Below, one piece after another: positions 1 to 46,924 of a stretch of 46,924 bases of DNA. Both the position numbers and the translations under genes were made by a program. Below the pieces are notes generated by a model. The model worked only from the letters and a program-made list of their open reading frames with translations, did no database searches and was not told the origin of the DNA. The first letter of the stretch is position 1. Every line of letters begins with the position of its first letter. Source of the stretch: Clostridia bacterium (GTDB lineage Bacteria; Bacillota; Clostridia; Oscillospirales; Acutalibacteraceae); contig JAQXZA010000150.1 of the NCBI GenBank assembly GCA_029226955.1, forward strand, positions 1-46,924, given 5' to 3'.

Positions 1-534
1 TATATCCTCCAAATCAAAAATATCACCGCAACCGTTTGCATAAGTACCAAGTACAGTATAAAAATCCGCCTGTCCGATATTTTGTGTAAGATATTCATAG
101 ATTGTCTGTTCACTTCTCATACTTCCGGGAAAATTCTGAATAATATCAGCTTCCATTGTTGCACCCGAAAACTTAATATCCTGTAAAAACTTTGTAATAT
201 AAATATCACAGGCTATATTCCATAATCTTATGTCAACAGATTTTGACACTTTATCCGGATTAGTATGTCCAAGACTTAAATGCAGCATAAGATGAGCAAT
301 AATATATGCCCATTCCTGAGGAGAATGACGCTTGTTCTTATTAAAGACAATATATCCGTCAGATGTAACAAAAGCAGAACCGCTTTTTTTATTATAATCA
401 TATTCTTGAATACGGTAATCAAATTCGAGTCTTCCAAAAAGTTGATGTTGATTGATTATTCTCCACCCTTCATTGATATATTCAACAGAAGGAGGAAGTT
501 TGTTTTTGTTTTTGTTTTTTGTATTATTAGCCAT
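1..534 (-). CDS. vWA-like / DUF2201-type putative metallopeptidase domain protein (partial, runs off left edge)
   Basis: Minus-strand reading frame starting ATG at 534 (MANNTKNKNKNKLPPSVEYINEGWRIINQHQLFGRLEFDYRIQEYD...HSPQEWAYIIAHLMLHLSLGHTNPDK...); HxxxHxxLGH zinc-site-like motif; immediately downstream of a MoxR ATPase, the usual partner. Not in the ORF track because it is open to the edge. Confidence 0.75.
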   Translation of the reverse strand, partial: MANNTKNKNKNKLPPSVEYINEGWRIINQHQLFGRLEFDYRIQEYDYNKKSGSAFVTSDGYIVFNKNKRHSPQEWAYIIAHLMLHLSLGHTNPDKVSKSVDIRLWNIACDIYITKFLQDIKFSGATMEADIIQNFPGSMRSEQTIYEYLTQNIGQADFYTVLGTYANGCGDIFDLEDI

Positions 535-542
535 AAGCAACC

Positions 543-1601
543 CTATTTCTTTATCAGTCTTGGCAAATCACGGACTATCTCAACCATAAACCAATCGGGC
601 AGAATTTTTTCTTTGTCATCTGACACTACCAACTGTGCCAGTTCAAAATTTATAGCGGCAAGTTCCTTTATCAGTGCTTTGGCTCTATGTGTAAGAAATT
701 GTGTATTGGAATCAAGCGACTCTTTATTCTGTGGCAATTCCAACAGCAGTCTGTCACGGAAAGACTGTGCCAGAAAGTAAAGCACATCACGGTCTTCGGG
801 TTTTGACGGCCAACGCTCATCGCCTTTAATAATCTGAGAAAGTAAATTCTTATTTCCAAGCTGTTTGGTATAAGCAACAAACATTCCTGCGTGAGAGGGA
901 GAAATACAGCCGTAGGCAAGCGTTTTCAGCATAGGAGAGCCGGGTTCAAGACCGGAACTCTCAAATTCTTTGATGAGGTCGCTTAGAGTATGCCAGGAAC
1001 GAGGTGTTGAAAACGGTTCTTCTGTTTTAGGAGGCACGGAAAACAAATGCTCCGGGCGAGCCGTGATATAATCCGTTATCCAATGATGAATGTTTTCACG
1101 GTATGCCCAATTAAGCCACTGTTTTACATCAACTTTCAGTTGTACGTGAAACATACGGTTTACAAGAGCCGAAGACATAGTTTTGACAATCGCATTATCC
1201 TGTGCTCTGTTGCCAGCACCGATTACAACACTGCCAACAGGTAAATGATACTCACCTATCCGTCTTTCATAAATCAGGCTGTAAAATGCCTTTTGAACCT
1301 CCTGAGAGCAAGCATTAAGTTCATCTAAAAACAATACATACGGTTCATTTCTTGCAATCATTTTTGGCGGCAAAAACTCCGACACATTACCGTTAATTCT
1401 CGGAATACCGATAATATCCTCAGGAGCAAGCTGACTTCCAAGCAGAGAAACACACTCCATACCTACATCTGACGCAAATTGTTCAACCAATGCCGACTTT
1501 CCTATGCCGGGAGCACCCCAGATAAAAACAGGTCTTACGGGAGCTACCGTCAGCAGTATTTCAGATAATTCCTCCTGTGTTACTTGTACGGGTAAATTCA
1601 T
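543..1601 (-). CDS. MoxR-family AAA+ ATPase
   Basis: Walker A GAPGIGKSALVEQFA, Walker B YVLFLDELNACSQEVQ, sensor GAGNRAQDN; RBS GAAAGGAAAAATTT before ATG at 1601 (ORF track extends to 1649). Confidence 0.9.
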   Translation of the reverse strand: MNLPVQVTQEELSEILLTVAPVRPVFIWGAPGIGKSALVEQFASDVGMECVSLLGSQLAPEDIIGIPRINGNVSEFLPPKMIARNEPYVLFLDELNACSQEVQKAFYSLIYERRIGEYHLPVGSVVIGAGNRAQDNAIVKTMSSALVNRMFHVQLKVDVKQWLNWAYRENIHHWITDYITARPEHLFSVPPKTEEPFSTPRSWHTLSDLIKEFESSGLEPGSPMLKTLAYGCISPSHAGMFVAYTKQLGNKNLLSQIIKGDERWPSKPEDRDVLYFLAQSFRDRLLLELPQNKESLDSNTQFLTHRAKALIKELAAINFELAQLVVSDDKEKILPDWFMVEIVRDLPRLIKK

Positions 1602-1676
1602 AAATTTTTCCTTTCTTTTATCAATTACTGTAAGAAAATGATAACACACATACGAAATATTTTCAACGTAATAAAT

Positions 1677-2909
1677 TCAAGTTTTACTCCAATACGAATT
1701 TGCAAGTCCCCAATATGAATCTGTCGGGTTATGGTCAATAAGATAATCAACAATAAGCTGTTCGGCTTTATCGCTTTTGTGTCTGATAAGAAAACACAAC
1801 GCAATCTGTGTTTCTTCCTCTGTTACATATTCATACGACAAAATCGTTTTTGCTATTATAAAGGCTTTTTCAATATCCTTTTTCTCATTGTATAAAAGTG
1901 CATATTTCAGTCTGCTGTAATCGTCAGCGTCCGTGCTTGTCAGCCATTCGAGGACAAGCCTTTCCGTTATATTTACACCATCAAGTTCTGCGGCAAGAAA
2001 ACCCGTCAACTCTTTTACCGTCGGATAACATTCTAAACACAGTCCGTCTTCCGAAATCGGTACGTTATGATAGTCCTCAAATACAATTTTTCTTTTTGAT
2101 AATGGCTTAAAAGGTCTGTATCTTACTGTATAATCAAGCGGCAGAACAATATCAGCAAAACATACTTTGTCATATTCTTTTGACATATAAGCTGTCACAG
2201 GAATAATCAGAAGTGTTCTTAACTGCACACCCTTCATAGCAGCCGCATAAGCCTTATGGTGACCGTCAAGCAACGCACACAAAAAGCCATAATCATAATA
2301 AGCTATTGCACGGGGTGCATTTTCCTTATCAATCCTGTTAAGGTAGTATTTTGCACGTTCTTTATACAGACAATCGTTAGATTGTGTCGGATAAATATAG
2401 GCAGGAAAACTCTCCGTTACATCGAAAAAATCACTGCTGTAATAATCCGAACAGGCAGAGTCAATATAACTCATTTTATCGGGAACATTTGCAAAAAAAT
2501 AATCTTCACCTGATGTCGTATAAAGTTTTGCGTCAGCTATGACATAATAACCGTCCTCCAAAAGTCCAAGAATCGACTCTATGTTTTCAACGGCGGTTTT
2601 AAAATCCGTAAAATCCGCATTTATTTTTTCTCTGATACTTAAAAGCTCAGGTGTATTTGTTTTTTCAATGCCGTAGCCTCTTGCAAGCATTGCTGAACAA
2701 GTCGGGCAATCGGGATAACGACCTTGCATAATCGGCTTGCCATTAAGAAGTAATTGTGAACGTCTTGTATAATCATTTTCGCCATAGTATGATGTAACTT
2801 TCTTTAAAGCCGCCTTGCCGTCTGACACGTCAATCAGAACAGCACTGTCGCACCATTCATATTCAGTTACATCAATTTGTCTTATTATATTGATTTTTGG
2901 TATTTTCAT
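1677..2909 (-). CDS. Uncharacterised protein with ParB/Srx-like 'DGHHKAYAA' motif, in RNA-repair operon
   Basis: 410 aa ORF; motif FLCALLDGHHKAYAAAMKGVQLRTLLIIP; CPTC pair near residue 70; 20 bp downstream of pnkp. Confidence 0.6.
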   Translation of the reverse strand: MKIPKINIIRQIDVTEYEWCDSAVLIDVSDGKAALKKVTSYYGENDYTRRSQLLLNGKPIMQGRYPDCPTCSAMLARGYGIEKTNTPELLSIREKINADFTDFKTAVENIESILGLLEDGYYVIADAKLYTTSGEDYFFANVPDKMSYIDSACSDYYSSDFFDVTESFPAYIYPTQSNDCLYKERAKYYLNRIDKENAPRAIAYYDYGFLCALLDGHHKAYAAAMKGVQLRTLLIIPVTAYMSKEYDKVCFADIVLPLDYTVRYRPFKPLSKRKIVFEDYHNVPISEDGLCLECYPTVKELTGFLAAELDGVNITERLVLEWLTSTDADDYSRLKYALLYNEKKDIEKAFIIAKTILSYEYVTEEETQIALCFLIRHKSDKAEQLIVDYLIDHNPTDSYWGLANSYWSKT

Positions 2910-2929
2910 ATAATAACACTTCCTGTTAC

Positions 2930-5494
2930 TTATAATCTCGGGTCAACGGGTTCGCTTTCAAAGGCGAGAACACCAAACACACATTCGTGTACACGATACA
3001 GTGGTTCTTTCATCACAAAGCGGTCAAGTGATTCCATACCGAGAGAAAATTCTTTCAGTGCAAGACTACGCTTTCTTGTCAGTGAACGGTTCTTCAAACG
3101 TCTGAGATTATTTGAATTGAGATATTCAGGGCCATAGATAATTCTCAGATATTCTCTGCCTCTGCACTTGACAGCCGGCTGAATAACTTCACCTTTGTAG
3201 AATGATGTAAATAATTCAGGTTTTACAACCATACCTTCCCCACCATTTCCGGTAAGATTCAGCCACCAGTCAATACCCTTTTGTACGCTTTCTTCATTGG
3301 TTGTATCTACACAAATATAGTCCGTTGCCATAAATACAGGGTCAATCCCCGTACAATACTTTTTGATTGTTTCTATATGCCATATATGCGGCTTGTCTGA
3401 AAATGTATGCCCCTCAACCGCAAGAATATGAAACGGTGCAATTCTGAAATCATCAACACTATTGACTTTCCAGCAGTATTCACGGTAAGCGTCAACATAA
3501 CGCTCCATAGCGTCTTTTTTGGATTGGTATTCTTTCAGCAACTCAACAGGGTCAAAATTCTGTCCTGAGCTTTCCTTTGATACCTCAAACGGAACATTTC
3601 CTCTGTCACACAGCTTTTCAAGTGCCTGTACAGCCGCTGTCAAGCCGTCACGACCTGCCCTGCCGACAGGTGCGTATTGCTTTTGCAAAAGTTCCTGTGC
3701 CTTTTCCGACCACGGCATAAGTTCCGTATCAAAGCATACCCAATCAGTTTCAAAATCTTTCCAGAATCCCGATTGTGTCAGCACATTATCAAGTCTGTTG
3801 AGAATTTGCTTTTCTGTTTCAGTATCATTAAAGAAATGTCTGCCTGTTCGGGTATATATTATACCTCTGCTGCCGTCAGTGATATTAAAGCGTTTTTCCG
3901 CTGTTTCCGTGTTTCTGCAAAGCACAATAACTGCACGTGAACCCATATGCTTTTTCTCACAGACCACATTTTTAATATCACGGCTACGGTAATATTCAAA
4001 AGCTTCAATCGGGTGTTCCAGAAATCCGTCAAGACTGCTCGTCTTACACGGTGACATAGTAGGCGGCAAATAAATCAGCCAGTGCGGGTCAGCCGCAAAT
4101 CGTGACATTATCTCCAATGCCGCTGCGGAATTATTTTCGTGTACGGAAATATTCGGCATAAGTTTAGTGTTAAGATACAGTTTTCCGCTTATATCACCGA
4201 GTGTCAGCATATCGTCGGGTTCACTTTTTGATTTTGTTATAGGCTTAACAGGTTCATAATATTGCCTCAGAGCCTTAACACTCACACATTCTCTTTCGGG
4301 ATAACGAAATGCCGTAAGACTGCCACCGAACACACAACCTGTATCAATACAATATGTACCGTTGACTGCCCTTACTTCCGATTGCGGAATATGTCCGTAA
4401 ACAATAGTTGCCCGTCCACGATAATCTGTCGCCCAGTCAAGACGAACAGGCAAACCGTATTCGTCGGTTTCTCCCGTGGTTTCACCGTACAAACAGAAAT
4501 CACGAACTTTCATAGAACCACGTCCGATATATTCCTTTTTGATACCGGCGTGAGAAATTACAAGTTTACCATCATCAAGTACATAATGGCTGACAAGTCC
4601 GTCCAGAAATGCGGCGACTTCATTACGGAAATCATCACTTTCATTTTCAAGCTGTGAAACGGTAATATCCAGTCCGTGCGTCATTTGTACATTTTTTCCT
4701 CTTAGATATTTCAGCAGCTTAACATCGTGGTTACCGGGTACGGCAATAGCGTTATCTGACTTCACCATATCCATTACAAGACGAAGTACCTCAGTATTTT
4801 TTGTTCCTCTGTCGCATAAATCTCCGAGAAATGCCGCTTTTCTGCCGCAAGGGTGAACCATAATGCCCTGTTCGTTCTTGTAATAACCAAGTTTTTCAAG
4901 CAGCATAACAAGTTCATCATAACAGCCGTGAATATCGCCGATAATATCAAACGCTCCGTGTTCGTCACGCTTGTTATTCCATAATTTTGTACGAACAATT
5001 TCGGCATTATCGACTTCCTCCTGAGAGTTCAGCACATAAACAAACCGAAAACCCTCTTTTTTGAGATGCTTTATACTTCTGCGAAGGTCAGTACAATGTT
5101 TCCTTATCACTCTTTCGGGATAACCTCTGTCGGCTCTTGCGGCATTTCTTTTCAAAAGTTCTCTTTCGGGCAAATTCAGCACTATTGCCACAGCGTGAAC
5201 ATTCTGTTTATAAGCAAGGTCAATAATTTGCTTTCTTGCACTCTGCTGAACATTTGTAGCGTCAATGACTGTCGTTTTCATACGGTCAAGCCTCTTATTT
5301 GCCGCATAATAAAGCAAATCAAAGGCATCTGCCGATACAGTCTGATTATTTTCATCGTCTGAAATCATTGCACGGAAAAAGTCGGAAGATAATACCTCTG
5401 TCGGCAAAAAATGCTTATTCGCAAATGTTGTTTTGCCGCTTGAAGTCGCACCAACCATAGCAACAAGGGCAAATTCCGGTATTTCTATACGCAT
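2930..5494 (-). CDS. pnkp: Bacterial polynucleotide kinase-phosphatase-ligase (Pnkp), RNA repair
   Basis: N-terminal P-loop GATSSGKTTFANKHF; metallophosphoesterase motifs GDIHGCYDEL, GDLCDRG, GNHD; C-terminal adenylyltransferase motif KKHMGSRAV; adjacent Hen1. Confidence 0.96.
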   Translation of the reverse strand: MRIEIPEFALVAMVGATSSGKTTFANKHFLPTEVLSSDFFRAMISDDENNQTVSADAFDLLYYAANKRLDRMKTTVIDATNVQQSARKQIIDLAYKQNVHAVAIVLNLPERELLKRNAARADRGYPERVIRKHCTDLRRSIKHLKKEGFRFVYVLNSQEEVDNAEIVRTKLWNNKRDEHGAFDIIGDIHGCYDELVMLLEKLGYYKNEQGIMVHPCGRKAAFLGDLCDRGTKNTEVLRLVMDMVKSDNAIAVPGNHDVKLLKYLRGKNVQMTHGLDITVSQLENESDDFRNEVAAFLDGLVSHYVLDDGKLVISHAGIKKEYIGRGSMKVRDFCLYGETTGETDEYGLPVRLDWATDYRGRATIVYGHIPQSEVRAVNGTYCIDTGCVFGGSLTAFRYPERECVSVKALRQYYEPVKPITKSKSEPDDMLTLGDISGKLYLNTKLMPNISVHENNSAAALEIMSRFAADPHWLIYLPPTMSPCKTSSLDGFLEHPIEAFEYYRSRDIKNVVCEKKHMGSRAVIVLCRNTETAEKRFNITDGSRGIIYTRTGRHFFNDTETEKQILNRLDNVLTQSGFWKDFETDWVCFDTELMPWSEKAQELLQKQYAPVGRAGRDGLTAAVQALEKLCDRGNVPFEVSKESSGQNFDPVELLKEYQSKKDAMERYVDAYREYCWKVNSVDDFRIAPFHILAVEGHTFSDKPHIWHIETIKKYCTGIDPVFMATDYICVDTTNEESVQKGIDWWLNLTGNGGEGMVVKPELFTSFYKGEVIQPAVKCRGREYLRIIYGPEYLNSNNLRRLKNRSLTRKRSLALKEFSLGMESLDRFVMKEPLYRVHECVFGVLAFESEPVDPRL

Positions 5495-6885
5495 TTTGTA
5501 AACACTCCCATCTGTGTCGGAGAACCGTATTCTACATCTGTTTCTCCGATATTTTTTATTTCTGCTTTATATCCGAACTCTGAACAAATATGTTCACACC
5601 AGTTTTTAAATTCATCTCTTGTCCATTCAAAACGGTGGTCACGGTGGCGAAGTGTACCGTTTGCCAGTGTAGGATATTTAACGTTGTATTCTTTATTCGG
5701 TGTTGTGAGGATAACTGTTTTCGGCTGTGCATAGCCGAACAATACTTTTTCAAAAAACGGTATTCTCTGTATATCCAGATGTTCAATAACCTCAACAACA
5801 CAGGCAGCGTCAAAACCTGAAAATCTCTCGTCTTTATACATCAAAGACGCTTGTATAAGAGTCAGCTTGTTTTTAAGATAAGGTTTCATACTCTCGTAAT
5901 TCAGCTTTTGTTTTGCTTTTTCCAAAACGCTGACGGATACATCTGCCGCCGTAATTTTTTTAATCTGCTGTTCACGCAAAAGTATAGCAGTCAGTTTTCC
6001 TTCTCCACAGCCTATATCTAAAACTGTTTCAGCACCGCTTGACAGTACCGCATTTTTTACCGTTTCCATTCTCTGAGTATTCAGCGGAATTTTCTTTTCG
6101 AGGGTTTCCTGTTCTTGTGGATTTTCTTCTTCTGTTTCATCTTCTGTTTCGGATTCCGTTTCAAGAAGTCTTGCAATAGTTTTGTTGGCATAGCTTTTCC
6201 TCATATCAAAATAACGGCGAATAATCTTATTTTTCAGCGGATGTGTCGCAAGCCAGCCCTCACCGTGACGGAGTAATTTATCAATTTCATCTTCACTGAT
6301 ATAATAGTGCTTTTGCTTATCGAACACAGGAATAAGTACATATAAATGATTCAAAAGCTCCGAGAGTTTCACTTTACCTTTTAGTGTCAAATCAATATAA
6401 CAGCTTTCTCCCCACTCTGTGAATTTTTCATCAAGAACGCTTTCACGGACAGTAATTTCATAACCGAGCGGCTCAAAGATTTCTTTCACAAATTCCTTTT
6501 CACTTCTCACAGGAAGATTATATATTGTTGTTTCAAGGTCAAGAACACTGTCTGCCAGTTCCTGACGCTTTGCACATCTGCCACTCATAGCCGTACCGAA
6601 AACACTATTGATTGCCGTACTCATAAATGATGAGGACACATAAGGTCTGTCGTTGACATAATCAAACAAACCTCCGTCCTTTGAACCGAGTTTGCCTCTT
6701 GCAAGGTCAATAGGATTCAGTTCTAACAGCAATGCCGCTGTTGTGCGGTCGTCGCTTACTTCCGTATAGAACACATAGGCTTTTCCGAAATTCAGTTCAA
6801 AGCATTGGGCTCTTTGCGGATTTTTATGTAAAAGATAGCCAAGCTCCTGTGTGTTTATTCCGTTCATTGTAATTGTCAGTAACAC
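5485..6885 (-). CDS. hen1: 3'-terminal RNA ribose 2'-O-methyltransferase Hen1
   Basis: Starts LLTITMNGINTQELGYLLHKNPQRAQ; SAM motif VLDIGCGEGKL; CVVEVIEHLD metal/catalytic motif; AGGAGG RBS before GTG at 6885; 10 bp overlap with pnkp. ORF track start 6915 lies upstream of the RBS. Confidence 0.95.
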   Translation of the reverse strand: MLLTITMNGINTQELGYLLHKNPQRAQCFELNFGKAYVFYTEVSDDRTTAALLLELNPIDLARGKLGSKDGGLFDYVNDRPYVSSSFMSTAINSVFGTAMSGRCAKRQELADSVLDLETTIYNLPVRSEKEFVKEIFEPLGYEITVRESVLDEKFTEWGESCYIDLTLKGKVKLSELLNHLYVLIPVFDKQKHYYISEDEIDKLLRHGEGWLATHPLKNKIIRRYFDMRKSYANKTIARLLETESETEDETEEENPQEQETLEKKIPLNTQRMETVKNAVLSSGAETVLDIGCGEGKLTAILLREQQIKKITAADVSVSVLEKAKQKLNYESMKPYLKNKLTLIQASLMYKDERFSGFDAACVVEVIEHLDIQRIPFFEKVLFGYAQPKTVILTTPNKEYNVKYPTLANGTLRHRDHRFEWTRDEFKNWCEHICSEFGYKAEIKNIGETDVEYGSPTQMGVFTKCV

Positions 6886-6948
6886 TTTAAATACCTCCTG
6901 TCGATTTAACTGCATTTATGATAACAAATATTTCCTGTTTTATCGTGG

Positions 6949-6983
6949 AAAAAAAGCTGCGAGCTTTTATAGCCCACAGCTTT
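6949..6983 (-). terminator. Intrinsic terminator/attenuator-like hairpin between WYL gene and hen1
   Basis: Minus strand AAAGCTGTGGGCT-ATAAA-AGCTCGCAGCTTTTTTT: 13-bp stem with G-U pairs followed by a T run; overlaps last codons of the WYL ORF. Confidence 0.7.
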
Positions 6984-7878
6984 TTTGTCGTTTCAGTCTG
7001 TTTTTTATCATATTTACAAATCTTTGCGGTTCAATCACACGCACCATTTGCCCGAATGACAGAACCCGTATCAGCATTTCCGTTTCATCACTCTGGTCAT
7101 ATTTAATCGTCAGCCGATAATGTTTTTCATCAAGCTGTTGTGCTGTCTTTTCAAAATGCGAAAAATGCAGCATTACACGTTCAAGTGCGTTTCTCTCGTC
7201 AACAAGTTCCAGTGTAAGTGTACGTTTTCTGCCGATATGTTCACAGCTTTTTTCAACGCTGAATTTACCGTTATGCAGTTCACAGGAAACAATTTTTCCT
7301 AAATTTATTACTGACGCAGTACGACAGCCGCTTGTTAAAAGCCTGAATTTATCGTCCTTTTCAGAATACTCTAATTTATCAGGCATAACCGTAAAAGAAA
7401 CATTATTTTGCTTTTTGTTTATGATTGTAATATCAAGAGGTTTACGTTCACGAATGGAACTGAGTATCAACCTGAAATTCCGTATATATTCCTCGTTTTC
7501 AAAGTCGTCACCGTCACGGTAATTGTCATAAATATAAAAATCATTCTCCGTAAACAGCGGTTCAATATTATCGGGAAGTCCGAAATTACAATCAAACAGT
7601 TTTATTCTTCTGTCCAGAGAAATTGCTTTCAGCCAGCGTTTTTCAAGATTGGTCACAGGAATGTTTGGAATATGTTTCAGCGGTGTTGTACCATTTGGCA
7701 AAATCAGCTGCCAACGCTGTTCACGAAAAGCCGTTTCTATTGATAATGCACTTTCCGAAAAGGCATATTTTTCGGAAATCTCACGAATTTGTTCTGCACT
7801 GACAGGACTTTTAAGTGCCTCAGACAAGATATGAGAAACCGCCTGATAATAAGCACTGTATATTTCACTGAATATCAT
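6967..7878 (-). CDS. WYL-domain protein (putative regulator of RNA-repair operon)
   Basis: Architecture and context: LDITIINKKQNNVSFTVMPDKLEYSEKDDKFRLLTSGC (WYL-like), WCX-like C-terminus; tandem with the second WYL ORF. Confidence 0.7.
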   Translation of the reverse strand: MIFSEIYSAYYQAVSHILSEALKSPVSAEQIREISEKYAFSESALSIETAFREQRWQLILPNGTTPLKHIPNIPVTNLEKRWLKAISLDRRIKLFDCNFGLPDNIEPLFTENDFYIYDNYRDGDDFENEEYIRNFRLILSSIRERKPLDITIINKKQNNVSFTVMPDKLEYSEKDDKFRLLTSGCRTASVINLGKIVSCELHNGKFSVEKSCEHIGRKRTLTLELVDERNALERVMLHFSHFEKTAQQLDEKHYRLTIKYDQSDETEMLIRVLSFGQMVRVIEPQRFVNMIKNRLKRQKSCGL

Positions 7879-7880
7879 TC

Positions 7881-9110
7881 TTAATTCACTCCATACATAC
7901 GATACATTTCTTCAATATCCGATTTGAATTGTTTTTCAATTTCCTTGTTGGAAAAATTCAAAGAAGTAATGCGGCATATAAACGAGCGAATCCACGTCAG
8001 CATTTCGTTAGTATCATATACTTCGGCAAAAAATCGTGCATTGTTATTATCAATACGTTCAACTGTGCCACAGCGTTTTTCTCTTTGCAAGCGATTAAAT
8101 ATATATTGCTCATCATCATCAAAAGTTACAGTAAATTCTACCGTTTCACGCCGTCCTCCTCTGCCCTGTGTGCTGACACCCCACATATACGGCATCATTC
8201 CGTCAAGTTTTGAACGCAACAGGTCATAATCTTCTGCTGTTTTGTACGGCTTTACACTCAGTATATAATCAATGCGGAATGACATTATTCTCCGTGTAGT
8301 TCTGCGATAAGCCATAATATACTGTCTGCCGCTTTGAACACTGCAAAAAACACAAAGCGGCACAATATTGATTTTTTGTATTTTACTGTTTTTTCGATTC
8401 AGCTTTGTAATTTCAATTTCCTGTTTTTTGTGTATTGAATCAAACAGGGAACAAAGTATTTCACTATCAATCGTCTGTGTTATATAGTGGTGTTTGAAAG
8501 CAAACCTGTCGCCTTTGTCATTTTGACGGTCTGAAAGAAAAGAACCTATTACTCCACAAGGTGCAATTTCAGAATAGAAATCCAACACATCAATATTTTT
8601 AAAATTGTATTCCTCTGCCCTTTTGTAATAAAGAGTCTTGCCCTGTTTTTCGCTGTAAATCAAGCCGATTGTTTCATATTCTCTGAGTTTTTTTCTGACG
8701 GTAGAACTGTCAAAAAGTTTTGGCTCTGAAAAATAGGATAAATAATCATTGTCAATTTTTTCAACAACTTCACTCAGCGTCAGTGAAACGGAAGAATCAT
8801 ACAGAATATCAAAAATAATGAAAAACAGCGTTATATCTCCATCAGTAAAACTTGCTGTTTTCCACGCTTTATACAGCGGATTGTGAACTGTGGTGCGTGT
8901 GTCAACGGAAATATATACAGTTTTTCCGTCATTTGTCTGACGGAAGTACATACAGTCATTCAGCCAGCTTTCAAGTCTGCGTTTTTCATCATCGTATGAA
9001 CGGGTACTTTTTCTGTTATACTGTTCACGGCTTTTAAAGCCATAGACATAAAAATCTCTCATATAATCCCGTATTTTATCAAAGTTCTTGATAAGCTCAC
9101 TGTATGCCAT
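7881..9110 (-). CDS. WYL-domain transcriptional regulator
   Basis: EITKLNRKNSKIQKINIVPLCVFCSVQSGRQYIMAYRRTTRRIMSFRIDYILSVKP is a WYL-like core; likely start MAYSELIKNFDK at 9110 with RBS AAAGGACGG. Confidence 0.75.
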   Translation of the reverse strand: MAYSELIKNFDKIRDYMRDFYVYGFKSREQYNRKSTRSYDDEKRRLESWLNDCMYFRQTNDGKTVYISVDTRTTVHNPLYKAWKTASFTDGDITLFFIIFDILYDSSVSLTLSEVVEKIDNDYLSYFSEPKLFDSSTVRKKLREYETIGLIYSEKQGKTLYYKRAEEYNFKNIDVLDFYSEIAPCGVIGSFLSDRQNDKGDRFAFKHHYITQTIDSEILCSLFDSIHKKQEIEITKLNRKNSKIQKINIVPLCVFCSVQSGRQYIMAYRRTTRRIMSFRIDYILSVKPYKTAEDYDLLRSKLDGMMPYMWGVSTQGRGGRRETVEFTVTFDDDEQYIFNRLQREKRCGTVERIDNNNARFFAEVYDTNEMLTWIRSFICRITSLNFSNKEIEKQFKSDIEEMYRMYGVN

Positions 9111-9130
9111 TTTATTACCGTCCTTTGTTG

Positions 9131-9601
9131 TTACAGGATTTTTTCCATTCCGATTTTTTGTACTTGCAGTCCGCAATTCTCATAAAATTTCATTGCAGAA
9201 TTATTACAAGCCCATACATTGAGTGTAACATTATAACAACCGCTGTTTTTTGCAAAATCAAGAACAAAATCATAAAGACTTTTTCCTATATGCTGTCCAC
9301 GCTTTGTTTCGTCAATGCACAAATCGTCAATATAAAGAGTTTTTATATCCGTAAGAATATTGTCGTTTATGTGTTGCTGAAAAATACAGAACACATATCC
9401 GCACACGTCGTCATTTTCATCAACGGCAACAAATACAGGTCTGTTATCATCAGCAATAATCTCTGAAAGCTCGCTGTCATTATACTTGCGACATTCAGCT
9501 TTAAAAATATCAGGACGACCGTTATGGTGAACCGTAAGAACCTGTAAAAGCAAATCCATTATTTTATCTTTATCCTTTATTTCAGCACGTCTGATTTTCA
9601 T
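9131..9601 (-). CDS. GNAT family N-acetyltransferase
   Basis: MKIRRAEIKDKDKIMDLL...IDDLCIDETKRGQHIGKSLYDFVLDFAKNSGCYNVTLNVWACNNSAMKFYENCGL, classic GNAT. Confidence 0.93.
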   Translation of the reverse strand: MKIRRAEIKDKDKIMDLLLQVLTVHHNGRPDIFKAECRKYNDSELSEIIADDNRPVFVAVDENDDVCGYVFCIFQQHINDNILTDIKTLYIDDLCIDETKRGQHIGKSLYDFVLDFAKNSGCYNVTLNVWACNNSAMKFYENCGLQVQKIGMEKIL

Positions 9602-9622
9602 TTTATTTTTCCTCCAAAATTT

Positions 9623-10777
9623 TCATTCTTCAAAAACAAACTGATATAACCGTTCTTTTTCATAATCCATATCATCTATTGTAAGAACCTGTGCCTCACC
9701 TACCCACGTATTCGAGAAGTTATCACTGCCCGGAATACTCAGCTCCTCTCTTTCATAACCGAGATAAGAAATAAGTCCCATACCAAGAGATATAACACTT
9801 CCCTTTGACATATCAGTTGTAATAAGCGGTGCAATTTCATATAAAACACGCATAAGTGTCAGCGGATTGCCGGATTTAAGCTGTGTGAAAATCGTATTTA
9901 TTACAATTCTCTGACGGCTTGTGCGGTCAAAGTCCGAACCGGCACTGTCACGGTCACGTGCATACCATAATGCCTGACGTCCGTTAAGATGAACCTTTGC
10001 GACCTCGTCGCCGTTGTCATTTTCATAGAATGTGTAATCATCAATGTTCAGTTCGTGACGTGTTTCTACCTGTTTATTTTTCCAGCACTGCCAGTTGATA
10101 TAGTCAATTTCATCAGCCGTAAGTTCAAGGTCAATACCACCCATTGCGTCAATTATAGCAGTGAAGTTTGAAAAATCAACCATTGCATAATTGTCAATTT
10201 TTATGCCGAAATTATATTCAATCGTTTCAACAGCAAGAGCCGCACCGCCATAAGAATATGCCGCATTAAGCCTGTCCTCGTCATAACCCGGAATTGTAAG
10301 ATAAAGGTCACGCAAAAATGATGTCTGTTTGATTTTATGGTGCTTTTTATCTATTGAAAGCAGTATCATTGAGTCTGAACGTCCGTTTTCGTTTTCAGCG
10401 TGATTATCCGCACCGAAAAGCATAATATTCTGAACATCAGGCGAACTTCTGAGTTCGCCCGTTACAGCCTCAACAGATGCTGTGTCAGGACTTTTATCCG
10501 AATAGTTTATGCGGAATATAATAAGTGTGACATAACCTGTCAGTAAGAGTATCAGCACAAGAACAATAATCAAAATAGTTGTCAAGACTTTTTTAGCTTT
10601 TGAACGTTTCTTTTTTGGTTTCTGAGTACGGGTTCTGTTCGTTCTTTTGCCGGAATCAGAATAAATATCTTCATACTGACTGTCATTTTTTGAATTGTAT
10701 CTGTCTGTGCTGTCATCATAGTAATTATCGTTATAGTTATTGTTTTTGAAATTTTTGTTATAATTATTTTCAGACAT
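9623..10777 (-). CDS. LytR-CpsA-Psr (LCP) family protein
   Basis: TM segment plus NIMLFGADNHAENENGRSDSMILLSIDKKHHKIKQTSFLRDLYLTIPGY...LNAAYSYGG; RBS GAGGTGG before ATG 10777. Confidence 0.92.
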   Translation of the reverse strand: MSENNYNKNFKNNNYNDNYYDDSTDRYNSKNDSQYEDIYSDSGKRTNRTRTQKPKKKRSKAKKVLTTILIIVLVLILLLTGYVTLIIFRINYSDKSPDTASVEAVTGELRSSPDVQNIMLFGADNHAENENGRSDSMILLSIDKKHHKIKQTSFLRDLYLTIPGYDEDRLNAAYSYGGAALAVETIEYNFGIKIDNYAMVDFSNFTAIIDAMGGIDLELTADEIDYINWQCWKNKQVETRHELNIDDYTFYENDNGDEVAKVHLNGRQALWYARDRDSAGSDFDRTSRQRIVINTIFTQLKSGNPLTLMRVLYEIAPLITTDMSKGSVISLGMGLISYLGYEREELSIPGSDNFSNTWVGEAQVLTIDDMDYEKERLYQFVFEE

Positions 10778-10804
10778 ATAAACCACCTCATATAACCGTA
10801 TAGC

Positions 10805-10839
10805 ATTAGTGACAGGTGTTTTATGCACCTGTCACTAAT
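10805..10839. repeat. Perfect 14-bp inverted repeat in LCP-LCP intergenic region
   Basis: ATTAGTGACAGGTG-ttttatg-CACCTGTCACTAAT; no T run on the minus strand side. Confidence 0.85.
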
Positions 10840-10862
10840 AAATTTAAGGTTTGATTTTCATT

Positions 10863-12221
10863 TTATCCTGCATAAGAAATTTCGCTGTTCTCAGCCGTTT
10901 CCTCAGAAATTGAACTTTCGGATTCGGGTTTTTTCGGCTGATTTTCAAAAACAAAATCCGCTACCTGTGTTCTGAAATTATCCCAGTCATTTATCACAAT
11001 ACAGTTGACAAGATAACCGTCAATATAAATCGGATTATCTGCGTCGGAAAAATAGAAATCGGTTCCAAGACCTGAAAGTTCAGGTGCTGACTTTGATTCT
11101 ATTTCATAATTAAGATACTTTGTTATATTTGTCGCAAGTGAGGTTATTTCAGATGTTTTAAGGTTTGTTGTAATCATAGGACCTATTTCATATATTATCG
11201 AAAGTATCTTTGTAATATCGGCTGACTTCATTTTGTTGATTATAACACCTAAAACATTTCTCTGACGCTGTGTTCTTGTGTAGTCGTCACCGCTGCATAT
11301 ACCGTCCTCGCCCCTGTTTCTTGAATGCCACAATGCCTGACGACCGTTGAGATGTACTTTTGCAACCTGTTCGCCGTCGCTGTTTTCGTGGAAAGTATAT
11401 TCGCTGAGTTTGAGCTGTTTTTCGGATTCACCGACATTATACAGCCAATAGTTTCTGAGATTTTCACGGACATATTCTTTTTGTTCGGGGTCAGCGGTAT
11501 TTTTGTATTCAGCCTGATTGTTAATCCAGTACTGCCAGTTTATATATTCTATTTCATCAGCAGTAAGTTCAACATCGATTCCGCCGAGAGTATCAATTAT
11601 ATTCTTAAAGCTGCTGAAATCAACAACGGCATATCTGTCAATCTGAATACCGTAGTTTGCCTGTATGGCATTTACCGAAAGACTTGCACCGCCGATTGAA
11701 TAGGCAGCGTTAAGTTTGTTGTTCTGGTAGCCGGGTATTTCAACGTAGGTATCACGCATAAAAGAAAGGAGTTTTAGCTTTTTGTGTCGTGTATCAATCG
11801 AAAGAAGAATCATTGTATCGGAATTTCCGCCGTTGCTGTCAGCCCTTGTATCTTCACCAAAAAGCATAATGTTCAGTATCATAGGGTCATTCATAAGTGT
11901 ACCGTCATAAGTATTTACCTTTGGCAGTGACGAATTTGGAACGGCACCGCTTGGAACACTGTTTTGTGATGACGTATTGGTTGACGATTCAAGCGTTTTA
12001 TAATTTATGCGATTAAAATAAGAATAAACAACTATACAACCCGAACCCACCACAATAAAAATTATTCCCAGAACAACCGCAACTATGTTAAATGCTATTC
12101 GCTTTGCGGAAAGTTTAACTTTTGTTTTTTTTGCAACACGCTTTGGATTATTCTGTAATTTAATGTTTTCGGTTTCCTTTTTATGTTCTGTATTTTTCTG
12201 TTCTCTGTTGTCATCCGGCAT
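10863..12221 (-). CDS. LytR-CpsA-Psr (LCP) family protein
   Basis: TM segment and NIMLFGEDTRADSNGGNSDTMILLSIDTRHKKLKLLSFMRDTYVEIPGYQNNKLNAAYSIGG. Confidence 0.93.
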   Translation of the reverse strand: MPDDNREQKNTEHKKETENIKLQNNPKRVAKKTKVKLSAKRIAFNIVAVVLGIIFIVVGSGCIVVYSYFNRINYKTLESSTNTSSQNSVPSGAVPNSSLPKVNTYDGTLMNDPMILNIMLFGEDTRADSNGGNSDTMILLSIDTRHKKLKLLSFMRDTYVEIPGYQNNKLNAAYSIGGASLSVNAIQANYGIQIDRYAVVDFSSFKNIIDTLGGIDVELTADEIEYINWQYWINNQAEYKNTADPEQKEYVRENLRNYWLYNVGESEKQLKLSEYTFHENSDGEQVAKVHLNGRQALWHSRNRGEDGICSGDDYTRTQRQRNVLGVIINKMKSADITKILSIIYEIGPMITTNLKTSEITSLATNITKYLNYEIESKSAPELSGLGTDFYFSDADNPIYIDGYLVNCIVINDWDNFRTQVADFVFENQPKKPESESSISEETAENSEISYAG

Positions 12222-12277
12222 ATTAAAAATCTCCTTCGCTTTAAAATGGCAGTAAAAAAGAACACATTTTTTAGAAC

Positions 12278-12306
12278 ATTATATATTATAAATCCGTTTT
12301 AAGCAA
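12278..12306 (-). promoter_or_regulatory. Sigma-A-type promoter for LCP genes
   Basis: Minus strand TTGCTT - 17 nt - TATAAT upstream of the 12221 start. Confidence 0.55.
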
Positions 12307-12390
12307 ATAAAATTAAAAAATATATCATATTAAATAGTTTTTACGAACAGTAAAATATTATATTGTGTAAAATATTACAGATTTTTCGCC

Positions 12391-12984
12391 TTAAAGTGCT
12401 ATATTCTGTTCATCAAGAGAAAGACTGTATGACGGCAAAAAATCAGAAATAAATATCTGAACTTCTTTCATATTGCTGTTTTCAAGCCATTTCATAATTT
12501 CCTCTTTTGCCTTGTGAAATTCATTGTTTCCCATTTGTTCTTCTTCGATACATTTTATAAGTGCAGACAGTTTATCGGCAGCCTTGACGATTTTTTGTAT
12601 TTCAACATCATTTTCTGACGGAATAATGAGTTTACGGTATTCATCACGCATATAGTCAGGCAGTGTTGACAAAAGCTGATTTGCCGCCTCGTTTTCAATA
12701 TCGGCATAAGCATTTCTTAAAGTTTTGCTTGAATATTTTATCGGTGTTGGTAAATCTCCTGTGATAATTTCCGTACAGTCGTGAAAAAGTGCAACAGCGG
12801 CGGCGTGTTCAGCGTCAATATTACCGCCAAGTTTTTTATTTCTTATTGTTGCAAGAGCGTGTGCAAGCATTGCAACAGTAAGGCTGTGTTCGCTTATATT
12901 TTCGGTTCTTGTATTATTCATAAGCGACCAGCGGTTAATATACTTCATTCTTGACATAATCGCAAAAAAATGATTTTCACTCAT
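12391..12984 (-). CDS. HD-domain 5'-nucleotidase, YfbR-like
   Basis: MSENHFFAIMSRMKYINRWSLMNNTRTENISEHSLTVAMLAHAL...ALFHDCTEIITGDLPTPIKY; RBS AAGAGGT before ATG 12984. Confidence 0.88.
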   Translation of the reverse strand: MSENHFFAIMSRMKYINRWSLMNNTRTENISEHSLTVAMLAHALATIRNKKLGGNIDAEHAAAVALFHDCTEIITGDLPTPIKYSSKTLRNAYADIENEAANQLLSTLPDYMRDEYRKLIIPSENDVEIQKIVKAADKLSALIKCIEEEQMGNNEFHKAKEEIMKWLENSNMKEVQIFISDFLPSYSLSLDEQNIAL

Positions 12985-13025
12985 AATAAATGTACCTCTT
13001 TTTATATTCTTAATTTCGGTTTTTA

Positions 13026-13628
13026 TCACAATTCTTCCGCCTTAAAGGTCGTATATCCCTCATAATAGTAGCTGTGGTCAATGCCTTTCATATAGATTTC
13101 ACGGCTGTTAATTTCATCAGTCAGTGCGTTTTTTAACAAATATTTTATTTCAATATCTTTAATAGGACTTCTCTCCATTGCAAGCAGATAATCCTCTTTA
13201 TCAACCTTACTCCAATCAACAACCATTCCTATTTCGGTTTTAAGTATATGGTCAAGCCATATTCGTGTACTGCGACCGTTTCCCTCTCTGAAAGGGTGAG
13301 CAACATTCATTTCAACATATTTTTCAATTATTTCATCAAAATCCGACTGCGGCATTTTTTCTATATTTTCAAGAGCCGCCTCCAAATACATAACAGGTGC
13401 AAAGCGAAAATTGCCATTTGCAAGATTTACGGTTCGTATTTTTCCTGCAAATTCATAAATATCCTCAAACAGATATTTGTGTATAAATTTAAGTGTCGAA
13501 AATTTACCCGCCTCAAAATTATCCAAAAGATTTTTTTCAAATAATTCTTTTGCCTTTTTCTTGCTTATGCGTTCTTCCTCACGGGCAAGTTCGGCGGAAT
13601 TGTCTGTTCCGAGTTTATTTTCAAGCAT
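13026..13628 (-). CDS. Fic family protein (class III, NmFic-like)
   Basis: Fic motif HPFREGNGRSTR; C-terminal SYYYEG matches the (S/T)xxxE(G/N) auto-inhibitory motif. Confidence 0.95.
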   Translation of the reverse strand: MLENKLGTDNSAELAREEERISKKKAKELFEKNLLDNFEAGKFSTLKFIHKYLFEDIYEFAGKIRTVNLANGNFRFAPVMYLEAALENIEKMPQSDFDEIIEKYVEMNVAHPFREGNGRSTRIWLDHILKTEIGMVVDWSKVDKEDYLLAMERSPIKDIEIKYLLKNALTDEINSREIYMKGIDHSYYYEGYTTFKAEEL

Positions 13629-13730
13629 AAAAACACCTCACATCATATTAACTCTGTAAAAAACCTATTATATCATATCACAAAAAGCCGATTTTTTCAA
13701 TAATTCTGATTTATCAAAGTACAGAAAACA

Positions 13731-13763
13731 CAGTCGTACCAAAAAACAATACGGTTACGACTG
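13731..13763 (-). terminator. Terminator-like hairpin after REC-histidine kinase
   Basis: CAGTCGTA(A)CC ... GGTACGACTG on minus strand, followed by tgTTTTctg. Confidence 0.55.
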
Positions 13764-13780
13764 CGTTGATTTTAGAAATA

Positions 13781-14872
13781 TCAGAGATTATCAGGTATAG
13801 GCAAAGTAAATGTCACTGTTGTTCCTTTATCAAGAACAGAATATATTGACACATCACCACCATAGCGTCTTATTATTTTTCTGACAACGGATAATCCTAT
13901 GCCGTTTCCCTCGAATTGTACGGCGGTATCGGGAATACGCTGAAAAACATCAAAAACATCTTTTGCATATTTCATATCAAAACCTATTCCGTTATCACTT
14001 ACTGAAATTTCATACTCGTACTTGTTTTTATGCGATTTTACAGTAATTTCGGTTTTTTCCCTTGTTCGTGTAAATTTGACAGCATTACCGATAATATTCT
14101 GCAATACGGTTTTGAACAGGTTTACATCTCCCGATACAACGGGCAAGTCATCTTTTTCAAATACAATAGTTCTGTCTTTTTCTATGAATTTAAAATCTTC
14201 AAAAAGTTCCTCTGTTATTGCATTAAGGTCAACGGCGGATTTTTCCGAGCTTTCCTGTGTTGCTTTTGAAAATTTCAAAAGACTGTTTGCCATTTCCACA
14301 ACCTTGTCGGATTTTTCAGTTATCATTGTACAAATTTTTTCCACTTCATCAACAGAACCGTTTTTGATTTGTACTTTCATAATATCAATAAGCTGTGCTA
14401 TGACATAAAGCGGTGAACGTATATCGTGTGCAACCATATAGCAGAATTTATCCAGTTCCTCGTATGATTTTTTAAGTTTCTGATTTTGTCTTGAAAGTTT
14501 TATTCTTATTTTCACCCTCTGCAAAAGTTCATCTTTTATAAACGGTTTGACAACATAATCGTTTCCGCCCGCCTCAAAACTTTTGCGTATATTTTCCGAA
14601 TCATTGTAAGCCGTTGCAAAAATAACAGGTATTTCTGCCGTTTTCGGGTCGGATTTGATTTTTTTGCAAAACTCAAAACCGTTCATATCCGGCATAACAA
14701 TATCAAGAACTATAAGACTTGGCATTTCTCTTTTTATTACTTCAAATGCCTCACTGCATTTTGTTGCGGCAAGCACAGAACAATTTTCTGATTTAAGTAT
14801 TGAACTTGCAATAACAATCTGTTTTGGGTCATCATCAATTATCAATACGGACGGGATAAATTTCTCCGACAT
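13781..14872 (-). CDS. Response regulator receiver - histidine kinase hybrid
   Basis: N-terminal REC (PSVLIIDDDP...LIVLDIVMPDMNGFEF...VKPF); HisKA CYMVAHDIRSPLYV; HATPase NAVKFT, DNGIGFD, GNGIGLSVV. Confidence 0.92.
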   Translation of the reverse strand: MSEKFIPSVLIIDDDPKQIVIASSILKSENCSVLAATKCSEAFEVIKREMPSLIVLDIVMPDMNGFEFCKKIKSDPKTAEIPVIFATAYNDSENIRKSFEAGGNDYVVKPFIKDELLQRVKIRIKLSRQNQKLKKSYEELDKFCYMVAHDIRSPLYVIAQLIDIMKVQIKNGSVDEVEKICTMITEKSDKVVEMANSLLKFSKATQESSEKSAVDLNAITEELFEDFKFIEKDRTIVFEKDDLPVVSGDVNLFKTVLQNIIGNAVKFTRTREKTEITVKSHKNKYEYEISVSDNGIGFDMKYAKDVFDVFQRIPDTAVQFEGNGIGLSVVRKIIRRYGGDVSIYSVLDKGTTVTFTLPIPDNL

Positions 14873-14912
14873 AAAATTTCTCCTCTCAAAAATTCATATA
14901 ATTATTATCGGC

Positions 14913-14952
14913 AAAGGGATATACGGAACAGTTACATTCCGTATATCCCTTT
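14913..14952. terminator. Perfect 16-bp hairpin downstream of urtE
   Basis: AAAGGGATATACGGAA-cagttaca-TTCCGTATATCCCTTT; weak T-rich tail, so terminator or processing hairpin. Confidence 0.6.
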
Positions 14953-14960
14953 AATATTCG

Positions 14961-15653
14961 TTATTCTGTCATTTTTTTCTGTACTTCTTCGGCGGGGAGT
15001 TCGCTTGTTTTTCCTTGCATAACTATCTCGCCTTTTTCCATAACATAAATATAATCGGAAATATTAAGTACAAATTCAAGGTACTGTTCTACTATAAGAA
15101 CGGTAATTCCCAGTTCATTATTTATTTTTTTGATTGCAACACCTATATCCTGAATGATTGACGGCTGAATACCCTCTGTTGGTTCATCAAGAATAAGAAG
15201 TTTGGGCTTTGCAACCAATGCCCTCGCTATTGCAAGCTGCTGTTGCTGACCGCCCGACAAGTCGCCGCCTTTCCGCTTTGCAAACTTAGGAAGAATCGGA
15301 AACAAATCATAGATAAAATCAGGAATTTGTCCCTTGTTGCCTATTGGTTGTAAACCGAGCTGTAAATTTTCCTGAACAGTCATCTGCTGAAAAATTTCCC
15401 TTCCCTGTGGAACATAGCCTATTCCCAGCTTTACTCTGTCAAAGGTCGGCATTTTTATCATTTCGGTATCCTGTAATTTTACACTTCCGCTTGGTGTTTT
15501 TACAAGTCCCATAATGCTTTTAAGTGTTGTGCTTTTTCCTACACCGTTTCTGCCGATAAGACAACAAATTTTGTTATCCTCAACTTCCATACTGAGATCT
15601 GTTATTATTTTGCTTTCGCCGTAAAACGAATTAAGCTTATCCACTTTAAGCAT
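14961..15653 (-). CDS. urtE: Urea ABC transporter ATP-binding protein UrtE
   Basis: MLKVDKLNSFYGESKIITDLSMEV, Walker A GRNGVGKST, signature LSGGQQQQLAIARALV, Walker B LLILDEPTEGIQPSI; in urt operon. Confidence 0.93.
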   Translation of the reverse strand: MLKVDKLNSFYGESKIITDLSMEVEDNKICCLIGRNGVGKSTTLKSIMGLVKTPSGSVKLQDTEMIKMPTFDRVKLGIGYVPQGREIFQQMTVQENLQLGLQPIGNKGQIPDFIYDLFPILPKFAKRKGGDLSGGQQQQLAIARALVAKPKLLILDEPTEGIQPSIIQDIGVAIKKINNELGITVLIVEQYLEFVLNISDYIYVMEKGEIVMQGKTSELPAEEVQKKMTE

Positions 15654-16431
15654 TTCTCTCACCGCCTCTTCCAAGATAGACAGCCTGTACGGTTTTGTCG
15701 GCAAGAACATCATCAACGTTGCCTTCCATAAGAACTTTGCCCTCGTGAAGTACCGTGACTGTATCGGCAATTTGTTTTACAAAGTCCATATCGTGTTCAA
15801 CAACTATTATTGTACACTCTTTTTTAATTTCCATCAACAGTCTGCCGGTTTTAAATGTTTCAGGCTTGCCCATACCAGCCGCCGGTTCGTCAAGCATAAT
15901 AATTTCAGGTTTCTGAACAAGCTGCATTGCAATTTCAAGCCATTGTTTCTGACCGTGTGCAAGCGAACCGGCTTTTTCATCTGCCTTGTCGTCAAGATTA
16001 ACCTTTTTCAGAATTTCCATAATGTTTTCCATATCGTCTTTTGTAGGATTTCTGAAAATTGAATCAAGTACACCTTTGTGACCTTTAAGCGACAGTATCA
16101 TATTTTCAAGAACGGTAAGATTTACAAACACCGACGGAACCTGAAACTTTCTTCCTATTCCCTCGTTTACTATTTTGTATTCTTTCATACCCGTAAGACG
16201 AACAGATTCACGTCCCTGAGGATAAAAGTGTACTGTTCCCTGAGTAGGCTTGGTTTTTGCACAGATAATATCGAGGAGTGTGGTTTTTCCCGCACCGTTA
16301 GGTCCGATAAAAAAATGTATTGTGTGACGCTTTACATCTATTTTTACATCTGTCAAAGCCCTGAAACCGTCAAATACAACCGATATGTTCTTTATCGCAA
16401 GAACAGTATCATTTTCTTTATTATGCGGCAT
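15646..16431 (-). CDS. urtD: Urea ABC transporter ATP-binding protein UrtD
   Basis: GPNGAGKTTLLDIICAKTKPTQGTV; LAHGQKQWLEIAMQL; IIMLDEPAAGMGKPET. Confidence 0.93.
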   Translation of the reverse strand: MPHNKENDTVLAIKNISVVFDGFRALTDVKIDVKRHTIHFFIGPNGAGKTTLLDIICAKTKPTQGTVHFYPQGRESVRLTGMKEYKIVNEGIGRKFQVPSVFVNLTVLENMILSLKGHKGVLDSIFRNPTKDDMENIMEILKKVNLDDKADEKAGSLAHGQKQWLEIAMQLVQKPEIIMLDEPAAGMGKPETFKTGRLLMEIKKECTIIVVEHDMDFVKQIADTVTVLHEGKVLMEGNVDDVLADKTVQAVYLGRGGERNA

Positions 16432-17551
16432 CAGTACCAGCCTCCTTCTTGTTTTTGTCTGATTTTGTAATACGTCTTATCAGAGCCGGTATCTGCTCCT
16501 TGAAAAGACCGATAATACCGCCCTTGAAGAACAGGATTGCAAGACAGAAAATTGCACCGAGTATGTACTGCCATACATCAACCAAAGCACCTGAACTGAG
16601 ATTGTATTCACAAAGATTGATAAGGAAAGTACCGAGAACAGCACCGAGAATTGTTCCTCTGCCGCCGACTGCTACCCATATAACCATTGTAACGGAGAAA
16701 GAAATTGTCATCTGAGTAGGTGTGATACTTCCGTTGAAGTTTACGAACAACGCACCGCCTATTGCTGCCATAATTGCCGAGATAATATAAATTACATTTT
16801 TATATCTGTTTACGCAATAACCCGAAAAGAATGTTCTGTTTTCGCCGTCACGTATAGCAATAAGAAGTTTTCCGAACTTTCTGTTTACAAGGAACGACGC
16901 AACTGCATAAATAACAACAAGTACAACAAGCGTAATTATAAACAGTGTGATAAGATTTCCTTTGTTTGCCGGGCCTCTTGTTTTTCCGACAATAGCGTCA
17001 AAATCGGTAATACCGTTGTTGCCGCCTGTAAAGCCGGAATTTGCAATAAATATGGAATAAGCTGCCCACGTGAGTGCCTGAGTAATAATTGAAAAATATA
17101 CGCCTTTTATGCGGCTGCGGAACACGAAAAATCCGATAACTCCGGCAACAACAGCCGGAACCGCAAGTATAAGTATAAAGGTCAGCGGTTCTGAGAGAAA
17201 CGGTTTCCAGAATGTCGGGAGTTCATTTATACCCGCAATCTGCATAAAATCAGTGATGTTTCCGCCGTTTGATTTCAGTTTGAGATACATAGCCATTGCA
17301 TAGCCGCCAAGACAAAAATACAATCCGTGTCCGAGGCTTAACATTCCAGTATAACCCCATACAAGATCAAGTCCTATGGCAACCATTGCATAGCACATAC
17401 ATTTTCCGAGGAACTGTATCATTGCGGTTGTGGACATAACAAACGGACATACAGCAAGGATTATTACCAATACGGCAAATACTATATGATAACCGTATTT
17501 AAATCTGCTGATAAACCCGCCCTTTTTCTTTAAAAGTGGTGTATTCGGCAT
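16421..17551 (-). CDS. urtC: Urea ABC transporter permease UrtC
   Basis: LivM-like permease (GLDLVWGYTGMLSLGHGLYFCLGGYAMAMYL); start at 17551 after GGGGGGA RBS. Confidence 0.92.
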   Translation of the reverse strand: MPNTPLLKKKGGFISRFKYGYHIVFAVLVIILAVCPFVMSTTAMIQFLGKCMCYAMVAIGLDLVWGYTGMLSLGHGLYFCLGGYAMAMYLKLKSNGGNITDFMQIAGINELPTFWKPFLSEPLTFILILAVPAVVAGVIGFFVFRSRIKGVYFSIITQALTWAAYSIFIANSGFTGGNNGITDFDAIVGKTRGPANKGNLITLFIITLVVLVVIYAVASFLVNRKFGKLLIAIRDGENRTFFSGYCVNRYKNVIYIISAIMAAIGGALFVNFNGSITPTQMTISFSVTMVIWVAVGGRGTILGAVLGTFLINLCEYNLSSGALVDVWQYILGAIFCLAILFFKGGIIGLFKEQIPALIRRITKSDKNKKEAGTDAA

Positions 17552-17565
17552 AATAATCCCCCCTG

Positions 17566-18474
17566 TCATTCTTCGTCAAGACTTCTGCTTCTGATTGTGA
17601 ACAGTCCTTTTGGACGGAATTGCAGAAATACAATAACAAGTATCAGCACGATTGCCCTTGCAATAGACGAACTCTGGTAAGTTTCCACAAATACGCTTGC
17701 AAAACCGATAATGCCCGAACCAAGTACAGTGCCGAGAATATTTCCTACACCGCCGAGAACAACCGTAATAAACGAATATACGATATAATTCTGACCGACT
17801 GTGGAGTCAATCGAACCGAGCAAAGCTATTGCACAACCGGCAATACCGGCAAGTCCCGAACCCATACCGAATGTAAGCAAATCCACTTTTCTTGAATTTA
17901 TGCCCATACATTGTGCCATAGGTCTGTTCTGCATTGTTGCTCGCATTTTCATACCAAAACCCGACTTGTTCATTACTGCCCACACAATTACGATTGTAAC
18001 AGCAACAAGACCGATTATGAATATACGGTTATATGAGAATGTACAGCCGCCAATCGTAAGTCCGCCCGAAAGAAACGACGGTGCAGTTACATTTACGCCC
18101 TGTGTTCCGAATATTGTTCTTGCCGCCTGTTGTAATATAAGGCTGACACCCCATGTTGCCAAAAGACTATCTATTTTTCTGCCGTACAGTCTGCTGATAA
18201 GAAGTTTTTCCATAATACAGCCAAGAATAAATGTAACAACAAAGGCAGAGATAATTGCGGCAAAATAATAAAGACTTCCTATTGATTCAGGCATATATTG
18301 ATTAAAGAATTGTTGTGTTACGAATGTCATATATGCACCAATCATAACAAATTCGCCGTGTGCCATATTTATAACACCCATAAGTCCGAATGTTATCGAC
18401 AATCCAAGTGCAACCAAAAGGTAAATGGAACTCAGACTAAGACCGTTAAACAATGTATTTACAACCTGTTCCAT
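17566..18474 (-). CDS. urtB: Urea ABC transporter permease UrtB
   Basis: LivH-like permease (GLSLSSIYLLVALGLSITFGLMGVINMAHGEFVMIGAYMTFV); RBS GGAGGTG before ATG 18474. Confidence 0.92.
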   Translation of the reverse strand: MEQVVNTLFNGLSLSSIYLLVALGLSITFGLMGVINMAHGEFVMIGAYMTFVTQQFFNQYMPESIGSLYYFAAIISAFVVTFILGCIMEKLLISRLYGRKIDSLLATWGVSLILQQAARTIFGTQGVNVTAPSFLSGGLTIGGCTFSYNRIFIIGLVAVTIVIVWAVMNKSGFGMKMRATMQNRPMAQCMGINSRKVDLLTFGMGSGLAGIAGCAIALLGSIDSTVGQNYIVYSFITVVLGGVGNILGTVLGSGIIGFASVFVETYQSSSIARAIVLILVIVFLQFRPKGLFTIRSRSLDEE

Positions 18475-18513
18475 TGCTACACCTCCACATAATGTTTTTA
18501 CCCTGTCATTAAA

Positions 18514-18542
18514 TAGTGGCTCTGAAAATTTCAGAACCACTA
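18514..18542 (-). terminator. Intra-operonic hairpin between urtA and urtB
   Basis: Minus strand TAGTGGTTCTGA-AATT-TTCAGAGCCACTA then TTT; typical attenuating hairpin after a binding-protein gene. Confidence 0.6.
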
Positions 18543-18567
18543 CTCAGACTATAAATTGACCGACTTA

Positions 18568-19845
18568 TTATTCAAGCGGTTTGACACCGGCTTTAACAGC
18601 CCATTCATAAGTTTCAAGATACGGGTCGGGCTTTACTGGTTCATCTGTTGCGTGAACCTGATAGATAAGACCGTCTTCCTTTACTTCACCTATGATAACT
18701 TTCTTGTAAAGGTGCTGATTATCTCCGTCAATGGTTACTTTGCCCTCAGGAGCGTCAAATGAAATTTCGCCTGATTTAATTGCTTTAAGTATATCGCCAA
18801 CTTCAAAGCTGTTTGCCTTTTCAACGGCTGCTTTCCAGAGATATACAGCGTCATAAGCCGCCTCAGCCGGATCTGATGTTACTCTGTCCTTACCGAACAT
18901 ATCCTTGTATGCGGCAACAAATTTCTTGTTTGTATCCGTTTCCGTTGTCTGATAATAGTTCCAAGACATCATATGACCTTTAAGAATATCTGCACCGATA
19001 GTCTTTACTTCTTCTTCGGCAATAGAGAACGACATTGTCATATATTCCTTGCTTGTGTAGTTCTTTTCTGCCATCTGTTTGAAGAATGATACATTACCTG
19101 TACCATTAAGTGTGTTTACAATTACATCAGGTTTTGCAGCCTCGATTTTTGAAATAATTGTCGAAAAGTCCGTCTGATCCATATCGGCATATTCTGTTCC
19201 GACAACTTCAAGTCCGGCATTTTTTACCTGTGCATCAATAATTTCATTTGCGGTTCTCGGGAATACATAGTCAGAACCGAGAAGGAAGAATTTTTTGTAG
19301 CCTTTTTCGATAAGGTAATCAATAGCCGGTACAATCTGCTGATTCGGTGCAGCACCTGTATAAACGATATTTGAAGAACTTTCCATACCCTCATACTGAA
19401 CAGGATAGAAAAGAAGTGCATTATAATCTTCAAATACAGGTTTTACGGCTTTTCTTGATGAAGATGTCCAACAGCCGAAAACCGTTGTAACGCCGTCCTG
19501 ATCAATAAGTTTTTCTGCCTTTGTAGCGAATGTTGACGGGTCAGACGCACCGTCCTCCTCCTGATACTCAATTTTCTTTCCAAGCACACCGCCCGATTCG
19601 TTGATTTCTGAAATAGCGAGTTTTTCCGCATCGCTTACAGCCTTTTCTGAAATTGCCATTGAACCCGTCAGCGAATGAAGAAGTCCGACTTTTACGCTTT
19701 CTCCGCTGTTTGTCTGATTTGAAGCCGTAGATGCTCCGGAAGATGTTTCCCCTCCGCTGTTTCCACAGCCTGTGAGCATACACGTTGCCAGCAATGCCGA
19801 CGCAGTCACCGTTGCAAATATTTTTAAAAACCCCTTTTTTCCCAT
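18568..19845 (-). CDS. urtA: Urea ABC transporter substrate-binding protein UrtA
   Basis: Lipobox LLATCMLTGC; KVGLLHSLTGSMAISEKAVSDAEKLAISEINESGGVLGKKIEY; followed by urtBCDE. Confidence 0.94.
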   Translation of the reverse strand: MGKKGFLKIFATVTASALLATCMLTGCGNSGGETSSGASTASNQTNSGESVKVGLLHSLTGSMAISEKAVSDAEKLAISEINESGGVLGKKIEYQEEDGASDPSTFATKAEKLIDQDGVTTVFGCWTSSSRKAVKPVFEDYNALLFYPVQYEGMESSSNIVYTGAAPNQQIVPAIDYLIEKGYKKFFLLGSDYVFPRTANEIIDAQVKNAGLEVVGTEYADMDQTDFSTIISKIEAAKPDVIVNTLNGTGNVSFFKQMAEKNYTSKEYMTMSFSIAEEEVKTIGADILKGHMMSWNYYQTTETDTNKKFVAAYKDMFGKDRVTSDPAEAAYDAVYLWKAAVEKANSFEVGDILKAIKSGEISFDAPEGKVTIDGDNQHLYKKVIIGEVKEDGLIYQVHATDEPVKPDPYLETYEWAVKAGVKPLE

Positions 19846-19875
19846 TTTCCTTTCTTCCTTTCATTATCTTTTTTA

Positions 19876-19916
19876 ATAAAAAATGAAGTCAATACCATAT
19901 TTCTGTGGTACTGACT
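19876..19916 (-). terminator. Terminator-like hairpin upstream of urtA
   Basis: Minus strand AGTCAGTACCA-cagaaata-TGGTATTGACT ttca TTTTTTATT. Confidence 0.7.
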
Positions 19917-19942
19917 CCATTGTCAGGCGTATTGAAACAAAA

Positions 19943-20572
19943 TTACATTTTTCCGCTGATTTTAAGGTAATTGATTATAATATCGGCACATTTTTCAATA
20001 CCGATTCTGTCGCTGTTGAGCGTCATATGATATGACGTAGGATTTGTCCAGTAATCGCCGCCGGTATAATAACGGTAGTAATCCGCACGGTATTTATCCG
20101 TCTGATAAATCATTGACGCAGCCTCGTCATCTGTAACACCGAGATATTTTTTCAGTCTTTCAACACAGGCTTTTCTCGGTGCCTCTATATAAACACTCAC
20201 GACATTATCATAATTCCGCAGAATATGATTTGAACACTTGCCGATAATTATGCAGGATTGAGATTCCGCTAATTCACAGATTATCTTTTTTTGTATATTG
20301 AACAGGTTGACGTCAGATGTAAAATCCTTGTCTGACGGTTCAACAATTTTATCCGTGTTCTTTGCCACACTGAGTTTTTTCAGCAGTTTCTTGTGACGGA
20401 GTTTTTCGTCGGAAAGTTCAAACAGACTTTCGTTTATTCCGCTGTATTCCGACGCCATAGATAAAATCTGACTCCAATAACACGGTATTCCGAGCTTTTC
20501 GGAAAGATTGAATCCAACCTCACGACCGCCACTTCCAAAGCCTCTTGCAATGGTTATAATATAATTCTTCAT
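19943..20572 (-). CDS. Cytidylate kinase-like family protein
   Basis: MKNYIITIARGFGSGGREVGFNLSEKLGIPCYW...IIIGKCSNHILRNYDNVVSVYIEAP: cytidylate kinase-like P-loop fold. Confidence 0.85.
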   Translation of the reverse strand: MKNYIITIARGFGSGGREVGFNLSEKLGIPCYWSQILSMASEYSGINESLFELSDEKLRHKKLLKKLSVAKNTDKIVEPSDKDFTSDVNLFNIQKKIICELAESQSCIIIGKCSNHILRNYDNVVSVYIEAPRKACVERLKKYLGVTDDEAASMIYQTDKYRADYYRYYTGGDYWTNPTSYHMTLNSDRIGIEKCADIIINYLKISGKM

Positions 20573-20600
20573 CGGACTTCCTCCCTTTAAGGAATTATCC

Positions 20601-20636
20601 GAAAATGAATAATTGCTTTATGAATTATTCATTTTC
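20601..20636. repeat. Perfect 14-bp inverted repeat in the leader of the cytidylate-kinase-like/urt operon
   Basis: GAAAATGAATAATT-gctttatg-AATTATTCATTTTC; contains the palindrome ATGAATTATTCAT (20620-20632). Confidence 0.85.
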
Positions 20637-20706
20637 AAGCTGATTATATTATAAATTTACTTTATATTTTTTACCACTGCAATTTACAGCTATTTTCCGT
20701 CAAAAA

Positions 20707-21465
20707 TCAGCTATTTTTGCGAAATTCCGCCGGACTCATACCAAAAGTATCCTTAAAAACCCGTGCAAAATAATCCGCTGACGAATATCCGAGCATATCG
20801 CTTATTTCATACATTTTATGCTGACCGCCTATTATAAGCATTTTGGCATATTCCATTTTTATGTCGATATATATTGTCTTGAAATTCTGACCTGTTTTTT
20901 GTTTTATGAGTTTTCCGAAATAATCCTTGCTTAGTCCGAATTTTGATGAAATATCGTCCATAGTAATATCCGTACCGATATTGTCCGAGATATATGAACA
21001 TACATTTTTAATAAGGCTGTCATCAGGATTGACACCGTACTTTTTCATAACATCAGAAATCATATTTCTGACTTCTTTGTTTTCGCTTTTTTCGTTCATA
21101 TATTTTTTCAGAGATTCAAGACTTTCATCAAGGGCATTTTCTGTCAGCGGTTTCATAACATAGTCAACCGCACCAAATTTCAAACCCTCTCTTGCATACT
21201 CAAATTCCTTGTATGAGCTTATAAGCACGACAAAAATATCCAGTTCCCTTTGTTTAATTGCTTTAAGCAAGTCAATTCCGTCCATAACAGGCATTCTTAT
21301 ATCCGTGAAAATTATATCAACGCTGTTTTTTTCAAGGAGTTCAAGTGCCTGTCTGCCGTTATTGGCTTCAAGAACTATCTCAAAGCCGTGTTTTTTCCAC
21401 GACTTCATATTACGGTAAACATAGCATATTGCCATATCGTCATCAACAATCATTACTCTGTACAT
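20707..21465 (-). CDS. Response regulator, REC + AraC-type HTH (YesN-like)
   Basis: MYRVMIVDDDMAICYVYRNMKSW...IIFTDIRMPVMDGIDLL; C-terminal MYEISDMLGYSSADYFARVFKDTFGMSPAEFRK. Confidence 0.94.
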   Translation of the reverse strand: MYRVMIVDDDMAICYVYRNMKSWKKHGFEIVLEANNGRQALELLEKNSVDIIFTDIRMPVMDGIDLLKAIKQRELDIFVVLISSYKEFEYAREGLKFGAVDYVMKPLTENALDESLESLKKYMNEKSENKEVRNMISDVMKKYGVNPDDSLIKNVCSYISDNIGTDITMDDISSKFGLSKDYFGKLIKQKTGQNFKTIYIDIKMEYAKMLIIGGQHKMYEISDMLGYSSADYFARVFKDTFGMSPAEFRKNS

Positions 21466-24176
21466 TTTTCATTCCCCCTGTTAATATATCCGATAATGCC
21501 TTTAAAATCAAAGCTGTCACACGATTTTTTCAGATTATCGAATGTTTCCCTGTCCGTCAGCATTTTTATCATATCAATATTTTCATTGAATAGCTCTATG
21601 GCGGAAACGTCATTTTTTTCGCTTAATTTTTTTATTTCCGCAAAAACCTCTTTTATATTGAAATCCGGCGGTAATGACACAATAGCTTTATCAGCCTGTT
21701 TTTCTGACTGCATATAATTTTTTATGGATTCAAGTGTTTTGTTGAATATCTCCTCAAAGTTTTTAAACTCATCATAGTTTTTGTTTCTTAACTGTTCCAT
21801 AAGTTTTTGTGACGACAACGACAATTTCTGACAGCCGATTGAACCACTTATGCCTTTAAGCGTATGTACAATATTCTCGGCAGAATTAAAATCACCTGTT
21901 GATATAAAACTCCTGATTTTTGTACAGTCGTCGCCGTTACATTCAATAAAGCCGTTAAGCACCGCATAAAATTCTTTTTGGCTTAATCCTGAATTTTCAC
22001 AGCAATATGAACTGTCAAAGAAATCTTCTTTGTTTTCGTATTCAGTTTTTACTGTCTTGGAAGTCTGATAATTTGGAAGATATTTTTGAAGAATGGAATA
22101 AAGGCGGTTCACCTTGAAAGGCTTTGTAAGATAATCTGTCATTCCTGTTTCAGCGGCTTTTTTATCAAAATCGTGTATCACATCTGCCGTTAAAGCAATT
22201 ACAGGTACGGTTTTATAATTTTCTGTCTGACGTATTTTTTTAACCGTTTCAAAACCGTCCATATCGGGCATTCTTACGTCCATAAAGATAAGTTTTATGT
22301 TCTTTTCTTTTCTCAGTATTTCAAGTGCCTCATTTCCGCTGTATGCAGTAAATACTTCAAGTCCGCAGTTTGCAAGAATTTCTTTGTGAATCTGTACATT
22401 TACCTCGTTGTCGTCAGTAACAAGAACTTTTTCGTTTTTATATGTCGGTTTTAATGTAATAGTGTTTACAGGACTTTTCGTTGATATAAAAAATTCAAGG
22501 CTGAAATAAAACACCGAACCTTTTCCGACTTGGCTTTCAACTTCAATCTTGCTTTTTCCGCCGCTGAGTGCTGACACAATCTGCTGACATATCGGCAGTC
22601 CGAGTCCTGTACCTTTGAACTCTCCTGATGATGAACCACTTTGTATGTACGGTCTGAAAACTGACTGTAACGCTTTTTCGTCCATTCCTGTGCCTGTATC
22701 ACGGACTTCAAAATAAATTGTGCATTTATCTTTATCAATACTTTTCAGCCTGATATTAACAGTTACACCGCCGTCTGATGTAAATTTCACGGCATTACTT
22801 ATAAGATTTATAAGCACCTGACGAAGTTTTAACGAGTCGCCCACAAGCATTTCGGGAAGTTCAGAATCTTTATTGAAAACAAGATAAAGATTTTTTCTGT
22901 CAGCCTGATTTTTCATTACGGAATAAACCTCAGACAGAAGTTTCGGAAAATCAAAATCAGTTTTTTCAGTTTTCATATAATGCGACTCAAACTTTGTATA
23001 ATCAAGAATATCGTTTACAACACCGAGTAAAACATCAACTGAATAATAAATTCCGTTGACATAGGAATTTTGTTTTTCGTTGAGTTCGGTCTGTAAAAGG
23101 AGTTCCGAATATCCGCTGACAGCATTAAGCGAGGTTCTCATTTCGTGGCTCATCTGTGCCATAAAAACACTTTTTGAACGGTTTGAGGTTTTCGCCCTGT
23201 TGCGTTCACGACGCATATTTTCTTCGGCTTTTCTACGCTGAAAAAGCTCTGAATGTACGGTATCAATAAGTCTGTTGAACACTATTCCGAGTTCTTTTAC
23301 TTCTTTTGCACCGTCAGGAATCATTTTTACTGCCATTTTATTTACATTCAAATCGGAAATAAATTTTGACTTATTATTATTTTTACTTCTGTATATGCTT
23401 TCAGTGTATTTTTTTATAGGATTGATATAGAGCTTATGAAATATAATAAAAATTCCGCCTATTGCAAACATAGTAAAACAGGACGAAACAACCAGTATAA
23501 TTGTTGCTGTCTGTGTACCTGATTTTGTTTTTGCAACATCATTATCAAGACGGTCATTCATTATTTTCTGAAAACTGTTTATCGCACCCGTTATATGATT
23601 TTTGTAATAATCATAATTTTCATCATACAAAATCAATATAGCCTTTTCTTTCATATCTGCTTTGTTCACGTTTTCTTTTATATCATACTGCATTACTTTG
23701 CTGACATAATTATATAATTCGCTGTCATATCTGAAATTATCTGCTGTCCAACCCTCACCCATAATCGCCAGTTTCATTGAATATGTTTCAGTCTTTATAA
23801 GCAAGTCTGAATATTTTTTAGCCTCTTTCAGAAAAGATATTTCTTCCTCCACAGGACTTTCCTTTTCAAATGTTTCTATTGCCTTGTCCCTTGTTTTCGT
23901 CACATAAATTTCATTCCAGTAATTATACAAATGTTGTATGTCGTGTGTTATGGAGAAAAGCCGAACCTCTGATGTAAGATAATCCGATGCGTCAGCAAGG
24001 TCAAGTCCTAATTGTCTGTAAGTATTTCTATCATAGTTTGCTTTTTCTTCTTCGTTGATACAGTTGTTTATATAAAATGTACTTAAAATCAGTATCAGCA
24101 CAACCAACATAAACACTGCTATTGATAAAAATGTTATATTCTTACCACTTTTTATATTATCCGTATTTATACTCAC
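21453..24176 (-). CDS. Hybrid sensor histidine kinase (TM sensor, HisKA, HATPase, REC, Hpt)
   Basis: MSHEMRTSLNAVSGYSELL; NAVKFTSDGGV; FKGTGLGLPICQQIV; LIFMDVRMPDMDGFE; Hpt NIVHTLKGISGSIG; overlaps the RR start. Confidence 0.95.
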   Translation of the reverse strand: MSINTDNIKSGKNITFLSIAVFMLVVLILILSTFYINNCINEEEKANYDRNTYRQLGLDLADASDYLTSEVRLFSITHDIQHLYNYWNEIYVTKTRDKAIETFEKESPVEEEISFLKEAKKYSDLLIKTETYSMKLAIMGEGWTADNFRYDSELYNYVSKVMQYDIKENVNKADMKEKAILILYDENYDYYKNHITGAINSFQKIMNDRLDNDVAKTKSGTQTATIILVVSSCFTMFAIGGIFIIFHKLYINPIKKYTESIYRSKNNNKSKFISDLNVNKMAVKMIPDGAKEVKELGIVFNRLIDTVHSELFQRRKAEENMRRERNRAKTSNRSKSVFMAQMSHEMRTSLNAVSGYSELLLQTELNEKQNSYVNGIYYSVDVLLGVVNDILDYTKFESHYMKTEKTDFDFPKLLSEVYSVMKNQADRKNLYLVFNKDSELPEMLVGDSLKLRQVLINLISNAVKFTSDGGVTVNIRLKSIDKDKCTIYFEVRDTGTGMDEKALQSVFRPYIQSGSSSGEFKGTGLGLPICQQIVSALSGGKSKIEVESQVGKGSVFYFSLEFFISTKSPVNTITLKPTYKNEKVLVTDDNEVNVQIHKEILANCGLEVFTAYSGNEALEILRKEKNIKLIFMDVRMPDMDGFETVKKIRQTENYKTVPVIALTADVIHDFDKKAAETGMTDYLTKPFKVNRLYSILQKYLPNYQTSKTVKTEYENKEDFFDSSYCCENSGLSQKEFYAVLNGFIECNGDDCTKIRSFISTGDFNSAENIVHTLKGISGSIGCQKLSLSSQKLMEQLRNKNYDEFKNFEEIFNKTLESIKNYMQSEKQADKAIVSLPPDFNIKEVFAEIKKLSEKNDVSAIELFNENIDMIKMLTDRETFDNLKKSCDSFDFKGIIGYINRGNEKCTE

Positions 24177-24220
24177 GGTTTTACACCTCTGATAATATTT
24201 TTCACAGATAAAACCCGAAA

Positions 24221-24247
24221 ACTGCTGACGATAAAATATCGACAGCA
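24221..24247 (-). terminator. Hairpin downstream of small membrane protein genes
   Basis: Minus strand ACTGCTG-T-CGATA-ttt-TATCG-T-CAGCAGT then TTTTcgggTTTT. Confidence 0.5.
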
Positions 24248-24309
24248 GTCCTCAGTCTTTTTTGGAGTATATTCAATGTAAAGTTATAATCAAAGATTAG
24301 AATATATTT

Positions 24310-24621
24310 CTATTTTTGGCATAACTCACGTTTTATTATATTTTTCGGGTCTTTAACAAGCAGTATAACAACCCATATTACAAGCCCGAGTATAACTGCC
24401 GACAATCCCAAATAAGCGTCGTTCATCATTTCGTCTGTTGCAGAAACAAAATATTCAGCCCCAAGTTTTGAGTATTCAAAAATAGCATCAACAAGCCACA
24501 TAAGTCCTGCACCCCAGTACATATAGCACAATACGCCGACTTTCATTTTTCGTGCCTTTTCGCTTGCATACCATACAACAGTGGAAATTACTGCGGCAAA
24601 AATTGTAATCAGCAAGGTCAT
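24310..24621 (-). CDS. Small membrane protein of unknown function
   Basis: 103 aa, three predicted hydrophobic segments by eye; overlaps the stop of the upstream small membrane protein. Confidence 0.7.
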   Translation of the reverse strand: MTLLITIFAAVISTVVWYASEKARKMKVGVLCYMYWGAGLMWLVDAIFEYSKLGAEYFVSATDEMMNDAYLGLSAVILGLVIWVVILLVKDPKNIIKRELCQK

Positions 24622-24995
24622 ACCATTCCCTCCTCTGCGTTTTCTGATATTGTTTTTCTTTTTTTCATCTGACTCATAACAATCTCAACTGCCGCCCAGA
24701 CAGCCGTCACAAGCAGTGCCATAGCCACCCCGGCAGTTGACATTTCACCAAGCATTTCCACAGCGTCGGCAGGATTTGATGCTGCAGTCAGAAAAGGAAA
24801 AAATGGTGTAACCTCTCCGTGCCATACGTGTTCAAACGCAAGCAGTGCTGAACCTCCCCACAAAAAACCTGACAGTCTGTTAAGTCTTTCAGATATTTTA
24901 GCTGATTTATTTGTTTTAAGGTTATGTGACTTCAAAGTCTTTGACGCTATTGTTGTTACTATTGCCTCGGTCATCGGTACTAAAAAACATGCCAT
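24618..24995 (-). CDS. Small membrane protein of unknown function
   Basis: MACFLVPMTEAIVTTIASKTLK...; RBS GGGAGGA before ATG 24995; upstream TTGTTT-17-TATAAA promoter-like sequence. Confidence 0.7.
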   Translation of the reverse strand: MACFLVPMTEAIVTTIASKTLKSHNLKTNKSAKISERLNRLSGFLWGGSALLAFEHVWHGEVTPFFPFLTAASNPADAVEMLGEMSTAGVAMALLVTAVWAAVEIVMSQMKKRKTISENAEEGMV

Positions 24996-25107
24996 ATTAA
25001 AATTCCTCCCTAAAATCAATTCAAGAACTTACAGCTTTATAATATCACTAATCATCGAAAACAAAAACATCAATAATCAATAAAAATACATTAAAAAACC
25101 GTTATTT

Positions 25108-25851
25108 TCAATTTTTCCAAAAATCAATTTTTTCAATAATTTTCTTTGAATAGCGAACTATTTCATCGCCGCTGTTTGCAAAAATTCTCACGCATAAACC
25201 CTTGTGTGCATTCGTAATTGCCGCCTCAACATTTTGACATTCGGGCAAAGTAAATTTATTCACACCGTAAATATACATCATTCCGATATGAGAAAAACCC
25301 TCAAAAAAGCCTATTCTGTTAAGTGCGGTTTCCTCAGGTACAAGCCGCTGATTATCGAGAAATGAAAGCACATCATCGATATAAAACGCTGTTTTTGAAC
25401 GGTAATATTTAAACTTAAATTCCTCATTCATAGCCTTGCGACCACAGGAAATTACATCAAGCATTGCAAATTTACTTTGCTTTGAAAGATGAATTTCCGT
25501 TTTACTATAAAAAATACTATCACCGAACGGAATAACAGGTGTCGGAAAATACAGGAATCTTCCTCCGTCTTTAACTGTCAGCTTAACTTTCTGAGAGGCA
25601 CCCTTATCGGAAGCCTTAAACAGTTTTGTGTATGACTGCCCTGTAAATTTCAAGGCGGATTTTTCACATACTTCTATTTCTGTATCGTAAAAATCCCCTT
25701 CAAGAATACCGGCACTTGCAGTCATCATCATAATTTCGGTATAGTTCTTGTAACAGAACGGTTTTGCAATTTTTATCGGTGCAGTAAAAAAACAATCCGA
25801 CATTAAGGTTTTGCCGTTTATATTTTCGGTTTTCAGGTATAATCTGCTCAT
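25108..25851 (-). CDS. ureD: Urease accessory protein UreD
   Basis: UreD/H-like sequence ([41 protein letters not shown]...[12 protein letters not shown]), in ure operon. Confidence 0.92.
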
Positions 25852-26459
25852 TTAAGGTCCTCAAACAGTACGGATTTTTTTATCCACTCTACAACTTCAT
25901 TAACACCGTCCAGCGTCATAAGGTTTGTGAATATAAAAGGTCTGTCGCCTCTCATTCTTTTTGAATCATTTTTCATAACTTCAAGGCTTGCACCAACCAT
26001 AGTCGCAAGGTCGGTTTTGTTTATTACAAGCAAATCCGAACGTGTAACACCGGGGCCGCCTTTTCTCGGAATTTTCTCGCCCTGTGCCACATCAATGACA
26101 TAAATTGATGCGTCCGCCAAATCAGGCGAAAATGTAGCCGAAAGATTATCGCCGCCACTCTCAATAAAAATAATCTGTACATCGGGAAATTTGCGTACCA
26201 TATCGTCAACGGCTTCAAGATTCATAGAACAATCCTCACGGATAGCCGTATGCGGACAGCCGCCCGTTTCAACTCCGACAATTCTTTCAGGCGGCAGTTT
26301 TGAGTTTTTTATAAGGAACTCAGCGTCCTCTTTTGTATAAATATCATTTGTAACAACACAAATACTGTATTCATCTGACATAATTCTTGTAAGACGTTCA
26401 ATCAGTGCGGTTTTACCCGAACCGACAGGGCCTCCTACTCCGATTTTTACATAAGACAT
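25848..26459 (-). CDS. ureG: Urease accessory GTPase UreG
   Basis: [23 protein letters not shown]...[15 protein letters not shown]...[22 protein letters not shown]. Confidence 0.97.
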
Positions 26460-26475
26460 CTTAATTCCTCCACAC

Positions 26476-27144
26476 TTATGATATATACAATCTTGAATAA
26501 AGCACCTCGTGTTCCATAGACCTCAAATCAAATCCCGCACCGCTTATGCCCAAGTCCTCAATTTCCGTTTCAAGCGACTTCTGCACTGCAAGCGGAATTT
26601 TCTCAATAGCCTGTGCAAGACACTGCTGACCGTCAAGCTGTCTTAACGGCACAAGTTTAACAGCGTGATTTACCATTGATGAAAGCATACTGTAACAGTA
26701 CATTTCAAGTCCACGTGATATTTCAACACCTGTATCAAGAATAAAAAGTCCGACTGCTATGCTGTAATTTCCCTGACATTCATTTTCTGTAATACTCCTG
26801 AAATAATCATTCAAAAAACGATATTCTCCGAGTGAATTTTCGGCTTTGAGAAATCTTGCACATAATTTCTGACTGCCGTTTCTGAGTTCATACGGTGATT
26901 TAGCCGCTGTACATATTTTATCAAGAAGTCTGAAATTTTCTCCCTGTGCGGCTTTTGCGGCAAAACCAAGGTCATTGAACGGAAGTGTATAAATAAATTC
27001 ATCAAGAAAATCTGTAAGAGTTTTTTTGTCATATACAAGATTTTTCTGAACATAGGTTTCCATACCGTTTGACATAGTAAAAGTTCCTATTGGAAACAGG
27101 GAATCAAGAGCCTGTAAGAGTTTCAAAAAGCCGTCATTGCCCAT
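26476..27144 (-). CDS. ureF: Urease accessory protein UreF
   Basis: [46 protein letters not shown]. Confidence 0.94.
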
Positions 27145-27146
27145 AA

Positions 27147-27611
27147 TCAGCCCTCTTTGTTGTCATTATGATTATGACTGTGTGTATGTGCGTGTGCCTT
27201 GCACTCAATAAACCCGACAAACTTTTCATTGACTTTTGAAACATTAAATCCCAGTCGTCTGAGATATTCAAAAGTCGGTTCATCAAACGGGCATTTTACA
27301 CTATTATCTCCGATTGCAAGCGACAAATGCCTGTTGCCGAGTTCAAAGCAAAGTCTGCCCATTTCACGCATTGTCGAAACTTCCGCAGAAATAAGGTCGC
27401 ACGGGGCAATTTCAACAACAACAATCTTTTCATTATCCTCATAAATCACATCACCGTCATTAAGCGGTTCATTGATTTTTATTCCTATTTCCTCTCCGGC
27501 AGAAGTAGTTTTTCGCAAAAGTTTTTTATCACGCTCAAACCAGTCAACAAGAACTTTATCAATTCTTTTGTCTGTATTGCCGAGTTTGCCGTATATTTTT
27601 TCGGTAATCAT
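27147..27611 (-). CDS. ureE: Urease accessory protein UreE with His-rich tail
   Basis: LCFELGNRHLSLAIGDNSVKCPFDEPTFEYLRRLGF; C-term CKAHAHTHSHNHNDNKEG. Confidence 0.94.
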   Translation of the reverse strand: MITEKIYGKLGNTDKRIDKVLVDWFERDKKLLRKTTSAGEEIGIKINEPLNDGDVIYEDNEKIVVVEIAPCDLISAEVSTMREMGRLCFELGNRHLSLAIGDNSVKCPFDEPTFEYLRRLGFNVSKVNEKFVGFIECKAHAHTHSHNHNDNKEG

Positions 27612-27632
27612 AGAATTTTCCCTCCATTCAGG

Positions 27633-29345
27633 TCAGAACAAATAATATTTTTGTGTCAGCGGCAGACTTTCAGCCGCCTCACAGCTAATTTCCTCACCGT
27701 CAACGGTAACTTTGTATGTTTCGGGGTCAACCTGAATATCGCCTGTTCTGTCGTTGAACTTCATATCCTTTTTGCCGATATTGCGGCAGTCTGAAACAGG
27801 AAGAACCATTCTCTGTAAACCGAGTCTTTCGGCAATTCCGTTTTCTGCGGCTGATTTTGAAACAAAACTTGCACAACAGCGTTTTACCGCAAGACCGTAT
27901 GCACCGAACATTTTTGTATAGACTACCGGCTGAGGTGTAGGAATTGATGCGTTTGCGTCACCCATTTTTGCGGCTATGATAAATCCGCCCTTGATAATCA
28001 TTTCGGGTTTTACACCGAACATTGACGGTTTCCACAGTACAAGGTCAGCCATTTTTCCGACCTCAACCGAACCGACATAATTCGCTATTCCGTGTGTTAT
28101 TGCCGGATTTATCGTATATTTTGAAACATATCTCTTTACACGTGTATTATCATTTCTCAGATTGTCTTCGGGAAGTATTCCACGCTGATTTTTCATTTTA
28201 AACGCTGTCTGCCACGTTCTTGTAATGACTTCGCCTACACGTCCCATAGCCTGAGAGTCCGAACTCATCATACTGAAAATTCCCATATCGTGCAGAATAT
28301 CCTCAGCGGCAATAGTTTCAGGACGTATTCTTGAATCCGCAAAGGAAATATCTTCGGGAACTCTGCTGTCAAGATGATGACAAACCATAAGCATATCAAG
28401 ATGTTCGTCAATGGTGTTCTTTGTAAATGGCATTGTCGGGTTAGTTGACGACGGTAAAACATTAGGAAAAGCCGCCGCCTTAATAATATCGGGAGCGTGT
28501 CCGCCACCTGCACCCTCTGTATGATAGGTATGTATGGTTCTTCCGCCGATAGCATTTATTGTATCCTCAACAAATCCGCCCTCGTTAAGTGTATCGGTAT
28601 GAATTGAAACCTGAACATCATATTCATCGGCAACATTAAGTGACTGATTTATAACTGACGGTGTTGCACCCCAGTCCTCGTGAATTTTCAGTCCACACGC
28701 ACCGCTTTCAATCTGTTTTGCAAGTACATCATAGTCAGCACTGTTGCCCTTTCCGAGAAAACCTAAATTCATAGGATATTCTTCGGCTGATTCAAGCATT
28801 TTTTCAATGTTGAATTTTCCGGGAGTACAGGTAGTTGCATTTGTGCCGTCAGCTGGACCTGTACCGCCGCCAATCATTGTTGTAATTCCTGAATAAAGGG
28901 CAGTTTCAATCTGAGTAGGGCTGATAAAATGAATATGTGTGTCAATTCCGCCGGCTGTAAGAATAAGTCCCTCTCCGGCAATGGCTTCTGTTCCCGCACC
29001 AAAAACAAGCGACGGTGTAACTCCGTCCATAATATCGGGATTGCCCGACTTGCCTATGCCGCATATTTTGCCGTTTTTTATGCCTATATCGGCTTTGTAA
29101 ATTCCTGTATAATCGACCACAAGCACACCTGTTATAACGGTATCGGGCGAATCCTCGTCAGCCACTGAACACGACTGTCCCATACCGTCACGCAAGGATT
29201 TTCCTCCGCCGAATTTCGCCTCATCACCGTAAACTGTATAATCCTTTTCGACCTCGATTATAAGAGATGTATCGCCAAGTCGTACCCTGTCATTGACAGT
29301 AGGTCCGTACATATCAGCATAATTCTTTTTTGACATTTTAAACAT
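27633..29345 (-). CDS. ureC: Urease subunit alpha UreC
   Basis: [64 protein letters not shown]. Start could be 29354 or 29345. Confidence 0.97.
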
Positions 29346-29350
29346 TTGAA

Positions 29351-30031
29351 TCATACCCCCTTAAATCCCAGTTTTTTTGCCTTTTCAAAAGCCTTTTCTT
29401 TTACTTCCTCATCGTCCATTTGTCCCTGAACCAAATCATTAAGACCGTAGCCTATGCGATTTCCTCCGATTTTCACAAGAGAAACACGCTTGCTTTCGCC
29501 GGGTTCAAATCGTACCGCTGTACCTGACGGGACATCAAGGTGCATACCGTAAGCAACTTTACGGTCAAATTCAAGTGCTTTATTAACCTCAAAAAAGTGA
29601 AAATGCGAACCTACCTGAACAGGTCTGTCGGCTGTATTTGTAACCGTAATTTCGACGGTTTCCTTGCCGTCATTTATAATAATGTCGCCGTCATCAATAA
29701 GGTATTCGCCCGGAACGGTTTTATTATCCGACATAATCGGTTCGTGAACGGTAACGAGTTTAGTTCCGTCAGGGAATGTAGCTTCAAGCTGAATTTCGTG
29801 TATCATCTCGGCTACACCGTCCATAACATCATCAGCGGAGAGAATTTTCTTTCCGGCACTCATCAGTTCTGTAACGGACAGTCCGTCACGAGCCATTTCC
29901 AGTAACTCTGATGTAATAAGTGCTATTGCCTCGGGATAGTTAAGTTTCAGACCTCTTGCCTTTCTCTGTTTTGCAAGTTCACCGGCATAGTGAGTCATTA
30001 AACGTTCCTGTTCTCTTGGGGTAAGGTGCAT
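29351..30031 (-). CDS. ureA: Urease gamma-beta fusion (UreAB)
   Basis: N-terminal gamma ([39 protein letters not shown]) fused to beta ([47 protein letters not shown]). Confidence 0.96.
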
Positions 30032-30059
30032 AAATATCAGCCTCCTGAAATTTCAGAAT

Positions 30060-30091
30060 AAAAAAAGACGTACCAACATTGTTGATACGCC
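30060..30091 (-). terminator. Terminator-like hairpin in the ureAB 5' leader
   Basis: Minus strand GGCGTATCAA-caatg-TTGGTACGTC TTTTTTT (G-U pairs). Confidence 0.7.
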
Positions 30092-30205
30092 TTTGTACTT
30101 GAATATGATTAAATCATTTCGATGATATTATAACATTAAATCAAAAAATATAAAAGACCTTTTAACAAAAAAATTTCGGAAATTGCAATAGGAAGATACA
30201 ATTTT

Positions 30206-30967
30206 TTATATATTCATTGCTGCAAGAGCCGAAAGATATTCCAGTGTCGGCACAAATTCACTTGTACAGGATTCACTTTCAAATATTTTTTCTCCCTGTC
30301 TGAAAGCAAACACCTTGCACATAGGCAAGCCTTTCCAACCGTCGTCAAGCGGTTCTGTTGAAAATAAAAAGCCATTTTCCGTATACTTGTATGAAAGTGT
30401 GTTGTGCATATTTTTGTGAATATACAGAATATCTCCGTCAAAAATCATAAGATTCAGTTTATTTCTCGGCGAAAGATTATGTGCAAGAATATCAACAATA
30501 TCAAACCTCTGTCTTTCGTCAAGTTCACCGCACTGAGAAATTTTATAGTTTACAAGGTCAAGAAGATACAGAAATATCCTCTCGGAATCAGTATCGCCGT
30601 TCTGAATATTAAGATATTTCATTAGCTTGTTTCCTGAATAAATAGTGCCGTTATGAATAAGCGTCCATTGTCTGCCTGAATTATCAGTAGCTGAATAAGG
30701 GTGACAGTTTTCAGGCTTTTTCTTTCCTACGGTAGCAAGCCTTATATGTGCAAGAAGATTTTTCTGAGGTATTGTCTGTTCGATAACATCATTTAGAATC
30801 TTACTTTCAACAGCGGAAACAGGTTCTTTTATAATCTGAATTTGTCCGTCGCAAAACCTCATCATTCCCCAGCCGTGCGGATGTCTTACACTATGGCTGT
30901 AAAAGATTTTAAGATATTCTCTCAAATCACACGCTTTTGAAAGACTTGCTCCAAAAAGCTCACACAT
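30206..30967 (-). CDS. Class II glutamine amidotransferase (GATase_4 / EgtC/YafJ-like)
   Basis: MCELFGASLSKACDLREYL (N-terminal Cys), HPHGWGMM, LLAHIRLATVGKKKPENCHPY, WTLIHNGTI. Confidence 0.9.
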   Translation of the reverse strand: MCELFGASLSKACDLREYLKIFYSHSVRHPHGWGMMRFCDGQIQIIKEPVSAVESKILNDVIEQTIPQKNLLAHIRLATVGKKKPENCHPYSATDNSGRQWTLIHNGTIYSGNKLMKYLNIQNGDTDSERIFLYLLDLVNYKISQCGELDERQRFDIVDILAHNLSPRNKLNLMIFDGDILYIHKNMHNTLSYKYTENGFLFSTEPLDDGWKGLPMCKVFAFRQGEKIFESESCTSEFVPTLEYLSALAAMNI

Positions 30968-30972
30968 ATAGC

Positions 30973-32154
30973 TTATCTCTCCTTGGTAACTTTGCTTGTC
31001 ATTGTATTCTGAAAATCGTTTTTATACAGTTCATAAACTTTATCGGAATATCTGTTTTTACCGACTAATTTATCAAGCTGAAAATCAAGAATTTCAGAAA
31101 TTTCATCAGAACTGTAATTCTCCGCAAAATATTGTTTCATATCGTTGATAATATCTTTTGCCGAATCAATTATATTTTTTCCGTCAATTTCCGTTTCCGA
31201 CAGGTCAAATTCTGCCGCTTTTTTATGATTTTCAAATGCCTTTTTTTGCAAATCAGAAGTAAATTCAAAATCCGCAAGTGTACTCAGATATACCAGAAAC
31301 AAATATGCAAATTTTAAATCTTCCGTAAATACTCCGACTGATGAAAGCGGATTTATGTCAAACATACGCAGTTCAATATGGTCTGCACCGTTTTTCTGTA
31401 AAGACTCAATGTCATTCTGACCGCAAGGCTTAATTCTTACAGGAACATAAAGTTCTGACGCTGAAATAATCACGCCTTTTTCGATATAATTCTTAATGCT
31501 TTCACAGTATGAATCAAGACTGCTGTAATCAAGAATTGGCACAAAATTATTCCAGTAGCCTTTTGTGCTGTTTCTCATTGAGGATTTTCCGTCAAAAGCC
31601 GTTCCCGACTGACCGTCATTCTCAAAGGATTTATCATAAACAGGACTTGCCGCAGTAAACAAAACAATAAGCCAACTGTATTTTGTCGTCTGTTTTAACA
31701 GGTGCATATAAAAATCGTTTTTGTTTTTTTCGGCATTATAAAAAGACAGATTAAAATGTATTCCTGAATAAAGCATTATTCTTTTGCCGTATTTCTGTTC
31801 AAGGTAACATCTGTAAGTATGCTTTGAACTTTCGTTTCCGTCGAACTTTGCAACTGGAATTTCATCTTCATTTTCAATATGCGGCGGATTACTGTTCAAC
31901 CACAGATATTCACCGTTTTTATTGAGTTCGGTTTCAGCATTTTGTGATAATTCCGAAAGACTTTTAACCGCATTATCAATACTGTTGCAAACGGGAGTAA
32001 TTATTTCAAGCTGATTTTCGCAAAAATCCCTTGACAAATTATCGTCTTTGAAAGGGTGCGGAGTCTGTGCAAGTTTTCCGTTTTTGTCAACTCTCAAAGT
32101 TTCCCGTTCAAGTCCGAATTTACCTTTAAATATATCAGAAGTCAATAAAATCAC
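30973..32154 (-). CDS. Glutamate-cysteine ligase, GshA/GshF-N-terminal type
   Basis: GKFGLERETLRVDKNGKLAQTPHPF; ENQLEIITPVCNSIDNAV; MLYSGIHFNLSF. Confidence 0.88.
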   Translation of the reverse strand: MILLTSDIFKGKFGLERETLRVDKNGKLAQTPHPFKDDNLSRDFCENQLEIITPVCNSIDNAVKSLSELSQNAETELNKNGEYLWLNSNPPHIENEDEIPVAKFDGNESSKHTYRCYLEQKYGKRIMLYSGIHFNLSFYNAEKNKNDFYMHLLKQTTKYSWLIVLFTAASPVYDKSFENDGQSGTAFDGKSSMRNSTKGYWNNFVPILDYSSLDSYCESIKNYIEKGVIISASELYVPVRIKPCGQNDIESLQKNGADHIELRMFDINPLSSVGVFTEDLKFAYLFLVYLSTLADFEFTSDLQKKAFENHKKAAEFDLSETEIDGKNIIDSAKDIINDMKQYFAENYSSDEISEILDFQLDKLVGKNRYSDKVYELYKNDFQNTMTSKVTKER

Positions 32155-32160
32155 CTGTTT

Positions 32161-33546
32161 TTATAATTTACCGTATTCCTTTATATAATAATCCATAGTT
32201 TTTCCGTTTTCAAGACCTTTAATCATTTCTTTTGCCGGATTAGTAAGTCTTTCTGCACGTTCATACAGCGGATTAAGAAGTGTTTTTTCGCCGTGTCCAC
32301 GTCTGTCAAGACCTTCCGACGACAAATCGAGTATTTCAATAAGCCTTGATTTCAAATCCGACTTATTGATAAATTCAGGAATTTCACGCATAGAAAGCAT
32401 TTTTTTAATCTCGTCAGCACTGTATCCGTGAGTATAAATAACGCTGTCATTATCAAGAAGATTTTTCAGCTTATCAAGGTTTTCAATCAGTCCGATATGA
32501 AAAGCCGAAACCGTAAAGCTGTCTTTAATAGGCTGACAGCAACTGCTGCGAAATTCTATTGTTCCTCTGTAAGTAAGGTCTTCAAACTTAAAGCTGCGTA
32601 GATATTGCAAATCCTCAACACAGGGTTCAAGTTCAATTTTCTGATATTTTTCACCGTCGAAATATTCACCCTCAACCTTTTCACGCTTTAAAAAGTCGCT
32701 TATTGGAATTGGTGTGAAATTTACATATTTTCCGTTTCGCATTGTGCAGTAAATACTTGTTGATTTTATATATTCAAGAAGTTCATCAATATTTCTGAGT
32801 TCACTGCCGAACATTCCGACATTATGCGGATTGTAGCCTTGCATACTGTGTTCCCATAGCATATTTCTTGCACACATCAAATCGGGATATTCACTCATAT
32901 ATGAATTTGCAAAAAGCAGAGCTTTGTATGGTTCAAGTTTTCCGAAAGTGTTTATTGTATCAATAAGGCTGTCGTAATAAACATCAAGCTGAACCTGTGA
33001 CGCACTTGTAAAAGTTCCGAAATCGGGACGGTTATGGAAATATCTGTTCGGCTCGCCCTTATGATTTTCATAGGTATGAAGATAGTGAAACAACATTCTG
33101 TATCTTTCATTAGGAATAGGCTTGTTGTGATTTATGTTATAATTAGGATTTATGCCCATACCTGTAAGTGTATAATTTTTTTCGCCAAGCTGTTCATTAA
33201 GCCACTGATAATATTCTTCAAATCTGTCCTTTATTTCAAAAAGGTTCTCACCTTTGCCCATAGAAAGTTCCATATTTGAATATGCACAGTCAAACGACAA
33301 ATCGTCGCCGTTATCTCTTTTTATATAGGAATTTACATTTTTGTCTGTGTCATATCCCCGTGGTTCAAACCCGAAATGTTCACCAAATTTTTTTGCAATT
33401 TCTATCGTTACTGACTCCTCAACAGGTTTATTTGAGAGATTCACAACAGGCATTTCAATTTCAATTCCCGCACATCTTTCTCTTTTTGCTTTTGTAGGCT
33501 TGATGTATTTTTCATATATCGCATTATCTATTTCACTTTGAATCAT
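32161..33546 (-). CDS. Glutamate-cysteine ligase GCS2-like (EgtA/plant-type) carboxylate-amine ligase
   Basis: CAGIEIEMPVVNLSN; LTGMGINPNYNINHNKPIPNERYRMLFHYL; TFTSASQVQLDVYY; YRGTIEFRSSCCQP. Confidence 0.82.
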   Translation of the reverse strand: MIQSEIDNAIYEKYIKPTKAKRERCAGIEIEMPVVNLSNKPVEESVTIEIAKKFGEHFGFEPRGYDTDKNVNSYIKRDNGDDLSFDCAYSNMELSMGKGENLFEIKDRFEEYYQWLNEQLGEKNYTLTGMGINPNYNINHNKPIPNERYRMLFHYLHTYENHKGEPNRYFHNRPDFGTFTSASQVQLDVYYDSLIDTINTFGKLEPYKALLFANSYMSEYPDLMCARNMLWEHSMQGYNPHNVGMFGSELRNIDELLEYIKSTSIYCTMRNGKYVNFTPIPISDFLKREKVEGEYFDGEKYQKIELEPCVEDLQYLRSFKFEDLTYRGTIEFRSSCCQPIKDSFTVSAFHIGLIENLDKLKNLLDNDSVIYTHGYSADEIKKMLSMREIPEFINKSDLKSRLIEILDLSSEGLDRRGHGEKTLLNPLYERAERLTNPAKEMIKGLENGKTMDYYIKEYGKL

Positions 33547-33568
33547 TTTTTAATCCCTCATTTTTCTT

Positions 33569-34429
33569 TTACAATAAAGTAGCAGCTTTTTCAGCTATCG
33601 CAAGCATTTTTTCTCCTTGTTCCGTAAAGTTTGACATATATGTTATTACAAGATTTTTATTCGGATAAACAAGGCTTTTTTGTCCCCATTTTCCGCTTAT
33701 TCTGAAACTGTCGTTATTTATCCATATAAAATAGCCGTAACCACCGTCACTATTATCAATCTGTTTTGCTGTTGACTGTTTTGCCCAACTTTCAGGCAAA
33801 ATTCTCTGATTGTTATAAACACCGCCGTCAAGATAAAGTCTGCCAATTCTGCTTAATTCATCAACGGTAAGTTCCATTCCCGTTGCACCGTAAAAATGAC
33901 CTTTCGGACAGGTTCTGTAAGGCGGATTGTGAATATCCAGCGGCTCAAAAACTTTCTCGTTAATATAGTCATAAAGCGGCTTTCCGACAGCAATTTCACA
34001 AGCAACACCGACAAGATAGGCGGAAATATTTGAATATGAAAACTTCGGACTTCTGCCGAAATCACTGTTTGACAAAAGCGAAAATTCAATCCAGTCATCA
34101 CCCGACGGACGAAACGGAAAACCCTCAACCGACATTGTAAGAAACCTTTTTATTGTAAGTTTTCTGAAATTTTCAAGCTGTTTTTCACTTAACAGTTCAA
34201 AATATTTTTTATCCAGATAATCGCATAAAAAATCATTCTCGGAAATTTTTCCCTCGCTTTTTGCAATTCCAAAAGCCGCTGATGTTATTGTTTTTGTAGC
34301 CGAATAAATCGGATAGCGTTTATCTTCGGCAAAAAATTTTTTATAAATCAGTTCATTATCCTTATGAATTTCAATTCCGTAAACATCAAGTTTTAAATCC
34401 TGTATTTCTTTTTCGATAAATTCAAGCAT
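33569..34429 (-). CDS. Serine hydrolase (beta-lactamase/class C family)
   Basis: SATK (SxxK) in YPIYSATKTITSAAFGIAKSEG; YSN motif FSYSNISAYLVG. Confidence 0.9.
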   Translation of the reverse strand: MLEFIEKEIQDLKLDVYGIEIHKDNELIYKKFFAEDKRYPIYSATKTITSAAFGIAKSEGKISENDFLCDYLDKKYFELLSEKQLENFRKLTIKRFLTMSVEGFPFRPSGDDWIEFSLLSNSDFGRSPKFSYSNISAYLVGVACEIAVGKPLYDYINEKVFEPLDIHNPPYRTCPKGHFYGATGMELTVDELSRIGRLYLDGGVYNNQRILPESWAKQSTAKQIDNSDGGYGYFIWINNDSFRISGKWGQKSLVYPNKNLVITYMSNFTEQGEKMLAIAEKAATLL

Positions 34430-34435
34430 AAATTT

Positions 34436-35377
34436 TTACTCCGTCTTATCCGAATACAAACCTGTTGAAATATAGCGTTCGCCACCGTCCGGCAAAAGCA
34501 CACATATTATTTTGCCCTTGTTTTCTTCACGCTTTGCAATTAACTTTGCCGCCCATAAAGCCGCACCCGACGATATTCCGACAAGAATACCCTCTGTTCT
34601 CGCAAAGATTCTTGCCGTTTCAAATGCGTCATCATTTTTTACGGTAACGATTTCATCATAAATTTCCGTGTTAAGTATATCAGGTACAAAGCCGGCTCCT
34701 ATACCCTGAATTTTATGAGCACCTGACTTGCCCTCAGTAAGAACAGGCGAATCAGCCGGTTCAACTCCGATAACCTTTATATCGGGATTTTGTGCTTTAA
34801 GATATTCGCCTACACCCGAAATTGTTCCGCCTGTGCCTATGCCCGCAACAAAAATATCAACTTTTCCGTCCGTATCATTCCATATTTCAGGGCCTGTGGT
34901 TCTGCGGTGGCACGACGGATTTACAGGATTGGTAAACTGACTCGGCACAAAGCTGTACGGTGTCTGTTTTGCAAGTTCTGCCGCTTTAAGAATTGCCCCT
35001 TTCATTCCGTCCTTGCCGTCCGTAAGTACAATTTCAGCACCGTATGCTTTCAGAAGATTTCTTCTTTCAACACTCATTGTATCGGGCATTGTGAGTATAA
35101 TCCTGTATCCTTTTGAGGCGGCAACCGACGCTAAACCTATTCCCGTATTGCCCGATGTAGGCTCGATAATCACGGAATTTTCAGACAAAAAACCTTGTTC
35201 CTCAGCCTCCTCAATCATAGCGGCGGCAATTCTGTCCTTGACAGAACCGGCGGGGTTAAGATATTCAAGTTTTGCAAGAATTTCAGACTCCAACGCATTA
35301 TTTTTTTCAAAATTTTCAAGTCTGAGTAATGGAGTGTGACCAATCAAATCAGTTAATTTTCTATAAATTTTGCTCAC
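34436..35377 (-). CDS. cysK: Cysteine synthase A
   Basis: LIGHTPLLRLENF; LEYLNPAGSVKDRIAAAMIEEAE; PTSGNTGIGLASVA; GTGGTISGVGEYLK; GTG start. Confidence 0.96.
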   Translation of the reverse strand: MSKIYRKLTDLIGHTPLLRLENFEKNNALESEILAKLEYLNPAGSVKDRIAAAMIEEAEEQGFLSENSVIIEPTSGNTGIGLASVAASKGYRIILTMPDTMSVERRNLLKAYGAEIVLTDGKDGMKGAILKAAELAKQTPYSFVPSQFTNPVNPSCHRRTTGPEIWNDTDGKVDIFVAGIGTGGTISGVGEYLKAQNPDIKVIGVEPADSPVLTEGKSGAHKIQGIGAGFVPDILNTEIYDEIVTVKNDDAFETARIFARTEGILVGISSGAALWAAKLIAKREENKGKIICVLLPDGGERYISTGLYSDKTE

Positions 35378-35549
35378 AATAACATCTCCTTTTTTTACGG
35401 CAACACAGCAAGCAATGATTATAAAGTATCATTTAATATAACCTTGTTATCATATAGTTTTAATAGGTTTTATATATTATATCATATATTTCTGATAAAA
35501 TCAAGCCTTTTTGAAATTTATTCAACACAAACGAATTACATCAAATAAT

Positions 35550-35627
35550 TTGAAAAGTCAGAAATTTATCGGTTTAATTCTATTGAAAAGTCAGTAAAAT
35601 CGTGCTAAAATCTTATTGAAAAGTCAG
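35550..35627 (+). repeat. Three 12-bp direct repeats TTGAAAAGTCAG at exact 33-bp period, overlapping promoter elements
   Basis: Copies at 35550-35561, 35583-35594, 35616-35627. Each gives a -35 (TTGAAA); the first two have a -10-like hexamer 17 nt later (TTTAAT 35573, TAAAAT 35606). Confidence 0.9.
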
Positions 35628-35642
35628 AACAGAGGTGATTTT

Positions 35643-36995
35643 GTGTTATTCCGCAAGATTCAGACACTGATTGAAACACATTTGAAAAGCGATACCAATA
35701 AAATTTTGCTGATTGACGGTGCAAGACAGGTCGGCAAGACTTATATCATTCGTTATGTCGGACAAAAGCTGTTTGAAAACTTTATCGAACTCAATATGGT
35801 AGAGGATTCACTCGGTGACCGACTTTTTGCCGAAGTAAAAACTATTGATGATTTCTATCTTCAAGTCAGTATGCTTGCCGGCAATAAAATGAAACAAAAA
35901 GAAAACACACTTATTTTCATTGATGAAATACAGGCATATCCGCATTTGCTGACATTGTTAAAATTCCTGTCGCAAGACGGAAAATTTACATTTATTGCCA
36001 GCGGTTCACTGCTCGGTGTCACACTATCACAGACAACCTCAATTCCTATGGGCAGTATTCGCAAAGTGCGTATGTTCCCACTGGATTTTGAAGAATTTTT
36101 ATATGCAAACGGACTTGGTGAATTAGTTGTATCAGAAATGCGTAAAAAGTTTGAGCGTGAAGAAGAACTTGATGAACCTACACACAATAAAATAATGGAT
36201 TTATTCCGCAAGTTTTTATTGGTAGGCGGTTTGCCTGACGCCGTAAACTCTTATCTGAACGACCATAATATTCAGCTTGTACGTGAAATTCAAAGCGAAA
36301 TTCACGACTATTATGCCACTGACGCATCTAAATATGACAACGAGAAAAAACTAAAAATCCGCCGTATCTATGACCTGATTCCGTCCAATATGGAAAATAA
36401 GAAAAAGCGTGTAATAGCACAAAGCATAGAGAACAAAAAAGGCAAGTCGTTCAGTGATTACAGTGATGAGTTCGAGTATCTTATAAGTGCCGGTATTGCC
36501 CTCAATGTTCAGGCAATATCTAACCCGGTTTTTCCGTTGATTGAATCGACAGGCAAGAACCTGTTGAAATTGTATCTGAATGATGTCGGTATTCTTACGG
36601 ATATTTTATACGGCAATAATATTCGTGCTATTCTGAATGATGAAAACAGTATAAATCTTGGTTCTGTTTATGAAACTGTTGTTGCAAGCGAACTTATCGC
36701 ACACGGATATAAACTTTTCTATTACGATAACCGAAGTAAAGGTGAAGTAGATTATCTTATTGATGATTATAAAAATCTGTCCGCTGTGCCTGTTGAAATT
36801 AAGTCCGGCAAGGATTATACGGTTCACAGTGCCTTGAACGCTTTTATACAGAATGAAGATTATCATATCAAAAAGGCTTATGTTCTTTCAAACGCAAGCA
36901 CCGTCACTCACAACGGCAAGATAACATATCTTCCGATTTATTATATTATGTTTTTTCAGAACACACCTGATGATATAAAAGACCTGAAATTCTGA
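35643..36995 (+). CDS. DUF4143-type AAA ATPase with PD-(D/E)XK-like C-terminus
   Basis: Walker A DGARQVGKTYIIR, Walker B LIFIDEIQAYP; C-terminal KGEVDYLIDDYKNLSAVPVEIKSGK; RBS AGAGGTGA before GTG 35643 (track start 35616 lies in the repeat). Confidence 0.9.
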   Translation: MLFRKIQTLIETHLKSDTNKILLIDGARQVGKTYIIRYVGQKLFENFIELNMVEDSLGDRLFAEVKTIDDFYLQVSMLAGNKMKQKENTLIFIDEIQAYPHLLTLLKFLSQDGKFTFIASGSLLGVTLSQTTSIPMGSIRKVRMFPLDFEEFLYANGLGELVVSEMRKKFEREEELDEPTHNKIMDLFRKFLLVGGLPDAVNSYLNDHNIQLVREIQSEIHDYYATDASKYDNEKKLKIRRIYDLIPSNMENKKKRVIAQSIENKKGKSFSDYSDEFEYLISAGIALNVQAISNPVFPLIESTGKNLLKLYLNDVGILTDILYGNNIRAILNDENSINLGSVYETVVASELIAHGYKLFYYDNRSKGEVDYLIDDYKNLSAVPVEIKSGKDYTVHSALNAFIQNEDYHIKKAYVLSNASTVTHNGKITYLPIYYIMFFQNTPDDIKDLKF

Positions 36996-37015
36996 TTACT
37001 GCAATCAGTAAATTG

Positions 37016-37059
37016 ACCCTTTCTTTGATAATTATACAACATCAAAGAAAGGGTTTTTT
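37016..37059 (+). terminator. Intrinsic terminator between convergent ATPase genes
   Basis: ACCCTTTCTTTGAT-aattatacaac-ATCAAAGAAAGGGT TTTTT; perfect 14-bp stem with T tail. Confidence 0.9.
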
Positions 37060-37089
37060 AAATCTTAATATACAGGAAAAACATACCTG

Positions 37090-38319
37090 CTATGACAACA
37101 GCCAGTCAATTAAATTAAGAGATTTTATGCCGTCATAGGATTTTATGAAACTTCTGTCCATAGACAATACGATTTTTTCGTAGTTGTCAGGTATCATACG
37201 CAGAGGGCGGAGTTCACGCTCACGGGTTTCAGGTGACTGCATACTTTCTGTGACCTGAATGTATAACTTATCATCAGGTTTTTCCGCAACAAAGTCAACT
37301 TCTGTTTCCCCCACTTTGCCGATATATACACGGTAATCACGACGGATAAGTTCAAGAAAGACAATATTTTCAAGAATATGACCACGGTCAGCGTCACGAT
37401 AACCTAGAAGCATATTGCGAAAGCCTATATCAATAATATAGATTTTCCCAAGAGTTTTTAATAATTGTTTGCCTTTTACATCATACCGACCGACATAAAG
37501 GAAAACATAGGCATTGCGTAACAGAGAAATATATTTTTCTACTGTTTTACCGGCAACATTTTTTCCTTTTAAATTCTGAATGTCGCCTTCATCAGATAAA
37601 ATATTACCTATTTTATTCGGAGATGTTATACTTCCTATATTGGAGCAAAGGAACAATATTATTTTTTGCAACATAGTTTGGTCAACCTGATTATTTTTTT
37701 GAAGAATATCCCTCAGAACAACAGTTGAATAAATACCGTCCAAAGCCTGATTTATTCTTGCCACATCAAACTTATATTCTTTTAATATCGGCATTCCGCC
37801 AAATTGCAGATACCTTTGAAATTTTTCGTCCATTGTAACTGATTTATCAAACTCATAGAATGTAAGAAATTCCTTAAACGAAAGCGGCAGCATACGGATT
37901 TCCACATATCGTCCTGAAAGCAGAGTGGAAAATTCCGTAGAAAGCAGATAAGCATTTGAACCAGTAATATATATATCCACGTCAAAATCAAGACGGAATG
38001 ATTCTATTGCTTTTTCCCAGTGTTCCACGGCTTGCAGTTCGTCAAAAATCAAATAGGTTTTTCCCTCTTTTGAAATTCGTTCACTTACATAATCATAAAA
38101 AGTCAGATAATTTGTAATATCACGATAACGCAAAGACTCCATATTCATATGAATAATATTTGAATCAGCTACTCCATTATCCGTAAGATACTGATGAAAC
38201 AAGTCAAGCAATGATGATTTTCCACACCTACGGATACCTGTAACAATTTTAACCAAATCCACATCTTTATTCTGAATCAACTGTTTTAAATATTCCGGTC
38301 GGTTGATTAACTTAGGCAT
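37090..38319 (-). CDS. DUF4143-type AAA ATPase
   Basis: Walker A GIRRCGKSSLLDLF; Walker B YLIFDELQAVEHWEKAI; C-term GETEVDFVAEKPDDKLYIQVTES; RBS AGGAGGTG. Confidence 0.92.
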   Translation of the reverse strand: MPKLINRPEYLKQLIQNKDVDLVKIVTGIRRCGKSSLLDLFHQYLTDNGVADSNIIHMNMESLRYRDITNYLTFYDYVSERISKEGKTYLIFDELQAVEHWEKAIESFRLDFDVDIYITGSNAYLLSTEFSTLLSGRYVEIRMLPLSFKEFLTFYEFDKSVTMDEKFQRYLQFGGMPILKEYKFDVARINQALDGIYSTVVLRDILQKNNQVDQTMLQKIILFLCSNIGSITSPNKIGNILSDEGDIQNLKGKNVAGKTVEKYISLLRNAYVFLYVGRYDVKGKQLLKTLGKIYIIDIGFRNMLLGYRDADRGHILENIVFLELIRRDYRVYIGKVGETEVDFVAEKPDDKLYIQVTESMQSPETRERELRPLRMIPDNYEKIVLSMDRSFIKSYDGIKSLNLIDWLLS

Positions 38320-38346
38320 AGCACACCTCCTGAATTTATTATTTAT

Positions 38347-38374
38347 ATTATATCTGAATTTCCGACATAGTCAA
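38347..38374 (-). promoter_or_regulatory. Promoter for DUF4143 ATPase
   Basis: Minus strand TTGACT-(ATGTCGGAAATTCAGA, 16 nt)-TATAAT. Confidence 0.7.
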
Positions 38375-38382
38375 TAGTTTTG

Positions 38383-38462
38383 GACTTGCAAATCTGAAAC
38401 TTTATAAAATTCAAGAATTTCCGACTTGCAAGTCTGAAACTTTATAAAATTCAAGAATTTCC
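38383..38462 (-). repeat. Two tandem 40-bp direct repeats upstream of DUF4143 ATPase, overlapping the jetD stop codon
   Basis: GACTTGCAARTCTGAAACTTTATAAAATTCAAGAATTTCC at 38383-38422 and 38423-38462 (1 mismatch); the second holds the palindrome GACTTGCAAGTC. Confidence 0.92.
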
Positions 38463-39776
38463 GACATAAAATTCTGTTTTTATATCTTCAATCATCTTGT
38501 CAATAAGCTGTTCCTGATAGCCGGCAAGTTTTTCTTTTTTTACCGCTGTGCAAACATCAAAAAGGCGTGTATCGGTCACACCGTCAAACTGAATCAGTCT
38601 TTCGTCAGTAACGGGTTTATCGGAAATTGAGTCATAATAATCCTGAACTGTCATTCTCCACGGACGGATTTTCTGCGGATTTCGGCATATAATTTTATTT
38701 GCTATTAAAATACCCTCAGGGTCGGTATCGCCCGAATAATATATTTCACAGTCGGAACGGCACAACATATCTATAAGCAAAAGTGACGCTGTTTTCATTT
38801 GTCCTGATGTACACAATGCCGATATTTTCATATCTTTGAGTTCTTCACAGATATGTGAAAACACAGTCTGATTTTCAAAAACATATACTTTTTTGCTCTC
38901 ACAGTCTGCACCTGTTATTTTTCCTAAATTTGAAAGCGTTATGACATAAGACTCTTTGTTTTTAATAAATTCACTGTATGCCTGATGTATGCCGTTTTCG
39001 GTGTAAAGTCTTATTCCGTAAGCCGTTGTAAAACTGGAAATATCGTCTGGTTTTATTCCGTATGAATAGTATAACTGCAATATTTCTTCTGCACTCATAT
39101 TTCCGCTTTTGTTTTGTAGAAAAGACAAAAGCTGTATCAACAGTTTTCCGGCAACTAAGTTTCTGTCAAAATAATGCGGATTGCGTGTTATTTCAGCCGC
39201 AAGAATTGCAAGACGAATACCGTTTTCAGAAATATGATTAAGATATTCAAAAGCACTGCAAACATTATATATTATATTTTCGGTTTCAGCTTTGGATTTT
39301 TCATATTCTGAAATTATGAGTTTGTAGCCGTAATTTTTATTTTTTCTGATATTTTCAAGCCAGCGTACAGAAGAACACTCATCACCATATTCTGACGAAA
39401 TTCTTTTGATAATTGCAGAAAAGAAATCCGATTTTTCGTTTATTTTTTCTGTTTTATATTCCTTGTTTGTTATCAGCTTTTCGCCGAAATATGTTTCAAG
39501 CAAATCATAAAGCGTTATGTTTTTATATTTTGTTTCGGAGAGTGCCTTTTCAAAATCTGACATTGAAAATTTTATTTTTTCAGTATTATTGAAATCCTTG
39601 CCGAGAAATCCGCCCAACAGCTCTTTTTCGCTGTCGGACGGATTGTCAAGAATTATATAACCGGCACTTCTTCCGTAATGCCGCCATTTCTTTTTCATCT
39701 GTTCAAAGGCACGGTTATAGCCGTTTTTGCTTTTAAAGTAATTAACACAGGAATTTAATTCATCACAATTATTCAT
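38451..39776 (-). CDS. jetD: Wadjet type II nuclease subunit JetD (TIGR02679-like, Toprim)
   Basis: C-terminal Toprim-like CEIYYSGDTDPEGILIANKII; N-terminal MKKKWRHYGRSAGYIIL; 8-bp overlap with jetC. Confidence 0.9.
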   Translation of the reverse strand: MNNCDELNSCVNYFKSKNGYNRAFEQMKKKWRHYGRSAGYIILDNPSDSEKELLGGFLGKDFNNTEKIKFSMSDFEKALSETKYKNITLYDLLETYFGEKLITNKEYKTEKINEKSDFFSAIIKRISSEYGDECSSVRWLENIRKNKNYGYKLIISEYEKSKAETENIIYNVCSAFEYLNHISENGIRLAILAAEITRNPHYFDRNLVAGKLLIQLLSFLQNKSGNMSAEEILQLYYSYGIKPDDISSFTTAYGIRLYTENGIHQAYSEFIKNKESYVITLSNLGKITGADCESKKVYVFENQTVFSHICEELKDMKISALCTSGQMKTASLLLIDMLCRSDCEIYYSGDTDPEGILIANKIICRNPQKIRPWRMTVQDYYDSISDKPVTDERLIQFDGVTDTRLFDVCTAVKKEKLAGYQEQLIDKMIEDIKTEFYVGNS

Positions 39777-42700
39777 TCAAAATCCTTTCGTGTCCGTTCC
39801 AGTAATAGTTTATTACTGTTACAACATCTGAATTTGCCGGACGCAAAAGCTCGGCAATACGAAGTGACGGTACGGTTTCATAACAGCCCCACAAAACCTG
39901 AGAATTGATTATATAGTCAAAATCAAGTTTCTGCACCAGTTCAAACATACTGCTTATATTTTTGTCGTCAACTCCGGCGAATGCCTCATCAAGTGCGATA
40001 ATACGTGGGTGGTCGTTGTTTTCGGCTTTTTTGTACTGTGCATTTACCGCCGCAAAAAGCGGAACATACATAGCCATTGCCTTTTCACCGCCGCTGAAAC
40101 GGTTAAATGCTCCGTTTGTAAGTTCTTTTTTGGACTCGGAATTTCTGTAATAATACATTTTAAATTCAAACCATTTTCTGTAATCGAGTGCGTCCCTTAC
40201 CAAATCGGAATAATTCACCGTTTCGCCGTTTTCCTCAGCCGTCTGTTTTGCAATATGAATTTTATTTCTGAAATGCGAGGAAACCCTGTCTATATCCTGT
40301 GTTGTGAGAAGTTCCCTGTCACGTGCAAGAAGTTTTTCGAGTTCGGAAATTTCAAGTTCGTTGTCGTTTTCGGCACTTCTTGCTTTCCAGTCAAGCGAAA
40401 ATGTCAGCCCCATTGATGTATCCATATTCTGCATAAGTGCTGACATATCCTTTATCCATCTGCGGCTCTCGGAAATACGTGCATTAAGTTTACGGCTTAA
40501 TGTATCGGCAAGGATATTTTCAAACAGTTCACGGTCTTTTTCCTGTATAAGCTGCTCCGTACTTTCTATCATACTTTTAACAGCAACGCAAAAATCGTTG
40601 AAATACAGTTTCTGCCCGTTAAGCGTTGCATAAATACGTTGTCTTTTTCTCAGCGTATTGGTATTTTCGCTGTTTTCAAAGCAGTCTTCAAGCGTTGCAC
40701 CGTAAATTGCAATATTGCTGTTGTATTTCTGAAATTTGTTATGCAGTAACGTTATCATATCAGAAACGGATTTATCCTTGTCATTATTATGAATACAGCC
40801 GACTGCTTTTTTCGCTGTTTCATAGGACGAATTGCCGACCTCATCAAATACAAGATTCAAAGACAATTCTTCTTCAAAATAGGTTTTCAGATTTTCCGTT
40901 ATTGTCATAACTTCCGCACTTTTGATTTTTGCGTTTTCTATTTCCGTTTCAAGCCTTGAAATATTATTTTCGGCAACAGCTATTTTTGTTTTGTTGTCGG
41001 AATATCTGCTTTCGTTTTCTCTGAGCATACGGTTTATCTGAGTAAGTCTTTCGGCTTTTGCCTTAACTTCGGGATTGTTCAAAAATTCATTTATCTGATT
41101 TATGAGTTTATCATAGCTTTCAACTTTTCTTATTATATTTCTCAGTTCAGCCTGTGTTTCGTCAATAATATCGTTTTCGCTGTCGATATTATATTGAACA
41201 TTTTCATATCTGATTTTTGCATTATTGTATTTAGTAACCGTCTTATCAAGCTCAATAAAGATATTTTTATAGTCTGATACTGCCTCTCTTACTTCTTTGT
41301 AGCTTTCGGTGTTCCGTGCGTAAGGAAGTATCTTACAGGCAGTAATCATATCCTGTTCGCATTTTGTTTTTACCGCTGACAAATCAAGCAGTATTTTTTC
41401 CTGAGCGTTAAAATCTCTTACGGCGGAATTATAATTCATTTCGCACTCTTTTGACATATCTATTGACCTGTCAAGGTCGTCATATTTCGGCAAAGCGTTT
41501 TTATCTTTTTCGAGAGTTGAAATTCTTTGATTTATTCCGTCTGTTTCATTTCTTAAAGCATTAAGCTGTTCTGTACATACATCTATTTCTTTTTGCTTTT
41601 CGGCAATTTGTTTTTCCTTGTTTCTGCGTCTTGCATTAACGCCGATATACATAGCGTCACTGTCAGCGGTGCTGTAACCTTCAAGAATACCGTTGCGGAA
41701 ATATCCGTCGGGAGAAACAACAAACTTACTGTCGCTTTCTCTTTTCTCGCTGAAATCCGCTAAAATTTTTTCCGTCTGAAATTTCAGTTCACTGTGAATA
41801 TCATCACTTATTTTCAGCTTGCCGAATTTTTCCGTGCCGTTTCCGTCAGTATGAATTATTACATCAGAATAGCCTTTTAATAACTGTGTTGCCTTTTCGT
41901 AGTCGTTTTCGGCTACAATAAGAGAGTCAAGCAATCCCGAATCCGTAAGCTGACATTCAAGCATATTCTGTTCATCAGCACTTATGTTATCGGCAAAATC
42001 AACAGCCTCATAGAACGGTATGAAATTTATGCCGTTTTGTGTAAGTATTTTTCGTGTTTCCTGTACTCTTTTACTTCTTTCGGGAACAGGTTCTTTCATA
42101 TTTATAAGCTGTTGAAGTTCGTTTTCAAGTGATTTTTTTGACTTAATAAGACTGTCCTGTTCTGACTGAATGTCAATTTTAATACGGTACAGTTCATTAT
42201 ATTTTTCATTGTACAAAGAGTTTGTAATATTCAGAATTTCGCCGTAATCAGCCGGACTTTTATACTGCTTTATAAGTTCAGACAGCTTTTGAACGGTTTC
42301 ACTATTCAGAATAAGTTCTTTGTGTTCGTCAGCAAAAATATAATATTGTTCTGTTATGCTGTCCCTTGATTCGTCTTCAAGTTTTCTTGCGGAATTAAGT
42401 TCCTTTTCAGCTATTGACTTATTTTTACTGCGTTTTTCGAGTTCTTTTTCTGCATTGTTACATTCATTTGTTTTTTCTTCAAACCTGTTCACAGCGTCGA
42501 ATGCAGTATTTATATTTTTTGACAGACGGTTAAGTTCATCAGAAATATTCCTTGAAATACGTTCATAATCATTACTTTCGGGCAGTTCTTTTACATCATT
42601 GTGTTTTTCAAAATTCAGTATATCGTTTTGTTCGTCAAGCTGTAAAAAAAGATTTTCAATATTGTATTTATAGTCATCTGTTTCTTTGAGGATATTTTTT

Positions 42701-43815
42701 TGCTGAACTTCAAGCCTGTAAATCTTGTCTTTGCTTTTTGAGATTTTTTCGGATTTTCTGTTCTTGTTCTCAATTTCCTCATTTCTTGCGTTTTCATATT
42801 TCTGACGCTGATTTACATTTTCCTCTATGTCAGAAATATTTATTGTGCTTTTCTCGGATTCAAGTTCGGATTTTTCTATTCTTAAAATCTCGTTTTCGTC
42901 ATTAAGTTTTTTAACTTCTTCTTTTCCTGATGTAAATTCTTTTTCTTTTTTCTTCAAATCCGCACTGATAGAGTCAGAATCAGACTTTGCGTCAAGAAAA
43001 GCCTCTGCTTTTTTTGAAAGCATATAGCGGTTGTACCTGTCGTACTCAGTTTTTATGTTCTGCAAATCACTGTATGTTTCCTTTAAATTTTCAAGTCTGC
43101 TCTGAATACCGTCCATATCTTCCATAGCGTCAACCATTGCGTGAAGGTCATCATCAGACAGTGTTTGAAGTGAATCGTTAAGAATATCATAAACCTTTGA
43201 CGGCTTGAACTCCTTTGACAGCTTAGGGGCACGAACCTTTATGAGAAGTTTTATAAACTGTTCATACTGCTCAATGCGTGGAAAACCGAATATATATTTA
43301 TTCACAAAAGCCATATATTCCTTTTGTGTTTCGGCAAAGATATTTCCGTCACCGAGTTTCTTTTTCAAATCCTGTTTAGTGTAAGGGATTTTTCTTGTGC
43401 CGATTTTTTGATAAAGGAACATATCATAGCCTATTCTCTGATTATCAAGAATGATAAATCCCCAGAACTGCATAGGCTTTCCTTTCTGAGCCCTCTGACC
43501 TATTCCTATTGTGCGGTACTGTTCGGTATTTTGTTTTTTAAATTCAAGAAACAAATAACCTGTCACATCATCTTTTTCATTGTCGCCGAGAAAATAATAC
43601 TCCATTTTTCTGTCGCTTGAACCAAACGGGTCAAGTCTGCTCGGAGTTCTGTCGCCGTCAAGTATAAAAGGGATAATGCTTTGTGTAGTTATTGATTTTC
43701 CCGAACCGTTCTGTCCTTTAAGGAGTAATTTTCCGTCAGAAAACTCAAATATTTCTTCATCATAAAGCCAAAAATTAACAAAGCCTATTCTGTTCATCTG
43801 CCAACGGTTGTCCAT
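39769..43815 (-). CDS. jetC: Wadjet type II SMC-like ATPase JetC (TIGR02680-like)
   Basis: Walker A LLKGQNGSGKSITTQSIIPFILDG; long coiled coils; signature NRFSGGEKAMAMYVPLFAAV; Walker B RIIALDEAFAGVD. Confidence 0.95.
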   Translation of the reverse strand: MDNRWQMNRIGFVNFWLYDEEIFEFSDGKLLLKGQNGSGKSITTQSIIPFILDGDRTPSRLDPFGSSDRKMEYYFLGDNEKDDVTGYLFLEFKKQNTEQYRTIGIGQRAQKGKPMQFWGFIILDNQRIGYDMFLYQKIGTRKIPYTKQDLKKKLGDGNIFAETQKEYMAFVNKYIFGFPRIEQYEQFIKLLIKVRAPKLSKEFKPSKVYDILNDSLQTLSDDDLHAMVDAMEDMDGIQSRLENLKETYSDLQNIKTEYDRYNRYMLSKKAEAFLDAKSDSDSISADLKKKEKEFTSGKEEVKKLNDENEILRIEKSELESEKSTINISDIEENVNQRQKYENARNEEIENKNRKSEKISKSKDKIYRLEVQQKNILKETDDYKYNIENLFLQLDEQNDILNFEKHNDVKELPESNDYERISRNISDELNRLSKNINTAFDAVNRFEEKTNECNNAEKELEKRSKNKSIAEKELNSARKLEDESRDSITEQYYIFADEHKELILNSETVQKLSELIKQYKSPADYGEILNITNSLYNEKYNELYRIKIDIQSEQDSLIKSKKSLENELQQLINMKEPVPERSKRVQETRKILTQNGINFIPFYEAVDFADNISADEQNMLECQLTDSGLLDSLIVAENDYEKATQLLKGYSDVIIHTDGNGTEKFGKLKISDDIHSELKFQTEKILADFSEKRESDSKFVVSPDGYFRNGILEGYSTADSDAMYIGVNARRRNKEKQIAEKQKEIDVCTEQLNALRNETDGINQRISTLEKDKNALPKYDDLDRSIDMSKECEMNYNSAVRDFNAQEKILLDLSAVKTKCEQDMITACKILPYARNTESYKEVREAVSDYKNIFIELDKTVTKYNNAKIRYENVQYNIDSENDIIDETQAELRNIIRKVESYDKLINQINEFLNNPEVKAKAERLTQINRMLRENESRYSDNKTKIAVAENNISRLETEIENAKIKSAEVMTITENLKTYFEEELSLNLVFDEVGNSSYETAKKAVGCIHNNDKDKSVSDMITLLHNKFQKYNSNIAIYGATLEDCFENSENTNTLRKRQRIYATLNGQKLYFNDFCVAVKSMIESTEQLIQEKDRELFENILADTLSRKLNARISESRRWIKDMSALMQNMDTSMGLTFSLDWKARSAENDNELEISELEKLLARDRELLTTQDIDRVSSHFRNKIHIAKQTAEENGETVNYSDLVRDALDYRKWFEFKMYYYRNSESKKELTNGAFNRFSGGEKAMAMYVPLFAAVNAQYKKAENNDHPRIIALDEAFAGVDDKNISSMFELVQKLDFDYIINSQVLWGCYETVPSLRIAELLRPANSDVVTVINYYWNGHERILNE

Positions 43816-44957
43816 TATTCTTCACCCTCTGCAATTTTAAAATCCTTAGGATATTTTCCGTCAAATATTCCTGCTGACGAATATATCACAATATTTTCAC
43901 TGTCAATAACATCAAGCATTTTCCATATTTTCATATTTCCGATTATATTCAGAATCAGCTTTTCATAAGTCATTTCACGGTATTCCTTACTCCACGCTGA
44001 AACATATTTATCTCTGCAATTCTTTATAACAGATTTGAAATTCTCCATACTTATATAAATACAATCGTTTGAATTTCTGACAAGAATGTTTTGTTCAGTC
44101 TGTTTTCTTATTTCTGAACATACAAGCAAAACTATTTCAGATATTGCCTTGCTGTCGGGGAAACACTCTCCTGTACAGTCATTCTCATACATAACAAAAA
44201 ATGCCGAGTTTTTATGTATTCTCAGTTCTCCGCCTATATTACTGTCAAGAGTTTTCTGTATTGCATTACGCTGATTTTTGATGTATATAGAATCTGGATT
44301 ATCGTTTTCCGTCCAGTAAACACCGGGTGACGCAACAAGCTGTCTGTAAACCCTGTTTATCCTGAAATGTCCTCTGTCGGTCTGGGTATCGTCAATATGT
44401 TCTTTCTCAAAATCCTTGTATGTTTTGTATGACGAAATATCCCTGTTAAAATTAGTCGCAAAATATCTTGAAAGTCCCGTGTTCACATACAGAACTTCCC
44501 TGTCTATAATGTCTGAGGTTTTTTCGTTTGAGGAATCAACTATTTTCATAAGACCTGTGTTTTCCGCAAATTTCAAAGCCCTTACAAGCGATTTTCTGTG
44601 TGAAAAGATAGTCGAATCAAGCTGAATAAACTCTTTTAACTGAATTGTAATCATATCAACAAGTTCTGACAGCAAAAAGGGTTCTCCGTCCTCCCTGTCT
44701 TCCAGAAAAATCAGAAGTGCCGACAAAATGCAATAATCAAGTTTATCGGTAAATTCCGTTATTCCCATAAAACTTTCCGCACAGGCGGGAATTTTCTCAA
44801 CCTTTAATATTTTATCGTTAATTATCAGTCGCCAGCCAAGCTGTTCAACAATGAATTTTCGTGCCTGATTTATTTCACGTTTGGTTTTTATATAGGTGTC
44901 TTTATCCTTTGACTTGTCAATCCAAAAATTTTCAAGAAGTTTTTTTACCGAATCCAC
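43815..44957 (-). CDS. jetB: Wadjet type II subunit JetB (TIGR02678-like)
   Basis: Position between jetA and jetC with 1-bp overlap; KRE-INQARKFIVEQLGWRLIIND...LCILSALLIFLEDRE-type sequence (DUF2398-like). Confidence 0.88.
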   Translation of the reverse strand: MDSVKKLLENFWIDKSKDKDTYIKTKREINQARKFIVEQLGWRLIINDKILKVEKIPACAESFMGITEFTDKLDYCILSALLIFLEDREDGEPFLLSELVDMITIQLKEFIQLDSTIFSHRKSLVRALKFAENTGLMKIVDSSNEKTSDIIDREVLYVNTGLSRYFATNFNRDISSYKTYKDFEKEHIDDTQTDRGHFRINRVYRQLVASPGVYWTENDNPDSIYIKNQRNAIQKTLDSNIGGELRIHKNSAFFVMYENDCTGECFPDSKAISEIVLLVCSEIRKQTEQNILVRNSNDCIYISMENFKSVIKNCRDKYVSAWSKEYREMTYEKLILNIIGNMKIWKMLDVIDSENIVIYSSAGIFDGKYPKDFKIAEGEE

Positions 44958-44960
44958 AAC

Positions 44961-46433
44961 TTACACCTCCTCAAATTCCATCACATATTTTGGCATAACA
45001 AGGTCGCCGTCAGTGCATTTCAGCGTACACTGTCCGTCTTTTTTTACAAGATGAAATTTTCTGCCAAATTCCGTTGACGCTGTTTTTGAGTTAGTCATAT
45101 TTGCAAGTGAAATCCATCTGAGAAGTGTAGTTCTTGTGTCCTCTGATATACATTCATCAATATCCGAAATATCAAGCCTGTTATTCCTGATATATTTAGT
45201 CACCATATTCTTATTCTTTTCGACCTGTTCAAGATACTGATTTTTCTGCATTTGTTTTTCCATACTTTTATTTTCAAAGCCTGTTTTATCCGCTCTCGGC
45301 TTATATGTTCTTGTATGCGGCTGTAAAGCATACTGCATAGGTTCTTCATTGTATGTACTGCTGTTAATGCTGTCTGTTGAACGGTCATTATTCACTTTAT
45401 AATGTTTTAAATGCTGTATTCCGAAAACATACGCTGACAGCTTGTGTGCCTCATCAATATTTTCGCAATCTGCAAACATAGAGATAAACCTTTTGTAATC
45501 GTCCTTACGGCTTATTCCCCAATTCTGAGTCTGTATAATCAATGACGCATTATGCACAATATTGCTGATTATCCTGTCGGTTATATCCATAACTCTGTTG
45601 CTTTCACTCTGAAAACTGTCAGTTGAAATAAACCAGTTTTTTATTTCCTGCCATCTGCCAAAGGTTAAATTTCTTATGTCATCTTCGGTAAATCTTACCG
45701 ATTCAACTAAGTTTCTCGGTATGTCAAGTTCACTCTGTACAATCTTTTCTAGTAATTCTTTCTCGGTTTCCTCAGGAATGTGTTTCAAAAGGCTTTCAAT
45801 ACGCATTGACTTGATTTTTAATTCCTGTACAAAGTCTTTAAGATACTGCACCAGTTTATCCTTGTGAAGTACAAACTCCATAGATTTCATTATCTTATCC
45901 GCACGACCTGAATAAAACTCTCTTAAATAGTCCTTATAGTTCTGATTAAGTCTTTGAAAATCTTCCTGTAAATTTTTCCACCATTCGTTTATCTGGTTAA
46001 GCGGCAAATCCTTTACATTTTCCGCATTACTGATAGACTGTTCAATTCTTGTAAAGTAATTCGGCGACAAACTGCCTGTTTCTATAAACAGATTTTCAAG
46101 TTTTACCGTCAGTTTTTCTATCTCAACGGAATATTCAGACATTGAGTAACTGTACTGTCTGTTTTTATATTCCTCGATTGTATAAACTCTTTTCGGGTCC
46201 TGTATTGCAACAAGGTTTTTCCAGTTTACGAGTGCGTCAAGGTCACTTTGCAACTGTTCCATAGTATAATCGGAAAATTCCGAATATTTTTTTATTTTCT
46301 CAAAAATTTCTTCTTTGTGCATTTGACCGTGCATTTTCTGGTCTTCTTCATAGAAAATCCGCATAATTCTTCTGTATCTTACCGAATTTCCCGTTGAAAG
46401 ATATGTCATCTCCTGTATTGCTTCAAGCTGCAT
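44961..46433 (-). CDS. jetA: Wadjet type II subunit JetA (TIGR02677-like)
   Basis: MQLEAIQEMTYLSTGNSVRYRRIMRIFYEEDQKMHGQMHKEEIFEKI (DUF2397-like); first gene of the jet operon. Confidence 0.88.
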   Translation of the reverse strand: MQLEAIQEMTYLSTGNSVRYRRIMRIFYEEDQKMHGQMHKEEIFEKIKKYSEFSDYTMEQLQSDLDALVNWKNLVAIQDPKRVYTIEEYKNRQYSYSMSEYSVEIEKLTVKLENLFIETGSLSPNYFTRIEQSISNAENVKDLPLNQINEWWKNLQEDFQRLNQNYKDYLREFYSGRADKIMKSMEFVLHKDKLVQYLKDFVQELKIKSMRIESLLKHIPEETEKELLEKIVQSELDIPRNLVESVRFTEDDIRNLTFGRWQEIKNWFISTDSFQSESNRVMDITDRIISNIVHNASLIIQTQNWGISRKDDYKRFISMFADCENIDEAHKLSAYVFGIQHLKHYKVNNDRSTDSINSSTYNEEPMQYALQPHTRTYKPRADKTGFENKSMEKQMQKNQYLEQVEKNKNMVTKYIRNNRLDISDIDECISEDTRTTLLRWISLANMTNSKTASTEFGRKFHLVKKDGQCTLKCTDGDLVMPKYVMEFEEV

Positions 46434-46469
46434 ATTACAGTCACACCTTATATATATATTATATGACAT

Positions 46470-46498
46470 ATTATAAAGCAAAATATTTGTTTTTTCAA
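46470..46498 (-). promoter_or_regulatory. Promoter for jetABCD
   Basis: Minus strand TTGAAA - 17 nt (AAACAAATATTTTGCTT) - TATAAT upstream of jetA. Confidence 0.75.
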
Positions 46499-46661
46499 CA
46501 ATTTTTGATTGATTCTTTTATTTTTTATCTTCCATTCAATCGGCATTTTTCTCTATAATATCAAGGATAAAACTTCTGTATTCTTCTCCAATCGGTATAT
46601 TATAATCTGTATATGGTAAGCAATAATATAAAAACCCCGACTTGCACACAGCACCCAAAGA

Positions 46662-46924
46662 TTAGGAATTTAAGCCGAATTGCTCTCTGTATTTGAGCGA
46701 TTTGGGATTTTCAAAAACCAAATTGATGATTTTTTCTACCTTTTCAAGATGGTCTGATGGTGGATTGATAACAAATGCATACAAATTCAAATAGTTTTGC
46801 AAATCATCTCTGCTGAATCCACTATGGGCATTCAAAAACATTTTCAAAAGGCTATGTATACGATTAACCGGATCAAGAGGATTCTCACTATCAGCTAACC
46901 CCTTTAGTTCAGAAGATGAATATG
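46662..46924 (-). mobile_element. IS1595/ISXO2-like transposase, C-terminal part (open to window edge)
   Basis: Frame is open to the edge: YSSSELKGLADSENPLDPVNRIHSLLKMFLNAHSGFSRDDLQNYLNLYAFVINPPSDHLEKVEKIINLVFENPKSLKYREQFGLNS*; resembles ISXO2-type C-termini (H..LK.FL....G.S...LQ.YLN.YAF). Confidence 0.65.

Follow-up and report, generated by a model that had tools for sequence, protein, structure and literature searches.

The three direct repeats upstream of an AAA_14 and DUF4143 ATPase gene in a 46,924-nucleotide stretch of DNA from a Clostridia bacterium (the window) are probably cognate sites for the ATPase encoded directly downstream, and the gene is probably autoregulated through them, as judged from comparison of sequences. 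The ATPase, of class I (35643-36995, plus strand), has a GTG start, a length of 450 aa and an ExD...ExK nuclease-like C-terminus, and the PADLOC model PDLC04792 for PDC-S01 (590 bits) covers its residues 1-442, a full-length match. PDC-S01, in which an ATPase is joined to a PD-(D/E)xK domain, is a widespread candidate phage defence that reportedly ranks fourth in frequency among prokaryotic defences, and most such candidates still await experimental validation (PMC12988326); in rumen genomes it is reported to be the most frequent single locus (PMC13356809). The window ATPase has both the ATPase and the PD-(D/E)xK-like domain of this definition, through its AAA_14 and DUF4143 matches. A second AAA_14 and DUF4143 ATPase, of class II and with the nuclease lysine missing, lies at 37090-38319 on the minus strand (PDC-S01 model PDLC04787, 508 bits), and PDC-S01 models also match representatives of classes I and III. 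Both genes adjoin a complete Wadjet II system (jetABCD2, PADLOC) at 38451-46481 on the minus strand and so stand in a defence island, as expected of PDC-S01. Two plasmid class I ATPases, at L393 and L396, are close to AbiE and HipA toxin-antitoxin genes.

The word TTGAAAAGTCAG is found exactly at 35550-35561, 35583-35594 and 35616-35627 of the plus strand, with spacings of 33 and 33, which confirms the exact 33-bp period reported in the first-pass annotation; the hexamers TTTAAT and TAAAAT that it placed 17 nt beyond the first two copies are likewise present. Copy 1 has an identical register in relatives. The TTGAAA of copy 2 (35583-35588) doubles as a -35 box and is followed at 17 nt by the -10 box TAAAAT with a TG extension (35606-35611), where relatives have TATAAT; the sites therefore overlap the gene's own promoter, as those of an autoregulatory operator do. 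Copy 3 lies over the expected transcription start, a predicted position, and is followed by the ribosome-binding site GAGGTGA (35632-35638, plus strand). No other equally spaced exact 12-mer triple is present in the 46.9 kb of the window, and none arose in 100 first-order shuffles of it. Tandem Repeats Finder ranks this array second in the window, the top rank going to 38383-38465, where the minus-strand DUF4143 ATPase has its array. Within the 2.6-Mb genome TTGAAAAGTCAG has five exact occurrences, three of them in the array; a TTGAAAAGTCAG regulon was considered for this genome and rejected, as the two further exact copies are both single and one lies within an ORF.

Whether such repeats precede homologous ATPases was the check proposed in the first-pass annotation, and they are present upstream in 77 of 77 ATPases with at least 52% identity, in three to five copies each, although most of these loci were picked by motif and about 22 were found without it. 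Relatives retrieved by protein search alone have these sites too, in an unchanged register. The copies are spaced by 33 bp in 179 cases, 32 in six and 34 in two, the last copy stands 10-63 nt upstream of the start codon, and copy number varies between species (3-5). In the reverse direction, a scan of prokaryotic genome contigs for three TTGAAAWGT at 33 bp gave at least 116 arrays. Among the 116 listed, 60 have an intact ATPase gene directly after the array, 18 more match the ATPase in a stretch that ends early, with a few of these looking decayed, and the rest comprise 7 with remnants, 22 where 1.5 kb or more holds no ATPase and 9 where a short stretch holds none; none of the 116 has the ATPase on the array's other side. 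One array, L122 on a Campylobacter contig, looks like a chance match within other repeats. A search of phages returned a single viral contig with an array, L406, with the ATPase directly after it (1288-2733), and no two-copy TTGAAAAGTCAG pattern was found on phages.

About a quarter of the motif-selected arrays listed are orphan or lie beside ATPase remnants. At L050, L104, L154, L088 and L120 the array stands beside a decayed ATPase of which the C-terminal part is left, and L051 corresponds to the L005 locus without the segment from the last copy through 29 nt past the stop, the array being kept. Recent gene loss is the simplest account of the orphan arrays, apart from a four-copy one described below. 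The alternative that they are targets of an ATPase elsewhere in the genome was rejected, given that 20 of the 29 genomes with such arrays lack a match at E<=1e-60. The same five loci, together with L075 and L089, have the ATPase cut to a fragment and the array kept, a pattern of recurrent deletions. A four-copy orphan with no ATPase adjacent is found in two Ruminococcus genomes, at 3946-4020 (plus strand) of L058 and on the reverse strand of L115; these loci are 95% identical over 7.6 kb, and the fourth copy, outside the selecting pattern, is intact in both.

Beyond this clade, the period depends on the class of ATPase. DUF4143 ATPases, mostly from three phyla, were collected by protein and family search and dereplicated at 60% identity, with class I defined by GARQxGK and a length of about 450 aa, class II by GxRRxGK and about 400 aa, and class III by likeness to PDLC04789/04790; many genomes in the survey are metagenome assemblies, start codons outside annotated plasmids were assigned heuristically, and nulls were first-order or mononucleotide shuffles. 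The best self-match lag falls at 31-34 bp in 18 of 33 class I upstream regions (null 7%, p=8e-13) and at 38-42 bp in 13 of 35 class II upstream regions (null 6%, p=7e-8), and the control, 170 bp downstream of the genes, has no such peak in the same class. The class II period appeared again in a fresh set, which retained some close relatives, at 39-41 bp in 16 of 45. By the simple self-match test about half of the deep class I and two thirds of the class II upstream regions have no clear array, and neither period is enriched in the dereplicated class III set. Within class III a best lag of 32 bp occurs in 7 of 49 upstream regions (p=0.07 for 31-34), possibly a minority with arrays. The hold-out comprised 14 class I genes on plasmids of Bacteroidota, Bacillota, Actinomycetota, Gammaproteobacteria, Chlamydiota and Fusobacteriota; starts were annotated for 13 of them and came from alignment for L393. 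A 32/33-bp repeat at p<=0.037 was present in 13 of the 14, the fourteenth having a full-score match at 66 bp; a fifteenth plasmid locus, without an open frame, was left unscored. The class II period is represented in the window by the minus-strand ATPase's own array of GTCGGAAATTC, in the region 38320-38465, with copies at 38455-38465, 40 bp further on at 38415-38425 and a further 59 bp on at 38356-38366; the last copy sits inside the promoter spacer, between TTGACT (38374-38369) and TATAAT (38352-38347).

If spacing follows the class, the sequence of the site is private to each ATPase. Class I words of 12-13 bp, in 2-5 head-to-tail copies at 32-33 bp before the gene's own start codon, are common; GTCAAATTCGTGG is an example of a word from a paralogue other than the window ATPase. 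In the clade of the window array the suffix following TTGAAAAGT tracks the ATPase tree, with 6 changes against 28.6 when shuffled. The spirochaete genome G846 (L328, L351-L370) has 27 DUF4143 matches, among them seven class I paralogues that are 28-49% identical where BLAST aligned them and that have seven 13-bp words of their own at 32-33 bp; at 11/13, no spirochaete word matched the upstream region of any other paralogue. The genome of the window likewise has three ATPases and three words, TTGAAAAGTCAG at 33 bp, GAAWWWTGTTAC at 32 bp (C9) and GTCGGAAATTC at 40 bp for the minus-strand neighbour. The diagonal of the cross-match and the agreement with the tree thus tie the sequence of the site to the gene's own product, as expected of an operator, by correlation. 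The suggestion of the first-pass annotation that the repeats are perhaps bound by the ATPase is strengthened by this covariation as far as the cognate link is concerned, and binding itself is what the link would imply.

The window array was first taken for a duplicated promoter. On such a view slippage would have multiplied a complete promoter into tandem promoters, one per repeat, and in the window a -10-like hexamer does follow both copy 1 and copy 2 at a distance of 17 nt. This is very unlikely given what is conserved in relatives. Among protein-first pairs the identity of neighbouring copies reaches about 0.9 over TTGAAA.GT, drops to 0.5-0.67 in the three bases that follow and lies at the background level in the spacer, so that it is limited to the 12-bp word. 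In 34 of 45 cases from Clostridia the TTGAAA of the penultimate copy is followed at exactly 17 nt by a TATAAT-like hexamer, and a perfect TATAAT follows the penultimate copy in 32 of 45 but the preceding copy in 3 of 43; the -10 is therefore conserved after the penultimate copy alone, and this copy doubles as the -35 with the last copy over the expected start. Furthermore, the class II copies of the window supply no -35, and a -35-like hexamer is missing from many class I words. Given that the 12-bp sites are conserved and the spacers are not, and that the penultimate copy is the -35 of one promoter, the arrays look like operators and not duplicated promoters, which favours the other half of the first-pass reading, operator-like modules upstream of the ATPase, the same modules preceding homologous ATPases. 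It might also be asked whether the repeats function as RNA or encode a peptide, since 33 nt is a multiple of three and equals 11 codons. This is extremely improbable: periods of 32, 40 and 41 also occur, there is an in-frame stop after window copy 2, copies 1 and 2 are upstream of the expected start site, and the RNA fold is not above chance (z 0.09), with no Rfam match.

Operators may of course be bound by a host DNA-binding protein that regulates the gene in place of the ATPase, and defence-island regulators exist, such as RptR (PMC12255303). Nevertheless, this is unlikely, since seven paralogues of one genome have seven different words, the word moves with the gene across phyla as well as following the ATPase tree, and a separate regulator would need an unseen co-transfer; private words for each paralogue make a shared host factor unlikely and indicate the ATPase itself. 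A different possibility is that the array belongs to a unit that moves or replicates, as an end, an attachment site or an origin bound by an Orc1/Cdc6-like ATPase, the promoter overlap being secondary. The scattering of the gene among genera, the resemblance of the fold to origin-binding Orc1/Cdc6 and the existence of orphan arrays are consistent with such a unit, but copies downstream of the gene show no clear excess (27 against 19.6 expected), the difference between L051 and L005, in which the gene is missing and the array kept, is explicable by deletion, and the fixed overlap with the promoter is left unexplained, all of which makes this reading quite unlikely.

AlphaFold2 models (pLDDT 89 and 91) match AAA+ proteins, and the top structure matches include DNA-bound archaeal Orc1/Cdc6 (2qby, 2v1u), Apaf-1/NLR STAND proteins and Avs, all with low TM-scores (0.2-0.45); a search for solved relatives by sequence returned just a short and weak match to Midasin. 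From the reading of secondary structure, the DUF4143 region is inferred to hold a winged helix. Of the nuclease-like motif residues in the alignment, E368 and K387 are invariant and D370 and E385 nearly so, and ExD...[EQ]xK is found in 71 of the 80 proteins of class I and in 48 of the 61 of class III. Class II proteins (alignment A2) have Q-x-(not K) in 69 of 76, which suggests that their nuclease domain is inactive. Class II mostly lacks the nuclease lysine yet has arrays of this kind too, so the function common to the ATPase classes is probably not cleavage, and the comparison points to DNA binding instead.

The mechanism proposed for the cognate sites is that ATPase protomers would bind the copies, probably via the winged helix of the DUF4143 region, and that the bound protomers would line up head to tail in an oligomer, the geometry of which would set the spacing of about 33 bp for class I and about 40 bp for class II. 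In the clade of the window array the penultimate copy is the -35 box and the last copy lies over the expected transcription start or the ribosome-binding site. With sites lying across the -35 and +1, binding would be expected to repress rather than activate transcription, a direction that we infer from the position of the sites alone, and the defence ATPase would be kept low until released or depleted.

Within the open-licence literature a single paper mentions DUF4143, in passing, with nothing linking these ATPases to repeats, and the published descriptions of PDC-S01 that were found contain no cis array, class-specific periods or private words. A CRISPR array, with near-identical repeats of at least 23 bp and Cas genes, was rejected, as the conserved word is only 12 bp and no Cas family is present in the neighbouring proteins scanned. 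Archaeal Orc1/Cdc6 proteins bind repeated sites near their own gene. A possible likeness to them lies in the AAA+ and winged-helix fold, since they are among the top-ranking PDB structures, at low TM-scores, and the Pfam matches of the ATPases are AAA_14 and DUF4143 only, not those of the Orc1/Cdc6 family; moreover, the repeats here overlap the promoter, the words differ with each paralogue, the period differs with the class and there is a nuclease-like domain. Antitoxin operators, restriction-modification control boxes and RptR are similar in placing repeated sites over the -35 and +1 of a defence gene, but those operators are short palindromes whereas the repeats here are direct, with a period of 32-33 or about 40 bp, and here one ATPase would be both effector and regulator. 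The iterons of plasmid replication initiators are also head-to-tail direct repeats adjoining the gene of a presumed binder; unlike them, the present arrays have a longer fixed spacing, unconserved spacers and no replicon context, and lie at chromosomal defence loci.

The comparisons suggest a wider rule, in which the spacing of the sites is fixed by the class of ATPase and their sequence is private to each ATPase, each recognising and controlling its own promoter. The array thereby predicts the binding word of each ATPase from sequence alone, which provides an experimental handle, and from the period of each class the geometry of the oligomer can be predicted. More speculatively, these ATPases may be minimal Orc/STAND-like machines on a private row of sites, the array being both operator and docking platform, on which a nuclease-bearing oligomer would be held inactive and from which it would be released by infection, so that one gene would be sensor, effector and repressor. 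If this tentative picture is true, diversification of the word would allow many paralogues, such as those behind the 27 DUF4143 matches of one spirochaete genome, to exist without cross-talk.
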